A stretch of 64,000 nt of DNA from Propionibacterium sp. oral taxon 192 str. F0372 (lineage in GTDB: Bacteria; Actinomycetota; Actinomycetes; Propionibacteriales; Propionibacteriaceae): positions 2,178,581 through 2,242,580 of the forward strand of contig NZ_KE340297.1 in assembly GCF_000413315.1 (NCBI RefSeq), written 5' to 3'. The notes beneath the pieces were generated by a model. The model ran no database searches. It was not told the DNA's origin and saw only the letters and a program-made list of their open reading frames with translations. Positions 1 through 64,000 of this stretch are shown here, one piece after another. A program made the position numbers and the translations under genes. Positions within the stretch are counted from its first letter, which is position 1. The number at the start of each line of letters is the position of its first letter.

Positions 1-121
1 TGCCCAGCGTCTCTTTGACGCAGGTTCTCAACTGGTTCAAGTGTACACCGGGTTCATCTACTCCGGTCCGGCCCTGGTGATGGGAATCAATCGCCTCTGC
101 GTACCGGGAAGAACTCGATGA
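1..121 (+). CDS. pyrD: Dihydroorotate dehydrogenase (quinone), 3' end only
   Basis: Only the last 39 codons are inside the window, read from base 2 to a TGA at 119-121. The tail contains [12 protein letters not shown], the FMN-phosphate-binding stretch near the C-terminus of class 2 dihydroorotate dehydrogenases, which oxidise dihydroorotate to orotate at the membrane and pass electrons to quinone. The next gene, pyrF, starts inside the stop codon (ATGA overlap), so the two pyrimidine genes are translationally coupled. The identification rests on a short tail plus its neighbour. Confidence 0.82.
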
Positions 122-921
122 GCACGTTCTGCGAGCGACTAGACGCGGTTACCGCTGTACGAGGACGACTGTGCGTGGGTATCGACCCACACGAGAAGTT
201 GATTCGTGGGTGGGGATACGACTACGACCTGAACGGTTTGGAGCGGCTCTCCCGCACGATGGTGGAGGCCCTCGGTGATATCGTCCCGGTGTTCAAGCCC
301 CAGTCGGCTTTCTTCGAGGCCTTTGGGGCGCCCGGGATGAGGGTCTTGGCCCAGGTGCTGGCAGACATAGCGGATGTCGGTGCTCTGTCCATCCTGGATG
401 TTAAACGCGGCGACATCGGTTCGACGATGGCTGCCTATGCCCATGCATATCTGTCGGGGAGAACCGACCTCAGCGCTGATGCCATCACGGTATCGCCATT
501 CCTGGGATTCGATTCACTCGCCCCCGCCCTGGAACTCGCGGTCGCCAACGACCGTGGCCTGTACGTCTTGGCCCGTACCTCCAACCCGGAGGGCTTTGCG
601 GTCCAGACGGCCTTGCGCGATGGTGTTTCCGTTGCACAGGAAATCGTCAACCGGGCGATGCAGGCAAATTCCGAAGCCGGTACCGACTTTGTCGGGCTGG
701 TCATCGGGGCCACCCACCAACACCTGGACGTGGACCTGACCGGTTTCGGCGGGTCGATCCTGGCCCCGGGAATCGGTGTCCAAGGTGGCACCGTGGATAC
801 CCTGCGGAAGCTTTTCGGTGAGGTGGCTGGCAACACCTTGCCAAGTGTTTCACGCCAGGTGATATCTGCAGGTCCATTAGGTGAGTCACTACGAAATGCG
901 GTGGCTGCCCTGATGGTCTGA
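118..921 (+). CDS. pyrF: Orotidine 5'-phosphate decarboxylase
   Basis: This enzyme removes CO2 from OMP to give UMP, the last step of de novo pyrimidine synthesis. The 267-residue protein is of the long (type 2) form usual in actinobacteria. The N-terminus has GIDPHEKL and the centre has [11 protein letters not shown], which carries the catalytic Asp-Lys-Asp network. ATG at 118 overlaps the end of pyrD by four bases, which sets the start. It is followed by mihF and gmk, the normal actinobacterial order. Confidence 0.96.
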
Positions 922-1012
922 ACTGAATCTGAACACACAAATGTGGTCAATGTGACCCACCTGGCTTGGCACCATGGTACCAAGTCAACCGATAGCAAGA
1001 ATGGAGCGCATT

Positions 1013-1324
1013 GTGGCAATTCCGAAGTTGACCCCCGAGCAGTTGCAGGCGGCACGTGCGGCTGCAACCGAGTCGCGTCGTGTCCGCGCCGCACTCAAGG
1101 ACAGTGTCCGCGACGGGTCGAAGAGCCTTTCCCAGGCTCTCGATGAGTGCGCAAAGAACGACGTGCTAGCCCACATCCGGGTGATTGATCTGCTGAAGGC
1201 AGTGCCACGCATTGGCGATAAGCGTGCGGCAGAGATCATGACCAAATACGACATCGCCGATAATCGCCGGGTCCGTGGCCTGGGCCGTCACCAGGTGACC
1301 GGCCTGAAGGCAGAATTCAACTGA
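1013..1324 (+). CDS. mihF: Actinobacterial integration host factor (mIHF)
   Basis: A small (103 aa) nucleoid-associated DNA-binding protein unrelated to E. coli IHF. It binds DNA non-specifically, compacts the chromosome, and in mycobacteriophage L5 supports integration. The N-terminus LTPEQLQAAR, the helix-rich middle, and the C-terminal RRVRGLGRHQ match the family; the GDKRAAEIM segment resembles an H2TH-type fold. I chose GTG 1013 because GGAG lies six bases upstream and it yields the family's usual short N-terminus; upstream in-frame starts at 974 and 1001 have no ribosome site. It lies between pyrF and gmk, as in most actinobacteria. Confidence 0.93.
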   Translation: MAIPKLTPEQLQAARAAATESRRVRAALKDSVRDGSKSLSQALDECAKNDVLAHIRVIDLLKAVPRIGDKRAAEIMTKYDIADNRRVRGLGRHQVTGLKAEFN

Positions 1325-1342
1325 GCCCAGGGTGATCTCGGG

Positions 1343-1888
1343 ATGGGTGTTCTCGTCGTGTCCGGGCCGACCGCAGTCGGCAAGGGAACTGTTGTGTCCG
1401 CACTGCGTGCCGCTCATCCCGAGGTCGCCGTCTCCGTATCAGCCACCACCCGGGCACCTCGCCCGGGGGAGGTGAACGGACAGCACTACTTCTTCGTGAC
1501 CGATGAACAGTTCGACCAATTGGTCGCCGATGATGGTCTTCTCGAATGGGCACTCGTCCATGGCACCCACCGTTACGGCACCCCCCGTCAGCCGGTGGTT
1601 GATGCACTCGCCCGACAACACCCAGTCGTCCTGGAAATCGACTTGCAAGGTGCCCGGCAGGTCCGTGAGACCATGCCAGATGCCCAGCAGGTGTTCTTGG
1701 CTCCACCATCGTGGGATGAACTCGTCTCCCGATTGCGTGGCAGGGGCACCGAGACCGAGGAGCAGATGGCCCGTAGGCTCCGCACGGCTCGTCAGGAACT
1801 CGCGGCTCAATCGGAGTTCGACGTCACCGTGGTCAATGACACGGTGGAGCACAGCGTGGAACAGCTGGTACACTTGCTTGGTCTGTGA
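1343..1888 (+). CDS. gmk: Guanylate kinase
   Basis: Phosphorylates GMP to GDP with ATP. The 181-residue protein begins with the P-loop GPTAVGKGT (residues 8-16), followed by the GMP-binding region [17 protein letters not shown] and the lid segment rich in Arg. Length fits the bacterial family (about 180-210). It starts 18 nt after mihF and is followed by rpoZ, so mihF-gmk-rpoZ probably form one transcript. Nothing unusual. Confidence 0.96.
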
Positions 1889-1916
1889 CATCCGCAATTC
1901 TTCGCGAGGACGTACC

Positions 1917-2282
1917 GTGAGCAACAACATCCCTGAAGGCATCACCCATCCGCCGGTGGACGATCTGCTGGAGCAGGTTGATTCCAAGTACCGGCTGGTG
2001 CTGTTCGCAGCCAAGAGGGCGCGCCAGATCAACGCCTACTACGCCCAGCTTGGCGAGGGACTGCTTGATTCCGTTGGTCCACTGGTGGAAACAGCTCCTC
2101 AGGAAAAACCGCTGTCTATTGCGCTGCGCGAGATGCAGGCGGGCCAGCTCCAGTACACCGAGATCGACCCGATCGCTGAGGCTGCTGCCCGTGCCGAGGC
2201 ATTCTCCGATCCCGACTTTGATCTCACTGATCCGCTGGGCGACGACCTGAGCGATCCGCTCGGTGATCTTGGGGCATCCTGA
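1917..2282 (+). CDS. rpoZ: RNA polymerase omega subunit
   Basis: Omega helps fold and assemble the beta' subunit of RNA polymerase. The 121-residue protein has the conserved core [17 protein letters not shown]...[12 protein letters not shown] and then the actinobacterial addition, including [12 protein letters not shown] and an acidic C-terminal tail with the repeated DPLGD segment. GTG 1917 is chosen because GCGAGGA lies just upstream; a longer reading from 1503 only runs through gmk in another frame. The stop overlaps the metK start (TGATG). coaBC, usual between rpoZ and metK, is absent here. Confidence 0.92.
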
Positions 2283-3472
2283 TGCGCAAGTTCACGTCGG
2301 AGTCAGTAACCGAGGGTCATCCTGATAAGGTTGCTGATGCGATCTCTGATGCTGTTCTGGATGCCATGTTGGCTGGTGATGCCAATTCTCATACTGCTAT
2401 TGAGACTTTGGTGGCCAATGGTGTGGTTGTTGTGGCGGGTGAGGCATCCACTGAGGCTTATGCTGATATTCAGGCTTTGGCTCGTCAGCGTCTGCTTGAT
2501 ATCGGTTTTGATTCGGCCGACAAGGGCATTGATGGCGCTTCATGTGGTGTGATGGTTGCTCTCAATAGCCAGTCTGCGGACATTGCCCAGGGCGTACGAG
2601 GGTCTTGGGAGTCGCGCAATGGTGCCATGGTCGATGAGTTTGATCTGCAGGGTGCCGGTGATCAGGGGTTGATGTTTGGTTACGCGACCGATGAGACTCC
2701 CGAGTTGATGCCTTTGCCGATCCGGATGGCGCATCGTATGTCTGAACGGCTGACCGCAGTCCGTAAACAGGGTGTGCTCGGTTATTTGCGTCCCGACGGC
2801 AAGACTCAGGTGACCATCGACTATAACGACAGTGGTTGCCCAGTGGGGGTGGACACCGTCGTTGTTTCTGCGCAGCACCGGGCCGATATTGACGTCGAGG
2901 CCACCTTGGTGCCAGATATTCGCAGCCAGGTGATTCAGCCGATCCTGGCCGAGTATGGTTTCGAGGGATCCGATCCCCGGTTGTTGGTGAACCCGACTGG
3001 TCGTTTCGTGACCGGGGGACCGGCGGGTGATGCGGGTCTTACGGGTCGCAAGATTATTGTCGATACCTATGGTGGCATGGCTCGTCATGGTGGCGGTGCG
3101 TTCTCGGGCAAGGATCCTTCGAAGGTTGATCGTTCTGCTGCTTACGCGACTCGTTGGGTGGCCAAGAATGTTGTGGCATCTGGACTTGCCAGGCGCTGTG
3201 AGGTGCAGGTGTCCTATGCCATTGGTACGGCCAATCCGACGTCTTTGTATGTCGATACCTTCGGTACCGGGATGGTTCCTGACGAGCAGATTTCCGATGC
3301 GGTACGGCGGGTCTTCGACCTGCGTCCTGCGGCGATCGTTGCCCGGTTGGGGCTGAAGGCGCCGATCTATTCGCAGTTCACATCCTACGGTCACTTCGGT
3401 CGGGAACTTGATGTGATGACCTGGGAATCAGTGGAGATGGCAGACGAACTGGCTCGTATGGTGCGAGGCTGA
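2282..3472 (+). CDS. metK: S-adenosylmethionine synthetase
   Basis: Makes AdoMet from methionine and ATP, supplying methyl groups to TrmI, RsmB and other enzymes. The 396 aa reading has the N-terminal [13 protein letters not shown], the [15 protein letters not shown]-binding motif, the P-loop-like [16 protein letters not shown] and a standard C-terminal domain. The start overlaps the rpoZ stop. Codon use differs from its neighbours: GCT, GTT, GAT, ACT and TCT are far more common, especially in the first half. Either high-expression bias or replacement by transfer could explain this; the missing coaBC next door shows that the locus has been rearranged. Confidence 0.96.
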
Positions 3473-3477
3473 TACCT

Positions 3478-5490
3478 ATGGAAATGCCCGCTGGTCCACT
3501 GACCGGCGGTATCACGGTCGCACGGGTCGCGGTCGATGTCGTCCTGCCACATTTGGACAGGTTCTTTGACTATTTGGTGCCACCCCTCCAAGTGGATGAG
3601 GTGGTTGTCGGCTCGCGTGTCAGGGTGCGTTTCGCCGGAAGGATGCGTGACGGTTTCGTCGTCGAGATCACCGACCACAGCGAGGTCACTGGGACACTGC
3701 TGCCGCTGTCGAAGGTCGTTTCCAGCGAACCCGTGTTGTCGCTGGCCCAGATCGAGTTGATCCGCCGGGTAGCCGATCATTACGCGGGTTGCTTCGCCGA
3801 TGTGGTACGTCTGGCCGTGCCGCCGCGTCATGCCACCACGGAAAAGGCACCGCAACGCGAATGGCCCGAGCCGCTCATTGAGCATCTGCCCGCTGGTGGG
3901 CTGCTCCACGAGGTGGGTGGACAGCATTTCCTCGACTCACTCTCCCGCGGGGAACCCATCAGAGTGCACTGGCAGGTCAGGCCACGACATCGACGGGATG
4001 AGTCCGGTCTCGATGACTGGACCAGGGGCGTGGTCCAGTCGAGCATCGCCACATTGCGGGCGCGGCGTGGGGTCATCATCGTGGTGCCCGATTATCGAGA
4101 CTTGGGCCATGTGCGCAGCGCGCTGGGTGAGGCGATCGGGCCAGGTGCTGTCGCGGAGTTGCATTCCGACCTGGGCCCTGCCGCCCGTTACCGCAACTAT
4201 TTGGCCGTCTCCCGGGGTCAGGCTCAGGTGGTCGTCGGCACCCGTGGGGTGGTCCACGCCCCCGTTCACCGCCTCGGTCTGATCGTGGTGTGGGATGACG
4301 GCGATGATCTGCACTCGGAAACCCGCGCCCCGTATCCGCATGCCAGGGATGTGGCCGCCCTGCGTGCTTCATCGCAGCGCTGTGGATTGTTGCTCGCATC
4401 TCATGGACGCAGCTGCGAGGTTCAGGCGTGGATCGATCGGGGATGGTGCGTAGCCGTGGGCGCTGACTCGGTCATGATGAGATCGGATGCTCCGGTGGTG
4501 CGAGCAGCAGTCGATTCCCGATTTGCCCTCGACCGAGATCCGCGGGCTCAATTCGACCGTTTGCCACGTGCCGTTTTTGAAACAATACGCAGGGGTCTAG
4601 CATCCGGCCCAGTACTGGTCCAAGTGCCTCGCGCCGGTTACCTCCCGGCGGTATCTTGTGCAACCTGCCACGTACCGGTCAGATGTTCTGTCTGTCATGG
4701 TCCGGTGCGGTTGAACCGACCTGATGGCCCTCGGCGCCTGGATTGCGCGTGGTGTGGGCGGATCATCACCACCTGGCGCTGCGAGGTGTGCCACGGTGAT
4801 CAGCTGCGGGCCCCGGTCGTCGGAGCCGGGCGCACCGTCGAGGAACTCGGCAGGGCCTTCCCGGGTACCAGAGTGATCGAATCCTCCGGGGAACGACTCG
4901 TCGAGCAAACCGGAACTCACCCCTGCTTGGTGGTTGCTACCCCTGGTGCCGAGCCCCCCGCGGTGGACGGCTATTCCGCGGCCGTGTTGTTGGATGCTGC
5001 TCGTCTGCTGGATCGCGTCGACCTGCGAGCGGCAGAGGAGGCCTTGCGCCGCTGGCTTAATGCGGTGGCCTTGGTACGCCCGGCTGAGCGGGATGGGACG
5101 GTGGTGGTCGTCGGACCAGCCGGGGCACGACCCATCCAGGCCTTGGTCCGTCTTGACCCGGGGGCCAGTGCCACCGCGGAACTTGTTGAGCGGATCGAGG
5201 CCGGTTTCCCGCCGGCCGTGCGATTCGTCACGGTCACCGGGGGATCTCAGGCACTGCACGAATTCATCGGATTGCTGGGCGCCGACCACGGTGCCGAACT
5301 ACTTGGCCCAGTGGAACTCGACGAGCCGCTGGCGGTGGGGCAGACCGAACCAAACTGGCAGTTGAGCCTGCGATGCCCTATCACCGGAGCACGTCGACTC
5401 CTTGATGCGGTCAAATCGGCGCTTGCCGGGCGTTCGGCGCGGAAGATGACCGGCTCCCTGCGGGTGCGGGTGGATCCGGTGGCGCTGTGA
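3478..5490 (+). CDS. priA: PriA-like primosomal protein N' (probably no helicase activity)
   Basis: PriA restarts stalled replication forks. The 670 aa protein has the N-terminal DNA-binding 3'BD (DRFFDYLVPP, residues about 28-110) and the central Cys-rich zinc region CATCHVPVRCSVC...CAWCGR...CEVCHG (about 390-440). The helicase part is degenerate: I see no GxGKT Walker A, and the DEAH box is replaced by a VVWDDGDD-like stretch. Loss of the ATPase motor is known for actinobacterial PriA, so the protein is likely a structural restart factor. It follows metK after five bases. Confidence 0.88.
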   Translation: MEMPAGPLTGGITVARVAVDVVLPHLDRFFDYLVPPLQVDEVVVGSRVRVRFAGRMRDGFVVEITDHSEVTGTLLPLSKVVSSEPVLSLAQIELIRRVADHYAGCFADVVRLAVPPRHATTEKAPQREWPEPLIEHLPAGGLLHEVGGQHFLDSLSRGEPIRVHWQVRPRHRRDESGLDDWTRGVVQSSIATLRARRGVIIVVPDYRDLGHVRSALGEAIGPGAVAELHSDLGPAARYRNYLAVSRGQAQVVVGTRGVVHAPVHRLGLIVVWDDGDDLHSETRAPYPHARDVAALRASSQRCGLLLASHGRSCEVQAWIDRGWCVAVGADSVMMRSDAPVVRAAVDSRFALDRDPRAQFDRLPRAVFETIRRGLASGPVLVQVPRAGYLPAVSCATCHVPVRCSVCHGPVRLNRPDGPRRLDCAWCGRIITTWRCEVCHGDQLRAPVVGAGRTVEELGRAFPGTRVIESSGERLVEQTGTHPCLVVATPGAEPPAVDGYSAAVLLDAARLLDRVDLRAAEEALRRWLNAVALVRPAERDGTVVVVGPAGARPIQALVRLDPGASATAELVERIEAGFPPAVRFVTVTGGSQALHEFIGLLGADHGAELLGPVELDEPLAVGQTEPNWQLSLRCPITGARRLLDAVKSALAGRSARKMTGSLRVRVDPVAL

Positions 5491-5506
5491 GGTGGCCCGA
5501 GTTGGC

Positions 5507-5512
5507 TAGGGT
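5507..5512 (+). promoter_or_regulatory. -10 box of a probable leaderless fmt transcript
   Basis: TAGGGT lies six bases before the GTG start of fmt. Transcription would begin at or next to the start codon, and no Shine-Dalgarno sequence is present. Confidence 0.55.
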
Positions 5513-5518
5513 TAACTT

Positions 5519-6454
5519 GTGAGAGTCATCTTTGCCGGAACCCCCGAGGCCGCCTGCTGGAGCCTACGAGCCATCGTGGCGGCAGGCATTGAGGTAGCTG
5601 CCGTCATTACCCGTCCGGATGCTCCTGCAGGCCGGGGTAGGAAACTCAGGCCTTCACCGGTTGCGCTGCTTGCTGAGGAGCTCGGATCACCGGTCTGGAA
5701 ACCGGAACGCTGCGATGCGGAACTGGTTGCCCGGGTCCGTGAGCTGCAGGTCGACGCTGCGGCCGTGGTTGCCTTCGGGATGCTGCTCACCCAGCCGTTG
5801 ATCGACGTAGTTCCCGGCGGGTGGATCAATTTGCATTTCTCTTTGCTGCCCAGATGGCGGGGTGCGGCTCCGGTGCAGCGAGCCATTCTTGCCGGGGACA
5901 CAGTCACCGGGGCGACCACCTTCTCCATCGTGCGTGCCCTCGATGCCGGGCCTGTTTACCGCAGTCTGCAGGTCGAAATCGACGATCAGACGAGTTCCGG
6001 TGATCTGCTCGATCAACTAGCTCAGATCGGCGCGCCGCTGCTGGTCGGCACCCTGCGTGACGTGGCATCCGGCCTTACCCCCGTCCCTCAGGCAGAGGAA
6101 GGAATCACCTTGGCAGCGAAGCTGCGGCCCGACGATGTTCGCATCGACTGGTCGGCGCCACGAACCGACATCGTCCGGCTCGTCCGGGCGGCCAATCCAG
6201 CCCCGATGGCCTGGACAATGCTGGAGGGACAAAGATTCCAGGTGCTGCGCGTTGCACCGGACAGCCTCAGGCAGGCAGAGCCTTTGGCAGCGGGGCAGCT
6301 GACCGCAGATCGCAAACATCTTTGGGTGGGCACCGGTGACGGTGACATGGAACTGCTGGAGGTGAAGGCAGCCGGACGCAAACCGATGAAGGCCGTGGAC
6401 TGGGCGCGGGGGCGTCACGAGTTTGCAGAGGCCGGGCTGTACTTCGATGTCTGA
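5519..6454 (+). CDS. fmt: Methionyl-tRNA formyltransferase
   Basis: Formylates initiator Met-tRNA using 10-formyltetrahydrofolate. The 311 aa protein has the N-terminal VIFAGTPEAA, the folate/catalytic motif HFSLLPRWRGAAPVQRA, and GDTVTGATTF containing the conserved Asp; the C-terminal domain binds tRNA. GTG 5519 is set by the alignment of MRVIFAGTPE with the family and by a -10 box just upstream. The 3' end overlaps rsmB by eight bases, so the two translation/ribosome genes are coupled. Confidence 0.96.
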   Translation: MRVIFAGTPEAACWSLRAIVAAGIEVAAVITRPDAPAGRGRKLRPSPVALLAEELGSPVWKPERCDAELVARVRELQVDAAAVVAFGMLLTQPLIDVVPGGWINLHFSLLPRWRGAAPVQRAILAGDTVTGATTFSIVRALDAGPVYRSLQVEIDDQTSSGDLLDQLAQIGAPLLVGTLRDVASGLTPVPQAEEGITLAAKLRPDDVRIDWSAPRTDIVRLVRAANPAPMAWTMLEGQRFQVLRVAPDSLRQAEPLAAGQLTADRKHLWVGTGDGDMELLEVKAAGRKPMKAVDWARGRHEFAEAGLYFDV

Positions 6455-7790
6455 ACATCGCAGATCGTCACGCGGCAGAAAAAGATCGGTCGATGCGCCC
6501 CGTCGGATCGCATTCGATGCGTTGCGCAGAATCAATTCCCAAGGGGCTTATGCCAATTTGGTGACCACATCGGCCACCGCGCGGATGATACCCCGTGACG
6601 CCGGATTCGTTATCGAACTGGTCCACGGCACCTGCCGTATGCAGGGAACCTGGGATGCGATCATTGAGGCCGCAGCTGGGCGAGGTCTGGGATCAATGCA
6701 GCCCGCTGTGGTCGATGTCTTGCGATTGGGCGCCCAGCAATTGTTCGCCACGCAGGTGGCGACCCACGCCGCCGTGGCCACCAGTGTGGATCTTGCGGGG
6801 ACAGCCATCGGGGAGCGGGTCACTGGTCTAGTCAACGCAGTGGTGCGCAAGATGTCCACCAGAGACCTTGATTCTTGGCTCGCAGAACTGGCACCCGGCG
6901 ACGACCATACATCACTAGGGCTGCGCTATGCCCATCCCACCTGGGTGGTCGATGAATTGGCCCGGGCGCTGGGCGCGGATGGTGATCTGGTCGCCCTCCT
7001 GTCCGCGGATAATCTCGCCCCGGTCCCGATGCTCGTGGCCAGACCGGGGCTGGCCACCGTCGACGAATTGGTGGCTGCTGGGGCGGAGCCGGCTACATGG
7101 TCGCCCTGGGGCGCCGCACGGCCCGGAAACCCTAGAGAGGTGCCAGCGATCGGGGAAGGCCGAGCCGGTGTACAGGATGAGGGCTCCCAGCTGGCGATCC
7201 TCGCAGCCACCTCGGCGGACCTTCCCGATGGGCCGTGGCTCGACCTGTGTGCGGGCCCGGGCGGCAAGTCGGCCCTGCTGCGTGGGTTGAGCCCTACATT
7301 CCTGCTCGCGTCTGAAGCCCAGCATCAGCGGGCAGGTCTGGTCACCCAGAATCTGGCCAACTATCCGCCCGGGGCTCATCAAGTGATTACCTGTGACGGC
7401 ACCGCGCCCGCATGGGGGCCACGCTTCGCCTTGACAGTCGCGGATGTGCCGTGCAGTGGCTTGGGAGCTCTGCGACGCAGGCCAGAATCGCGATGGCGTC
7501 GCACTCCCGGGACAGTCGCCGGACTGGTTCCGCTGCAGCATGCCTTGCTGAGAACAGCGATCAATTCCACTCTTCCAGGCGGGGTGATCGCTTACATCGC
7601 TTGCTCCCCTCATCTCGACGAAACCATCGGTGTCGTCGAACAGGCCGAGCAGGTGGAGATCATCGACGCCCCTGCGCTCATCGCTCAAGTACCCGGCGCA
7701 GCACATCACCTCGATGGGCGGTTCATCCAACTGTGGCCCCATCTGCACGGCAGCGATGCCATGTTCTGCGCTCTGCTGCGTCGTCGCTGA
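6447..7790 (+). CDS. rsmB: 16S rRNA m5C967 methyltransferase (RsmB/Sun family)
   Basis: The 447 aa protein has an N-terminal NusB-like RNA-binding domain (residues about 15-145) and a C-terminal Rossmann methyltransferase. It shows the AdoMet motif DLCAGPGGKS, the ADVPCSGLGALRRRPESRW motif with the first cysteine, and ACSPH in place of the more common TCSL/TCSP catalytic cysteine motif. ATG 6447 gives a basic N-terminus MSEHRRSSRGRKRS and overlaps fmt, as is common for fmt-rsmB pairs. A weak hairpin lies just after the stop. Confidence 0.92.
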   Translation: MSEHRRSSRGRKRSVDAPRRIAFDALRRINSQGAYANLVTTSATARMIPRDAGFVIELVHGTCRMQGTWDAIIEAAAGRGLGSMQPAVVDVLRLGAQQLFATQVATHAAVATSVDLAGTAIGERVTGLVNAVVRKMSTRDLDSWLAELAPGDDHTSLGLRYAHPTWVVDELARALGADGDLVALLSADNLAPVPMLVARPGLATVDELVAAGAEPATWSPWGAARPGNPREVPAIGEGRAGVQDEGSQLAILAATSADLPDGPWLDLCAGPGGKSALLRGLSPTFLLASEAQHQRAGLVTQNLANYPPGAHQVITCDGTAPAWGPRFALTVADVPCSGLGALRRRPESRWRRTPGTVAGLVPLQHALLRTAINSTLPGGVIAYIACSPHLDETIGVVEQAEQVEIIDAPALIAQVPGAAHHLDGRFIQLWPHLHGSDAMFCALLRRR

Positions 7791-7816
7791 CGACTGAGGG
7801 GCGGGTCGTCCCCAGT

Positions 7817-7822
7817 TAGACT
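7817..7822 (+). promoter_or_regulatory. -10 box of a probable leaderless rpe transcript
   Basis: TAGACT is followed by six bases and then the GTG of rpe. No ribosome-binding site can fit in the gap. Confidence 0.55.
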
Positions 7823-7828
7823 GCCCAC

Positions 7829-8491
7829 GTGCACCAGATAACTCCCAGCATCCTCAATGCCGACCTAGCCAACTTGGCCGTCGAGGTCGCCCGGGTGCCC
7901 AGCTCGGACATGCTTCACTTCGACGTCATGGACAATCATTTCGTGCCGAACCTTACCTTGGGGTTGCCGGTGGTCCAGTCCCTCCAAGCACACACCGATC
8001 TTCCACTGGACATACATCTGATGATCGAGGACGCTGACATCTGGGCGCCCCAGTATGCCGATGCCGGATGCTTCTCGGTGACCTTCCACGTCGAGGCTTC
8101 CAAGGCCCCAATCCGGCTGGCCAGAGAGATCCGCAGGCTCGGGTCTCGTGCCTCAATGGCTCTTAAACCAGCCACTCCCATTGAGCCCCATGCTGACATG
8201 CTCGAAGAGCTCGACATGGTTCTGCTGATGACCGTTGAACCTGGTTTCGGGGGGCAGAAATTTCTTGATCTGGTGCTTCCGAAGATTGAGCGGACTCGCA
8301 AACTCATTGAGGGCACCGGAAAACAGATCTGGTTGCAGGTCGACGGGGGAGTGTCGGTCGATACGATCGGTCGGGCTGCCGAGGCCGGTGCCGATGTCTT
8401 CGTCGCGGGAACGGCCGTCTATGGGGCCGATAACCCCGACGCCATGGTCAACCGGCTACGTGAGATGGCCGTCGCCGCTTGCAAGCACTGA
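7829..8491 (+). CDS. rpe: Ribulose-phosphate 3-epimerase
   Basis: Interconverts ribulose 5-phosphate and xylulose 5-phosphate in the pentose phosphate pathway. The 220 aa TIM-barrel protein begins [11 protein letters not shown], has the metal/catalytic [32 protein letters not shown] and VDGGV motifs, all standard. The GTG start is fixed by the leaderless -10 box. It converges with the PAC2 gene across 35 bases. Confidence 0.96.
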
Positions 8492-8526
8492 GGTACTGGC
8501 CTGGTGGATGAGAGAGGTGCGCGAGT

Positions 8527-9351
8527 TCAGCGTTCCCGATTACGACGCCGCAAGTAACGTTCCAGCTCCGCGGCAATAGCCTCCCCGCTGGCGTGTGGCA
8601 TCTCGTCGTTGTCTGAAGCATCCTCCAGGCCTGCGATGTATTCCCTGATGTCCGGGTCGTCACCGGCGAGCTCATCCACTCCACGCTGCCAGGTCCGGGC
8701 TTCCTCAGGTAGATCGCCGAGATCGAAGGCGATGTCGAGGAGATCCTCAATACGTGATAGCAAGGCCAGCGTTGCCTTCGGGTTCGGTGGCGAGGCGACA
8801 TAGTGGGGTACCGATGCCCACAAAGACACCTCAAGCACCCCGGCAGCATGACATGCATCGGCGAGCACGCCGGTGATGCCCGTCGGCCCCTCGTAGCTGG
8901 TGGGCTGCGCTCCCAGGCGTTCTGCTGCATCGGGGTCGAGGCAAGTGGCCGACACCGGCACGGGGCGCGAATGGGGGGTGTCGGTGAGCATGGCTCCCAA
9001 CAGCACTACCATTTGGGGGTTGATGCTGCGCAGCAGCGAGACAATCTCTGCGACCAGTCGCCGCCAGTTCAGATTTGGCTCTGGCCCGGACACCAGCAGG
9101 AGATCTCTGGTGGCCAGGTGGGTGATGTGCACCAAGACCTGCGGCCAATCGGTGCGGCGGTTGCGGCCAGTACCCACTACCCGGGGCCGCACGATCTGGT
9201 AGTCGTAGTATTCGTCACCCTCAATTTTGGTGAGTAGGTCGGTTGGATACCGGTTCATCACATGCGATAAAGCTGCCGATGCTGCCCCGGCAGCATCGTT
9301 CCAGCCCTCGAAGGCGACCACGACTGCCGGGTTTCTGAGCTGGGTGAACAT
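8527..9351 (-). CDS. PAC2-family protein (first of two paralogues)
   Basis: The 274 aa protein has the PAC2/DUF75 opening (VVVAFEGWNDAAGAA), the central SGPEPNLNW segment, and SLWASVPHYVASPPNPKATLALL near residue 200, all typical of the actinobacterial PAC2 family. PAC2 proteins are relatives of eukaryotic proteasome-assembly chaperone 2; the bacterial role is unproven. The window also contains prcB and prcA and a second PAC2 gene (59695-60618) with the same SGPEP and VAHVPHYL motifs. The ATG lies six bases after a -10-like box on the minus strand. Confidence 0.85.
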   Translation of the reverse strand: MFTQLRNPAVVVAFEGWNDAAGAASAALSHVMNRYPTDLLTKIEGDEYYDYQIVRPRVVGTGRNRRTDWPQVLVHITHLATRDLLLVSGPEPNLNWRRLVAEIVSLLRSINPQMVVLLGAMLTDTPHSRPVPVSATCLDPDAAERLGAQPTSYEGPTGITGVLADACHAAGVLEVSLWASVPHYVASPPNPKATLALLSRIEDLLDIAFDLGDLPEEARTWQRGVDELAGDDPDIREYIAGLEDASDNDEMPHASGEAIAAELERYLRRRNRER

Positions 9352-9357
9352 GCCTCA

Positions 9358-9363
9358 ACCCTA
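9358..9363 (-). promoter_or_regulatory. -10 box of a probable leaderless PAC2 transcript
   Basis: On the minus strand TAGGGT is followed by six bases (TGAGGC) and the ATG of the PAC2 gene. Confidence 0.5.
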
Positions 9364-9445
9364 ACTGGTGGCTGATCCAGGGCATGCGCAGGTATCTCGA
9401 TTGTTCATGGGTTGTCATCGTCGGGCGAGGGTCGGAATCGCTGGT

Positions 9446-9451
9446 TATCCT
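9446..9451 (+). promoter_or_regulatory. -10 box of a probable leaderless metH transcript
   Basis: TATCCT lies seven bases before the metH ATG. No cobalamin or SAM riboswitch is seen in the 107-base gap to the divergent PAC2 gene. Confidence 0.5.
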
Positions 9452-9458
9452 TGTGGCC

Positions 9459-12400
9459 ATGCCCTCACTTCGTGATCATCTGCTTGACACCGTCCTGCTC
9501 GCCGATGGGGCGATGGGTACGATGCTGCAGACGGTGGAGTTGACCTTGGATGATTTCGAAGGCTTCGAGGGCTGCAACGAGATTCTCAACCGCACCCGCC
9601 CCGATGTGGTGGCCGGGGTACACCGTGCTTATTTCGAAGCTGGTTCCGACATGGTCACCACCAATACCTTCGGGGCGAATCTGGCCGCCCTGGGTGAGTA
9701 CGGCATTCCCGACCAGATCGAAGATCTGGCCTTTCGGGGAGCCCAGATCGCCCGCGAGGTGGCCGACGAGTACAGCACGCCGCAGTGGCCCTGCTTTGTG
9801 CTGGGTAGTGTGGGTCCGGGTACCAAACTGCCGACTCTCGGTCACATCGAGGCGACTGAACTGCGTGATGCCTACCAGCGGCAGGTGGCCGCGATGATCC
9901 GTGGCGGAATTGATGCCGTCCAGATTGAGACCTGTCAGGATCTCCAGCAGGCCAAGGCTGCGGTGATCGGTGCCAAGCGAGCCCGGAGAGCAGTCGGCGT
10001 CGACCTGCCCATCCTCGTCTCGGTCACCGTCGAGACGACCGGAGTGATGCTGCTGGGCTCCGAGATCGGTGCCGCGCTCACCACTCTCGCCCCGTTGGGG
10101 GTGGACATGATCGGATTGAACTGTGCCACCGGGCCTGCCGAGATGGGGGAGCATCTGCGTTACCTCGCACGCAATGCCCGCATCGGGATTTCCGTCATGC
10201 CGAATGCAGGTCTACCCGAATTAGGCCCCAACGGGGCCGTGTACCCGCTCACACCGCAGGAACTGGCTGACGCTCTTGATGAGTTCGCCACTGTCCACGG
10301 TGTGAGTCTGGTGGGTGGATGCTGTGGCACAACCCCGGACCATATTCGTGCGGTTCGCGAGATGCTAGGTCGTGACCGGGCCGTTGTTGCCCGCGAGGCT
10401 GATCCGGGTAATGCCTTGGCCTCTCTGTATGCCGAGGTGCCCTTCGCTCAGGATGCCTCCTACCTGGCGATCGGGGAACGCACCAACGCAAATGGTTCCA
10501 AGGCCTTTCGGGAGGCAATGCTCGCGGGCAGCCTCGACGAATGTGTCGACATCGCACGTGCCCAGTCCTCTTCCGGGGCACATGTCCTCGATCTGTGCGT
10601 CGACTACGTGGGACGTGACGGAACAGTGGACATGACCGCCCTGAGTAAACTGTTCGCTACCTCGGTGACGCTGCCGGTCATGATCGATTCAACCGAGCCA
10701 GAGGTCATCGAGGCGGGTCTTAACCATCTGCCGGGACGATCAATCATCAATTCGGTCAACTTTGAAGACGGTGACGGACCCGATTCACGGTTCCAGCGAG
10801 TGATGCCGATCGTTCGGGAGCATGGTGCGGCCGTCGTTGCGTTGACCATTGACGAGGAAGGGCAGGCGCGCACCGCCGAGTGGAAGGTGCGGGTCGCTGA
10901 ACGTCTCATCCAGGCCCTGACGGGGCAGTGGGGTATGGACGAGGGCGACATCATGGTTGACTGTCTCACCTTCCCCATCGCTACTGGCGCGGAGGAGACT
11001 CGGCGTGACGGTGTGGCGACGATTGATGCGATCCGCGCCCTCAAGGCCGCTCACCCCAGGGTACTGACCACCTTGGGGGTGTCGAATGTTTCTTTCGGGC
11101 TGAACCCCGCCGCACGCATCGTGTTGAACTCGGTCTTCCTTGATGAGTGCATCAAGGCCGGGCTTGACTCGGCGATCGTGTCGGTGGCCAGAATCATGCC
11201 GGTGTCGCGAATCCCGGAGGAGCAGTACCGGGTTGCTCTGGATCTGATCTATGACCATCGCAGGGATGGCTATGACCCTCTTCAGGTCTTTCTGTCAATG
11301 TTCGAGGGGATTTCGACCGCATCCCTGAAACAGCAGCGAGAGGCTGAGATGGCGGCTCTGCCCGTTGCTGAGCGGCTGGCCAGAAGAATCATCGACGGCA
11401 ACGATAAGGCTCTGGCCGATGACCTGGATGAGGCACTCGCATCAAAGAGCGCTCTGGAGATCATCAACGATGACCTGCTGTCGGGGATGAAGACGGTCGG
11501 CGAGTTGTTCGGTTCTGGGAAGATGCAGCTTCCCTTCGTGTTGCAGTCGGCCGAGGTGATGAAGAAGGCGGTCGCCCACCTTGAACCCCATATGGATTCC
11601 TCACTTGCCGGAGCAGGCAAGGGAACCCTGGTGCTGGCCACGGTCAAAGGCGATGTCCACGATATCGGCAAGAATCTTGTCGACATCATCGTGTCTAACA
11701 ACGGCTATTCGGTGGTCAACATCGGCATCAAGCAACCGATCACAGCCATCGTCGAGGCGGCCGAGCAGCACGACGCGGATGCGATCGGGATGAGCGGGCT
11801 GCTGGTGAAGTCCACCGTGGTGATGAAGGACAACCTAGTGGAGCTCAACGAGCGGGGACTCGCCGGAAAATACCCGGTCATGCTCGGAGGAGCGGCTCTC
11901 ACTAGGCCATATGTCGACAATGATCTCGCCGAGTTGTACGACGGGGAGGTCCGCTATGCCAAGGATGCTTTCGAGGGACTGGCGTTGATGGATGCCATCA
12001 TGGCCGTCAAGCAGGGCGTACCCGGGGCACGACTACCAGCACGTCGACAGCGTCGCGTCGCCCCGCGTACCCGCGATCTGCCCGACCTCGCTGATACCTC
12101 GGTCCGCTCCCAGGTGGATCGTGGTGTGCCGGTTCCCGTCCCGCCGTTCTGGGGCACCCGGGTTTCCAAGGGCATCGGGTTGGCCGAGGTGCTGTCCTGG
12201 CTCGACCGTAAGGCTTTGTTCAAGGGACGTTGGGGTTTGCGTGCAATTCCCGATGGACCCAGCTATGAAGAGATCGTCGCGACCGAGGCCGAACCGAGGC
12301 TGCGGGGGCTGCTGGACAGAATCCAGTCTGAGGGATTGGGTGAATTCGCCGCTGTGCATGGCTATTTCCCGTGTTTTTCTCGGGGAAACACCCTGGTGGT

Positions 12401-12935
12401 TCTTGATCCTGAGGATCACACCAGTGTGCGGGCCTGCTTTGACTTCCCTCGGCAGCCCTCCGGCAAGCGGCTATGTCTGGCCGATTATTTTCGCGACGAG
12501 CAAGAGACAGCGGATCTTGGCCCGGATGTGCTGGGCATGCAACTTGTCACCATGGGGTCCAAGGTCTCCCAGACCACAGCCGAGCTTTATGCCTTGAACT
12601 CCTACCGGGAGTATCTCGAACTGCACGGGTTGTCGGTACAGCTGGCCGAGGCCACGGCGGAACTCATCCACCACCGGATCCGGGCTGAACTAGGTTTCGC
12701 CGACCAGGACGGGCCCGTCGCTGAGCAGCTGGAGCATCAGGCATACCGGGGCTCTCGCTACTCCTTCGGGTACCCGGCCTGCCCTGACCTGGAGATGCGC
12801 GCCCCATTGTGCGAGTTGCTGGCCCCGGCACGTATCGGTGTGCACCTGTCTGAGGAGTTTCAGTTGGATCCGGAGCAATCCACCGATGCCATCGTGATCC
12901 ACCACCCCCAAGCCAAGTATTTCTCCACGCGCTGA
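9459..12935 (+). CDS. metH: Cobalamin-dependent methionine synthase
   Basis: Transfers a methyl group from methyltetrahydrofolate to homocysteine. The 1158 aa protein contains all four modules in order: homocysteine-binding barrel (about 1-310, zinc ligands GGCCGTTP at 286-293), pterin-binding barrel (about 340-600), B12 cap and B12-binding domain (about 640-860, with DVHDIGKN and the cobalt-ligand His near 734), and the C-terminal AdoMet activation domain. I start at ATG 9459 (MPSLRDHLL), because family alignment begins there and a -10 box lies seven bases upstream; the in-frame start at 9384 is less likely. Confidence 0.95.
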   Translation: MPSLRDHLLDTVLLADGAMGTMLQTVELTLDDFEGFEGCNEILNRTRPDVVAGVHRAYFEAGSDMVTTNTFGANLAALGEYGIPDQIEDLAFRGAQIAREVADEYSTPQWPCFVLGSVGPGTKLPTLGHIEATELRDAYQRQVAAMIRGGIDAVQIETCQDLQQAKAAVIGAKRARRAVGVDLPILVSVTVETTGVMLLGSEIGAALTTLAPLGVDMIGLNCATGPAEMGEHLRYLARNARIGISVMPNAGLPELGPNGAVYPLTPQELADALDEFATVHGVSLVGGCCGTTPDHIRAVREMLGRDRAVVAREADPGNALASLYAEVPFAQDASYLAIGERTNANGSKAFREAMLAGSLDECVDIARAQSSSGAHVLDLCVDYVGRDGTVDMTALSKLFATSVTLPVMIDSTEPEVIEAGLNHLPGRSIINSVNFEDGDGPDSRFQRVMPIVREHGAAVVALTIDEEGQARTAEWKVRVAERLIQALTGQWGMDEGDIMVDCLTFPIATGAEETRRDGVATIDAIRALKAAHPRVLTTLGVSNVSFGLNPAARIVLNSVFLDECIKAGLDSAIVSVARIMPVSRIPEEQYRVALDLIYDHRRDGYDPLQVFLSMFEGISTASLKQQREAEMAALPVAERLARRIIDGNDKALADDLDEALASKSALEIINDDLLSGMKTVGELFGSGKMQLPFVLQSAEVMKKAVAHLEPHMDSSLAGAGKGTLVLATVKGDVHDIGKNLVDIIVSNNGYSVVNIGIKQPITAIVEAAEQHDADAIGMSGLLVKSTVVMKDNLVELNERGLAGKYPVMLGGAALTRPYVDNDLAELYDGEVRYAKDAFEGLALMDAIMAVKQGVPGARLPARRQRRVAPRTRDLPDLADTSVRSQVDRGVPVPVPPFWGTRVSKGIGLAEVLSWLDRKALFKGRWGLRAIPDGPSYEEIVATEAEPRLRGLLDRIQSEGLGEFAAVHGYFPCFSRGNTLVVLDPEDHTSVRACFDFPRQPSGKRLCLADYFRDEQETADLGPDVLGMQLVTMGSKVSQTTAELYALNSYREYLELHGLSVQLAEATAELIHHRIRAELGFADQDGPVAEQLEHQAYRGSRYSFGYPACPDLEMRAPLCELLAPARIGVHLSEEFQLDPEQSTDAIVIHHPQAKYFSTR

Positions 12936-13029
12936 TCCGGCACAGCCCAAAAGATACGAGGGGGACAACGGCACACAACGGCACCATCGCGTGTCGCTGT
13001 GCTCTTGGCAGATCTGCAGCGAGTGTCGG

Positions 13030-14241
13030 TCAGCTCCCGCACACGGTGGCCGGGTTGCCGACGAAGACTGTCGGACGTGGCGAACCTGAGCACAGCTCCG
13101 AGGTGGGAACCTGACCGTCTTTGGTACTCAGCGGAATGTTGTGTCCGTACACCCGCTGCTCTGCCCCCAGCAGGGAGGCCAGACCATTAGGCATCGCATT
13201 GGTGACTACCTTCGTCTTCTCGGGGTCGGCATTGTTGAGTTCGGCGGCCCGGCGGAAGGCATCGGGGCGGGCAGCCATCGAATCAGCCAATCCCTTGTCG
13301 ATGGCGGTCTGGGCATCGAACATGAATGCCCCCAGGTCGTTACGGATGGTATCGGCCTCAATGCCACGGTGTCTGGCGACGAAATCAACGAAGGCGGTGT
13401 ACTCGGCATCAAGTCCGGCTTGGTAGTTGGTTCGCTCCTGCTCGGTCATCTCCCGGTAGGGATTCCCGAAGTCCTTGCCGGTGCCTGCGGTGAGGTATTC
13501 CGAGGTGATCCCGCCAGAAGTGGTGACACCCGACTGGAGAAGTGTCCCGGTGGTTCCGGTCACATCTTTGTAATGCTGGAAAGGACCCATGATCACCCCG
13601 ATGGAACCGATGAGGGTGCCGTGGTCCGTGATGATCTCATCGGCAGGTGCCATGGCGAACATCCCGCCAGAAGCCGACATCGTCTGCACATAGGCGACGA
13701 CTTTGTGCCCGGTGCGCTCCTGGTAACGGATGATGGCCTCGGCGATTGCTCGAGCTCCGCTGATGGTGCCGCCAGGGGTGCCCATCAGCAGCACCACACC
13801 TGCGTAGTCGTTGGTCTTCAGATCATCCAATTGCTTGGCCACTTCGTAGCCATAGGTGGAGGATCCGAAAGAGGTGGTTCCAGTGGTCTCGATCGTTCCT
13901 TCGATTTTTATCGCCAGCAGCTGGTTCTTCGCATTGGCCGGGCCCCACAATGTTGACTTGGAATTGGTCTGTTGGGCAGAACCGCCCATGGCTCCCATCA
14001 CCATCACGCTGATGAGGCTGATGATAGTCAATGCCGCGACAACCGCACCGATACCTGCCATGAAACCGAATCCGGTACCGAATCCGCGGGAGAAGGCCTG
14101 CTTCGCGGTCCCGTTGAGTATCTGCGGTGTGATGAGAGTGCCCCGCTGTGTCGGTGATGGGGTCCGGATGGAGGTGGCTGTTTCCTTCGTAGGGGTCGGC
14201 TTACCAGATGCTGGGGTGGTGTTCTGCTGCTCATCGGTCAT
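13030..14241 (-). CDS. sppA: Signal peptide peptidase SppA-like serine protease
   Basis: A membrane-anchored Ser/Lys protease that degrades cleaved signal peptides. The 403 aa protein starts with a Thr/Pro-rich cytoplasmic stretch, has one transmembrane helix (about residues 62-90, [20 protein letters not shown]), then the S49 peptidase domain with GTPGGTISGA and the nucleophile region SASGGMFAMAPADEI...IGSIGV. ATG 14241 is chosen because GAGGA precedes it; upstream codons would reach into the divergent HAD gene. The C-terminus has two Cys residues that could form a disulfide outside the cell. Confidence 0.87.
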   Translation of the reverse strand: MTDEQQNTTPASGKPTPTKETATSIRTPSPTQRGTLITPQILNGTAKQAFSRGFGTGFGFMAGIGAVVAALTIISLISVMVMGAMGGSAQQTNSKSTLWGPANAKNQLLAIKIEGTIETTGTTSFGSSTYGYEVAKQLDDLKTNDYAGVVLLMGTPGGTISGARAIAEAIIRYQERTGHKVVAYVQTMSASGGMFAMAPADEIITDHGTLIGSIGVIMGPFQHYKDVTGTTGTLLQSGVTTSGGITSEYLTAGTGKDFGNPYREMTEQERTNYQAGLDAEYTAFVDFVARHRGIEADTIRNDLGAFMFDAQTAIDKGLADSMAARPDAFRRAAELNNADPEKTKVVTNAMPNGLASLLGAEQRVYGHNIPLSTKDGQVPTSELCSGSPRPTVFVGNPATVCGS

Positions 14242-14270
14242 GCCGCTATCCTCGCAAATGGCACAATGGA

Positions 14271-14966
14271 ATGGTGGGCAACATTCCAGAGGCAGTGCTG
14301 TGGGATTTCGACGGAACTTTGGTGAACTCCGAAGTGGTGTGGGTGGATGCGGAGATCGAGTTGTTCTCATCCTTCGGAATCACCTGGACCCGGGAACAAG
14401 GCGTTGAGTACTGCGGTTCCTCGCGTGAGGTCTCAACAGCAGCCTTCTTGGCCTGGGCTGAATCCCAAGGTCGGCCGTTGCCCATCTCCGGTGAGGAGTT
14501 CTACGAGCGAATGCACCGGATGGTGCGTGATCATTTGAGCACCGTCGCCTCACTGCCGTGGCTGCCCGGCGCGGAACAATTGGTGTTGGATCTGCTGGAC
14601 AATGGGATTCCCCAGGCGATCGTTTCTGCCTCGCCCCTGGATCTGATCATGGCCGGTGTTGATCGGATGCCGTCCGGGGCCTTCTCATTGGTGGTTCCCG
14701 GCTCCGAGATACCTCGCGGGAAACCTGAGCCCGATGGCTACCTGTTGGCGGCTGAGCGTTTGGGAGTCGATCCCGGCAGGTGTGTGGTCATTGAGGATTC
14801 GGCCTACGGGACCCAAGCCGGTATCAATGCTGGCGCCGCCGTCATCGCGGTGCCCTGCATGAAGCCACTGCCGCACCGGGAATACCAGCTCAATCTGCCA
14901 TCGTTGACCGGTCTGGACACTGCGAGTCTGGGCAGGATCTGGAAACAGCTTCGAGGAGACAAGTGA
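14271..14966 (+). CDS. HAD-superfamily phosphatase (beta-phosphoglucomutase-like)
   Basis: The 231 aa protein has the four HAD motifs: WDFDGTLVNSE (nucleophile Asp), SASP (motif II), the Lys in RGKPEPDGYL (motif III) and EDSAYG (motif IV), with a helical cap between. The substrate is not evident; relatives dephosphorylate small sugar phosphates. ATG 14271 gives the normal spacing to motif I, and it lies only 29 bases from the divergent sppA start. The GTGA overlap with trmI indicates cotranscription. Confidence 0.85.
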   Translation: MVGNIPEAVLWDFDGTLVNSEVVWVDAEIELFSSFGITWTREQGVEYCGSSREVSTAAFLAWAESQGRPLPISGEEFYERMHRMVRDHLSTVASLPWLPGAEQLVLDLLDNGIPQAIVSASPLDLIMAGVDRMPSGAFSLVVPGSEIPRGKPEPDGYLLAAERLGVDPGRCVVIEDSAYGTQAGINAGAAVIAVPCMKPLPHREYQLNLPSLTGLDTASLGRIWKQLRGDK

Positions 14967-15913
14967 ACGAGGAAGACCCGAACCGCTGGTCAGGGGTACG
15001 TACCGGGATGCTGTGCGCCGGAGAGTGGGTCACCATCACCGATACCAAAGGCCACCGTAAGTCGATCAAACTCGTTGCGGGCAAGGTGCATCACACCACC
15101 AAGGGGGGTCTGGCCCACGATGACATCATCGGACAGCCCGAGGGAATTGTCGTCACCACTGTGGGCGGGCTGCAATTCTTGGTGTTCCGGCCGTTGCTCA
15201 ACGAGTACATGGTCACCATGCCCAGGCAGGCGGCGGTGATCTACCCCAAGGATGCCGCGCAGATCATCATGCGCGCCGACATTTTCCCCGGTGCTCGGGT
15301 GCTGGAGGCCGGGGTCGGCTCGGGGGCATTGTCCCTGGCGATGCTGCGCACGATTGGACCCAGTGGACTTCTGCACTCGGTGGAGCGTCGCGCCGAATTC
15401 GCCGAGGTTGCCCGTCGCAATGTCGAGCAGTTCTGCGGGGGAACACACCCGGGATGGGAGCTGAGCATTGGAGATCTTGCCGAGATCACTCTTGAGGACC
15501 AGTACGACAGGGCGGTACTGGACATGCTCGCCCCCTGGGACTGTTTGGAGAAGGTTTCCCAAGCGCTGGTGGCCGGTGGTCTGTTGTGTTGCTATGTGGC
15601 CACCACCACCCAGATGGGCCGGGTGATGGACAGCATGCGGGCCATGGGTTGTTTCACTGAACCGATGGCATTGGAGGTGTCGGTGCGCGACTGGCATGCT
15701 GAGGGGCTAGCGATCCGCCCGGGCCACGCCACCAGCGCACACACTGGTTTCCTCGTGATCACCCGTCGCATGGCTCCGGGGGTAGATGCACCGATGCGCA
15801 AACGTCGCCCGGCTCCCGGCGCTTATGGCCCGGACTATACCGGTCCGGTTCCCCGCAATGTTGCAGCCGAGCACATGGAGGCGAATCGACGACGTGCCCG
15901 GGAAATGGGCTGA
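14963..15913 (+). CDS. trmI: tRNA (adenine-58-N1)-methyltransferase TrmI
   Basis: Adds m1A at position 58 in the T loop of tRNAs using AdoMet. The 316 aa protein has an N-terminal beta-barrel (about 1-90) and a Rossmann domain with the AdoMet motif VLEAGVGSGALSLAML, followed by DMLAPWD. GTG 14963 overlaps the HAD stop. In most actinobacteria this gene is followed by mpa/arc, dop, pup, prcB and prcA; here prcB follows after 18 bases, so the intervening genes are missing from this place. Confidence 0.93.
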   Translation: MNEEDPNRWSGVRTGMLCAGEWVTITDTKGHRKSIKLVAGKVHHTTKGGLAHDDIIGQPEGIVVTTVGGLQFLVFRPLLNEYMVTMPRQAAVIYPKDAAQIIMRADIFPGARVLEAGVGSGALSLAMLRTIGPSGLLHSVERRAEFAEVARRNVEQFCGGTHPGWELSIGDLAEITLEDQYDRAVLDMLAPWDCLEKVSQALVAGGLLCCYVATTTQMGRVMDSMRAMGCFTEPMALEVSVRDWHAEGLAIRPGHATSAHTGFLVITRRMAPGVDAPMRKRRPAPGAYGPDYTGPVPRNVAAEHMEANRRRAREMG

Positions 15914-15917
15914 GGTC

Positions 15918-15923
15918 TAGGCT
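15918..15923 (+). promoter_or_regulatory. -10 box upstream of prcB
   Basis: TAGGCT lies eight bases before the first prcB ATG (11 before the second), between the trmI stop and prcB. It suggests prcBA has its own short-leader or leaderless promoter. Confidence 0.45.
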
Positions 15924-15931
15924 GGATCATC

Positions 15932-16678
15932 ATGATGCATGAGCTGACCTCCTTCTTTGATCTGGTCCGGTCGGTTGATCCGGCGGTGTTGCCGCGTACC
16001 GACGGCGCGGAGTTGTCCCCGCACGGTACGACGATCGTTGCGGCCGACTTCGCAGGTGGGGTGGTGATGGCCGGGGACCGCCGGGCCACCATGGGCACTA
16101 TCATCGCCCAGCGTGACATAGAGAAGGTCTTCGGCGCCGACGAGGTCTCGGTCATCGGGATCGCGGGGGCCGCGGGGCTGGCGGTCGAACTGGTGCGGCT
16201 CTTCCAGACTGAGCTTTTGCACTACGAGAAAGTGGAACAGATCGCGCTGAGTCTTGATGGGAAGGCGAACCGGTTGGGATCGCTGGTGCGCGCCAATCTG
16301 TCGATGGCGATGCAGGGAATGGCTGTCGTGCCGATCTTTGCGGGATGGGACGACACCTGTGATGTGGGCCGGATCTTCTCCTACGATGCGACCGGGGGAC
16401 ACTATGAGGAGAGCGGGTTCCATGCGATCGGTTCTGGGGCGGCTTTCGCCCGTGGATCGTTGAAAAAGACTCATCATCCAGGCATGACCGCCGAGGCTGC
16501 TGTCGCCTCAGCCATCCGTGCTCTCTACGACGCCGCCGATGACGATGCCGCGACTGGGGGGCCTGATCTGGCTCGCCAGATCTTTCCGGTGGTGCTCACC
16601 GCTTCTGTCGATGGGGTGCGCCAATTGCCCACCGATGAGGTGGCCCGGATTACCGAACAAGTGCTGGAGGCGATGTGA
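15932..16678 (+). CDS. prcB: Proteasome beta subunit
   Basis: Catalytic subunit of the actinobacterial 20S proteasome. The 248 aa precursor has a 32-residue propeptide and then [10 protein letters not shown], so Thr33 becomes the N-terminal nucleophile. The conserved [11 protein letters not shown] and [13 protein letters not shown] follow. A second ATG three bases downstream of the first could be used instead. It overlaps prcA by four bases. The propeptide is shorter than in Mycobacterium (about 57 aa). The unfoldase and pupylation genes normally beside it are not here. Confidence 0.95.
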
Positions 16679-17331
16679 GCCTGTATGTGTCTCCCGACCA
16701 GTTGATGAGCGACCGGGCAGAGTTCGCCCGCAAGGGCATCGCCAAAGGCCGTTCGGTGGTGGTGGCCTCCTGCGCCGAGGGGGTGGTCTTCATCGCGGAA
16801 AATCCTAGCCCGCTACTGCACAAGGTCTCGGAAATCTATGACCGGATCGGTTTCGCGGCAGTGGGTCGGTATGCGGAGTTCGAGAGTTTGCGGATCTCTG
16901 GAATTCAGTACGCCGACCTGCGCGGGTACACCTATGACCGTCGCGACGTGACTGCGCGTGGCTTAGCTAATCAGTATGCCAGGACGCTGTCGGCAGCCTT
17001 TGCTGCCTCAAGTGACAAACCCTTTGAGGTCGAACTGGCGGTGGCCGGTCTAGGGTTTGAGCCCGAGACAGATGAGCTGTTTACCATCAGTTTCGATGGT
17101 ACGGTCAGCGACCACCGGACGGCGTGTGTCTTGGGGGCCAGGACCGAATCGATCAGTACGGGGTTGACCGGTCTTCAGGTGGACATGGATCTGCGCACCA
17201 CCATTGCCTCGATCCGGTCTTTGTTGGATTCCGGCACCCCAGTCGAGGTGGCCCTGCTCGACCGACACAGCGCTCGCACCAGGTGCTTTCGTCGTCTCGA
17301 TCTTAGTGCGATGGGCGAAGGGGAGTCATGA
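16675..17331 (+). CDS. prcA: Proteasome alpha subunit
   Basis: Forms the outer, gating rings of the 20S proteasome. The 218 aa protein has the typical opening [45 protein letters not shown], and [22 protein letters not shown]. Length is short against the 230-250 aa of relatives, with the C-terminal extension reduced to a stub ending GEGES. GTG 16675 overlaps prcB, and its stop overlaps the tyrA start. pafA, the usual downstream partner, is replaced by tyrA. Confidence 0.94.
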
Positions 17332-18401
17332 CTGGCAAGCTTTCCCCGTGCGTCGTGATCGGTACCGGTCTGCTCGGGGCCTCGATAGGTTGTGCTCTCA
17401 CAAGTGCCGGGGTCCGGGTCCACTTGGTGGACAAAGATCCTTCCCATGCCGTGGTCGCGGCGTCCCGTGGGGCGGGAACACTGGATGATCCGGTACCCGA
17501 GAAGGTCCAACTGGTGATCGTCGCCACTCCGCCGTTGACGATCCCGATTGTGGTGACCTCGGCACTGGCGAACTACCCCTATGCAGTGGTGACCGACACC
17601 GGGTCGGTCAAGCAACGCATTGCCCGGGAACTGGAGACCGGTGGGGTTGATGTCTCCCGTTATGTTGGCGGGCACCCGATGGCTGGGTCCCACCATGCCG
17701 GCCCGCTTACTGCTGCGGGCGATATGTTCCGGGATCGCACGTGGGTGATCACTCCCACCGAGACCAATCCAGACTGGGTTGTTGAGCGGGTACGGGAGCT
17801 TGCGGCCACATGCCGGGCGCGGATCGTCGAGATGGATGCTGGCGACCACGACCGGGCTGTCGCCGAGGTCTCTCATTTCCCTCAGTTGGTATCCACTCTG
17901 ACCGCGGCACGGCTCGCTCAGGTCCCATCGGCCGATCTGCGGCTGGCCGGGCAGGGCGTGCGCGACGTGACCCGAATTGCCGCATCCGATGTGGAGATGT
18001 GGCGACAGATCGTGTTGGCCAATACCGACAATATCCGTGCCCAGCTGATGGGGCTGCGCGAGGATCTGGATGAACTATTGGTACAGATCACTGACTCTGA
18101 TGTCGTGGCCCGTTTCCTGGTTCGCGGCAACCGGGGAGTGGAGGCATTGCCTGAGAAATCCGGCAAGCGTCGCACCGAACTGGTCGCCGTCACCGTCGAG
18201 ATCCCCGATGAGCCTGGCGCCTTGGCCCGGATGATGACCGATGTGACGGCCATGGGGGTCAACATTGAGGATCTGTCCATCGAGCACGATCCCGACCGGG
18301 ATGCCGGCTACCTGTCCATCAAGGTCTCGACAGTTGAGTCGGACAGACTGCGGAAGATGCTGCGGGACAACGGTGCGGTACTGACCGGGGAGAAGGAATG
18401 A
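17328..18401 (+). CDS. tyrA: Prephenate dehydrogenase with C-terminal ACT domain
   Basis: Converts prephenate to 4-hydroxyphenylpyruvate for tyrosine. The 357 aa protein has an NAD-binding GTGLLGASIG (residues 12-21), the substrate motif GGHPMAGSHHAG, catalytic-region His in AEVSHFPQL, and an ACT regulatory domain from about residue 285 (VTVEIPDEPGALARMM), which probably binds an amino acid for feedback control. The start overlaps prcA and the end overlaps cmk, so prcB-prcA-tyrA-cmk read as one tightly coupled operon. Confidence 0.94.
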   Translation: MTGKLSPCVVIGTGLLGASIGCALTSAGVRVHLVDKDPSHAVVAASRGAGTLDDPVPEKVQLVIVATPPLTIPIVVTSALANYPYAVVTDTGSVKQRIARELETGGVDVSRYVGGHPMAGSHHAGPLTAAGDMFRDRTWVITPTETNPDWVVERVRELAATCRARIVEMDAGDHDRAVAEVSHFPQLVSTLTAARLAQVPSADLRLAGQGVRDVTRIAASDVEMWRQIVLANTDNIRAQLMGLREDLDELLVQITDSDVVARFLVRGNRGVEALPEKSGKRRTELVAVTVEIPDEPGALARMMTDVTAMGVNIEDLSIEHDPDRDAGYLSIKVSTVESDRLRKMLRDNGAVLTGEKE

Positions 18402-19081
18402 CGAGTGAACCACGACTGGTGATCGCCATCGATGGGCCGAGCGGGGTGGGCAAGTCATCAACCTCCCATCTGGTGGCCCAGCAACTGGAATGCGACTACC
18501 TCGATTCCGGGTCAATGTACCGGGCACTGGCTGTGTGGTGCCACCACAAGCACATAGACCCCGCCGATGCAGGGACGGTCGCCCGGACCGCGAGCTATGT
18601 GGATCTGGAGATAGTCACCAATCCCATCGATTTCCGCATCGCGATCTCCGGTGTCGACCTCACCGACGATCTGCATCGTCCAGAGGTATCGGCCATCGTG
18701 TCAGGTTATGCCTCCAACCAACGGGTACGGGAAATCCTCAACAAGCAAATGCGCGCCATCATCGCCGACCGGGGCCGCATCGTGGTGGAGGGACGGGATA
18801 TCACCACAGTTGTCGCCCCGGATGCTGATGTCCGAATCCTGCTGCAGGCCGACCCAAGGCGCCGGATCGCCCGTAGGCAGGCCCAACTGGGGGGAGCCCT
18901 GGATCCGGCCACGGTGAGCGAACAGGTGATCGGACGGGATACCGCGGATTCGGCCAATGCGCAGTTCAAGACTCCTGCACCAGGGGTGGAGCTCATCGAC
19001 TCGACCATGATGAGCCTTGACCAGGTGGTAGCGGAAGTCATCGCCTTGGTACCGGAGGAAAAACGTTTCCCACGAGGATGA
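18398..19081 (+). CDS. cmk: Cytidylate kinase
   Basis: Phosphorylates CMP and dCMP. The 227 aa protein begins with the P-loop IDGPSGVGKSS, has LDSGSMYRALA (CMP site), VEGRDITTVVAPDADVRILLQA and the Arg-rich lid RRRIARRQ. The start overlaps the end of tyrA (ATGA). The tyrA-cmk-der order is frequent in actinobacteria. Confidence 0.95.
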   Translation: MTSEPRLVIAIDGPSGVGKSSTSHLVAQQLECDYLDSGSMYRALAVWCHHKHIDPADAGTVARTASYVDLEIVTNPIDFRIAISGVDLTDDLHRPEVSAIVSGYASNQRVREILNKQMRAIIADRGRIVVEGRDITTVVAPDADVRILLQADPRRRIARRQAQLGGALDPATVSEQVIGRDTADSANAQFKTPAPGVELIDSTMMSLDQVVAEVIALVPEEKRFPRG

Positions 19082-19106
19082 ATACGGTCGCACTGGGTGA
19101 TTCGGA

Positions 19107-19112
19107 TAGATT
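19107..19112 (+). promoter_or_regulatory. -10 box of a probable leaderless der transcript
   Basis: TAGATT lies six bases before the GTG of der. Confidence 0.5.
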
Positions 19113-19118
19113 TGCAGG

Positions 19119-20480
19119 GTGAATGAACCAGTCCACCTCAACTCCGTCGAACTCTCGCAGGCCCCTCGTCCTGTCGTTGCAGTGGTTGGGCGTCCCAATG
19201 TCGGAAAGTCGGCCTTAGTGAACCGGATCCTTGGCAGGCGCGAAGCCGTCGTCCAGGACACTCCGGGGGTAACTCGCGATCGGGTTAGTTACGACGCCGA
19301 ATGGGCGGGCCGTGATTTCATCCTGGTCGACACCGGTGGTTGGGTCTCCGATGCGAGCGGCATGGCTGCTCAGATTGCCGAGCAGGCCGAGATCGCGATT
19401 GAACTGGCCGATGCGGTGATTTTCGTCGTTGATTCGACTGTTGGCACTACCGATGAGGACCAAGCCGTGGTCAAGGTGCTGCGTCGTTCGAAGAAGCCTG
19501 TGGTGCTCGCGGCAAACAAGGTGGATGACATGCGTGGGGAGGCCGACGCAGCCACCATGTGGAACCTGGGCTTGGGGCAGCCTTGGCCGGTCTCGGCATT
19601 GCACGGGCGTGGTTCCGGGGACCTGCTGGATGCCCTGCTGGAAGTGCTGCCCGGCTCGGATGAGATACGGGCGGAACCCGTAGGGGGACCCCGGCGTGTG
19701 GCGATCGTCGGGAAACCGAATGTCGGCAAGTCTTCCCTGTTGAACAAGCTGGCTGGGCAGACCCGCTCGGTGGTCTCGAATGTGTCCGGGACCACCGTTG
19801 ATCCCGTCGACGAGACGGTGTTCATTGGTGGTGAGGAGTACCGGCTGATCGACACCGCAGGTATTCGCAAGCGAGTGAAGGAGGCTTCTGGGTCGGAGTA
19901 CTACGCGTGGTTGCGTACCCAGGCAGCTATCGAACGAGCTGAGGTGTGCATTGTGGTCATCGATGCTTGTGAACCGATCTCTGAGCAGGACCTGAAGATC
20001 CTCGCCCATGTGGAGGAGGCTGGGAAGGCTTTGGTCATCGCTTACAACAAGTGGGATCTCATCGACGAGGAACGCCGTCGTTACCTAGAACGGGAGATCG
20101 AACGCGACCTGGTGGCCTGGGTTTGGGCTCCGCGGGTCAATATCTCCGCGCTGACCGGTCGCAATGTCGACAAGCTGCGCAAGGCAATCGACCTGTCCTT
20201 AGCGGGTTGGGAGACCCGGATCTCCACCGGGCAGCTGAACTCTTTCCTAGGCAAGGTGGCTGCGGCCCATCCGCATCCGGTGCGCGGCGGCAAGCAGCCG
20301 CGGATCCTATTCGTCACCCAGGCGCACACCGCACCACCCACTTTTATCCTGTTCACCTCCGGGATCTTCGATGCCCAATACGTGCGTTTTGTGGAGCGCC
20401 GCCTGCGTGAGGACTTCGGCTTCGAGGGTTCCCCGGTGCACATCGAGGTACGCGCCAGGGCCAAACGAAAGTCCCACTGA
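19119..20480 (+). CDS. der: Ribosome-assembly GTPase Der (EngA)
   Basis: Essential GTPase for 50S subunit maturation. The 453 aa protein has two G domains: GRPNVGKSA with DTGG (about 20-180) and GKPNVGKSS with DTAG (about 195-360), each with NKxD, followed by a C-terminal KH-like domain ending [15 protein letters not shown] 19119 is set by the -10 box and by the short N-terminal extension usual in actinobacteria. It converges with the COG0523 gene after nine bases. Confidence 0.96.
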
Positions 20481-20489
20481 CAACACGGG

Positions 20490-21590
20490 TCAGGGTAAGT
20501 CGTGTGGAATCTCACCGACCATGCCCAACCACGGCTCCAATCCGTCGGTCATGACTTCCCATGCTCTTCCCCGGGTACACATTTCCTCGTCGGAGACCAG
20601 CGCCGAGCGAAAGGCCTGGGTTAGGGCTGTCCGGGGGTCGCCGTGTTCGAGCAGGCCGGTCATCACGAGCCGTGAGCAGGGGGATTCTCCGTTGCCCCAG
20701 CACCGGGCGGTCCCGATGGATAGCTGTCCGCCGGCTCCGTCCCACTGGCATACCGATTGTGGGCGGGTCGGTAGCCAGAAGGCACCACGGGTCCGAAATT
20801 TACCAGCACCCAGCACCCCGATCTGTTCCTGGAGTCTGACGGGATGCATCGGATGGCTGGAATCCAGCATTAGTCGCCACACCCCATCGGGCACCTCCGG
20901 GTGGAAGGTGACCGGGACATCGGCGATCCAGGATTCGACGGCATCGTGGTCATGCACTCCGCAGCGGATAGTCATCGAGTCGAAGTCACTCCACTCCTCG
21001 ACGAGTAGCGCGTCCGGGCGGGCAATCGTGCGTACTAGCCCGGCGTGGGCAGGTTCCGGTGATCGGTCGATGACGGCGATCACATCGGCGTGCTCCACCA
21101 GTCCACCGAGCACTTCCGCGACGCCGCGGTGGTCGTCCTCGTGGAGTCCCATTCCCCGTTCGCACAGCAGATCGGGGCCGGTCAGGTCATCGGCGAGTTG
21201 TTTGCCATCAAGGGCTGCGAGTACCGCCGAGATCTCCACTCCGGGCAGATGGCCCGGGCTTTGGGCCACGATGCGGCAGATCTGCATCGCGTTGGCCCCG
21301 GCGGGCAGACAGGCGATGATCGTCTTCCATCGGTCGGCTGTGACGAGCCGCTGCAGGGTTCGTAACGTATCCTCACGGATAGTGCAGGACACACACCCAT
21401 GGTCGAGACCAACGTTCTTGCGTTCGATGATCCCCGACATATCGCAGATGGTGCGCATGAGTTCCTGGGGCTCGACATCGACGGCATAGGAAACCACCAC
21501 GGGGGAGGGCTGGTCGAGCAGCAGCCCCAGCGTGGTGGAGAGCATCGCGGCTTCATCCAAGCCGGTGACTAAAAAGATGGCCGGGGTCAC
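20490..21590 (-). CDS. COG0523 (CobW-like) protein of the zinc-starvation regulon, degenerate P-loop
   Basis: COG0523 proteins are G3E GTPases thought to deliver metals, several of them under Zur control. The 366 aa protein has the family's cysteine signature as GCVSCTIRED (near residue 66; CxxC rather than CxCC) and the C-terminal CobW domain with His residues (FHPEVPDGVWRL, SSHPMH). The N-terminal P-loop is not intact: VTGLDEAAMLSTTLG replaces GxxGxGKT, so GTP binding may be lost or altered. ATG overlaps the rpmE2 stop, so both genes share the Zur-like operator at 21871. Confidence 0.85.
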   Translation of the reverse strand: MTPAIFLVTGLDEAAMLSTTLGLLLDQPSPVVVSYAVDVEPQELMRTICDMSGIIERKNVGLDHGCVSCTIREDTLRTLQRLVTADRWKTIIACLPAGANAMQICRIVAQSPGHLPGVEISAVLAALDGKQLADDLTGPDLLCERGMGLHEDDHRGVAEVLGGLVEHADVIAVIDRSPEPAHAGLVRTIARPDALLVEEWSDFDSMTIRCGVHDHDAVESWIADVPVTFHPEVPDGVWRLMLDSSHPMHPVRLQEQIGVLGAGKFRTRGAFWLPTRPQSVCQWDGAGGQLSIGTARCWGNGESPCSRLVMTGLLEHGDPRTALTQAFRSALVSDEEMCTRGRAWEVMTDGLEPWLGMVGEIPHDLP

Positions 21591-21835
21591 TTGATGCCCC
21601 TTTGGTAACGGCGACGGAAGCGCTCAATGCGGCCCTCGGTATCGATCTCCCGTGACCTGCCGGTCCAGTAGGGATGGGAGGCTGAGGAGATATCCATGCG
21701 GATGAGCGGGTAACTCACGCCGTTCAACTCCGCGGTTTCCTCTGAGGTAAGTGTGGATCGGGTAAGGAACTGGTCGCCGGTAGCGTTATCGCGGAAGATG
21801 ACAGGACCGTACCGCGGATGTGTGTTGCGCTTCAT
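21587..21835 (-). CDS. rpmE2: Ribosomal protein bL31, zinc-free type B
   Basis: The 82 aa protein matches the C-minus form of L31: MKRNTHPRYGPVIFRD, SSASHPYWTGRS, ending GRIERFRRRYQ, with no Cys residues. Under zinc shortage this form replaces the zinc-binding L31 and frees zinc. ATG 21835 has a GGAAGGAA ribosome site. A 15-bp palindrome of Zur type lies 36 bp upstream. Confidence 0.95.
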   Translation of the reverse strand: MKRNTHPRYGPVIFRDNATGDQFLTRSTLTSEETAELNGVSYPLIRMDISSASHPYWTGRSREIDTEGRIERFRRRYQRGIK

Positions 21836-21870
21836 GGGTTCCTTCCAGTTTGGCAGGCATCTCTCTAGTG

Positions 21871-21885
21871 AGAATCGTTCTCATT
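21871..21885. promoter_or_regulatory. Zur-like operator
   Basis: TGAGAATCGTTCTCA reads as a 7-1-7 inverted repeat with six of seven pairs matching, the architecture of actinobacterial Zur boxes (TGAAAATNATTTTCA-like). It stands between rpmE2 (start 36 bp away on the minus strand) and the rpmB relic (start 15 bp away on the plus strand), so it could have controlled both directions. Confidence 0.78.
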
Positions 21886-21900
21886 TAAGCAGGAGTGTTC

Positions 21901-22125
21901 GTGCCACGCAAATACCAAGTGACTAAAGCGCGACCAGGCTCCGGCACTCCATATCTCACTCCCACCGACGATGCACAAGCACCGCTGGGACGTCAGCGTC
22001 CAGCACAAACGCAACTGGATTTGCGTCTGGGCGGGTCGGTGTACCAGATATTCCAGATATTCAGGGATGTCTCACCGGTCAGGTTGCGCAAGCGCCTGCC
22101 CGGGGCGACCAAGCCGAACTGGTGA
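21901..22125 (+). pseudogene. Decayed zinc-free rpmB (bL28) fused to the end of rpsN (uS14)
   Basis: Reading from GTG 21901 (AGGAG upstream) gives MPRKYQVTKARPGSGTP, the opening of bL28. The bL28 hallmark SHSHRR then appears in a second frame (about 21956-21973) and KHRWDVSVQHKRNW in a third (from 21974), so at least two indels broke the gene. The original frame then continues into RDVSPVRLRKR and ends LPGATKPNW-stop, which resembles uS14 with its middle deleted. In other actinobacteria the Zur-controlled set is rpmB-rpmG-rpsN(-rpsR). No bL33 or bS18 remains were recognised up to the tRNA at 22273. Confidence 0.75.
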
Positions 22126-22272
22126 GCGAAGTTGCGTGAACCTGCTTGCGCGCGCGATCCAAACTTGGTTACCGGTGGTTGGATCGGGTAAGGTTTCACC
22201 CCGGGTCGAGGCAACGAGGCCCATCTGGATCAAGGCTTCCGAGTTGGCGACGATACCGAAGGCCGGATCCTT

Positions 22273-22346
<74 letters not shown>

Positions 22347-22419
22347 CGGTTGTGGTATCCCAAGTCATCATCAACGGATGCTCCGAGACACCGTCGTTCA
22401 CGGTTTCGGGACTCTGCGA

Positions 22420-23055
22420 TCATCGACGCAGGTAAGTGAGGACGGCCTGAACGCGTTTGTGAGTGGTGATGTCTGCGCCGAGGCCGAGTTTGGCGAAGAT
22501 ACGGTTGATGTGCTTGCTGACGGCGGCATCTGTGATGACGAGTTCTGCGGCAATCGCCGCGTTGGTTCTCCCCTCGGCCATCAGGGCGAGAACTTCCAAT
22601 TCACGTGAAGTGAGCTCATCCAAGCCTGATCGGCGGCGGAGCAACTTGCGGACGACTTCGGGATCAATGACTTCGCCCCCAGTCGCGACTGTCTCAAGCG
22701 TCCCGAGGAATTCATCGACTTCACCAACACGATCCTTCAGTAGGTAACCAATGCCACCCTTGCCGGTGGTGATCAGATCAGCTGCGGCGCGACCGGAGAC
22801 GATCTGGGAGAGCACCAGGATCGGCTCTGCGGGGTTGCGACGGCGCAGTTGTTGAGCAGCCCTGATGCCTTCATCGGTATGGGTCGGTGGCATGCGCACA
22901 TCGACAATGCTGAGATCTGGCTGATGGCAGCAGACCGCCTCCACCAGCGCGTCGCCGTTGTCGACGGCTGCGACCACATCGTGACCGGCGGTGATGAGAA
23001 GACGTACCAGCCCCTCTCTCAACAGCGTGGCATCCTCGGCTATGACGATGCGCAT
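22420..23055 (-). CDS. NarL/LuxR-type response regulator
   Basis: The 211 aa protein has a receiver domain (about 1-125) with the phosphoacceptor Asp52 in SIVDVRMPP and a C-terminal LuxR helix-turn-helix (about 145-205: LTSRELEVLALMAEGRTNAAIA). Its start lies 16 bases inside the end of the histidine kinase gene, so the pair is translated together. The operon order (ATPase, permease, kinase, regulator) suggests it controls the neighbouring ABC transporter. Confidence 0.93.
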   Translation of the reverse strand: MRIVIAEDATLLREGLVRLLITAGHDVVAAVDNGDALVEAVCCHQPDLSIVDVRMPPTHTDEGIRAAQQLRRRNPAEPILVLSQIVSGRAAADLITTGKGGIGYLLKDRVGEVDEFLGTLETVATGGEVIDPEVVRKLLRRRSGLDELTSRELEVLALMAEGRTNAAIAAELVITDAAVSKHINRIFAKLGLGADITTHKRVQAVLTYLRR

Positions 23056-24317
23056 GGAACCTCCAAGATGATGCGGGTCGGGCCACCAGCGGGACTACTA
23101 ATCCTGACCCGGCCGCCGAGGGTCTCGATGCGGTCGACGACACCGATCAGGCCGCTTCCTCTCGGCTGCGCACCTCCGCGGCCATTATCACTGACAGTGA
23201 CGACGATGGTCATGTCAGGATCATGACGCACCGTCAACGATGCCGAGGCTGCCCCGGCGTGCTTGATGATGTTGGTGAACAACTCGCTGACGGCGAAGTA
23301 GAGCCCGACTTCTGTGTCGGCTGGGAGGTCTTGGGCAACGTCAATGTCCGACGTCACTGTCAGGCCGGTGGCGCGTGCCCGGCAGACGAGATCATCAAGT
23401 GCATCGGGGAGGTCATGCTCCCGTAACGCAGATGGGTAGATGCCGTGCACGATCTCGCGGAGTTCGTCAACGGCGTCCTGTGCGTCATTACGGGCCTGGT
23501 CGATGATGGGCACGATATCTTCGCCGTGTTCGTGCTGGTATTTCAGGACACCAAGAGTCATAACGAGTGATGTCAGTCGTTGTTGTACACCGTCGTGTAG
23601 GTCCCTTTCGATTCGGCGTCGCTCGGCATCAAACGCGGTGGTGACCCGTTCTCGGGAGCGGGCCAGCCCATCAACCTGTTCGACGAGTCCCGATTCGGGT
23701 ACGCAGATCAGGAAGCGGGCCAGCTGTCGATGCGCCTCGGCGGTGAGCGTGACGATATACATGCCTGCGGTGAGCAGAACCAGACCGAGAGCCAGAAGGC
23801 AGATCTGGGCGATCATGTCATATTGCAGTGGCCCCGAGGTCTGGTCCACGACGGATGGCTCCACGCCTAATGCCAGGAGGGCAATGTTGAGCCCGGCTGC
23901 GGTCGCGAGGATTGTGGGCAGGAGTAGCGCAAGAACCAGGACGGCCCATTCGAGCACCGACATCAGGATGAGCAGTAGCCCGTACAGTAATTCGGTCCAA
24001 GTGATCTGTTCGTGCAATCGGTGCCGAACCCATTCGTGGATTCCCCCGGTAGCGGGTTCGGTGTGTGGGTCTGGAGCAGCGTGCCGGTCAACCAGCCTCA
24101 ACCGCCACCGCTCCACCCGACCGAGTGGCCGGACAGCGAGGGGAAACAGGATCCAGCAGGTGAGTAGCCACACAACTGCAACGACCGGTGTGGTGAGCAG
24201 GTGGGCCAGACAACGCCACGGCCAGGAAGTGGCCAACAATGACAATGGGCGATGGCGCAGCGCAAGACCGGGATTGTCGATCTCGACCAGTGTGCTTCGC
24301 ATGTCATTCATTGTCAC
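23040..24317 (-). CDS. Membrane histidine kinase (HisKA_3/DesK-type)
   Basis: The 425 aa protein has several transmembrane helices (about 42-62, 108-135, 140-155, 170-195), a DHp domain with the phosphorylated His in RRRIERDLHDGVQQRL (His241), and an HATPase domain with NIIKHAGA and DNGRGG...GSGLIGV. The large membrane part with little extracellular sequence is typical of kinases that sense envelope stress with a neighbouring ABC transporter. The first start is GTG 24317; ATG 24311 is also possible. The permease ends 27 bases upstream. Confidence 0.92.
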   Translation of the reverse strand: MTMNDMRSTLVEIDNPGLALRHRPLSLLATSWPWRCLAHLLTTPVVAVVWLLTCWILFPLAVRPLGRVERWRLRLVDRHAAPDPHTEPATGGIHEWVRHRLHEQITWTELLYGLLLILMSVLEWAVLVLALLLPTILATAAGLNIALLALGVEPSVVDQTSGPLQYDMIAQICLLALGLVLLTAGMYIVTLTAEAHRQLARFLICVPESGLVEQVDGLARSRERVTTAFDAERRRIERDLHDGVQQRLTSLVMTLGVLKYQHEHGEDIVPIIDQARNDAQDAVDELREIVHGIYPSALREHDLPDALDDLVCRARATGLTVTSDIDVAQDLPADTEVGLYFAVSELFTNIIKHAGAASASLTVRHDPDMTIVVTVSDNGRGGAQPRGSGLIGVVDRIETLGGRVRISSPAGGPTRIILEVPCASS

Positions 24318-24344
24318 GCGTGTTGCCGTGCCTTCGCGCGACCA

Positions 24345-26873
24345 TCAGCTCATCGCCTCCAGCGGGTCTGCCCTCATCGCCGTACGGGAAGGTGCGAGAG
24401 TACCGACCGCACCTGCAAGGAAGGCACAGCCGATGATCGTCCAGAACTTCGGGGCGACGAATGGTAGCCACACCGTGTCCGTGAGTAGGTATCCGTAGCC
24501 GATCATCGTCACGCTCTCGATCATCGTTCCCAGAGCCCCTGCGACCAGTGTGATCGTGAGCGATTCGATCATTAGCGATCCGATGATTTGACTGCGTCGC
24601 GATCCGGCCAGGCGCAGCAGAGCGAACTCCCGGCGTCGTGCCATAGTTGACCCGACCAGTACATTGATGGCTGAGATACCGGCATAGCCACCCAGGATGA
24701 CGACAACCATCAGAACAATCCAGTCGTCGCCGCTTGTCTCATCGGCTACCTGCTTTAGGTGCGTGTCGCGATCAAGGGCGCGTGCTCCCGGCGCGAATTG
24801 CTGCACGACTGCATCAACCGCCTTCCTGGTGGCGACGGCATCGGCGTCGTCATCAAATTTGACGTAGATGGCTGGTGCCAGTGGTTCTAGCAGATGAGGA
24901 GAAAGCACGGATACTGGTAGCACCATGTCGGCCAATCCCGTCGGGTCATCGAATACGAGCCCTACCACGGCAGAGCCAGATGATCCATCCGGATGGAGGA
25001 AATCCACCGATTGCCCGATACGCCACCCCTTGTTCTCGGCGATAGCGTTGGAAATGCCGATGCTGTTGGAACCAAATTGTTCCCAGGAACCCTCGGTGAT
25101 CGCGAGTTTTATGAGTCGATCCACATCATCGGGTTGGAAACCGATGACGGTTCCGCTCACCGAGCTCGTGGTGGGCTGGTCGATGACCAGCTGGGATGTT
25201 ACTCGCGGACTAACCGCAGCCACACCGGGAAGATTGCGGACTTCGTCTGCGACTGTAAGAGGGATGCCGACGTGGGCAGTGTCGCCGATCACGAGGTCGA
25301 CGGTCAGTTGCTGGGCATAGCTCTTGGCCTGAGCTTGTGCATTTGCGCTGTCCTGGAACAGGAGTACGCAGCTGACCGCGACGAGCAGGGTGATGGGGAC
25401 AGCCACTCCTGCGGCCCGACGCGGGTCGGATCCAATCGATCGCAACGCAATGAACCCACCGAACCAGCGCTCGAGAAGCGGGCGAAGAAGGAAAGGTATC
25501 TGGTTCAGCAGAGTTTCTCCTAACAACCACACGGCGGAGATCAGCAGGGGGAATGACATCATCAGCAGTAATATCGCGATCGTCCCACGGGTCGTGGTCA
25601 CCGGACCGCCCAAGGCGAACACCGCCACGAGTAATACCGCCGCTCCCACCGCACAGATCCAGCCCCAGACCATACGACCATGGTTGGGGGAGGTCGCGGG
25701 GAGCTCGGCGTTGCGCAGTGCATCAAGAGGGGCGATCCTCGTGGCGCGGCGTGCAGGGAGCACGGCTGCCACCAGGGCAGCGAGCAGAACAGAACCAACA
25801 CCGAGTAAAAGCGCAGGCAAATCAACCGAGACCGTGATACCTCGAGCCATCAGATTCTGTGACACGAAGAAGTCCTGCGCGGCGGCCGCAAGCCAGATTC
25901 CGACCATTGCCCCGATGATCCCGCCGCATATCCCGATCAAAATGGCCTCCCAGATGATCATGCGGCGGATCAGATTCGACCGGGAGCCGACCACACGAAG
26001 CATCGCCAATTCGCGGCGTCGTTGGGTGATCGAGACGCTCAAGGTACTGGATGTGACGAAGACCGCGATCAACAGCGCAAGGGATGCCACCAGCATGAGG
26101 AAATTTCCTCCGCTGCCGACGAGCTCGGCCTGTCGAGGATCTAACTGGAGGCTCTGGGCCCGGGCATCACCGACGGCGACGACCATGTCTGGCAGAGCAG
26201 CCTTCAGGGCATCGGCATCCGAGGTGGACACCAACGCCGCGACTGGGGCAGCCAGTTGAGTTGCGGTGTCATTGCCGAAGAACAGGGCATGTTCGAACTG
26301 GGAGCCGGGGCGTGATGTGATACCGGTTACCGTGAACACCTGCGTTCCGTCGGCGAGTCTCACTCGTATGTGGTCACCAACGCTGATTCTCCCGGCCTGG
26401 GCAATGCTGTCCTCAATGACGACATCGCTGGGTTCCACCGGCTCGCTGCCCTCGGTCAGTTCTGCACCGTCGGCGATCGCGGTGGTCCACGGATGCCCCC
26501 AGGAGCGGGTGATCTGATTACCCAGGATCTGATCGTCATCGGTGACGGCATACGCCGGAAAGGGACGCTCTAGCGACACCGAGGAGACTCCTGGTGCTGT
26601 GCTGATCGCCTGGACCTGCTCTTCGGTGAGCCTGGGCATGGTGGGTAGGTCCTGTTGCATGCCGTTCGCCAGCACCACCTGTGCCGACGGCTTGACTACT
26701 GCATCGACCGCAGAGAACTGCCAGTTGGTGACATGTGCAGAATCGTGGTTGTGTTGCGCGGCATTGATCATTGCGGTGGCAGTCACCAGAGCTGCGCCAA
26801 ACACAACTGTGAGCAATGCAGCGATAACCGATGATTTCCGCGCGAGAAGACTGCGTCGTGCCAGTGTGATCAT
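24345..26873 (-). CDS. FtsX-type ABC transporter permease
   Basis: The 842 aa protein has a first transmembrane helix near the N-terminus (SSVIAALLTVVFGAALVTAT), a large extracytoplasmic domain (about 45-255), one FtsX unit (about 260-390), a linking membrane section (about 405-470), a second extracytoplasmic domain (about 500-700), and the second FtsX unit (about 715-840). Two FtsX units in one chain are typical of actinobacterial MacB/SalY-like exporters. The start overlaps the ATPase stop. No substrate peptide or MacA-like adaptor is adjacent. Confidence 0.93.
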   Translation of the reverse strand: MITLARRSLLARKSSVIAALLTVVFGAALVTATAMINAAQHNHDSAHVTNWQFSAVDAVVKPSAQVVLANGMQQDLPTMPRLTEEQVQAISTAPGVSSVSLERPFPAYAVTDDDQILGNQITRSWGHPWTTAIADGAELTEGSEPVEPSDVVIEDSIAQAGRISVGDHIRVRLADGTQVFTVTGITSRPGSQFEHALFFGNDTATQLAAPVAALVSTSDADALKAALPDMVVAVGDARAQSLQLDPRQAELVGSGGNFLMLVASLALLIAVFVTSSTLSVSITQRRRELAMLRVVGSRSNLIRRMIIWEAILIGICGGIIGAMVGIWLAAAAQDFFVSQNLMARGITVSVDLPALLLGVGSVLLAALVAAVLPARRATRIAPLDALRNAELPATSPNHGRMVWGWICAVGAAVLLVAVFALGGPVTTTRGTIAILLLMMSFPLLISAVWLLGETLLNQIPFLLRPLLERWFGGFIALRSIGSDPRRAAGVAVPITLLVAVSCVLLFQDSANAQAQAKSYAQQLTVDLVIGDTAHVGIPLTVADEVRNLPGVAAVSPRVTSQLVIDQPTTSSVSGTVIGFQPDDVDRLIKLAITEGSWEQFGSNSIGISNAIAENKGWRIGQSVDFLHPDGSSGSAVVGLVFDDPTGLADMVLPVSVLSPHLLEPLAPAIYVKFDDDADAVATRKAVDAVVQQFAPGARALDRDTHLKQVADETSGDDWIVLMVVVILGGYAGISAINVLVGSTMARRREFALLRLAGSRRSQIIGSLMIESLTITLVAGALGTMIESVTMIGYGYLLTDTVWLPFVAPKFWTIIGCAFLAGAVGTLAPSRTAMRADPLEAMS

Positions 26874-27637
26874 ACTGCCATCCTTCGGGCGGTGATGTGG
26901 GCGAGGATGTCCTGAGCAGTGGGGTTTTGTGCCTCGTCAACCACCTGTCCGTCGTACAGGAACACGACGCGGTGAGTGTGCGTGGCAGCCAACGGATCGT
27001 GGGTCACCATGATGACGGTCTGCCCCATGTGCTCAACGGCCAGACGCAGGAAGTCAAGAACCTCGCCGCCGGTGTGCGAGTCCAGATTTCCGGTTGGTTC
27101 ATCGGCGAAAACGATTATTGGCCGATGGGCGAGCGCCCTCGCAATCGCCACACGCTGCTGCTGCCCACCCGACATTTCAGCCGGGTAATACTCCAACCGC
27201 TGGTCCAGACCGAGGACACTCACCAGGTGATCCACCCACTCACGATCGATTCGCGGACCGCCGATCCGTTCGCTGAGTGTGATGTTCTCGGCTGCAGTGA
27301 GTGTGGGAATCAGGTTGAACGATTGGAACACGAACCCGAGCCGGTCCCGTCGCAGCATGGTCAACTGGTCCGCGGACATCCGCGTCAGTTCGGCTCCGGC
27401 GGTAACGACTGATCCCGAGTCTGGCCGCTCCAGTCCAGCGAGGCAATGCAACAACGTCGACTTTCCAGATCCTGAGGGACCCATGATGGCTGCGAACTGA
27501 CCAGCGGTGAATGACACCGAAACACGGTCGAGGGCGGTGACTGTGGGGCCTCGTGTACCGAATGTCTTGCAAAGATCGGTGGCCTGGACCACGATTTTCG
27601 GGACTGTCGGTGAGGTTGGGGAGATCTGGGATGACAT
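26870..27637 (-). CDS. ABC transporter ATPase, LolD/MacB type
   Basis: The 255 aa protein has Walker A GPSGSGKST, the Q-loop FQSFNLIPTLTA, signature LSGGQ-like MSGGQQQRVAIARAL, Walker B VFADEPTGNLDS and the H-loop THD. It is the motor for the overlapping FtsX permease. I chose ATG 27637; an in-frame GTG at 27685 would add 16 residues. No gene lies immediately upstream, so the promoter of the four-gene operon should be between this gene and the PNPOx relic. Confidence 0.92.
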   Translation of the reverse strand: MSSQISPTSPTVPKIVVQATDLCKTFGTRGPTVTALDRVSVSFTAGQFAAIMGPSGSGKSTLLHCLAGLERPDSGSVVTAGAELTRMSADQLTMLRRDRLGFVFQSFNLIPTLTAAENITLSERIGGPRIDREWVDHLVSVLGLDQRLEYYPAEMSGGQQQRVAIARALAHRPIIVFADEPTGNLDSHTGGEVLDFLRLAVEHMGQTVIMVTHDPLAATHTHRVVFLYDGQVVDEAQNPTAQDILAHITARRMAV

Positions 27638-27739
27638 GGCCTCATCCCACAGGAATGAATCCGCGCAGTCGATGATGCTGGCCACCCACTTCGCGGTAAG
27701 CCTAGCATGACCGCCGAACGGAATCCCTAGCCGCAGTGG

Positions 27740-28017
27740 TCGTTTCGAACCTCAAGGGGCTTCGGCGCCTGCCCGACAGCGCTTGCATTGAATCGGGGAA
27801 TGGTACATTTTATCAAGGCGAACGGCGCGGTGGTCGCCAATTCCTTGCCCGTCGAATTGTCGAACAGCAATCTGTCACCATCAAGGGCGTGCAGGACGGG
27901 CACCGCCTATGGCTGACCGTCGTCGATCACACTAGACAGCACCCCGGTCTGCACATCCCGCAGCAGTGTGTCAAGCAGCTATCTGTCTCGGCTGGAACGT
28001 TGGGGACTACGAGCCAT
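27740..28017 (-). pseudogene. Relic of a pyridoxamine-phosphate-oxidase-like flavin protein with two in-frame TAG codons
   Basis: On the minus strand, from ATG 28017, one frame reads MARSPQRSSRDR-stop-LLDTLLRDVQTGVLSSVIDDGQP-stop-AVPVLHALDGDRLLF and on to STGKELATTAPFA. This matches the N-terminal half of PNPOx-like FMN-binding proteins, where the second stop takes the place of a conserved Trp (TGG to TAG). The homologous part fades after about 95 codons while the family is about 200 aa, so the gene is also truncated. The rest of 27638-28112 holds only the divergent promoter area; a plus-strand reading through it looks like noise. Confidence 0.72.
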
Positions 28018-28055
28018 CAGGGCATCGGTGACGAGAACAGCGCCAGCGGCCCCGG

Positions 28056-28061
28056 TAGACT
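28056..28061 (+). promoter_or_regulatory. Possible -10 box for coaBC
   Basis: TAGACT lies about 51 bases before the first coaBC ATG, in the gap after the PNPOx relic. No -35 box with normal spacing is evident. Confidence 0.3.
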
Positions 28062-28112
28062 GAGGCACCTCGCGACATCGCCTGAACCCACGAAAGAAAG
28101 CAGGTCGAATAG

Positions 28113-29438
28113 ATGCTCGAAGCCTTTTCCGGCCCGAAGAGGACATCGTGGGGGGATCGGTTGTCCAGGCCGATGCGCATCGTCGTCGGGGTCTCGGGAT
28201 CCATTGCTGCCTACAAGACCCCCATGATCATCCGACTGTTACGTGCTGCGGGCCATGAGGTGAAAGTCGTCGCCACACAGGCAGCGCTACAGTTCATTGG
28301 TGCTCCAACCCTTGCTGCGGTGTCGGGTTACCCGGTGTCCACCGGGGTCTTCGATGATCCGGCCGCTATCGAACATGTCGCCGTGGGGGAGTGGGCCGAT
28401 CTCGTGCTCATTGCCCCGGCATCGGCTGACCTGCTGGCCCGCATCGCCGCCGGGCGTGCCGATGATCTGTTAACGGCCACGGTCCTGACGACGTCAGCCC
28501 CCGTGGTCGTGGCCCCTGCAATGCACACCCAGATGTGGCTCAACCCTGCCACCGTGGAGAACGTGGATACACTACGTCGACGCGGGCTGGTCGTCATCAC
28601 CCCTGATTCCGGGCCACTGACCAGCTCCGATCATGGAGTCGGACGGCTGCCGGAGCCAGACAGGATCGTGCACGAGGCGCTTGCCACGGTGACCGGGCAG
28701 GAGGAGACGGCTGCCCGTCTCGCTGATCTGCCTCTAAAGGGGCGACGTGTCGTGGTCTCTGCAGGAGGAACCCGTGAGCCGATCGACCCGGTGCGTTACA
28801 TCGGCAATCGTTCCTCCGGTAGACAGGGGGTGGCGCTGGCCGTCGCAGCCCATCGCCTAGGTGCTGATGTCACCTTGGTGAGCGCCAATATTGGCGCGGA
28901 AGTACTTGCCCTGCTGCCCGCAGCGGTCGAAATTGTTCCGGTTGGTACCAGCAGGGAACTGGAGGATGCCGTGCGCAGCGCTACGGCAAAGGCGGATGTT
29001 GTGGTCATGGCTGCCGCTGTCGCGGACTTCCGCCCAGTGAAGCAGGCTGATTCCAAGATCAAGAAGCATCGCCTCGGCGGCTCGGATTCCCCTGGCGGCA
29101 TGCGTATTGAGCTGATAGAAAACCCTGACATCCTGGCCGGGCTCATTGCCCGTCCTCCCCGCACCGACGGCACCAGGACATTTGTCGTCGGTTTTGCTGC
29201 CGAAACCGGTGATGAGAACGGTGATGTGCTGGCTCATGGAACCGCCAAGGCGCGACGCAAGGGAGCCGATCTGCTTGCGGTTAATGCCGTGGGCAAGCAA
29301 CTGGGGTTCGGCGACGTGCCCAACGCGCTGGTCATCCTCGATTCCCAGGGCGAGGAGGTCGCCAAAGCATCGGGGACCAAGGATGAAGTGGCTGATGCTC
29401 TCATGGAACTCGTCGCCGAACGCTTGGCGGCCCGCTGA
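28113..29438 (+). CDS. coaBC: Bifunctional phosphopantothenoylcysteine decarboxylase / phosphopantothenate-cysteine ligase
   Basis: Catalyses two steps of coenzyme A synthesis. Counting from the first ATG (441 aa), the CoaC flavoprotein half (about 21-200) has GSIAAYK, the APASADLLARIAAG stretch and PAMHTQMW; His in place of the usual PAMN Asn is, as I recall, common in actinobacteria. The CoaB half (about 210-440) has SAGGTREPIDPVRYIGNRSSG and the VVMAAAVADFRP segment. ATG 28113 follows GAAAGCAGG; ATG 28173 would give a more usual N-terminus MRIVVGVSGS. The gene normally sits between rpoZ and metK but is 26 kb away here. Confidence 0.93.
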   Translation: MLEAFSGPKRTSWGDRLSRPMRIVVGVSGSIAAYKTPMIIRLLRAAGHEVKVVATQAALQFIGAPTLAAVSGYPVSTGVFDDPAAIEHVAVGEWADLVLIAPASADLLARIAAGRADDLLTATVLTTSAPVVVAPAMHTQMWLNPATVENVDTLRRRGLVVITPDSGPLTSSDHGVGRLPEPDRIVHEALATVTGQEETAARLADLPLKGRRVVVSAGGTREPIDPVRYIGNRSSGRQGVALAVAAHRLGADVTLVSANIGAEVLALLPAAVEIVPVGTSRELEDAVRSATAKADVVVMAAAVADFRPVKQADSKIKKHRLGGSDSPGGMRIELIENPDILAGLIARPPRTDGTRTFVVGFAAETGDENGDVLAHGTAKARRKGADLLAVNAVGKQLGFGDVPNALVILDSQGEEVAKASGTKDEVADALMELVAERLAAR

Positions 29439-29489
29439 GAGGTATCAGCTATCCGGACCGCTGGCCCCGGGTCGCCGAGCGATCACAGC

Positions 29490-29762
29490 ACACCCGGCGT
29501 GACGTCGCTTGGCGGGTACCTGGCACGACCTAGCAATCGGAGACCTTCTGGGCGAGATCTAGGTTTTCGGCGCTGAGACATGTGCCCCTGCCCGGCGTTG
29601 ATGTGTAGGAACTGGTCGGTCTCCAACCCGATCGACTCACTCACCGGGACCGGCATGAGGGTTATCTGCAGGTAGCGGCTGCTTGCGGTAGCTGGCGTCT
29701 TGGATCGTTGCAGCCTTGATGCCGAAGGCGTTCGGGTTCGGGCCGCTGCCGATGATGTTCAT
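29490..29762 (-). pseudogene. Frameshifted relic of a cupin-domain protein
   Basis: Minus-strand frames read, in order: NPNAFGIKAATIQDASYRK from ATG 29762; then, after a deletion and frame change, YLQITLMPVPVSESIGLETDQFLHINAGQGHM-like sequence (quoted in two halves: YLQITLMPVPVSESIGLE and TDQFLHINAGQGHM); then, in another frame, AENLDLAQKVSD-C-stop-VVPGTR. These pieces follow the order of small cupin proteins (LMSIPVG..IGLE..TDQF..G.G...NL....VSDDY...VPAGT.H). At least two frameshifts and one stop are present. The remainder of the 29439-29809 gap shows nothing else. Confidence 0.72.
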
Positions 29763-29809
29763 GCTGTAATGAGCCCATCGCGTTCTAGTGTGGTTGCTGG
29801 GAGGTGACA

Positions 29810-30289
29810 ATGTACGTAGGAAGCCAGGTGGTCCGTCTTTTGGGCACCATCTTCATGTTCATTGGCGGCACGACAGTCCTCGTGATGTTCATGGTGCTAT
29901 TTGTCATGATGGCGACCGGACAGACCCTTAGCCCCGCGTTGATCGGCTTCGCTGCCCCCGCAGTCGTTTTCCTCGTGCTCGGCGGGGTATTCCTGGAATG
30001 GGGCCGACGGACCCATCGGCGACTGACCTGGCTACGTAACAATGGGGTCCCTGCACAGGGACGAATCATTGACAAGTCAACCTCGTCAATCCGTGTCAAC
30101 AATTTTTACTACCAGATTGCTCACGTGCAGTTGCCCGACGGCCGTCGGTTTAGCTCCGAGCCCTTTGATGACCGCAAGTGGCAGTGGGAGATTGGTGATC
30201 TGATCACCGTTTTCGTTCACCCCACCGATCCCACCCAAGGTCTCGTCGACCTCAGCCCGGTGATTATGGACCGCTGGAGTAACGGCTGA
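29810..30289 (+). CDS. DUF3592-like membrane protein
   Basis: The 159 aa protein has two transmembrane helices (about 7-30 and 42-62) followed by a small beta-rich domain (RRLTWLRNNGVPAQGRIIDK...YYQIAHVQLPDGRRF...GDLITVFVHPTDPTQGLVD), the pattern of the DUF3592 family, whose function is unknown. ATG 29810 has GGAGG five bases upstream, better than the in-frame GTG at 29804. It ends two bases before the convergent acetyltransferase gene. Confidence 0.75.
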   Translation: MYVGSQVVRLLGTIFMFIGGTTVLVMFMVLFVMMATGQTLSPALIGFAAPAVVFLVLGGVFLEWGRRTHRRLTWLRNNGVPAQGRIIDKSTSSIRVNNFYYQIAHVQLPDGRRFSSEPFDDRKWQWEIGDLITVFVHPTDPTQGLVDLSPVIMDRWSNG

Positions 30290-30290
30290 A

Positions 30291-30860
30291 TCACAGCTGC
30301 TTGATTACTTTTGCTGGAACCCCGCCCACCATGGTCTGGGATGGAACATCGGAGGTGACCACAGCCCCAGCGGCCACGACAGCGCCAATCCCGACAGATA
30401 CCCCAGGTAAGATCGTAGCGCTGGCCCCAATCCAGACGTCCCTGCCAATGTGCACCTGCGCGGGGTGGAGCGCGGCACGCCTGGTGGGGTCCTGATCGTG
30501 GTTTAGCGTGGCAATTACCACATTGTGGCCGATGAAGACACCATCGGCAATGTGGATACCGCCTTGGTCCTGGAATTTGCAGCCGGCATTGATGAACACA
30601 TTGCGTCCGACATGGATGTTTTTCCCACAATCGGTGTTGAAAGGTGGGAAGACCACAAACGAGGAGTCGAGTTCTGTGCCGAAAAGTTCTTCGAATAGCC
30701 GGTGCCGCATTCGCGGGTCTGGCTCCGAGTTGATCCGCATACATAAGGCGATGGCTTCGGTGGCCAGGGTATGCATGATCTCCGCAGATTCGGTGCCCGG
30801 CACTACCGTCTCACCGGCCTCCCAGCTACGACGGGCGAATTCGATACGCCGGGGATCCAT
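30291..30860 (-). CDS. Maltose/galactoside O-acetyltransferase-like protein
   Basis: A left-handed beta-helix acetyltransferase that uses acetyl-CoA to acetylate sugars. The 189 aa protein has the N-terminal Mac helix pair and hexapeptide repeats ([17 protein letters not shown]...[15 protein letters not shown]...[22 protein letters not shown]), with catalytic His in LNHDQDP and the ending [11 protein letters not shown] chose ATG 30860 ([13 protein letters not shown] ten bases upstream) over the longer reading from 30950. The true sugar substrate cannot be read. Confidence 0.87.
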
Positions 30861-30901
30861 TATCAAGAAACCTCCATTGCTCGAGAGAATAGAGCAATCG
30901 A

Positions 30902-31519
30902 CTATATGTCGGTAAGTCGATGCCCGTCTGCCGTCCACTGCCCGGAACAACCTCTGCGGTGGGAGCCCAGCAGGTGAGTGTCGATCACCCCGATTGCCTC
31001 CATGAGCGCGAACATTGTCGTGGGGCCTACAAAGCTAAACTCACGTCGCTTCAGTTCCCGGGATAGCGCGATCGACTCGGAAGAAGTCGTGGGCACATCG
31101 GACTGGGAGATTGGTAGGGGAGTGGTCCTCGGTTGGAAGGACCAAACCAGGTTGTGTAGACCGCCTGATTCGCGCAGCGCAAGGGTAGCGCGTGCATTGG
31201 TGATTGCTGCCATGATCTTGGCGCGGTTTCGGACAATGCCGACATCATTGAGAAGCCGAGAAATGTCGGCCTCATTAAAATCTGCGACTTGGTCGGGAAC
31301 GAAATCGGCAAAAGCAGTGCGGAATGCGGGACGCTTGCGTAGAATTGTCGCCCAGGACAACCCCGATTGGAACCCCTCCAGCACCAAACGTTCGTACACC
31401 CCGCGTTCATCACGTACTGGTACGCCCCACTCGGTGTCGTAGTAGATACGCATCAACTCACTCGACTCGGCCCAGATAGGTCTACTCAACCCGTCTGCCC
31501 CGATCACCAGATCCGGCAT
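30902..31519 (-). CDS. tag: DNA-3-methyladenine glycosylase I family, zinc ligands not conserved
   Basis: Tag excises 3-methyladenine from alkylated DNA. The 205 aa protein has [24 protein letters not shown] with the substrate-recognition Glu, [11 protein letters not shown] and [25 protein letters not shown]. Three of the four zinc ligands known from E. coli Tag (Cys4, His17, His175, Cys179) look replaced: RPIWA lacks the first Cys, YYD replaces YHD, and GSHRR replaces GC; only the His in THLLG remains. ATG 31519 has GGAGG five bases upstream. It may be active without zinc. Confidence 0.85.
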
Positions 31520-31620
31520 GGGCACCTCCGCTACCATCATGCATGCAAGAGGTTCTACGCACCAGTCTGCTCGACGCTGTGCAAAGAGCACGGCGGATGC
31601 ACGAATGCACAGGAGGATCA

Positions 31621-32481
31621 ATGAGGATCGGCGTCACCGGAGCAACAGGATTCATCGGGCGCGGCGTCGCACGAGGGCTTGCAGCCAAGCATAAGGATCT
31701 GCGTCTCATCGTCCGCGATGCACGCAAGGCACCAGCCGGCAACTGGGGCGTGCGGAGCACCGGTGGGTACTTCGATAAGATCGGTAATGTCTCGGCTCTG
31801 CGCGGCGTCGACGTGCTGTTCATGGTCTCGGCGGCCGAATCCGCCGACCGGGTCACTCACCAGAAGGCGTTCATTGAGGCCGCCGAGAAGGCAGGGGTGA
31901 AGCATATCGTCTACACCTCTTTCATTGGCGCGGCTCCGGATGCCACCTTCACTCTGGCTCGCGACCACTGGGCGACAGAGGAAGCGGTCCGCTGCTCCGG
32001 GATGGCCCACACCTTCCTGCGCAACTCCTTCTACATGGACTTCTTCCCCAAGGCAGTAGTGGACGGTGTGATCGCCGGGCCTGCAGGAAAGGGAAGAACC
32101 GGTGCAGTCGCCAGGGCCGATGTGGTGGATGCGGTCGTTGGAGTGCTGGATGATCCCGATGCCCACACCGGAAAAACTTACGAACTCACTGGCCCCGAGA
32201 CAATCGACCTTGAGCAGATCGCCGCGATCATCACGGAACTTGCGAACCGACCTACCAGCTACGTGAACCAGGACCTCGCCGAGGCTTACGAGACCCGGCA
32301 CAAGTACAACGTTCCCGAATGGCAGATCGAAGCTTGGGTGAGCACCTACACAGCGATCGCATCAGGGGTCATGGATGTGGTCACCGGCGATGTTCGAACT
32401 CTCAGCGGGCACGACCCGATGAGTTTCGCGGAATTCATCGCCCTGGACAACCCTTCGACGGAGCATATGCCGGTCTATTGA
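31621..32481 (+). CDS. NmrA-like NAD(P)-binding protein
   Basis: An atypical short-chain dehydrogenase family. The 286 aa protein begins MRIGVTGATGFIGRGVARGL (dinucleotide site), has IVYTSFIGAAPDATFTLARDH and FLRNSFYMDF, and ends with a helical substrate domain. Proteins of this family include quinone/NADPH sensors and reductases; no substrate is evident. ATG 31621 has AGGAGGA upstream. It is divergent from tag with about 100 bases between. Confidence 0.85.
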   Translation: MRIGVTGATGFIGRGVARGLAAKHKDLRLIVRDARKAPAGNWGVRSTGGYFDKIGNVSALRGVDVLFMVSAAESADRVTHQKAFIEAAEKAGVKHIVYTSFIGAAPDATFTLARDHWATEEAVRCSGMAHTFLRNSFYMDFFPKAVVDGVIAGPAGKGRTGAVARADVVDAVVGVLDDPDAHTGKTYELTGPETIDLEQIAAIITELANRPTSYVNQDLAEAYETRHKYNVPEWQIEAWVSTYTAIASGVMDVVTGDVRTLSGHDPMSFAEFIALDNPSTEHMPVY

Positions 32482-32568
32482 GAGCACACGAGGATAGCGT
32501 TGGCAACAGTTTCATCACCATGTGGCGCCATACCATGTGGTGGGCTGGTCCGTTCCGGAGTCCCAACC

Positions 32569-32574
32569 TAGAAT
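32569..32574 (+). promoter_or_regulatory. -10 box of a probable leaderless L,D-transpeptidase transcript
   Basis: TAGAAT is followed by seven bases (CCACCGG) and the GTG start. Confidence 0.55.
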
Positions 32575-32581
32575 CCACCGG

Positions 32582-34024
32582 GTGAACAAAGTAGCAAGAC
32601 GGCGTCGGCTGGTGGTCATCGGGGTGATCAGCGGGGTCGTTGCGTGCCTCGGGCTGGCAACCGCTTCCTATGGGGCGTACTTCTCCGATCGTGCCCTACC
32701 GGGTGTATCGGTGCTGGGGGAGTCAGTCACCGGGAAAACAGCGCAGGAAATCGCCACGATGATCACCGAGCGTTCCTCCCAGGTGGCTATTGATGTCACG
32801 GTTGATGGCCGGACCACCGCCTACGGTCTCGGCGAATTGGGCGCAACCGTTGATGTCGACGCGACCATCGCCCAAGTGTTCGCCGAGAACCAGACCCTAG
32901 GTTCTCGGTTGACCGGAGCTCTTGGCAAGAAGCAGGTGCCACTGGTCGTCTCAGTCGACAAGAACATCACCGACAGTGCGGTGCAAAAGCTCACAGCGGC
33001 CAACCATATTCCCTCCGTTGATGCGAAGGTGGCCTTCGACGAGAACACCGGAAGCTTCGCATCGGCGCCCGGTCTGGTGGGTTCGGCCGTCGATCCTCTA
33101 CCGCTGGTGCAGGCAGTCAATACGGCAGCCTCCACCCTGCAGTCAACTTCGCTGACCCTGGCGGAACACCAGGTCGCACCAAAAATCTCCGACGCCGATG
33201 CCGAGCGCATCGCTGCTGAGGCGAATAAGATCGTTGATCTTGATGTCATCGTCGCTGGCAAGGACACAGTAGCCTTCTCACCGACACGGGCCGACAAGGC
33301 CTCCTGGGTTACGATTCCGGGCCCAGATTCTGCCGAGTTCGTTGCCACCGTTGATTCCGCCAAGGTCACCGAGTGGGTCGACAAGACCACCGCGTCGGCC
33401 AATGTTGAAGCGGTGAACGGTGTGCGCAGTATCGACGAGAACGGAAAGCTCGTCAAGGTCTCCACTGAGGCGGTCGATGGGTGGGCGGTGAACAACCACG
33501 ACAAGGTTGCTGAGGCGATCACCGCCGCAGTGTCCAACGGACAAAACTTCACCGGTGAGTTCACCTTCGATCAGATCAAGGCGACTTGGCGTGAGAAGAA
33601 GGTCGCCGCAGGTTCCGAGAATCTCATCTATCAGCCGGCTCCTGGTGAGAAGTGGGTTGATCTGAATCTCGGCAACAACACAGTGACCGCTTATGAGGGC
33701 AGCAAAGTGGTGCTCGGGCCTGTTGGAATTGTGCCGGGTCGGCCTGGCATGGAAACCCCCACCGGTACCTACAGCGTCTATCTCAAGTACGAATCGCAGA
33801 CTATGCGTGGTACCAACGAGGACGGCACCACCTATGAGGCCGAAGGGGTCGAATGGGTTTCCTATTTCACCGGCTCCATCGCTTTCCACGCAGCCCCTTG
33901 GCAGCCTTCCTTCGGCTGGAGCGGTGCGGGAGGATCGCATGGTTGCGTCAACATGTCCACCGCCGATGCCCGTTTCATCCACCAGTGGTCGAGTATCGGT
34001 ACCGTTGTTGTCTCCCACTACTGA
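32582..34024 (+). CDS. L,D-transpeptidase with peptidoglycan-binding domains
   Basis: Makes 3-3 peptidoglycan cross-links outside the membrane. The 480 aa protein has a basic N-terminus and one transmembrane helix (about 9-33), tandem PG_binding_4-like domains (about 40-330: GVSVLGESVTGKTAQEI, VDVTVDGRTT), and a YkuD domain (about 355-480) ending in SHGCVNMSTADARF with the catalytic Cys (residue 455). Its wall position fits the SHGC motif and signal anchor. GTG 32582 is set by the -10 box seven bases upstream. Confidence 0.92.
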   Translation: MNKVARRRRLVVIGVISGVVACLGLATASYGAYFSDRALPGVSVLGESVTGKTAQEIATMITERSSQVAIDVTVDGRTTAYGLGELGATVDVDATIAQVFAENQTLGSRLTGALGKKQVPLVVSVDKNITDSAVQKLTAANHIPSVDAKVAFDENTGSFASAPGLVGSAVDPLPLVQAVNTAASTLQSTSLTLAEHQVAPKISDADAERIAAEANKIVDLDVIVAGKDTVAFSPTRADKASWVTIPGPDSAEFVATVDSAKVTEWVDKTTASANVEAVNGVRSIDENGKLVKVSTEAVDGWAVNNHDKVAEAITAAVSNGQNFTGEFTFDQIKATWREKKVAAGSENLIYQPAPGEKWVDLNLGNNTVTAYEGSKVVLGPVGIVPGRPGMETPTGTYSVYLKYESQTMRGTNEDGTTYEAEGVEWVSYFTGSIAFHAAPWQPSFGWSGAGGSHGCVNMSTADARFIHQWSSIGTVVVSHY

Positions 34025-34093
34025 GCCCTGATTCCCGGACGGTGGCCGGGTGTCGGCTTGGGTCCTTCACACACCGCCGATAAGTTGTCCGAC

Positions 34094-35644
34094 GTGAGTC
34101 AAGCCCCAGATGCGTCGACCCCCGAGAGCGAACGACACCTGCGACTGCGGTGGGTGGGCTTGGCGGTGCTGTCCTTGAGCCTGTTCATGGCTTCCTTGGA
34201 CAATACGATCCTCAACGTGGCGCTTCCCACGCTGTCCCGTGAGCTTGGCGCAACCATGGACCAGTTGCAGTGGACAGTGGATTCCTACCAGGTGACCTAC
34301 GCAGGCCTGCTGCTGGTTGCTGGGGCACTGGCTGACAGGTGGGGGCGGTCAAAGACCTTCCTAGCCGGGGCTCTCGTCTTCGGCCTGGCATCCATGGGGG
34401 CGGCCCTGTCAACGACGACCACCATGCTCATCTGGGCCCGGGCTGTCATGGGCATAGGGGCAGCTCTGCTGGCCCCATCTACTCTCGCTTTAGTCTCGGC
34501 ATTGTTCACCACCCCGAAGGAACGCACCCTGGCCTTTGCCCTGTGGTCGGGGGCCAATGGCGCCGGCGGGGCCGCCGGTCCGGTGCTGTCGGGAATCCTG
34601 CTGGAGCATTTCAACTGGTCATCAATCTTCTGGCTGAATGTGCCTGTTGCAGTGGCGGTGGTGGGTGTCGGGGCTTGGGTGTTACCGAAACGTACGACAC
34701 CGGGCAGCGGGGAACCGGTCGACTTCCTCGGGGGTGTGGGATCCATGGTGTGCCTAGCCATGGTGTGCTGGGCAGTGATCTCTGCTCCTGGCCTGGGCAT
34801 CAACTCGCCCTTGGTTATCGGAGTGCTCATGGCCGGGTTGGGGCTCGCCGCGTTGTTCGTGTGGCACGAATCCCGTGTCGTAGCGCCACTGATGCGTCTT
34901 GACCTGTTCACCATCCGACAGTTCTCTGTCGCCGTGGGGGTGGCCGGTCTGGTCACTGCTGGTGGCGCAGGAGCCCTTTTCGTCCTTACCCAGCACTTAC
35001 AACTGATCCTCGGTTTCACCCCACTGGAAACCGGGTTGCGCGTGTTGCCCATCGCTGCAGCGGTGCTGATCGGTTCGGTGATGGCTCCCCACACCATCCA
35101 GCGCCGGGGTCTGAAGATCACCGTCATGGTGGGGCTGGGCTTCGTGACCGGTGGCTTCACCTGGATGGCCACGACTGGGATCGAGGATGGCTTCGGGTAC
35201 CTGTTGATCGGGGCACTTGGCTTTGGGCTGGGGGCCGGGCTGCTGGTCCCGGCCGCCACCCAAGCCGTAATGGATTCACTGCCCAGCGACGTGACCGGGG
35301 TCGGTTCGGCCACCAATACCGCCTTGATGCAGGTGGGTAGTGCACTGGGGGTGGCCGTCGTCGGCTCAATCCTGGCATCCCGCTACCGGGGGGCGGTCAC
35401 CTCCGCAGATACTTGGGCGAATCTGGATCTTTCCCAGCAGAATGCCGCATCGACGTCTCTGCAATCCGCCATTGAGGTGGCATCTGCTCTTCCTGGACAG
35501 CAGGCCGAACAGTTGGTTGCCGCGGCACGCGAGGCTTTTGTCCTGGGCATGCAGCTGGGGCTCGGTGTCTGCGCGGCTTGCGTGGGTGTCTCGTTGATCT
35601 CTGTATGGGCTCTGTACCCATCCGACAGGTTCCAGCGGCTATAG
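34094..35644 (+). CDS. DHA2-family (14-TM) MFS transporter
   Basis: A proton-coupled exporter of the EmrB/QacA type. The 516 aa protein has the family motifs MASLDNTILNVALPTL (helix 1), LADRWGRSKTF (motif A), ARAVMGIGAALLAPSTLALV (motif C region) and about 14 predicted helices. GTG 34094 gives a Ser/Pro-rich N-terminus; TTG 34058 is an alternative. It lies directly upstream of the FMN riboswitch but is not itself under it. The substrate is unknown. Confidence 0.9.
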   Translation: MSQAPDASTPESERHLRLRWVGLAVLSLSLFMASLDNTILNVALPTLSRELGATMDQLQWTVDSYQVTYAGLLLVAGALADRWGRSKTFLAGALVFGLASMGAALSTTTTMLIWARAVMGIGAALLAPSTLALVSALFTTPKERTLAFALWSGANGAGGAAGPVLSGILLEHFNWSSIFWLNVPVAVAVVGVGAWVLPKRTTPGSGEPVDFLGGVGSMVCLAMVCWAVISAPGLGINSPLVIGVLMAGLGLAALFVWHESRVVAPLMRLDLFTIRQFSVAVGVAGLVTAGGAGALFVLTQHLQLILGFTPLETGLRVLPIAAAVLIGSVMAPHTIQRRGLKITVMVGLGFVTGGFTWMATTGIEDGFGYLLIGALGFGLGAGLLVPAATQAVMDSLPSDVTGVGSATNTALMQVGSALGVAVVGSILASRYRGAVTSADTWANLDLSQQNAASTSLQSAIEVASALPGQQAEQLVAAAREAFVLGMQLGLGVCAACVGVSLISVWALYPSDRFQRL

Positions 35645-35662
35645 TGAACTCCGCAAGAATCA

Positions 35663-35787
35663 ATGTGCCCGGGGTCGGTGAAAGTCCGAACCGGCGGTGA
35701 TAGTCCGCGACCCACGATCCACACGGTGAGTGGTTGAACCGGTGGAATTCCGGTACCGACGGTGAGAGTCCGGATGGGAGAGCACGT
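35663..35787 (+). ncRNA. FMN riboswitch (RFN element)
   Basis: The RFN consensus is present in order: GGGGTCGGTGAAAGTCCG, ACCGGCGGTGATAGTCCGCG, TGGTTGAACCGGTGGAATTC, and ACCGACGGTGAGAGTCCGGA ending GGGAGAG. Helix P1 forms between ATGTGC (35663-35668) and GCACGT (35782-35787), one G-T pair included. A short hairpin (CCGG...CCGG) just downstream overlaps the GGAGG of ribX, so control probably acts on translation. FMN binding would switch ribX-ribY off. Confidence 0.95.
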
Positions 35788-35846
35788 CATGTCGGATGCT
35801 TCACGTGTCCGTTTCTGTGTCGCCCCGGTCCAAGCCGGAGGTGTAC

Positions 35847-36629
35847 GTGACCAAGGACAACTCGCCACTGGGACTGCGGATCGTAGCTCCAGTGGTTGCA
35901 GCATCTCTTGTGTTGTTGGTCTGGTTTGCTGTCGCCGCCGCGCACAGCATTCCGACAACCCTGCTGCCCGATCCGGGTGATGTGCTGCAACGCCTTGGCC
36001 GGGATCTGACCTCGGGACGCTTGTGGCTTCCGCTGTGGGTCACCACCCTTGAGGCTTTGGCTGGATGCGCACTGTCTGCCCTGACAGCGATGCCGATCGC
36101 CTATCTGATAGCTCACTCCAAGCTTGCCGATGCGGCGCTTTCGCCCTATCTGGCAGCCTCTCAGGCGATCCCGGCGGTGGCCGTCGCCCCACTGATGGTC
36201 ATCTGGGTTGGCTACGGGATGCTTCCGGTGGTGCTGCTGTGCTCGGTCATGGTCTTCTTCCCGATGGTGCTGTCCACGGTGCTGGGGTTGCGCTCGATTG
36301 ACAAGGAACTGCTGGACGCGGCGCGCGTCGACGGTGCGACCGCCTGGCAGTTGGCGTGCTGGATGGAGTGGCCACTGGCTTTGCCCGCCACCCTAACCGG
36401 ATTGCGTAACGGCTTCACCCTGTCGATCACCGGTGCGGTCGTCGGCGAGCTGGTCATGGGTGGATCGGGACTCGGTCAGCGTCTTGCCGTCCAGTCTCAG
36501 TCCGTCGACACCATCGGACTGTTTTCCACCCTCATCGTGCTCAGCGTGCTCGCTGTGACGATCTTCTTGTCCATGCGGCTGGTCGAATGGCTAGCCAATC
36601 CATTTGCGAGTCGAAGGAGACTAAAATGA
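35847..36629 (+). CDS. ribX: Riboflavin ABC transporter permease (RibX-like)
   Basis: The 260 aa protein is a BPD_transp_1 permease of the ThiX/SsuC type with about six transmembrane helices and the ATPase-contact EAA loop LLDAARVDGATAWQLACWMEWPLALP-like (near residue 160). GTG 35847 has GGAGG five bases upstream; starts further 5' would lie close to the riboswitch and lack such a site. Genes of this type with ribY behind an FMN riboswitch are known as RibXY, first described from Chloroflexus. The start of ribY overlaps the stop. Confidence 0.85.
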   Translation: MTKDNSPLGLRIVAPVVAASLVLLVWFAVAAAHSIPTTLLPDPGDVLQRLGRDLTSGRLWLPLWVTTLEALAGCALSALTAMPIAYLIAHSKLADAALSPYLAASQAIPAVAVAPLMVIWVGYGMLPVVLLCSVMVFFPMVLSTVLGLRSIDKELLDAARVDGATAWQLACWMEWPLALPATLTGLRNGFTLSITGAVVGELVMGGSGLGQRLAVQSQSVDTIGLFSTLIVLSVLAVTIFLSMRLVEWLANPFASRRRLK

Positions 36630-37615
36630 ATACCACCCGACGGACCCTGCTCACCGGGTTCGGAGCAGCTCTCGCCGCCGCAGCATTGCCGTCCTGCGGT
36701 GGCTCCGGTCCTTCGTCCAAGGAACAGTCCGATGCCTTGGTAATCGGGTTGACCTATGTACCGGACATCCAATTCGCCCCGATCTATGTCGCTGATCACT
36801 TTGGATGGTTCACCGAGCAGGGGTTGGAGATCACCATCCGTCACCACGGAGCCCAGGAATCCCTGTTCGGGGCGCTACAGTCCGGTGATGAGCACATCGT
36901 TTACGCGGGTGGTGATGAGATGCTACAGGCCCGTTCCCAAGGGGTCGGTATACGGAACTTTGCCACCACCTACCAGACCTACCCGTCGTCACTAATCGTG
37001 GCTGCCGATTCCCCGGTGAACACAGTGGCGGATCTGGCGGGACGCACCATTGGGCTGCCGGGGGAATACGGAGAGAACTGGTTCTTCCTACTCGCTGCAC
37101 TCGAGTCCGCGGGGCTGTCCCGCGCTCAGGTGAACATCACCTCTATCGGCTACACCCAGTTTTCTGCACTGACCGAGGGACATGTGGACGCCGTGGTCGG
37201 CTTCGCGAACTCCGATCTGGTGCGCCTGCGGACCTCCGGATTTGCCGCTAAAGTGCTGGAGGTGGAGGATCTCCCGCTTGTGGCCCTGGGTTTTGGAGCA
37301 GCGGATGAGATCGTTACCGACCGGGCCGACCAACTGAACAAATTCATGACGGCGGTGCACAAGGCAGTCACCTACTGCACCGAGAATCCAGATGACACCG
37401 TCGAACTGTGCACCAACTACGTCGAAACTTTGTCATCCGACGAGCAGAAGACTTATGCTCTGGCGGTGCTTCAGGCGACCAATGCCTTGTATGGAACCGA
37501 GTTCGGAATCCAGAACCCGCAAACCTGGGCGGCCATGGGCGAGTTCATGGCTACGCACGGGCTGCTCGGTAACCAGGTGGTGGTCAGCGAAGCGTTCACC
37601 GACGCGATCGGTTGA
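36626..37615 (+). CDS. ribY: Riboflavin-binding lipoprotein (RibY-like)
   Basis: The 329 aa protein is an NMT1/ThiY-type periplasmic-binding protein. The N-terminus MNTTRRTLLTGFG with a hydrophobic stretch and lipobox LPSC (Cys24) indicates lipid anchoring, possibly by the Tat route because of the RR pair. The body has GLTYVPDIQFAPIYVADHFGWF and the hallmark GGDEMLQARSQGV and GLPGEYGENWF segments. ATG overlaps ribX. The FMN riboswitch makes riboflavin the likely ligand; relatives bind thiamine precursors or sulfonates. No ATPase gene follows. Confidence 0.85.
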   Translation: MNTTRRTLLTGFGAALAAAALPSCGGSGPSSKEQSDALVIGLTYVPDIQFAPIYVADHFGWFTEQGLEITIRHHGAQESLFGALQSGDEHIVYAGGDEMLQARSQGVGIRNFATTYQTYPSSLIVAADSPVNTVADLAGRTIGLPGEYGENWFFLLAALESAGLSRAQVNITSIGYTQFSALTEGHVDAVVGFANSDLVRLRTSGFAAKVLEVEDLPLVALGFGAADEIVTDRADQLNKFMTAVHKAVTYCTENPDDTVELCTNYVETLSSDEQKTYALAVLQATNALYGTEFGIQNPQTWAAMGEFMATHGLLGNQVVVSEAFTDAIG

Positions 37616-37625
37616 TCGACGCTGG

Positions 37626-37631
37626 TAGCCT
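37626..37631 (+). promoter_or_regulatory. Possible internal -10 box for metX
   Basis: TAGCCT lies 22 bases before the metX ATG, between ribY and metX, so metX-metW may escape riboswitch control. Confidence 0.35.
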
Positions 37632-37653
37632 GTGGGGGTCCGAGGAGGATCCC

Positions 37654-38808
37654 ATGAGTGAGTTCGGTGATGGCGTGGGGGTGACGAACACCCAATTCGT
37701 CACCCTCTTCGATGCCCGGAACCCACTCCACTTGGTCAACGGTGAGCGCTTGGACGAGGTCATCGTTTCCTACGAGACTTATGGCACTCTCAATGATGAC
37801 CGGTCGAATGCCGTGTTCATCTGCCATGCCCTCACCGGCGATGCCCACGCTGCGGGATGGCATGAGGGCGACAAACACCCCGGTTGGTGGGACGTCATGA
37901 TTGGTCCGGGTAAACCCATCGATACAAACCGGTTTTTCGTCATCGCCGACAATCTGCTGGGAGGCTGTCAAGGGACCACCGGCCCATCCTCGATCAATCC
38001 GGCCACCGGTGAGCCGTGGGGCCTCGACTTCCCATTGCTTGACATGCGTGATTTCAACGTCGTTCACCGGGCGCTGCTCGATCATCTGGGAATTAACCAC
38101 TTGCATGCCTTGGTAGGCGGTTCCATGGGAGGCATGCAGGTGCTGCAGTGGAGCATGGATCACCCCGAACAGGTGCACAAAGCAGTGATCGTCGCATCCT
38201 CGGCCCGTCTCACCGCACAGAACATCGCCTTCTCAGCGGTGGGCCGTCAGGCCATCATGCGTGATGGGCATTTCCACGGTGGCTATTTCCAGAAATATGA
38301 CACCAGTCCGGACACCGGGTTGGCCATCGCCAGGATGATGGCACACATCACTTACACCTCGGAGGAGGGCTTCGAGTCCAAATTCGGGCGCAATCCGCAA
38401 CGCGACGAGTGGTCCCACGGTTTCGGTGTCGATTTTGCGGTGGAAGGCTACCTGGAACATCAGGGCGAAGTCTTCCTCGGACGTTTCGACGCCTTGTCCT
38501 ATCTCTACCTGACCAGAGTGATGGACTATTTCAACCCATTTGCCGAGCCTGGCTGCCTGGACCGGCTGCTCGACGATCCAGTTCGTTTCCTGGTGGTGAG
38601 TTTCGACACCGACTGGCGGTTCTCCACTGAGGCATCGCGTCACATCGTCCGCCAACTGACCAGGGCTGATCAGCCGGTCACCTTCCGTGACATTCGCTCG
38701 CCATGGGGTCACGATTCATTCCTGCTGACCATCGATGACTACCTTGCCACCGTGGCCGCCTTCATGAAATCGGACACCACTTACCGCGGAACGAGTTGGG
38801 AACGATGA
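37654..38808 (+). CDS. metX: Homoserine O-acetyltransferase (MetX)
   Basis: Activates homoserine with an acyl-CoA for methionine synthesis. The 384 aa alpha/beta hydrolase has CHALTGDAHAAGW, LLGGCQGTTGPSS, the nucleophile elbow GGSMGGMQVLQW (Ser157), and the late Asp and His (SFDTDWRF, WGHDSFL) of the triad. Acetyl versus succinyl donor cannot be decided by eye. ATG 37654 has GAGGAGG upstream. It starts 38 bases after ribY and overlaps metW. Confidence 0.94.
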   Translation: MSEFGDGVGVTNTQFVTLFDARNPLHLVNGERLDEVIVSYETYGTLNDDRSNAVFICHALTGDAHAAGWHEGDKHPGWWDVMIGPGKPIDTNRFFVIADNLLGGCQGTTGPSSINPATGEPWGLDFPLLDMRDFNVVHRALLDHLGINHLHALVGGSMGGMQVLQWSMDHPEQVHKAVIVASSARLTAQNIAFSAVGRQAIMRDGHFHGGYFQKYDTSPDTGLAIARMMAHITYTSEEGFESKFGRNPQRDEWSHGFGVDFAVEGYLEHQGEVFLGRFDALSYLYLTRVMDYFNPFAEPGCLDRLLDDPVRFLVVSFDTDWRFSTEASRHIVRQLTRADQPVTFRDIRSPWGHDSFLLTIDDYLATVAAFMKSDTTYRGTSWER

Positions 38809-39419
38809 GTGCCAAACCCTGGCGCATCCGCCCCGATCTGCACGTTATCTCCCAGCACATACAGCCCGGGTCCCGGGTGCTCGACATCGGTTGTGGTGAT
38901 GGAGAACTGCTGTACCACCTGATCAGTTGCTTGCAGTGCACCGGAACTGGGGTGGAAAAAGATCCGGAATCCCTGTTGACCGCCGTCGCCAGGGGAGTGC
39001 CGCTGCTAGATCTGGATGTCGATACCGAACTGAACATTTTTGCTCCCGATTCCTACGACGTTGTCGTACTGTCGCGTACGTTGCCCGCCCTGACCAGGCC
39101 CGACAAGGTGCTGGCCCAGCTGCGGCCGATCGCCCCGAGGATGATTCTCACCATGCCCAATTTCGGGCTGTGGCGGCACCGGCTGCGCCTGCTGAGTGGT
39201 CATATGCCCGAATCCCGGGATTTGCCCTATTCCTGGTACTCAACCCCGAACCTGCATCACGCGACCCTTGTCGACTTGGAACCGCTGCTTACCGACATCG
39301 GACTAGAAGTTGACAAACGCATCCCGCTTTCCCCAAGTGGGCGTCCGCGGCGGTTGGGCCAGTTTGGCGCCAATCTCATGGCGTCGTCGGCCATCTACAT
39401 GCTGCGTCGCACCAGTTGA
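38805..39419 (+). CDS. metW: Methionine biosynthesis protein MetW
   Basis: A methyltransferase-fold protein that in other bacteria partners with MetX. The 204 aa protein has VLDIGCGDGELLYHL (AdoMet-like motif), GVEKDPESLLTAVARGV, and VVLSRTLPALTRPDKVLAQL, matching MetW. ATG 38805 lies inside the end of metX (ATGA overlap), the usual metXW arrangement. It is a known activator of homoserine acyltransferase in proteobacteria; the same role is inferred here. Confidence 0.92.
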   Translation: MSAKPWRIRPDLHVISQHIQPGSRVLDIGCGDGELLYHLISCLQCTGTGVEKDPESLLTAVARGVPLLDLDVDTELNIFAPDSYDVVVLSRTLPALTRPDKVLAQLRPIAPRMILTMPNFGLWRHRLRLLSGHMPESRDLPYSWYSTPNLHHATLVDLEPLLTDIGLEVDKRIPLSPSGRPRRLGQFGANLMASSAIYMLRRTS

Positions 39420-39480
39420 AGTTTCTGTCAAAAACTGAGACGTGAGGGATGATGTCTTACCTCGGTGTCAGGATGGAGTC

Positions 39481-39921
39481 ATGGAGGACACCGATCGGCG
39501 CATTCTCGAGTTGCTGGCTACGGATGGCCGCATCTCATTCACCGAACTGGGGCGCAAGGTGGGATTGTCTACCTCTGCAACCCAGCAGCGGGTCCGTCGC
39601 TTGGAGCAACGCGGCATCATCACCGGTTACCGGGCCGACATTGACCCCACCATGGTTGGACGAGGGCTGACAGCCATCATCGAGATCTCGCCGATGGCAG
39701 CCGACCAGGAAGAACCCATCCCCAGTTTCCTTGCCGATATCCCGGAGATCATATCTTGTTATTCGGTGTCCGGGCATGCTTCCTACATGTGCGTCGTCCA
39801 AGTGGCCTCGACGGAAGCTCTCGACCAATTGCTCACTGACATTCGCGTCGGAGTGTCGGTCAACACTCAGACCACCATCGTTCTACGTACCACGTTCAGT
39901 AACCGACCACTGGTTGGTTAG
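39481..39921 (+). CDS. Lrp/AsnC-family regulator
   Basis: The 146 aa protein has an N-terminal winged helix-turn-helix (about 1-55: DTDRRILELLATDGRISFTELGRKVGLS) and a C-terminal RAM/ligand domain (about 65-140). Lrp-type regulators sense amino acids and often control genes next to them; metX-metW lie just upstream on the same strand, separated by 61 bases, so methionine or branched-chain amino acids are possible ligands. ATG 39481 follows GGATGGAG. Confidence 0.88.
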   Translation: MEDTDRRILELLATDGRISFTELGRKVGLSTSATQQRVRRLEQRGIITGYRADIDPTMVGRGLTAIIEISPMAADQEEPIPSFLADIPEIISCYSVSGHASYMCVVQVASTEALDQLLTDIRVGVSVNTQTTIVLRTTFSNRPLVG

Positions 39922-39924
39922 ACT
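39919..39924 (+). promoter_or_regulatory. -10 box of a probable leaderless ppm1 transcript
   Basis: TAGACT is followed by six bases and the ATG of the mannosyltransferase. It overlaps the last bases of the lrp gene. Confidence 0.5.
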
Positions 39925-39930
39925 CGATAC

Positions 39931-40683
39931 ATGGCTGATGGCAACGATGCGCGGGTCCTGGTGATCACGCCGACCTACAACGAGGCAGAGAACATCGAAT
40001 CGATTGTGGCGCGTTTGCGCGCCGCAGTTCCTTCGGCACATTCCTTGATCATGGATGACAACTCACCTGACGGAACCGGTGAGATCGCCGATCGGATGGC
40101 CGCCGAGGATGATCACATCCATGTCGTGCACCGTCCCGGCAAGCAAGGCCTTGCTGCCGCCTATCTGGCTGGTTTCACCTGGGGACTAGAGCGCGGCTAT
40201 GACGTGCTGGTCGAGATGGATGCCGATGGCTCTCATCAGCCCGAGTTGCTGCCCGATGTCCTCGCAGCTCTCGAACATGCCGACATGGTGAAAGGTTCGC
40301 GATGGATCAGGGGCGGGGCCACTGATCAGAGCCCTGTCCGGGAACTGTTGTCACGAGCAGCGAATATCTGGGTGCAGGCTGCCATGGATCTCCCGGTACA
40401 CGATGTCACCGGCGGATTCAACGCATTCCGTGCTCAGATCCTGCGAGCTATCGATTTCGACGCGATCGCATCGAAGGGCTACACCTTCCAAGTGGACATG
40501 ACGAGACAGGTCATCGAGGCTGGAGGCACCGTAGCAGAGGTACCGATCTACTTCCCCGACCGCACCTTCGGAGAATCGAAGATGAGCGGCTCAATCATCA
40601 AGGAAGCTCTCGGACGTACCGCGGTGTGGGGTGCTCAGCGACGCTGGAACCAATTCCGGAGGCTGTTCGACAAGCTCTCCTGA
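39931..40683 (+). CDS. ppm1: Polyprenol-phosphate mannosyltransferase (Ppm1/DPM-like)
   Basis: Transfers mannose from GDP-mannose to polyprenol phosphate, the donor for extracytoplasmic mannosylation. The 250 aa GT2 protein has VITPTYNEAENI, IMDDNSPDGTGEIAD, the metal motif VEMDADGSHQPE, VKGSRWI and GFNAFRA. No Lnt-type acyltransferase domain is fused to it. It lies opposite rbpA, a neighbourhood also seen in Mycobacterium (Rv2050-Rv2051c). Confidence 0.9.
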   Translation: MADGNDARVLVITPTYNEAENIESIVARLRAAVPSAHSLIMDDNSPDGTGEIADRMAAEDDHIHVVHRPGKQGLAAAYLAGFTWGLERGYDVLVEMDADGSHQPELLPDVLAALEHADMVKGSRWIRGGATDQSPVRELLSRAANIWVQAAMDLPVHDVTGGFNAFRAQILRAIDFDAIASKGYTFQVDMTRQVIEAGGTVAEVPIYFPDRTFGESKMSGSIIKEALGRTAVWGAQRRWNQFRRLFDKLS

Positions 40684-40717
40684 GCGTAAAAGCCACCGTG
40701 TGCAACGAGTGGTTTGC

Positions 40718-41056
40718 TCAGTAGATGCGTTCGGTCCGAACTTCTTCGAGGCGTTCGGCGAGCAGCACTTCGAGTTCGTCGACGGAACGACGCTCCAACA
40801 GCATGTCCCAGTGGGTGCGCGGAGGTTTGACGTCCTTCTCCTCGGGCTGGGTTCCGTCCGACCGTTTAGACAGGGAACCACACTTGGGGCATTCCCATTC
40901 GGCGGGAAGGTCCGCCTCGACGGAGAAGGTCATGTCAAAGTGATGGCCTTTTTCGCAGTCAAAACCCAATGTCTGGCGTGCGGCGAACTCGATGCCTTCC
41001 TCGTCCTCGAAACTCTTGGCGCCCAGTCCGACGCCGCGCAATGCGCGATCAGCCAT
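40718..41056 (-). CDS. rbpA: RNA polymerase-binding protein RbpA
   Basis: RbpA stabilises the open complex of RNA polymerase with the principal sigma factor in actinobacteria. The 112 aa protein has the N-terminal MADRALRGVGLGAKSFE, a core with zinc-type Cys residues (FDCEKGHHF, WECPKCG), and the sigma-interaction region KPPRTHWDMLLERRSVDELEVLLAERLE. ATG 41056 has a perfect AAAGGAGG eight bases upstream, which rejects the longer reading. Confidence 0.96.
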   Translation of the reverse strand: MADRALRGVGLGAKSFEDEEGIEFAARQTLGFDCEKGHHFDMTFSVEADLPAEWECPKCGSLSKRSDGTQPEEKDVKPPRTHWDMLLERRSVDELEVLLAERLEEVRTERIY

Positions 41057-41172
41057 GGGGGTTCCTCCTTTCATCCATGGACCGGCCTGACGTCCCGTCC
41101 AACACCAGCCCATCACAGATTCTTCCACCCTGCCGCGCAATCCGGCAGAAAGTGGGGAGGTCTCCGAGTGTG

Positions 41173-41961
41173 TCAGTGCCACACTCCGTGGGCCAGAGCG
41201 ACTGATTTCAGCACGTCGATCCGGTCACTGATCACCCCGTCGACGCCCATCTCGATGAGTTCAGTCATCGTCTCGGCGTCATTGATCGTCCAGACGTGCA
41301 CCTTCATCCCGTGTCGATGGGCAGTGTCGAGCAGACGTGGAGTCAGCACCTGCACCGGGATACCCTTGATGCGTTGGCTCACCGGCAACTGGATCGCCTG
41401 GCCTCGCATCGGCAGACGAGCCGGAAGCCAGGGTATCTTCGAGGCCCACGCCACGCCCGGCAACGCGGTTCCGGTGGCTACCCGGCCCGCGGACAGGCGG
41501 CGGAAGTGATCGAGCCGCCGCGCACTGAACGAGGAGACGCACACCCGGTCTTCGGCGGCATGTCGGCGTAGGGCTCTGGCCAGCAAGGTGACGGCCCTAG
41601 GGGCCTTGATGTCGATGTTGAACCGGATGCTGGGGAAGGTTTCCAGCACCTCATCGAGGGTGGGGATCTCATCGATCCCAGCAATCTTCGCCCGGGCGAT
41701 TTCGCACCAAGGCATCGATGCGATGATCCCCGTCGAATCGGTGACCCGGTCAAGAACCGAATCGTGGAAGGCGATGAGCTCCCCGTCACGGGTCGCATGA
41801 ACGTCAGTCTCCAGATAGCGGTAACCGAGTTTCACAGCTCTGGTGAAGGCATGGAGGGTATTCTCCCTGGACTCATCCTGCCCGCTGATCCAACCACCCC
41901 GGTGGGCCATCGGGGCGAAAGGCACGTCGAAGTACGGGTGGGATTCGGGATGTGCGCTCAC
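41173..41961 (-). CDS. Glycerophosphodiester phosphodiesterase
   Basis: Hydrolyses glycerophosphodiesters to glycerol 3-phosphate and an alcohol. The 262 aa TIM-barrel protein has the catalytic motifs MAHRGGW, RENTLHAF, LETDVHATRDGELIAFHD and the late HVWTINDAETM, with metal-ligand Glu/Asp in place. No signal peptide is seen, so it acts in the cytoplasm. GTG start with a -10 box six bases upstream. Confidence 0.93.
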   Translation of the reverse strand: MSAHPESHPYFDVPFAPMAHRGGWISGQDESRENTLHAFTRAVKLGYRYLETDVHATRDGELIAFHDSVLDRVTDSTGIIASMPWCEIARAKIAGIDEIPTLDEVLETFPSIRFNIDIKAPRAVTLLARALRRHAAEDRVCVSSFSARRLDHFRRLSAGRVATGTALPGVAWASKIPWLPARLPMRGQAIQLPVSQRIKGIPVQVLTPRLLDTAHRHGMKVHVWTINDAETMTELIEMGVDGVISDRIDVLKSVALAHGVWH

Positions 41962-41967
41962 GCATCA

Positions 41968-41973
41968 AGTTTA
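41968..41973 (-). promoter_or_regulatory. -10 box of a probable leaderless glycerophosphodiesterase transcript
   Basis: On the minus strand TAAACT is followed by TGATGC and the GTG start. Confidence 0.45.
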
Positions 41974-42447
41974 GGACGGCCGGGACGTATCCACCCCAGG
42001 CAGCATCCGCAACAGATCGGCGACCTGTCGGGGTACCCATGACGGCACTCCAGTGATCACCAGGGAAACGTACCAGAAGATCCAGATGACCGCGAAGAAG
42101 CAGACCCAGAACAGGTATCGCTTACGTTTTGGCCAAGTCAGGTAGAGGTGCACCCCGTGCACGCAGTGACGCCTCAGCCTGGCGGCCCAGCCAAATTCGG
42201 TACCGAGAACCGCCATGCCGAGCAGGAACAGTGGGATGCCGCCCGGCCCGGGAAGCCAGCCGAGCAGGGGAGCCGCGATGATCATCGCGGTCCCAAGCAA
42301 CCCGACGAAAAGTCGCAGCCAGAAGCGGCCCACGGGATGGGCGCGCAACTTGGCCCGCCAACCCCGCACCGGAGCACGCTGAGGCAAGGGAGTGGCCCCG
42401 GTACGGATCACGACAGGCTCGTGGACAGGGGTCTCAGCAAGGGCCAT
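41971..42447 (-). CDS. PGPGW-family membrane protein (TIGR02611-like)
   Basis: The 158 aa protein has two or three transmembrane helices (about 45-70, 70-90, 112-135). GWLPGPGGIPLFLLGMAVLGTEF holds the PGPGW-like motif of a small actinobacterial family without known function. The N-terminus is cytoplasmic and basic. It lies 9 bases upstream of the glycerophosphodiesterase gene on the same strand and is divergent from pdxY. I cannot assign a role. Confidence 0.75.
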   Translation of the reverse strand: MALAETPVHEPVVIRTGATPLPQRAPVRGWRAKLRAHPVGRFWLRLFVGLLGTAMIIAAPLLGWLPGPGGIPLFLLGMAVLGTEFGWAARLRRHCVHGVHLYLTWPKRKRYLFWVCFFAVIWIFWYVSLVITGVPSWVPRQVADLLRMLPGVDTSRPS

Positions 42448-42478
42448 ACCCTCTACTGTGCCATGTGGAACCTAGGCA

Positions 42479-42484
42479 TACACT
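42479..42484 (+). promoter_or_regulatory. -10 box of a probable leaderless pdxY transcript
   Basis: TACACT is followed by TTCGCC and the ATG of pdxY. Confidence 0.5.
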
Positions 42485-42490
42485 TTCGCC

Positions 42491-43345
42491 ATGGTTCAGA
42501 TCCTGTCGATTCAATCGTCCGTGTCCTACGGATTCGCCGGAAATTCCGTGGTCGTGTTCGCTCTGCGTCGGCTGGGCGTTGACGTGTGGCCGGTGTTCAC
42601 TGTGAACTTTTCCAACCACACCGGCTACGGAGCTTGGCGTGGGGATGTTATGACCCCGGGCCAGGTTGCGGAGATCGTGCAGGGCATTGATGAGCGTGGC
42701 CACCTTGCAGACATCGACGTCGTCATGTCTGGCTACCAAGGCGCTCCCACCATGGGACGGGCCATCCTTGATGCTCTCGAGCTTACCCGGGAACGTAACG
42801 CTGCCGCCCAGTACTTCTGCGATCCGGTGATGGGTGACGTCGACCGTGGCTTCTACGCGGTGGAGGGCATCCCGGAGTTCATGCGTGCGGAGGTGGTTCC
42901 GCGGGCCGACGTCGTCACGCCTAACCTCTTCGAGCTGGAATACCTCACCGGAACCAAACCCGGCTCACTGACCGAGGTGGTGTCGGCTGTCGAGACACTG
43001 CGCTCAATGGGACCCACCACGGTGCTGGTCACCTCGGTGGTCGGGGAAAGATTCGGCGCGGACTGCATGCGCATGATCACTCAGGATGACCACGGCACCT
43101 GGGTGGTGGAGACCCCGATGATCGACCGCAAATTCACTGGTTCAGGGGATCTCACCTCAGCCTGTTTCCTGGCTGCGATGCAGGCCCATCCTGGCGATCT
43201 CGGTGCCGCGCTGTCCGATACGGCGGCTGCCGTGCATGCTGTACTGGAAACTACCGCGGAACTCGATTTCCCGGAGTTGGCCTTGGTCCAGGGCCAGAAC
43301 CTGATGGCAGACCCGGTGGATCGCTTCGACGTCCATCCCTTGTGA
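42491..43345 (+). CDS. pdxY: Pyridoxal kinase
   Basis: Phosphorylates pyridoxal to pyridoxal 5'-phosphate. The 284 aa ribokinase-fold protein has the opening ILSIQSSVSYGFAGNS, VNFSNHTGYG, CDPVMGD, VVTPNLFELEYLTG and the anion-hole/catalytic segment FTGSGDLTSACFLAA. It is leaderless by the -10 box. It ends before a strong bidirectional hairpin shared with the convergent MurA paralogue. Confidence 0.94.
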   Translation: MVQILSIQSSVSYGFAGNSVVVFALRRLGVDVWPVFTVNFSNHTGYGAWRGDVMTPGQVAEIVQGIDERGHLADIDVVMSGYQGAPTMGRAILDALELTRERNAAAQYFCDPVMGDVDRGFYAVEGIPEFMRAEVVPRADVVTPNLFELEYLTGTKPGSLTEVVSAVETLRSMGPTTVLVTSVVGERFGADCMRMITQDDHGTWVVETPMIDRKFTGSGDLTSACFLAAMQAHPGDLGAALSDTAAAVHAVLETTAELDFPELALVQGQNLMADPVDRFDVHPL

Positions 43346-43364
43346 CGCCGCATGTAACGACGTA

Positions 43365-43396
43365 ATTGTGGCGCCGCGACCCCCACGGCGCCACAA
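43365..43396. terminator. Bidirectional hairpin between pdxY and murA
   Basis: ATTGTGGCGCCG and CGGCGCCACAAT form a perfect 12-bp stem with an eight-base loop, between the two convergent stop codons (pdxY at 43345, murA at 43434). There is no clear T-run, as is common in high-GC actinobacteria. Confidence 0.8.
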
Positions 43397-43433
43397 TCGG
43401 GTTGTTAGCCAGGCCGTTCGTTCCCGGGTATCG

Positions 43434-44966
43434 TTATTCAGCGAAGGTGGTGATCTTGGCTCCCAATTTGTTGAGTCGGGTGGCAAGATCCTCATAGCCC
43501 CGGTTGATGACGTAGGTGTCGCGTAACATCGAATCGCCTCGGGCAGCTAGCATCGCCAGCATGATGCACACCGCAGGACGCAGCGCGGGCGGTGAGAATA
43601 GTTCGCGGGCGCGCCATCTTGTCGGCCCAGTCACATTGAGCCGATGCGGATCGAGCAGTTGGACATTGGCACCCAGTTTGCTGAGTTCTAGCAGATGAAT
43701 GGCCCGGTTCTCGTAGACCCAGTCGTGGATCATCGTCCGCCCGTTCGCACACGCCGCGATGAGGGCGAAAAATGGGAGGTTGTCGATGTTGAGCCCAGGG
43801 AAGGGTAGTGGGTGGATCTTGTCCTGATGAGCGTGCAGGTCTGAAGGATGCACTGTGATGTTGACCAAGCGGGTGAAGTCATTGCCGGAGGCATACTCCC
43901 CACCGACGGTGAATTTGAGCCCCATCTCGGCCAGCAGTGCTAGCTCGATCTCAAGGAATTCGATGGGTGCCCGGGTAATGGTCAGCTCGGAATGGGTGAC
44001 TACTGCGGCGGTGATTAGACTCATTGCCTCGATCGGATCTTCCGAGATGGTGTAGGTGACATCGGCGCTGATCTCGTGACGACCATGAACGACCAAGGTT
44101 GTGGAACCAACGCCGTCGATCTGCACACCGCACATCTGCAGGTACACGCACAGGTCCTGCACCATGTAATTCGGGGAAGCATTGCGGATCGTGGTGACTC
44201 CTTGGGTCATTGCGGCCGCCATTAGGGCATTTTCCGTGACGGTGTCGCCGCGTTCGGTCAGCACGATGGTGCGCTGCTGGTCGCCAACATCGCAGGTGTG
44301 GGCTCGGTAGAACCCGTCGGTGGCTTCCACCTCAAGTCCGAAGCGGCGCAGCGCCTGCAAGTGTGGCTCCACGGTGCGAGCCCCTAGATCACAGCCTCCC
44401 GCGTAGGGGAGCCTGAAGGTATCCTGCAGGTGCATCAGCGGGCCGAGAAACATGATCACTGAGCGGGTACGACGAGCTGCAGCGATATTCATGTCGTCGA
44501 GTAGCAGGTGCTGCGGGCGCTGCAGGGTGAGGTCACGGCCGTCCTCGGACCAGGACACCTCGACCCCGATTGATTCCAGCACTTCGAGCAGACGGTTAAC
44601 TTCCTCGATGTGGGCAATGCCGCGCAGCACCGTGCGACCGCGGTTGAGTAGCGAGGCGCACAGCAGCGCGACGGCAGCGTTTTTCGACGAGCGAGTCTCG
44701 ATCGACCCTGACAGGGAGGTTTCGCCCTCAATCAGCAGATTGGGGGTTACGGGACGATCGCCAGGTGCGATCAGTCGTGATTCCAGTACCTCAGCTATGC
44801 GGGAGATCATCTCCAAGGAGAGATTCTGGTTGCCGGCCTCGATTCTGGTGATTGCAGACTGTGAGGTGTTGAGCAGCGACGCCAGTTCGTTCTGGGTGAG
44901 GCCGCGGTGCTTTCGGGCATCCCGGATGAGACGCCCCACGCTCTGCGGAGTAGGAGTATCGGTCAC
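43434..44966 (-). CDS. MurA-like enolpyruvyl transferase with N-terminal XRE helix-turn-helix
   Basis: The 510 aa protein begins with an XRE domain (about 8-65: [37 protein letters not shown]) and then has an EPSP-synthase-fold UDP-GlcNAc carboxyvinyltransferase. [13 protein letters not shown] (substrate Lys-Asn) and [14 protein letters not shown], with the catalytic Cys (about 192), are kept, so it may be active. The XRE-MurA fusion is a known paralogue in actinobacteria; the housekeeping murA lies elsewhere. I chose GTG 44966, since the longer reading from 45002 would run over a palindrome at 44978 that looks like its operator. Confidence 0.88.
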
Positions 44967-44977
44967 CCGTCGAGGAT

Positions 44978-44993
44978 AACTCACATATGAGTT
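44978..44993. promoter_or_regulatory. Palindrome, possible operator of the XRE-MurA gene
   Basis: AACTCACATATGAGTT is a 16-bp inverted repeat with seven of eight pairs matching, centred 19-20 bases upstream of the chosen GTG of the XRE-MurA gene and about 90 bases upstream of lpdA. Its size suits an XRE-type dimer, so self-repression is a reasonable guess. Confidence 0.45.
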
Positions 44994-45063
44994 CACTTCC
45001 AAGACTCAGAGACACCCAGTTCAGGAGATTGCGTTCCGGTCCTTCAAACCGTCCCGATCGTCC

Positions 45064-45069
45064 TAGACT
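45064..45069 (+). promoter_or_regulatory. -10 box of a probable leaderless lpdA transcript
   Basis: TAGACT is followed by seven bases (CGTTGGT) and the ATG of lpdA. Confidence 0.55.
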
Positions 45070-45076
45070 CGTTGGT

Positions 45077-46477
45077 ATGAGCGCAGATTTCGACGTAGTT
45101 GTCCTTGGGGCTGGTCCCGGTGGTTATGTCGCCGCCATCCGAGCCGCCCAGCTTGGCCTGAAGACGGCAATCATCGAGAAGCAGTGGTGGGGAGGCGTGT
45201 GCCTGAACGTGGGATGCATTCCCACTAAGTCCCTGTTGCGCAACGCCGAGATCGCCCACATCGTGACCAAGGAGGCCGATCTGTTCGGCATCAATGGTGA
45301 GGTCACCTTGGATTACTCGAAGGCCTTCTCCCGATCTCGTGCGGTGTCCGACCGGATGGTCAAGGGCATTCACTTCCTGATGAAGAAGAACAAGATCACC
45401 GAGTTCAACGGCTGGGGCACCTTCGTAGATGCCCACACCTTGGATGTGACCACAGACGATGGTGGTACTCAGAAAGTATCCTTCGCTAACTGCATCATCG
45501 CCACCGGAGCCACCGCGAAGCTGCTGCCTGGAACACAGAAGTCGGCGAATGTGTACACCTACGAAGAGATGATCCTTGCCGAGCAGTTGCCGTCGTCGAT
45601 CATTATCGGCGGCTCCGGAGCGATCGGCACCGAATTCGCCTATGTGCTGGTCAACTACGGGGTTGATGTGACCATCGTTGAGTATGCCGATCGCATGGTC
45701 CCGACCGAGGACCGGGAAATCTCAGCTGAGTTGCTCAAGGCCTACAAGAAGATCGGTATCAAGGTGCTGACCGCGACCGCGGTGAAGTCCGTCGAGGACA
45801 CCGGCTCAGGGGTTCGGGTTACTGTGGAACCCGCAGCGGGCGGTGAACAGGAGGTACTTGAGGCCGACAAGATGCTCCAGGCTATGGGATTCGCTCCCAG
45901 AGTGGACGGCTACGGGTTGGAAAACACTGGTGTGGCGATCACCGAGCGCGGCGCGATCGACATTGACGACTTCTGCCGGACCAATGTCCCGGGCATCTAC
46001 GCGATCGGTGACGTCACTGCGAAGATGATGCTCGCCCACACCGCCGAGGCCCAGGGCGTCGTCGCTGCCGAGACCATCGCAGGGGCCGAGACCATGCCGG
46101 TGAACTATGCGATGATCCCGCGAGCCACCTACTGCCAGCCACAGATCGGTACCTTCGGGTTGTCCGAGCAGCAGGCCAAGGATGCCGGGTTCAACGTCAA
46201 GGTCTCCAAGTTCCCCTTCGCAGCAAACGGCAAGGCTTGGGGTCTGGGCGATGGTATTGGTTTCGTCAAACTGATCGCCGATGCGACCCACAACGAGATT
46301 CTCGGTCTGACGATGATTGGCCCCGATGTCTCTGAGCTGTTGCCTGAGTACCAGTTGGCTCAACAATACGATCTCACCGCCGACGAGGTCGGTCGTGTGG
46401 TGCACGCCCATCCGTCGCTGTCTGAGGCATTGAAGGAGGTCGCCGAGGGCATTGGCGGCCACATGATTAACTTCTGA
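45077..46477 (+). CDS. lpdA: Dihydrolipoyl dehydrogenase
   Basis: The E3 component of 2-oxoacid dehydrogenase complexes. The 466 aa protein has FAD motif [10 protein letters not shown], the redox disulfide CLNVGC (Cys42, Cys47), NAD motif [11 protein letters not shown], and the C-terminal His-Glu region [13 protein letters not shown] 45077 is set by [11 protein letters not shown] and by the leaderless -10 box. It stands alone, followed by a strong terminator. Confidence 0.96.
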
Positions 46478-46496
46478 TCGTCGATCCCTTCCTTCA

Positions 46497-46530
46497 CCAG
46501 CCCCCGCACCAGATTCGATGCGGGGGTTGG
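46497..46530 (+). terminator. Terminator hairpin after lpdA
   Basis: CCAGCCCCCGCA and TGCGGGGGTTGG form a 12-bp GC-rich stem (one G-T pair) with a ten-base loop, 20 bases after the lpdA stop and before the convergent yigZ stop. Confidence 0.8.
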
Positions 46531-46563
46531 CTCAAGGGACCTGAGATCAGCTGCCGGTGCTGT

Positions 46564-47220
46564 TCAGCCGACGTCAACCCAGGCTGATTCTCCCGGTTCG
46601 CCGTTTATTTGACCATTGGTGAGTTCTGCGATGAGGACGGCATGGGCATCCAACGCCGCCGCATCGTCATCGACCCAGGTGTGCAGCTTGGCTTGGGCGC
46701 CGTAGTCGATCCCGGATACGTGGATACTCTGAGCACGCAGTATGTTCTCGATGCGTCCCACTTGGTCGTAGGCGAGATTCAAGGTGACTTTGCGCATCAT
46801 CCTCCGGGTTAGGTAGTCGCCCGCATCAAGAGTTTCGGTGGCTGCTTGTGAGTAGGCCTGTACCAGCCCGCCTGTGCCGAGTTTCACACCTCCGAAGTAG
46901 CGGACAACTCCTACCACGACATCGGACAGTTCGGTGTGCCCGGGCGAGGTTTGGCGGGCGGTGATTGCGGTGCGAATGGGGGCACCGGCCGTGCCACTAG
47001 GTTCACCGTCGTCGCTGAAGCGTTGGGTTCGACGGTGTGCCCCGAGCACGAAGGCATGGCACACATGCCGGGCTTCCCGGTTGGCGGCTCGCAGTTCGTC
47101 GAGAAAGCAGCGGGCTTGTTCCTCAGTCTCCACTCGTCGAGCGTGACCGATGAACCTGGATCGTTTGATCTCGATCTCGCAGGTGAAATGTTGGTCTGGA
47201 ACCAGTACAACGTAACTCAT
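46564..47220 (-). CDS. yigZ: YigZ/IMPACT-family protein
   Basis: The 218 aa protein has the IMPACT N-terminal domain (about 12-120: EIKRSRFIGHARRVETEEQA, FSDDGEPSGTAGAP, VVGVVRYFGGVKLGTGGL) and a C-terminal DUF1949-like domain. Its molecular function is unclear; the eukaryotic relative IMPACT inhibits GCN2. ATG overlaps the end of yaaA by four bases, so the two are one operon. Confidence 0.9.
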   Translation of the reverse strand: MSYVVLVPDQHFTCEIEIKRSRFIGHARRVETEEQARCFLDELRAANREARHVCHAFVLGAHRRTQRFSDDGEPSGTAGAPIRTAITARQTSPGHTELSDVVVGVVRYFGGVKLGTGGLVQAYSQAATETLDAGDYLTRRMMRKVTLNLAYDQVGRIENILRAQSIHVSGIDYGAQAKLHTWVDDDAAALDAHAVLIAELTNGQINGEPGESAWVDVG

Positions 47221-47990
47221 GGACGGAAGAAGACCGGTATCTCGGGGGTCGATGCGTTCTTGTCATAGCTGTAGCCATCAATGGCGAAATCCTTCAGAGC
47301 ATCAAGGTCATCAATGCGGTTGCGGATGATCCAGCCGGCCATCAGCCCACGGGCCCGTTTGGCATAGAGGCTGATGAGCTTGCGTTCTCCCGTGGCAGAG
47401 ACGTCTTCGAAACGTGGGGAAACGACCGTTCTGAAACGAGCGAGATCGACTGCGGAGGAGTACTCGGTGGAGGCAAGGTTAACCACGCAACATTGCCCCG
47501 GTGACACTGCCAGATCCTGGGCCATCAGGTCGGTGATGAGATCACCCCAGAACTGGTGCAGATTCTTGCCTCGCCGGGTGGGCACCTTGATGTGCATCTC
47601 AAGCCGGTAAGGCTGGATGAGATCCAAGGGACGCAACAACCCGTAGAGCCCGGACAGGATCCGCAGCACCTGCTGTGCGCGGTCGTAGTCCTCGGTGGTG
47701 AAAGTGGCGGGGGCGTCCAGACCGCGGTAGACATCGCCGTTGAAGGTGCTGATGGCCGGCCGGGCAGTGTCCGGGGTGAACGGGGTCTGGAAGTTACGGT
47801 AGCGCTCAATGGTCAGCACCGCGGTTTTCTCGGAGACTCTCATCATCTCCCGGATCGAGGCCACCGACTGTTTCGACATCACCTTGATCAATTGCTCTGA
47901 TTGATCGAGCAGTCGCGGAGTCGTATGAACAGTGGGCACGACGGGAGTGGTCACATCGAAGGTCTTGGCAGGGGAGAGCAACACGATCAC
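47217..47990 (-). CDS. yaaA: YaaA-family (DUF328) peroxide-stress protein
   Basis: The 257 aa protein begins IVLLSPAKTFD and has FNGDVYRGLDA, RILSGLYGLLRPLDLIQPYRLEM and NLASTEYSSAV, all typical of YaaA, which lowers intracellular iron damage during H2O2 stress in E. coli and binds DNA. GTG start with a -10 box six bases upstream. The overlapping yigZ is downstream. Confidence 0.9.
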   Translation of the reverse strand: MIVLLSPAKTFDVTTPVVPTVHTTPRLLDQSEQLIKVMSKQSVASIREMMRVSEKTAVLTIERYRNFQTPFTPDTARPAISTFNGDVYRGLDAPATFTTEDYDRAQQVLRILSGLYGLLRPLDLIQPYRLEMHIKVPTRRGKNLHQFWGDLITDLMAQDLAVSPGQCCVVNLASTEYSSAVDLARFRTVVSPRFEDVSATGERKLISLYAKRARGLMAGWIIRNRIDDLDALKDFAIDGYSYDKNASTPEIPVFFRP

Positions 47991-47996
47991 TGTTCA

Positions 47997-48002
47997 ACCG
48001 TA
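47997..48002 (-). promoter_or_regulatory. -10 box of a probable leaderless yaaA transcript
   Basis: On the minus strand TACGGT is followed by TGAACA and the GTG start. Confidence 0.45.
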
Positions 48003-48095
48003 CCGTTTCCGCACTGCTTACTGGCCTGACGAGGTCCGGGACGTTGATGCGCCACCAATCGTTTTCTCAGTGGCGTAGTGGTAGACATGGTTGGT

Positions 48096-48101
48096 TAGTC
48101 T
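48096..48101 (+). promoter_or_regulatory. -10 box of the UvrA-like pseudogene
   Basis: TAGTCT is followed by TACGGC and the GTG at 48108; the promoter survives although the gene is broken. Confidence 0.45.
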
Positions 48102-48107
48102 TACGGC

Positions 48108-49907
48108 GTGAATGATTCGGCTGGTCGTGACCTCATCCGAGTGCGCGGTGCACGGGTGAACAATCTGCGCGGGGTTGATGTCGATATACCCAAACGCAGG
48201 CTGACGGTGTTCACTGGAGTGTCCGGGTCTGGTAAGTCGTCGCTGGTCTTCGACACGATCGCCGCGGAATCCCAGCGGATGATCAATGAGACCTATTCGG
48301 CCTTCCTGCAGGGCTACATGCCGACGATCGACCGCCCCGACGTGGATCGTCTCGAAGGCTTGACCCCAGCGATCGCACATCCGTGCCTTCGTGGAGCGAG
48401 TGGTTACCTTCCAGACTTGTCCTGAGTGCGATGGCACCAGGCTCGCTGAGGGCGCCCGTACTTCATTCATCGACGGGGTTTCAATCGCCGATGCTTGTCA
48501 GATGCAGATCACCGATTTGGTGAATTGGGTGCGCGGGCTGAGTCTTCCCCCCGCCAAGCTGCTGATTGATGGCTTGGCTGGGCTGCTGGAAGGATTCGTG
48601 GCCATCGGACTGGGATACCTGAACTTGGCACGGGCCTCGGGAACGCTGAGCGGCGGGGAAGCACAGCGCGTCAAGATGATCCGCCATCTCGGTTCGGCAC
48701 TCACCGACGTCACCTATGTTTTCGACGAACCTTCTGCCGGGCTACATCCTCATGACATCGGTCGGTTGAACAATCTGCTGCTGGCCCTGCGGGACAAGGG
48801 GAACACGGTTCTCGTCGTGGAACACAAACCGGAAGTGGTGCGAATCGCCGATCATGTCGTTGATCTCGGTCCATCCGCGGGTTCCGGTGGCGGGCAGATC
48901 ATCTACGAGGGCGATCCGAAAGGGTTGCGTGGTTCGGACACGCTCACCGGTAAGCATCTGTTTGAGCGAGTGTCGCTGCGCTCTGAAGTACGTCAGCCCA
49001 CCGGGATAATTGAACTGCGTGGAGTGAGCGCCAACAACCTGCACGAGGTCGACGTGGACATCCCGTGCGGAGTACTAACAGTTGTCACCGGAGTTGCCGG
49101 TTCGGGCAAGTCAACCTTGATGGATGCCCTGCTTAACCACCACGATGACGTGATGCTGCTGGACCATGATCAGATCAAGGGATCGCGGCGCTCGACCCCG
49201 GCAACCTTCACGGGCCTTCTGGAGCCAGTGCGCAAGGCCTTCGCCAAGGTCAACGGTGTGAAACGGCCCTGTTCTCCGCGAATTCCGAAGGAGCATGCCC
49301 CGCCTGCAACGGGAACGGCATCATCTTCACACAACTTGGTTTCATGGACGCGGTGCAGTCGACGTGCGAGGCGTGCGGCGGGCTACGGTTCCGCCCCGAA
49401 GTGCTGGAGCACCAGCTTGGTGGACGCAACATTGCGCAGGTCCTCACGATGTCGGTGGCCGAGGGACTGGCGTTTTTCTCTGCCACCGAATCGAAGGTGG
49501 CAGCCGCAACCCGGATTCTGCAGCGGCTCGTTGATGTAGGTCTGGGATATCTGACCCTCGGACAACCATTGACCACCTTGTCAGGAGGGGAAAGGCAACG
49601 TTTGAAACTGGCCGACCGGATGGCCAGCGATGCATCGGTACTGGTGCTGGACGAGCCGACCAGCGGATTGCACATGGCCGATATCCATCACCTGCTTACC
49701 TTGTTGGACAAGCTGGTCGGCTCGGGCCATTCGGTGATCGTCGTGGAGCACCACCTAGCGGTGATTGCCTGTGCCGATTGGATCATCGACATGGGTCCCG
49801 GTGCCGGAACCGATGGGGGTCAGGTCGTGTTCACCGGTACCCCGGGTGACCTAATCACCGAACCCACCACGTTAACCGGTCAGCACTTGGCTCGTTACCT
49901 TTCCTGA
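48108..49907 (+). pseudogene. Broken UvrA-like ABC ATPase (two lesions)
   Basis: The parent was a two-cassette UvrA-like protein of about 800 aa. The first part (48108 to about 48375) has Walker [10 protein letters not shown] and reads [14 protein letters not shown], then a deletion of some 230-250 codons shifts the frame, and homology resumes at [18 protein letters not shown]. It continues through LSGGEAQRVKM, FDEPSAGLHPHD and the second Walker A GVAGSGKST. At about 49265 a single lost base (GTGAAACGGCCCTG) moves the frame, and the rest from FSANSEGACPACNGNG to LSGGERQRLKL, LDEPTSGLHMAD and the end reads in another frame. It is probably dead. Such paralogues protect against DNA-binding drugs in Streptomyces. 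Confidence 0.9.
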
Positions 49908-49948
49908 GCCAGCGACGCGATTATCCGGAATACCGCCTGCGGAAGCGG

Positions 49949-50989
49949 GTGACCAGCAGGCCGCTAGGGTGTTTTGAGTCCGGTGTGCACTTTTTCCTCG
50001 GGATAGCCACAATCTATGATGTGCCCGAGATCGTTACGTCCTCACAACAGTTCTGGGCCGCTCATGCCCGCGGCGAGTTGATTGGGCTGTGCACTTCCGG
50101 GACCTCCACTGGTACAGGTCGGGTAATCGTGCGCACCACGTCGTCTTGGGTGGATTCCTTCGATCTATTGGCCTCGCAATGGAATCTGGGCTCAGGCCAT
50201 CGCTGGTGGATACCAGGCCCGATGACGTCGACGATGAATCTGTTTGCCGCGGTGATGGCCGAGTATCTGGGTAGCGAGTGGGGTCAGGGGCCCGGTGGGG
50301 CGACTATTGGCCAGTTCACTCCGGCGACGCTGCATAGATTCCTCGACCGCAATCCGGGAACGCTGAGCCATGCGATCGTTGCCGGAGCAGGGCTGGATGC
50401 CGGGCTGCGTGATCGTGCCCGGGAGGCTGGTCTACAGGTGCACCACTACTACGGGGCCGCGGAGCTCTCGCTAGTCGCGGTAGGCTCGGCGAGTGATGAT
50501 CTCGTGGCGTTTGATGAGGTCGAGATGGAGGTGCGTGACGGGGTGCTGTGGGTGAGATCCCCATGGTTGAGCTGCGGTTACATGGAACCCAATGAGGATG
50601 CGTCGATGATGTGCGACGAGATGGGTTTCATGACCGTGGGGGACAGGGGCCGGATGGAGGATGGCCGCTTGATCATTGAGGGACGACCCGGTGCGGTGAC
50701 GACAGCTGGGCAGACGGTCAGCTTGGCCCCCCTGGAGAATCGTCTGCGGGCCCAGGCCATCGGTGAGGTTATTCTTGTCGGGGCGCCCAATCCCTTGGTG
50801 GGTGAGGTGTTGACTGCAGTGGTCAGCGATGGCAGGGATCTGCCGCGGCTGCGGTCTTGGGCGCGGGAGAACCTATCCGGTGCCGACCGTCCACGTCGAT
50901 GGATCCACTTATCGACTTTTCCGCTTACCGCATCCGGGAAGATTGATCTCAAGGCGATCAAGATGGCGGTGAGGAAGAGCCATGACTGA
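49949..50989 (+). CDS. Short AMP-forming acyl-CoA ligase-like protein (MenE/VraA type)
   Basis: The 346 aa protein has the adenylate-forming core motifs in order: TSGTSTGTGR (P-loop-like A3, about residue 48), HHYYGAAELS (A5), FMTVGDRGRMEDGRL (A7-A8) and TASGKIDLKAI (A10 Lys). The N-terminal domain is much shorter than in long-chain fatty-acid ligases (about 500 aa), nearer MenE. GTG 49949 is the longest start; the true one may be further in, as the first 25 residues are not family-like. It overlaps the thiolase gene by eight bases, and the pair resembles VraA-VraB of staphylococci. The acid it activates is unknown. Confidence 0.72.
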   Translation: MTSRPLGCFESGVHFFLGIATIYDVPEIVTSSQQFWAAHARGELIGLCTSGTSTGTGRVIVRTTSSWVDSFDLLASQWNLGSGHRWWIPGPMTSTMNLFAAVMAEYLGSEWGQGPGGATIGQFTPATLHRFLDRNPGTLSHAIVAGAGLDAGLRDRAREAGLQVHHYYGAAELSLVAVGSASDDLVAFDEVEMEVRDGVLWVRSPWLSCGYMEPNEDASMMCDEMGFMTVGDRGRMEDGRLIIEGRPGAVTTAGQTVSLAPLENRLRAQAIGEVILVGAPNPLVGEVLTAVVSDGRDLPRLRSWARENLSGADRPRRWIHLSTFPLTASGKIDLKAIKMAVRKSHD

Positions 50990-52112
50990 CAATCCGGTGA
51001 TCGTCGCGGTTCGACGGACCCCGATCGGCACGACGGGTGGTGTGTTCCGAAACCTCGGCGTGGCGGATCTAGCCGCGCCGGTTCTGCGGGTATTGGCTGA
51101 GGCGGTGTCGGATGTTGTGGTCGGTGAGATTGTGCTCGGCAATATCCGCGGCCCCGGCGGAAACCCAGCTCGACTCGCTGGTCTGGCTGCCGGGGTCGGT
51201 GTTGAGGTGCCCGCTGTGAGTGTTGATCGACAGTGTGGTTCGGGCATGGCAGCGCTGGAATACGCTTTCCATAAATGTCGCAGTGTGCCCGGACTGGTGT
51301 TGGCCGGGGGAGTTCAGGCTGCCTCCACCCAGCCGGTCACTATCTGGCCTGAGGGTCACCCGCGTGCGGGGGAATCTTTCACTAAGGCGCCGTTTGCGCC
51401 GACAGGATTCGAGGATCCAGAGTTGGGTATTGCGGCTGATGTGCTCGCCGAGCGCTGCGGGATCACCCGGGAACGTCAAGATCGCTACGCGATTCGTTCG
51501 CACCTCAGGGCTGTTACTGCGCAGCGTGCTGGTGTTTTCGACGAGGAGATCGTCGAGGTCGCGGGACAGAGCCGTGACCAGCGACCGCGGGAGGGCTTCA
51601 CTATTGAGCGGCTCGCCAGGTTCCGTCCGGTTTTTCGTGCGGGCGGGACGGTGACCGCAGCGAATTCCTGTGGGGTGAACGATGGTGCGGCAGCTGTCGC
51701 TATGGTCGACCATGCCACCTGGAGGTCTCTCGGGATCCCGGGTGCAGAGGTGCTGTCATTATGCTCGGTGGGCTGTGTCCCGGCATGGCCCGGCTGGGGA
51801 ATTGTCCCTGCGGTGGAGCGTGCCCTGGAATTGGCGGGCATCGACATTGGTCAAGTCGATGTTGTCGAGTTCAATGAGGCTTTCGCCGCGCAGGTATTGG
51901 CCTGCGCCGATGGGCTTGGCATCGACGAAACCCGGATCTGCATTGAGGGCGGAGCGATTGCTCTAGGGCATCCATGGGCAGCATCGGGGGCCGTCATCGC
52001 CACGAGACTGTTCTCCCAGATCATGCGACGTGGCTCCGGTATTGGCCTAGGCGCCATCGCGATCGGTGGCGGGCAAGGGACCGCGATGGTCGTGCGCCAC
52101 CTCGATCATTAG
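50982..52112 (+). CDS. VraB-like thiolase lacking the second catalytic cysteine
   Basis: The 376 aa thiolase-fold protein keeps the acyl-accepting Cys85 in DRQCGSGMAAL, the NEAFAAQV segment and GGAIALGHPWAASGA with its His. The C-terminal motif that normally holds the general-acid Cys (CIGGG) reads AIAIGGGQG, so this Cys is Ala. The same change is, from memory, present in staphylococcal VraB. It may therefore not be a normal acetyl-CoA acetyltransferase. It overlaps the ligase gene, so ligase and thiolase-like protein probably act on one acyl-CoA. Confidence 0.8.
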   Translation: MTDNPVIVAVRRTPIGTTGGVFRNLGVADLAAPVLRVLAEAVSDVVVGEIVLGNIRGPGGNPARLAGLAAGVGVEVPAVSVDRQCGSGMAALEYAFHKCRSVPGLVLAGGVQAASTQPVTIWPEGHPRAGESFTKAPFAPTGFEDPELGIAADVLAERCGITRERQDRYAIRSHLRAVTAQRAGVFDEEIVEVAGQSRDQRPREGFTIERLARFRPVFRAGGTVTAANSCGVNDGAAAVAMVDHATWRSLGIPGAEVLSLCSVGCVPAWPGWGIVPAVERALELAGIDIGQVDVVEFNEAFAAQVLACADGLGIDETRICIEGGAIALGHPWAASGAVIATRLFSQIMRRGSGIGLGAIAIGGGQGTAMVVRHLDH

Positions 52113-52113
52113 T

Positions 52114-52143
52114 CCGATAATGGACATTATGTCATAATATCGG
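52114..52143. repeat. AT-rich imperfect inverted repeat after the thiolase gene
   Basis: CCGATA and TATCGG flank an AT-rich core containing the palindrome GACATTATGTC (52123-52133). It lies between convergent stop codons, so it could be a terminator; its AT-rich composition is unusual for this DNA. Confidence 0.4.
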
Positions 52144-52184
52144 GCTGAGAACATGCCTAGCATCCCTTTCCGTCATGTCCGGCC

Positions 52185-52505
52185 TCAGTCGATCTGCAAC
52201 TCCCCCATTAGATCCCAGTCATCGCCCTCAATGCTGCGGGAGATGATCCGCGGGGTCTCGGCGAGCAGTGGGCGCATAGTCTCCAGCCCTTTAGCGAAAT
52301 GTGGTGCCTCCACATGCGGTTTGGCGCCTTCGGGGGTGAATCCCTCAACCAGCACGTACTGGTTTGGATCCTCAACGCTGCGGCTCCACTCGAACCACTT
52401 GTTGCCCGGTTCGGCGCGAACCGCCTGGGTAAACTCGGCGACCCGCTCCATCCATGAATCGGCATACTCTGGCTTGACCTGATACTTGACGACGATGAAA
52501 ATCAT
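52185..52505 (-). CDS. Antibiotic biosynthesis monooxygenase-like (YgiN-type) protein
   Basis: The 106 aa protein is a dimeric alpha-beta barrel: MIFIVVKYQVKPEYADSW, EPGNKWFEWSRSVEDPNQYVLVEGF, and HVEAPHFAKGLETM with the conserved His. Relatives act as quinol monooxygenases. ATG 52505 has GAGGATAAGG upstream, which rejects the longer reading to 53066. It follows the MFS gene after 26 bases on the same strand, so both are probably cotranscribed. Confidence 0.85.
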   Translation of the reverse strand: MIFIVVKYQVKPEYADSWMERVAEFTQAVRAEPGNKWFEWSRSVEDPNQYVLVEGFTPEGAKPHVEAPHFAKGLETMRPLLAETPRIISRSIEGDDWDLMGELQID

Positions 52506-52531
52506 GTCCCTTATCCTCGCACAAACGACCA

Positions 52532-53785
52532 TCACACCGGTATGAGGTCGCTCATCTCGCGCTTTACCTTGCGGTTGAGCACCAAAACCATGGTCCACGA
52601 GATGGCCCAGCCGAGCGCTTGGGTACTCATCGCGATCCGCCACCCGGCGAAGGTGGCGCCGAGTATCTGGGTGAGCACACCGATGATGGCGACCAGCATC
52701 ATGGCCATCATGAACCCGCCCATAACCACCATGCCAGAGCCCTTCCCGGTGTCCTGCACTGGCACATAGGTGCGGTTGATGTCGAAGGAGATGTTCGAGG
52801 CTGGGAAGGCCGAACCCATGATGATCATCAGCAGGGTCAGCAACCACAAGGGAGCCTGTCCTGGCAGCGCCAGGATTACCAGCCACACCGCGGCCAAACC
52901 CATCGAGAATCCGAGGGCCAGGTGCACTCGTTTGGTGGGCATCCTGTGCGACAGCAAGCCCATCAGCGGGGCCCACAAAACGGCGGAGAAGACATAAACC
53001 AGAAACAGGTTCCCTGCGATGTCTTTGCTCAGCCCCTGTCCTTGCTGCAAGTAGGAGTATCCCCACATCACGGTGAAGACCAGTGGCACGAAGGCGGTGG
53101 CCATGTGCATGAAATAACCAAGTTGGGCTCCGGGATTATGCAGTACATCGCTGAAGCCTGAACCGCTACCCCGTCTCTTGGGCGCTCTCCGAAGGCTGCG
53201 GATTCCCGGTGCATCCCAGACCAGGAGAAGGTCGAGAACGACCACCACCGCGCAGGTAGTAGCGATGATGATGTGGGCAGTACTCCAGCCGAAGCCTTCC
53301 AGAAGCCGGATGAGGGGTACTGCCGAGGCCCACTGCCCGGCCTGCCCCAACACATAGGTCACTTGTGTAAGCACTGGTGCACGCCGGGCCGGGAACCACT
53401 CGGGGATCCCGCGGATGGCCGACATCCAGATGAGTGAATCCCCCATTCCGATGACGGCTCGCTCGGCGATGCCCAGCACCAGGTTGTCGGTGACTGCGAG
53501 TCCCAGCTGTCCGATCAGGATGATCGAGAATCCGATCGCCAGGGAAGTCCGTCCACCCATCCGGTCCAGAGCGGCACCGGCGGGCATCTGCATCAATGCG
53601 TAGACGACCATTTGCACGACGATAAAGATCGACAACAGCCCAGAGCCGATGCCGAAACGTTCTGCAGCGTGGGTACCCAGGGCTCCGAAGGAGGTGCGAG
53701 AGAACAGGGTGACCGCGAAGGCAAGGGCTCCGATCCCCCAGATGATCCATGGACGAATTAGGCTAGTGGTCGCGGTCTCGGGCAT
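52532..53785 (-). CDS. MFS transporter
   Basis: The 417 aa protein has 12 predicted helices, MPAGAALDRMGGRTSL (motif A) after helix 2, and ERAVIGMGDSLIWMSAIRGIPEWFPARRAP in the region of helix 4, as in anion/organic-acid MFS carriers. A basic loop (RSLRRAPKRRGSGSGF) separates the two halves. It lies with the small monooxygenase-like gene. The substrate cannot be told. Confidence 0.85.
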   Translation of the reverse strand: MPETATTSLIRPWIIWGIGALAFAVTLFSRTSFGALGTHAAERFGIGSGLLSIFIVVQMVVYALMQMPAGAALDRMGGRTSLAIGFSIILIGQLGLAVTDNLVLGIAERAVIGMGDSLIWMSAIRGIPEWFPARRAPVLTQVTYVLGQAGQWASAVPLIRLLEGFGWSTAHIIIATTCAVVVVLDLLLVWDAPGIRSLRRAPKRRGSGSGFSDVLHNPGAQLGYFMHMATAFVPLVFTVMWGYSYLQQGQGLSKDIAGNLFLVYVFSAVLWAPLMGLLSHRMPTKRVHLALGFSMGLAAVWLVILALPGQAPLWLLTLLMIIMGSAFPASNISFDINRTYVPVQDTGKGSGMVVMGGFMMAMMLVAIIGVLTQILGATFAGWRIAMSTQALGWAISWTMVLVLNRKVKREMSDLIPV

Positions 53786-53922
53786 GAGGTCCTCGCAGGG
53801 TCTCGGCAGGAAGGCCCGATCAGGCTACACGCTACACCTGTCGCCAGTCCGGATGACCTTCCAATATCAGTACCTATATCCCAGTACCTGCGATGGATTA
53901 TCGCCGTGAGTCAACGGTCCGC

Positions 53923-55413
53923 TCAGCGCTTGCGGTACAGAGATTTGGTGGCGAAGACCGGTTCAGAGGTCACCTGGATCCCCAGGTTACGGAAAATGCC
54001 CTCGTCAACCGATCCAAGGATCGTCGTGGTATGCACATCGCAGCCCTTGAGTTTGGCCAACTGGTCAAGTGCCTTGCGGGCATTCTCGTCATGGTTCGCC
54101 GATACTGACAAGGCGATGAGCACCTCGTCAGTGTGCAGCCGGGGGTTTTTTGAGCCCAAGTGCTCGGTTTTCAACCGCTGGATCGGCTCAATGGACTCGG
54201 TGGCGAGCAGCTTCACGTTGTCATCGATTCCGGCTAAGGCCTTCAACGAGTCGAGCAGCATCGCCGAGCAGGCACCCAGCAACGGCGAGGTCTTGCCGGT
54301 GATGATTTCCCCGTTGGGAAGCTGGATCGCAGCGGCGGGGGCCCTGGTCTTCTTAGCCACCTCAAGGGCCGGAGCCACCACGGCACGATCGGTGCATTCC
54401 AGACCCATCGAACCCATGATCAGGGCGATGCGTTCGGACTGGATGGGTTCGGCCTCGGTTCGTTGCTCCTCCACCAAAGCCTTATAGTATCGGCGGATGA
54501 TTTCCTGCCGTGATGCCTCCCGGCACGCTTCGTCGTCGCTGATCGACAACCCAGCCATGTTGACGCCCATGTCGGTTGGTGATTTGTACGGGGACGAACC
54601 GAGGATCTGCTCGAAGAGTTTGTTCAGCACCGGGAAGATCTCCACATCCCGGTTGTAGTTGACCACCTGTTCCCCGTAGGCCGCCAAGTGGAAGGGGTCG
54701 ATCATGTTGACGTCGTCCAGATCGGCGGTGGCTGCCTCGTAAGCCAGGTTCACTGGATGATCGAGTGGAAGATTCCAGATTGGGAAGGTCTCAAATTTTG
54801 CATAACCTGAGGTCAATCCGCGCTTATGGTCGTGGTACAACTGGGAAAGACAGGTGGCCATCTTACCCGATCCGGGTCCGGGGGCGGTGACGATCACCAG
54901 ATCGCGCGAGGTTTCCACGTATTCATTGCGACCGTATCCCTCATCGGAGACGATGATCGGGACATTTGAGGGGTAGCCCTTGATCATGTAGTGGCGGAAG
55001 ACCTTGAGACCCAGGCGCTCCAAGCGACGCCTAAAGGCCCGGGCCGCCTTGTTGTCCTCGGTTATCTGGGAGATGACCACAGAGCTGGCCATCAGGCCGT
55101 AGTTGCGGAAGGCGTCGACCAGCCGCAGGACATCCTCCTCGTAGGTGATTCCCAGATCGGCACGTACCTTGTTGTTCGTCAGGTCCTTGGCAGAAATGAC
55201 GATGACGATCTCGGCTTCGTCCTTGAGCCCTTCGAGCATGGTGATCTTGTTATCCGGAGTGAAACCGGGCAGCACACGGGATGCATGCATGTCATCGAAG
55301 AGTTTGCCGCCGAACTCCAAATAGAGCTTGCCCCCGAATTGTGCCCGTCGCTCCCGGATGTGTTCGCTCTGCAAGGTGATGTACTTGGCGCGATCGAATC
55401 CGATGGTGGACAT
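53923..55413 (-). CDS. DUF1846-family protein
   Basis: The 496 aa protein matches DUF1846: [56 protein letters not shown], the phosphate-binding-like [20 protein letters not shown], and [14 protein letters not shown]. The domain has a P-loop-like fold with an NTP or nucleotide ligand suspected; the cellular role is unknown. GGAGGG stands before ATG 55413. It is divergent from trmO. Confidence 0.9.
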
Positions 55414-55466
55414 GGCCCTCCTATGGTGTCTTTTCGCCCCCGAAGCCTACCCCGGCCTGTGTTCGG

Positions 55467-55472
55467 TAGCGT
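55467..55472 (+). promoter_or_regulatory. -10 box of a probable leaderless trmO transcript
   Basis: TAGCGT is followed by GCACCGC and the ATG of trmO. Confidence 0.45.
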
Positions 55473-55479
55473 GCACCGC

Positions 55480-56154
55480 ATGCACATGGAACCGATCGCC
55501 CATATAGCGACACCGTTCGCCACCAAGTTCGGCGTACCTCGTCAGGCGGGTCTTGCTCCCAGTACTCCCGGTCGGGTGGTTCTCGCCCACGGATTCCGCG
55601 ACCCGGACATTGTGCGTGGCTTGGAGGGATTTAGCCACATCTGGTTGATCTGGTATTTCTCGGCCAACTCTCATGGTTCCTGGCACCCGACGGTACGGCC
55701 TCCGCGCCTTGGTGGTAACCAGCGTCTCGGGGTGTTCGCTACCCGGTCCCCCTTCCGGCCCAATCCGATCGGTTTGTCTTGCGTGCGGTTGCTCTCGGTA
55801 GATATTGATCCCGATCTGGGTCCGGTGCTCGATGTCAGTGGCGCCGATCTGGTCGACGGTACCCCGATCCTGGACATTAAGCCCTATGTGGCCCCCGACG
55901 TGCATCCCGAGGCGAATTTCGGTTTTACCGATGAACATCAGCCTCGGCAGTTGGCGGTGGTGGTTCCCGATGAGTTAGCTGCTGTGGTGGGCCCTGAGTT
56001 GTTGCCCGCTTTGGTGCAGGTGCTGGGTCTTGATCCACGACCTGCCTACCAGCATGATCCGGAGCGCAGCTATGGGGTCGTATTCGCCGGAATGGACGTC
56101 CGCTTCCGGGTGAACGATGCAACACTCACCGTCACCGAGGTCCTGTTGCCGTGA
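55480..56154 (+). CDS. trmO: TrmO-type tRNA m6t6A37 methyltransferase
   Basis: TrmO (formerly TsaA/YaeB) methylates the t6A37 base of tRNA-Thr with AdoMet. The 224 aa protein has ATPFATKFGVPRQAGLAPS, GLEGFSHIWLIWYF, GVFATRSPFRPNPIGLSCVRLL and GTPILDIKPY, the order of the family's beta-barrel, and a C-terminal part as in E. coli TrmO (235 aa). ATG 55480 follows the -10 box by seven bases; ATG 55486 is an alternative. Confidence 0.9.
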   Translation: MHMEPIAHIATPFATKFGVPRQAGLAPSTPGRVVLAHGFRDPDIVRGLEGFSHIWLIWYFSANSHGSWHPTVRPPRLGGNQRLGVFATRSPFRPNPIGLSCVRLLSVDIDPDLGPVLDVSGADLVDGTPILDIKPYVAPDVHPEANFGFTDEHQPRQLAVVVPDELAAVVGPELLPALVQVLGLDPRPAYQHDPERSYGVVFAGMDVRFRVNDATLTVTEVLLP

Positions 56155-56205
56155 TGGAGACAACACACATTCGGAACTACTTGTTTGATCTGAAAAAATA
56201 GTCCC

Positions 56206-56982
56206 GTGTCGACCATCATCTTCTTCCATGCCCATCCCGACGACGAGGCATCCTCGACCTCAGGAACCATGATGAAAGCCGTAGCTGCTGGTCATCGGGT
56301 GGTTGTGGTCTACGCCACCGACGGTGCCCACGGCAATGTGCCGACTGATCTGGGTGAGATCGAGACCGTCGAGCAGCGTCGTCAGACCGAGGCGCTGGCC
56401 GCGGCCGAGGTGGTGGGCACCACTCGGGTGGTTTTCCTGGGTTTTCGTGATTCCGGGATGACCGGCTGGTCGCAGAACGAGGATCCGGACTCCTTCCATC
56501 TGGCCGAAGTGGACGAGGCGGCTCGCCGACTGGCCGTGCTCCTCGACGATGAGCAGGCCGATGTACTCGTTGGCTACGACTGGCATGGTTCCTACGGACA
56601 CCCCGACCACGTCAAGGTGCATGCCGTCACCTACCGGGCCGCAGAGCTGGCCCGGCGCACTCCGCGGGTGCTGGAGTCGACGCACAACACCGACGCCATC
56701 GCATCAGATTTGATCAATGAGTTGATGGATGTGCCCGAGGGCGAGCAGTGGCTGGGCGACGACGGGCTGCCGGTCGGCACGCCGGAAGCAGAGATCACCT
56801 GGCAGGTGGATGTGCGTGACCTCACCGACCGCAAGCGTCAGGCGTTGCGGGCCCACGCATCACAGAACGACGCATCCATGCTGGCCTCCCTGCCGTCCCC
56901 GGCATTTGAGGCCCTGCTGGGTTTCGAGTACTACATTGAGCGTGGCGTCGACGGGCCGATGCGCTGTGCCTGGCCCTTCTGA
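56206..56982 (+). CDS. PIG-L family N-deacetylase
   Basis: The 258 aa protein has the zinc motif HAHPDDE (residues 8-14) and the second metal His in YGHPDHVKVH. In actinobacteria the family includes MshB and Mca of mycothiol metabolism, but the spacing and length (about 290-300 in those) do not allow that call. The GTG start has no ribosome site; an A-rich stretch is just upstream. It converges with the P450 gene. Confidence 0.85.
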   Translation: MSTIIFFHAHPDDEASSTSGTMMKAVAAGHRVVVVYATDGAHGNVPTDLGEIETVEQRRQTEALAAAEVVGTTRVVFLGFRDSGMTGWSQNEDPDSFHLAEVDEAARRLAVLLDDEQADVLVGYDWHGSYGHPDHVKVHAVTYRAAELARRTPRVLESTHNTDAIASDLINELMDVPEGEQWLGDDGLPVGTPEAEITWQVDVRDLTDRKRQALRAHASQNDASMLASLPSPAFEALLGFEYYIERGVDGPMRCAWPF

Positions 56983-57024
56983 GGCTGAGGCTGCGCATCG
57001 ACAAAAATTGAGCATGACGACAGC

Positions 57025-58167
57025 TCAGCCCAGCACCACCCATACCTGGCGGTATCCGCCGACCGGTGAGATCTCCCGTTCCCCAGTCATCTTTGGGGCA
57101 ATGGACAGTGTGGATCTGTCATTCATCAGGGCTTTCACGACGGCCCTCAGCTCCATGGTGGACAGCAGCCGTCCCGGGCAAGCGTGACGACCGATGCCGT
57201 AGACCAGATTGTGCGGGCGGTTCTTCTCGGGATCGAAAGCAGCCGGATCACCGAAACGCTGTTCGTCCCGGTTCGCCGAGGTCCAGTTGAGTCGCACGAT
57301 CTCCCCGGTCCCAATCTCGATGCCGTCGAGGTTCACCGGGCAGGTGGTTCGTCTGCGGTTGGTGACGAACGGATCGTCGATGCGCAAGATTTCATCAATG
57401 ATGGCGTCGATCTCCTCGTCGCTCGCATCTTTGGAGCGCAGGCGCTCTTGGATGTGCGGGGCACGGGCCAGGAAATCGACGACGCACCCCACGCACAACG
57501 CCATTGAACTGAGATCTCCCCCGGTCCAGTTGCGCAGGATTGACACGAGCTCAGTCTCGCTAAGTTCCCTACCCAGGCTGCGATCGGCGACGAGTTGTGC
57601 GGTGACATCGTTGTGGCCGGAGCCGGTCATCCTGGGCTCCAGTACCTCACGGATCATCGCATCAAAGTCGGCGGCCACCTGAGCCGTGCGTTTCCGGTCG
57701 CCGGAACGGGTGGCGTCGTTGTTCTCCTGCACCCAGTCGAGCAGGCGTGGCTCCATTTCCTGTGGCCAACCCAGCCACGCGGTCATTGCCCGCACTGCGA
57801 AATGCGCTCCTAGCTCATTCACCGCATCAAAAGGTTCGCCCTTCGGCAGTGAGGCCACCATGTCGTGGGCGATCTTCTCGAAGGACGCTGCATGCGGTGC
57901 TAGGGCATCCGCGGACAGGTAGGCGTCGATCAACGCACGGGCGGCAGTGTGCTTCTCCCCATCAAGACCGTTGGGAATCTGCTGGTGGGCGGACACCGCG
58001 CTGGAGAAGGTGATGTCATCGGTTGCTGCTGCGACTACGTCTCGGTGGCGCAGAAGTATCCACTCCCCCTTGGAATTGCGGACCACAGCGTTGTCGGGGC
58101 GCAGAGCGTCGGTAAGTGCTCTCTCATCGGCGCCACTGAAATCGATGATTGGAAGAGTGTCGGTCAT
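57025..58167 (-). CDS. Cytochrome P450
   Basis: A haem-thiolate monooxygenase. The 380 aa protein has an I-helix WTGGDLSSMA (GGDLSS instead of the common AGxxT), the K-helix EILR, and the haem-binding segment YGIGRHACPG with the axial Cys330. No redox partner (ferredoxin or reductase) is adjacent. ATG 58167 has GAAGGAGA upstream. It is 51 bases downstream of the M20 peptidase gene on the same strand, possibly one operon. Substrate unknown. Confidence 0.9.
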   Translation of the reverse strand: MTDTLPIIDFSGADERALTDALRPDNAVVRNSKGEWILLRHRDVVAAATDDITFSSAVSAHQQIPNGLDGEKHTAARALIDAYLSADALAPHAASFEKIAHDMVASLPKGEPFDAVNELGAHFAVRAMTAWLGWPQEMEPRLLDWVQENNDATRSGDRKRTAQVAADFDAMIREVLEPRMTGSGHNDVTAQLVADRSLGRELSETELVSILRNWTGGDLSSMALCVGCVVDFLARAPHIQERLRSKDASDEEIDAIIDEILRIDDPFVTNRRRTTCPVNLDGIEIGTGEIVRLNWTSANRDEQRFGDPAAFDPEKNRPHNLVYGIGRHACPGRLLSTMELRAVVKALMNDRSTLSIAPKMTGEREISPVGGYRQVWVVLG

Positions 58168-58218
58168 CGTGTCTCCTTCATGGTTTCTCCTTGAATTCCC
58201 GTGGCCGCGGTTGTGGGC

Positions 58219-59538
58219 TCAGCAGATCGACAGCAACCGGTGCAGTACTCGAGTACCGAACTCCACTGCGGTGACCGGCACCCGTTCGTCGATGCCGTGG
58301 AAGAGCTCGGCGAAGGCGAGGTCTGGGGGCAGCTGTAATGGGGCGAATCCGTAGCCGGCGATTCCGAGCCGAGCCAGGTGTTTGTTGTCGGTGGAGGCTG
58401 ACAGGCAGTACGGCAATAGTTCGGCGCCCGGGTCCTCGGCTGCGATGGCCTCGGCCATCGCAGCCACCAGCGGAACTTGTCGGGGTGAGTCGAGGGGATC
58501 GACTTGCTGGTCCACGATCACCTCGACGTGTTCTCCGGCCAGTTCCCGCACAGTGCGCATCATCGCATCCCGGTGCCCAGGCAGGAATCGGCAGTCGATG
58601 TGGGCCATAGCTTCGGCGGGCACCACATTGTTCTTGAATCCAGCATCAAGTCTTGTCAGGTTGACGGTGTCGCGAAGTGAACCCTCGACGAAGCTCCGAG
58701 CGCCGGGCATCATATCGAGCACGGTGGGCAGGTCGGTGTGGGCATCGATTCCGGTGATCCGATGGATGCCGCTGAACAAGGCATCCACGCTGGCGACGAA
58801 TTCCCGGTCCCATTCGTGATCGTTGATCCGGGTGATCGCCTCGGCCAGCCGCACGATCGCATTGGCGTTGTTGGGCAGGGAACCGTGCCCGGGACGTCCC
58901 GTGGCCCGCAGTCGGGCCCAGGCGAAACCACGTTCGGCGGTTTGCAGTAAGTAAGCACGTCGGCTGCCGTTTCCGTCCCGGGTGGGCAGGGTAATCGAGT
59001 AGCCACCGACTTCGGAGATCGCCTCGGTGCATCCGGCAAACAGTTCCGGATGGTTCTCCACGCACCACGCTGCTCCCCAGGTGCCACCCTGTTCCTCGTC
59101 GGCGAAGAAGGCGAAGACAATGTCGCGGGGTGGGACGATCTTCTCCCGGGCGATGTGCAGCAGATTGGCCAGGATCATGGCGTCCATGGATTTCATGTCC
59201 ACCGCTCCCCTGCCCCAGATCTGTCCGTCGTGGATCTCACCACTGAATGGGTCATGGGTCCATTCCTGGGCGACAGCCGGAACGACGTCCAAGTGGCCGT
59301 GCAGTACCAGGCCATCACGCTGGTGGTCCGCTCCGGAAATGCGTACGATGACCGAGACCCTGCCGGGGTCCGGTTCGAAGACCTGAGGCTCGAGGCCCAC
59401 CCCGCGCAGCAGATCAATGACGTAACCGGCGGCCTGGGTGTCCTGGCCAGGGTGGTCGTGTCCGTGGTTCGAGGTGTCGAAGCGGATCAACTCTCGGGTA
59501 ATCCGGACAGCTTCGGCTGCGATCGATTCGACATCCAC
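58219..59538 (-). CDS. M20-family metallopeptidase
   Basis: The 439 aa protein has the two-metal peptidase motifs: LHGHLDVVPA (metal His-Asp), GRGAVDMKSM (bridging Asp), DEEQGGTWG (Glu-Glu), the dimerisation region (ATGRPGHGSLP) and a late ELFHGIDERVP His. Family members hydrolyse dipeptides or acylated amino acids in the cytoplasm. I chose GTG 59538 because GAGGAG stands just upstream; ATG 59550 and longer readings are less likely. Confidence 0.88.
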   Translation of the reverse strand: MDVESIAAEAVRITRELIRFDTSNHGHDHPGQDTQAAGYVIDLLRGVGLEPQVFEPDPGRVSVIVRISGADHQRDGLVLHGHLDVVPAVAQEWTHDPFSGEIHDGQIWGRGAVDMKSMDAMILANLLHIAREKIVPPRDIVFAFFADEEQGGTWGAAWCVENHPELFAGCTEAISEVGGYSITLPTRDGNGSRRAYLLQTAERGFAWARLRATGRPGHGSLPNNANAIVRLAEAITRINDHEWDREFVASVDALFSGIHRITGIDAHTDLPTVLDMMPGARSFVEGSLRDTVNLTRLDAGFKNNVVPAEAMAHIDCRFLPGHRDAMMRTVRELAGEHVEVIVDQQVDPLDSPRQVPLVAAMAEAIAAEDPGAELLPYCLSASTDNKHLARLGIAGYGFAPLQLPPDLAFAELFHGIDERVPVTAVEFGTRVLHRLLSIC

Positions 59539-59694
59539 AACGCTCCTCATTCCTGTTGGCAGCCTGGCGCGGGTGGGTCGGTTCATCTCGATCCTGCTAC
59601 TCACCAGTCGAGATATCGAACCGGATCGCCCACACACGGAATAATAGACAACGGATCCCCGTTGAGCGGGTGAAACCATCCGGAGGTGATGACA

Positions 59695-60618
59695 GTGTTC
59701 GATTCCGACTCCCTTTTCAAACCGACGCAGTACCCGGGCAACAGTGACGAGGACCCACAGGACGAGAAACCAACCTTGGTGATCACCATGGCCGGATACG
59801 GTGATGCCGGTCAAGCGCAACAGCTGATCAACAAGCGGCTGCTGGAGGGTTTCACCAATCACCGGATCGGCAGTTTCGACGTCGATCAACTGGTCGACTA
59901 CGCGGGCAGCCGTCCCCCGGTGATCTTCGACCACGACCATTTCCGCCAGTACGAGCCGCCGGAGATGACCTTGCACGAAGTACGGGATTCCGACGGACGA
60001 CGCTTCGTCCTGTTGAGCGGGCCAGAGCCGGCGTACCAGTGGGAGCGCCTGGCGCGGACCATCGACAAGGTGATGAACGATCTGGGCGCCAACCGGGCCG
60101 TGTTCTTGCAATCAATGCCTGCCCCGGCGCCGCACACCCGCCCGGTTTTCGTTTCTGGCTATGCATCTGACCCGAGCCTGTTGACCGAGGTGGACGGTAT
60201 TCCCGGAGCGTTCAAGATGGGTTCCACCTTCACAGCCATGCTATCGATCCGGCTCACCGAGCGCGGTAAGGATGTCATCGGACTGGTTGCGCATGTGCCG
60301 CATTACCTGTCGGAGAGCCCCTACCCGCAGGCGGCAATGGCCTTGTTGGAGAAGATCCGCCCGGTGAGCGGCTTGAATCTTCCCGCAGGGGATGCGTTGA
60401 TGCAGCAGTCCCGGCAGATCCATGAGTTGACCGAGGCCCAGGTGCGCGATTCCGAGGACGTCAAAGCCGTAGTCACCCAGCTGGAACAACAGTACGACCA
60501 CTGGATGTCGGAGCGGGCCATCAATCCGCGACCCGCGATCCCCAGTCCCGAAGAGATTGGTGCCGAAGTCGAGGAGTTTCTCAAAGGACTCGACCGTGAT
60601 GATCCGGGCAACCCCTGA
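59695..60618 (+). CDS. PAC2-family protein (second paralogue)
   Basis: The 307 aa protein shares the PAC2 core of the gene at 8527: VITMAGYGDAGQAQQ, FVLLSGPEPAYQWERL, VAHVPHYLSESPYPQAAMALLEKI, and an acidic C-terminus. It has an extra acidic Pro-rich N-terminus (about 1-25). GTG 59695 is eight bases after GGAGG; starts at 59686 and 59689 overlap that site. It is a possible partner of the core proteasome, but unproven. Confidence 0.83.
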   Translation: MFDSDSLFKPTQYPGNSDEDPQDEKPTLVITMAGYGDAGQAQQLINKRLLEGFTNHRIGSFDVDQLVDYAGSRPPVIFDHDHFRQYEPPEMTLHEVRDSDGRRFVLLSGPEPAYQWERLARTIDKVMNDLGANRAVFLQSMPAPAPHTRPVFVSGYASDPSLLTEVDGIPGAFKMGSTFTAMLSIRLTERGKDVIGLVAHVPHYLSESPYPQAAMALLEKIRPVSGLNLPAGDALMQQSRQIHELTEAQVRDSEDVKAVVTQLEQQYDHWMSERAINPRPAIPSPEEIGAEVEEFLKGLDRDDPGNP

Positions 60619-60827
60619 TGACTACCCGCCAGTGTGACCGCTGGGGTCCATACATGGGTAATCCGGTCACGTTGTTCATTGATACGCGGACCCAGCCCAA
60701 TTGGAAACTTCGTTGGCCTCAGATACGCGCCAATCACAGACTCTGGTAGTCGGCAATGTCGAGGCCTTACGGGCAAAGATCGTAGTGGTAGCCGCTCAAC
60801 AGCTCGGCGGTCTATCGGCTCGTCTAG

Positions 60828-61001
60828 GCCATGTCAAAGACCTGTCCGTGGTGCCTGCTGGTGCCCAGATAAGCGATGGAATCCTCGGGCGACGATCGCC
60901 TCTGCCTTGAAGGCCACAGCCGGGGCCGCGTTCCACACACAGACTCGCAGGATCTCGGTGAGGCAGTGCACATCAGGTTGATTCTGACAGTTGGTTCTCA
61001 T
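60828..61001 (-). pseudogene. Relic of an amylosucrase/GH13-type alpha-glucan enzyme
   Basis: The minus strand from 61001 reads [18 protein letters not shown] then [17 protein letters not shown], which matches the amylosucrase-like GH13 segment (IAAPAVxFKxEAIV). After a one-base shift it reads [19 protein letters not shown]-stop, which continues the same alignment. It is a short internal fragment of a roughly 600 aa enzyme with a frameshift and stops. The remaining DNA from 60619 to 60827 shows no convincing gene; weak traces of the same relic may extend to about 60740. Confidence 0.6.
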
Positions 61002-61023
61002 CTGCTTCCAAATGAAGGCGACG

Positions 61024-61386
61024 TCATCCCAACCGAAGCACCTCGACTTCCTCGTTGGTCAACCAGCACAGCAGGTCGACAGATTCGATGAGTACGTCGG
61101 AATTTGACCAGTCTAAATCCCAATGGGAGTCGTTGAAGATCATCCACACCAAGCCTGAGCCGGATCGTTTTTTAGGGGCAAAATCTGGGAAGATCTCCCA
61201 GGCTCTGTTACTAATGATGTGGCGTGGTGTGTTCATCGAACGTCCAGACGTAGTCATGGTATTTCTACTCCCCCGCCCCGGTCTCACCGACCAGTCCTGT
61301 CCTGCAGCTGCGTGGTTCGGCACAAGATCCATCTCCTTGTGGCGCGTAGCGACCCAGCGCAACTCCAGTGTTTCTTCTGGGATCAT
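61024..61386 (-). CDS. Orphan Trp-rich protein
   Basis: The 120 aa protein has an excellent AAGGAG eight bases before ATG 61386, so it is likely expressed. Visible segments: basic Thr/Ser-rich middle ([20 protein letters not shown]), [17 protein letters not shown], then [27 protein letters not shown] and an acidic end EEVEVLRLG. Six Trp residues, no signal peptide or membrane helix. I do not recognise it. It is divergent from sqdB. Confidence 0.6.
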
Positions 61387-61621
61387 CGGTTGCTCTCCTT
61401 ACGCATCGCACCATCCGGTCCGGGCACATCGCCAAGCCACCGGTGACAGGCTATCGTCACGCACACAACGATCCGACTGTGGTCACGGTCCGAGCCCGAA
61501 GCAGACGGATTCGGCCTCCACGTCTGGTGGGTGAGCCTGTCCATGATGGTTACACCTGGTTTTCCCGCTACGCTGGCCCTGCGTCCATCGCCGGGCGCAG
61601 CAACGTGACATGGAGATGTTG

Positions 61622-62824
61622 ATGAAGGTTCTGGTTCTCGGTGGCGACGGTTTCTGCGGCTGGCCGGCGTCGCTGCACTTGTCGGATCGGGGCGATGCGG
61701 TGACGATCGTCGACAATTTCTCGCGTCGACGCATTGACGAGGAACTGGGAGCGCAGTCGTTGACCCCGATCCGTTCCATGGTCGAACGTCGTGCTGCCTG
61801 GAAGGAGCTCTCCGGCAAGCAAATTGATGTCGTCGAACTTGACGTCGCTCAAGACTACCAAGGGCTGAAGGAACTGCTCGACGAGGTACGCCCCGATGCC
61901 ATCGTCCACTACGCCGAACAGCGAGCCGCTCCCTATTCGATGAAATCGGCGAAGCACAAGCGTTACACCATCGACAACAACGTTAACGCCACTCATAACG
62001 TACTGTGTGCCATCGTGGACTCAGGCCAGGACATCCACTTAGTGCATCTTGGCACCATGGGGGTCTATGGTTATGGAACAGCCGGAATGGCGATCCCCGA
62101 GGGTTATCTTGAAGTGCGGATCCCTGTTACCACCGATGCGGTGGTCGAGACCGAGATCCTCTACCCCACCAATCCGGGGTCGATTTACCACATGACCAAA
62201 GTTTTGGATCAGTCAATGTTCGCTTATTATGCCAAAAACGACGAACTGCGCATCACTGACCTGCACCAGGGAATCGTTTGGGGCACTAATACGATCCAGA
62301 CCAATCTCGACGAGCGGCTGATCAACCGCTTCGACTATGACGGTGACTACGGCACGGTGCTCAACCGCTTTCTGATGCAAGCCGCAGTGGGATACCCGCT
62401 GACCGTGCATGGTACCGGCGGACAGACCCGGGCCTTCATACACATCCAGGACATGGTGCGTTGCGTGGCGATTGCTCTGGACAACCCGCCGCAGGTCGGG
62501 GAACGGGTGAAGATCTTCAACCAGATGACCGAGACTCACCGGGTGCGGGATCTGGCGAATCTGGTGGCCTCAATCACCGGGGCGAGCGTCGAAATGGTTC
62601 CCGATCCGCGTAAGGAAGCCCAGGAGAACGAACTGCTTGTGAACAACGACAACTTCCTGGGTTTGGGCTTGGAACCGATCACCCTCAATGAGGGGCTGCT
62701 CCGGGAAATCAACGAGACCGCGGCCAAATACGCCGACCGGGCTGATCACTCCCGGATTCCAGCACGTTCGGTGTGGACGGCTGCCCAACAGGCGGGGGTT
62801 CCGGCATCGGTGGAGGACCATTGA
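61622..62824 (+). CDS. sqdB: UDP-sulfoquinovose synthase (SqdB/SQD1)
   Basis: Makes UDP-sulfoquinovose from UDP-glucose and sulfite, the head-group donor of the sulfolipid SQDG. The 400 aa SDR-type protein opens VLVLGGDGFCGWPASLHL (the family's GGDGYCGW), has EQRAAPYSM, LGTMGVYG with Thr145, YHMTK with Tyr189/Lys193, HQGIVWG, and QAAVGYPLTVHGTGGQTRAFIHIQD, all as in plant and cyanobacterial SQD1. ATG 61622 has GGAG six bases before it. The SqdX-type glycosyltransferase follows four bases later, which supports a sulfolipid pathway. Confidence 0.9.
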   Translation: MKVLVLGGDGFCGWPASLHLSDRGDAVTIVDNFSRRRIDEELGAQSLTPIRSMVERRAAWKELSGKQIDVVELDVAQDYQGLKELLDEVRPDAIVHYAEQRAAPYSMKSAKHKRYTIDNNVNATHNVLCAIVDSGQDIHLVHLGTMGVYGYGTAGMAIPEGYLEVRIPVTTDAVVETEILYPTNPGSIYHMTKVLDQSMFAYYAKNDELRITDLHQGIVWGTNTIQTNLDERLINRFDYDGDYGTVLNRFLMQAAVGYPLTVHGTGGQTRAFIHIQDMVRCVAIALDNPPQVGERVKIFNQMTETHRVRDLANLVASITGASVEMVPDPRKEAQENELLVNNDNFLGLGLEPITLNEGLLREINETAAKYADRADHSRIPARSVWTAAQQAGVPASVEDH

Positions 62825-62828
62825 TACC

Positions 62829-63965
62829 GTGCGCATCGCACTGTTCACAGAGGTCTTCACCCCGAAGATCGACGGAGTGGTTACCCGGCTGTTGCGCACC
62901 CTCGATGCGCTAGCCGGGCTCGGTCACGAGGCACTGGTGTTCGCTCCTGGGAAGCCACCATGCGAGTACGCAGGCTTTGAGGTAGTCGCGGTCCGTGGAG
63001 TCAGTTTTCGACCTTGGTACCCAGAAATCACCGTTGCCCTGCCCACTCCCGCGATCGGTCGGCGTTTGGAACACTTCCGACCCGACGTGGTGCACGCATT
63101 GAATCCCGCTTGGTTGACCGGATACGGCGTGCTTGCCGCACACAGGCGTCGACTGCCCCTGCTGGCTAGTCTGCACACCCAGCTTGCCGCCTACACCGCG
63201 GACCTACATTTGTCAGCACTCACCCCGATTGCCGACAGATGGGTCACTACCTTGCACAATATGGCGCAGGTGAACCTGTGCACCTCCCCGCAGATGGTGG
63301 AGCGGGCTCACTCGATGGGCATCCAACGAGTTAGCCTGTGGCCCAAAGCCGTTGATACCCATGCCTTCCGACCCGATGCCTATACCACCCGGATGCGCAC
63401 ATTACTCACCAACGGCCATCCTGAGGCTCCGCTGGCGGTCTACGTCGGGCGGCTGTCGCCCGAGAAGAATCTGGACGATCTGTTGGAGGCCGCGCGTACT
63501 CTGCCCGGGGTGCGGTTCGCCTTCGTCGGTTCCGGGCCTGCAGCCGAGCATCTGGCCTCGCTGTATGCAGGTACCAATACCGTGTTCACCGGCTACCTGC
63601 ACGGCGAGGAATTGGCCGCAGCCTATGCTGCGGCCGACATCTTCTGTTTCCCATCCACGACCGAGACCCTAGGCCTAGCAGGGTTGGAGGCAATGGCCTC
63701 CGGGACGCCAGTCGTCGGTGCCGATGCAGGTGGTATCCCCCACTTGTTCCACGACGGGATCGAAGGCTTTCTCGTCACCCCGCATGATCGTGGTGGCTTC
63801 TCCCGCAGGATCGCTGAACTCGCTGATGACCCTGGGCTACGTTCCCGCATGGGGCAAGCCGCCCGCGCAGAGGCTGAGAAGCATTCATGGATCTCTGCCA
63901 CCTGCCGCCTCGTCGAGTTCTACGAGCAAGCTGTGGCAACCATGGGGACCTCAGGCACTCGATGA
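62829..63965 (+). CDS. sqdX: SqdX-type sulfolipid glycosyltransferase (GT4)
   Basis: Transfers sulfoquinovose from UDP-sulfoquinovose to diacylglycerol. The 378 aa GT-B protein has the SqdX-like opening RIALFTEVFTPKIDGVVTRL, HALNPAW, AQVNLCTSPQMVERAHSMGIQ with SLWPKAVDTHAF, VGRLSPEKNL, AGTNTVFTGYLHGEELAAAYA and the donor motif STTETLGLAGLEAM (EX7E). GTG 62829 is four bases after the sqdB stop. Without sqdB as neighbour, MgtA/PimB-like mannosyltransferases would be the alternative call. Confidence 0.83.
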   Translation: MRIALFTEVFTPKIDGVVTRLLRTLDALAGLGHEALVFAPGKPPCEYAGFEVVAVRGVSFRPWYPEITVALPTPAIGRRLEHFRPDVVHALNPAWLTGYGVLAAHRRRLPLLASLHTQLAAYTADLHLSALTPIADRWVTTLHNMAQVNLCTSPQMVERAHSMGIQRVSLWPKAVDTHAFRPDAYTTRMRTLLTNGHPEAPLAVYVGRLSPEKNLDDLLEAARTLPGVRFAFVGSGPAAEHLASLYAGTNTVFTGYLHGEELAAAYAAADIFCFPSTTETLGLAGLEAMASGTPVVGADAGGIPHLFHDGIEGFLVTPHDRGGFSRRIAELADDPGLRSRMGQAARAEAEKHSWISATCRLVEFYEQAVATMGTSGTR

Positions 63966-64000
63966 GGTACCACTTTTGGACCACATTGTGAACCATTACC

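Follow-up and report, generated by a model that had tools for sequence, protein, structure and literature searches.

A two-gene operon in the genome of Propionibacterium sp. oral taxon 192 str. F0372 appears, from its sequence, to be dedicated to the synthesis of sulfoquinovosyl diacylglycerol (SQDG), a membrane sulfolipid familiar chiefly from chloroplasts, and the cell most likely makes this lipid. The two genes lie near the end of the analysed stretch of 64,000 nucleotides of contig NZ_KE340297.1, hereafter the window (Table 1). An earlier note on this DNA had read them as a complete SqdB-SqdX pair that makes SQDG or a sulfoquinovosylated glycolipid, and this reading was upheld by the active-site residues, two phylogenetic trees, clade-specific residues, the conserved adjacency of the genes and the presence of genes for the precursors.

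Table 1. Features of the sqdB-sqdX locus (positions are those of the window)
Feature	Position	Strand	Description
sqdB	61622-62824	+	ATG start, TGA stop, 400 aa; SDR superfamily, SQD1/SqdB family
sqdX, GT4 glycosyltransferase	62829-63965	+	GTG start, 378 aa; putative sulfoquinovosyltransferase
GGAGGA within the 3' end of sqdB	62812-62817	+	probable sqdX ribosome-binding site, read from the sequence

Both reading frames were open and were separated by 4 nt (62825-62828), which confirmed the frames, the coordinates and the spacing of four bases given previously. The motifs that had been listed for SqdB, namely GGDGFCGW, Thr145 (SQD1 numbering), the YxxxK pair and QAAVGYPLTVHGTGGQTR, were all found in the sequence, as were the AQVNLCTS, LWPKAVDT and AGTNTVFTGYL segments of the glycosyltransferase. 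The description of these three segments as SqdX-type held only in part: N149 and T152 of AQVNLCTS and T251 of AGTNTVFTGYL are nearly specific to SqdX, whereas LWPKAVDT is unspecific, with its W171, V175 and D176 common to all 13 other GT4 proteins compared. Measured against five copies from the same genus, dN/dS was approximately 0.08-0.11 for sqdB and 0.14-0.23 for sqdX (rough values, dS >1). Such ratios indicate purifying selection on both genes. Inspection by eye of an alignment of 11 upstream sequences, including that of the window, revealed no shared motif. The window SqdX was more diverged from the genus copies (65-69% identity) than SqdB (84-86%, full-length copies).

A phmmer search of all PDB chains returned Arabidopsis SQD1 (1qrr, 1i24) as the best match of SqdB (327 bits, E = 1.5e-96, residues 2-385), followed at 57 bits by UDP-glucuronate decarboxylase as the next solved family. 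The earlier note had named a placement of SqdB among the other NDP-sugar epimerases as the outcome that would count against its proposal. Judged by this difference in score, SqdB did not fall among them, and a generic epimerase identity was rejected. Taken with the dN/dS values, the E-value of the SQD1 match argues that the sqdB/sqdX observation did not arise by chance. The tree of 76 hand-picked SqdB rows was split into two sides (100/100), the first containing plant and cyanobacterial clade-1 proteins and the second those of Sinorhizobium meliloti, other alphaproteobacteria, gammaproteobacteria, some cyanobacteria, Bacillota, Deinococcota and actinobacteria. The window SqdB fell in a cluster of its own family (9 rows, 99/84), nested in an actinobacterial group whose members carry an adjacent SqdX (23 rows, 98/81). 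The S. meliloti homologue was 65.8% identical to the window SqdB, and directly after it comes a glycosyl transferase gene which we take to be sqdD of a proven SQDG operon. The two-clade split of SqdB has already been published, in a text that does not contain the word actinobacteria (PMC8227023).

The homology to SQD1 is nearly full-length, and all the named active-site residues were retained: T145, Y182, H183, K186 and R101 of SQD1 (1qrr index) aligned with identical residues of the window protein. These five positions, together with M146, Q209 and R327, did not vary in 116 SqdB rows, comprising 100 of clade 2 (the window included), 12 cyanobacterial rows of clade 1 and 4 from the family that lie on the clade-1 side, with 12 duplicate or partial rows omitted from the alignment. 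Two of the three outgroup epimerase rows (L001 and L003) were wrong or fused frames and were disregarded. We assume that T145, Y182 and K186 are catalytic in SQD1 and that R101 and H183 are their neighbours. The window SqdB differs from SQD1 in its position in the second clade, in a short insertion after GTMG (GVYGYG, compared with GEYG in SQD1) and in lacking E148, which was present in none of the 100 clade-2 rows. It scored 346 bits on the NCBIfam model NF041015 (UDP-sulfoquinovose synthase equivalog), below the cut-off of 575 bits. Also under this value were the SqdB of S. meliloti (332 bits), a clade-2 cyanobacterial SqdB (331), an Oceanobacillus SqdB (340) and four cyanobacterial clade-1 SqdBs (464-476). 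As the S. meliloti and cyanobacterial proteins miss 575 bits, the NF041015 cut-off does not appear to separate SqdBs here. Two of 14 control genomes matched the model and one passed, presumably Sulfolobus acidocaldarius rather than Synechococcus elongatus. By homology and its conserved active site, the window SqdB is predicted to be a UDP-sulfoquinovose synthase.

The second protein matched the GT4 Pfam domains and contains the E-x7-E motif of retaining glycosyltransferases (E279-E287). Across the four cyanobacterial genomes searched, its best match per genome reached 45-46% identity and 320-335 bits, and the next glycosyltransferase reached no more than 93 bits among the matches listed. Its closest paralogue in its own genome (C1:1701376-1702476; 36%, 191 bits) is a separate gene in another group of the tree, and identity of the window protein with this other, commoner GT4 was thereby ruled out. 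Of 13 cyanobacterial loci with a full-length SqdB (L142-L154), 11 had a GT4 44-48% identical to the window protein no more than 700 nt downstream in the same orientation; these neighbours stand beside SqdBs of both clades (flanks of only ~1.5 kb). We take them to be SqdX from their gene position. In the GT4 tree (59 hand-picked rows, with joined long branches in the outgroup and all SqdX rows putative), an SqdX side of 45 rows, comprising the window with actinobacterial, Deinococcota, Bacillota and cyanobacterial proteins, was separated from 14 other GT4s, including the genome's own paralogue, with support of 96/89. The actinobacterial and Deinococcota SqdX proteins formed their own branch (100/100), and the end branch of the window SqdX was long (0.5). 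Eight residues (D15, T19, R20, N92, N149, T152, A231 and L281) were present in all 43 SqdX rows and in at most 2 of the 13 other GT4s, a count that omitted L069, L091 and L136 of the tree rows; R20 is a candidate site for the binding of the sulfonate or of the acceptor. On the basis of the tree, the clade-specific residues and the similar genes beside cyanobacterial sqdB, the window GT4 looks like an orthologue of SqdX.

The rarity of the pair that the earlier note had implied did not stand. The two genes were side by side in all eight genus genomes examined, of the 18 family genomes (the window's included) with an SqdB of the window type, 16 had an adjacent SqdX (flanks ~1.5 kb; the exceptions were L097 and L101), the pair is widespread in Actinomycetota, and SQDG of Oceanobacillus massiliensis is already in print. 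Within the family as a whole, any SqdB (E <= 1e-40) was distributed patchily, in 22 of 197 genomes. Among the best 80 loci of at least 585 confirmed relatives from 84,980 genomes, 29 had an SqdX-like gene in the same orientation, no more than 250 nt from where the SqdB match ends. The carriers included Citricoccus, Corynebacterium, Brevibacterium, Kocuria, Serinicoccus, Ornithinimicrobium, Gulosibacter, Trueperaceae and others, as well as two Bacillota and one cyanobacterium. Eight actinobacterial loci among these 80 had no adjacent SqdX (L033, L038, L039, L054, L063, L070, L083 and L085), and these, with the two family exceptions, indicate that UDP-sulfoquinovose may feed other acceptors. The surroundings were compared in 19 actinobacterial pair loci (~6-8 kb), selected for having the pair, with shadow frames over the pair disregarded and at least L014 and L018 omitted despite carrying it. 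Other gene families recurred in six loci at most, all six from Corynebacterium; thus, sqdB and sqdX behave as a unit of two genes.

In a sample of 396 Actinomycetota genomes, SqdB matches (E <= 1e-60, counted without a residue check) were found in 99, SqdX in 36 and both in 33; 25 of the 99 SqdB matches were at 63% identity or more and the rest at 37-53%. An SqdB was thus present in 33 of the 36 genomes with SqdX versus 66 of 360 (Fisher p ~5e-19, a value that ignores kinship). Since a single family (f19) accounted for 34 of the 36 SqdX-matching genomes, this co-occurrence is not independent evidence. The protein query recovered SqdB in 13 of 39 cyanobacterial genomes, which was judged too few; such a search therefore misses distant SqdBs, and the count of 99 in 396 may be low.

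In four genomes of the same family (G134, G028, G124 and G129; loci L090-L093), the SqdB is of another type, 43-47% identical to the window's and placed on the clade-1 side with plants and cyanobacteria. An Agl3-like label for these four proteins was dropped, as their NF041015 scores of ~470 bits resemble those of cyanobacterial clade-1 SqdBs. At L091, an SqdX-like glycosyltransferase (40% identical) lies ~30 nt from the clade-1-side SqdB. A linear plasmid of Rhodococcus qingshengii (L170 6001-10998) carries a clade-2 SqdB without an adjacent SqdX, followed by genes for a hypothetical ~640-aa protein, a large glycosyltransferase and an alkylsulfatase-like protein, neighbours that hint at another sulfoquinovose acceptor. 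Rhizobium and Agrobacterium plasmids encode a distant SqdB (44-46%), unlike that of S. meliloti.

The acceptor of the glycosyltransferase is the point at which an alternative reading has some, albeit small, probability: SqdB would make UDP-sulfoquinovose, and the GT4 would transfer the sugar to an acceptor such as an inositol lipid, lipoglycan or cell-wall glycan instead of diacylglycerol. The GT4 family spans many acceptors, the nearest solved glycosyltransferases include a D-inositol-3-phosphate enzyme, PimA and PimB', and the SqdB type occurs without an SqdX-like neighbour on the Rhodococcus plasmid and in Pseudonocardiaceae. Moreover, the N-glycans of Sulfolobus contain sulfoquinovose (PMC9594981). 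Nevertheless, the tree and the clade-specific residues unite the window GT4 with the sqdB-linked cyanobacterial GT4, apart from the genome's own paralogue, which argues against such an acceptor.

A reading in which SqdB acts as a generic epimerase or decarboxylase of NDP-sugars, with the pair building an ordinary glycolipid, is very improbable. Membership of the Epimerase Pfam family and the score below the NF041015 equivalog cut-off are compatible with such a function, but SQD1 was 270 bits better than any other solved epimerase, R101, T145, M146 and H183 were invariant throughout the aligned SqdBs, and the S. meliloti and cyanobacterial SqdBs fail the same cut-off. The patchy occurrence of SqdB in the family and the long end branch of the window SqdX could also be taken as signs of a decaying or silent acquisition without function. 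The retention of both genes throughout the genus genomes examined, their intact frames and dN/dS ratios of ~0.1-0.2 make this extremely unlikely, and a functional pair for SQDG synthesis remains the preferred reading.

With regard to the precursors of SQDG, the earlier note had suggested a search of the full genome for sulfite-generating genes. CysN, CysD and CysH were found at C1:132124-136776 of the same genome, each above the cut-off of at least one model, and a nitrite/sulfite-reductase-like protein in this region scored below every model's cut-off. GalU had no match over its cut-off in the genome; therefore, the UDPGP family was searched, and two pyrophosphorylase genes of this family were found, whose products probably make UDP-glucose. 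In the proposed pathway, SqdB with bound NAD+ would convert UDP-glucose and sulfite to UDP-sulfoquinovose, as suggested by its homology and conserved active site, and SqdX, as a retaining GT4 enzyme of the GT-B fold, would, by its orthology, transfer sulfoquinovose to diacylglycerol at the membrane. The product would be SQDG, an anionic phosphorus-free lipid. Sulfite would be derived from sulfate reduction by CysN, CysD and CysH, in which CysH would yield the sulfite, with the genes present and the flux presumed. The UDPGP-type enzymes, their substrate likewise presumed, would provide UDP-glucose, and a supply of diacylglycerol is assumed. SQDG might then take the place of phosphatidylglycerol as an anionic lipid, perhaps when phosphate is limiting.

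Directly downstream of sqdX, just past the end of the window (L009 10095-13713), are genes for a carboxyltransferase, an OAD gamma subunit, a biotin carrier and an OAD beta subunit, which resemble a sodium-pumping methylmalonyl-CoA or oxaloacetate decarboxylase. They are followed by a gene whose 519-aa product matches part of an Hsp70 domain (L009 13833-15392). Neither the decarboxylase-type operon nor the Hsp70-like gene was spotted among the 12 gene families listed (unnamed) as common to at least three of the 19 pair loci.

Compared with SqdX/SQD2 of cyanobacteria and plants, the window GT4 shares the tree side and the clade-specific residues of the cyanobacterial sqdB neighbours, but it lies in its own actinobacterial-Deinococcota branch of a tree built from putative bacterial SqdX proteins, and its acceptor is predicted. 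The operon logic is similar to that of sqdBDC of Rhodobacter sphaeroides and S. meliloti, the SqdB of the latter belonging to the window's clade. In R. sphaeroides, however, SQDG synthesis requires SqdB, SqdA, SqdC and SqdD, with sqdB in the sqdBDC operon, and SqdA, SqdC and SqdD act after SqdB, with no SqdX (PMC11346425). SQDG was listed among the polar lipids of the Gram-positive Oceanobacillus massiliensis (PMC4062624). Its congener O. rekensis has a clade-2 SqdB (L040), and its SqdX-like gene (L123, 37%) lies at a separate place in the genome. Such Bacillota are likewise heterotrophic and Gram-positive, and O. rekensis has the same gene types, but they belong to another phylum, in which sqdB and sqdX are seldom adjacent (2 of 7 loci). 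SQDG also occurs in Marinococcus and Salinicoccus. No report of SQDG in any actinobacterium was found among the papers listed by the literature searches, several of which were loose and showed a small share of their matches, with most subscription journals outside. Since it is present in many related bacteria, the actinobacterial sqdB-sqdX is a further case of a known SQDG gene pair, well supported and not exotic.

A 2026 review assigned the production of sulfoquinovose to phototrophs and certain archaea and its degradation to heterotrophs (PMC12890257), and sqdB in environmental heterotrophic bacteria was cited after Villanueva 2014 (PMC4796936). In a Baltic metatranscriptome, high expression of SQD1 and SQD2 was credited to picocyanobacteria, and Actinobacteria were major expressers of other lipid-remodelling genes (PMC13086504).

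We tentatively propose, as a possibility short of an even chance, that SQDG is a regular but overlooked anionic lipid of many heterotrophic Actinomycetota, that heterotrophs would thus be standing producers of sulfoquinovose alongside phototrophs and some archaea, and that UDP-sulfoquinovose decorates cell-surface glycans where SqdX is missing. Corynebacterium, Kocuria and Brevibacterium are heterotrophs, and if the pair acts as proposed, they would blur the division between phototrophic producers and heterotrophic degraders. A phosphorus-free anionic lipid would likewise be added to actinobacterial membranes, and the pair would offer a ready two-gene system in which to study SQDG outside photosynthesis.
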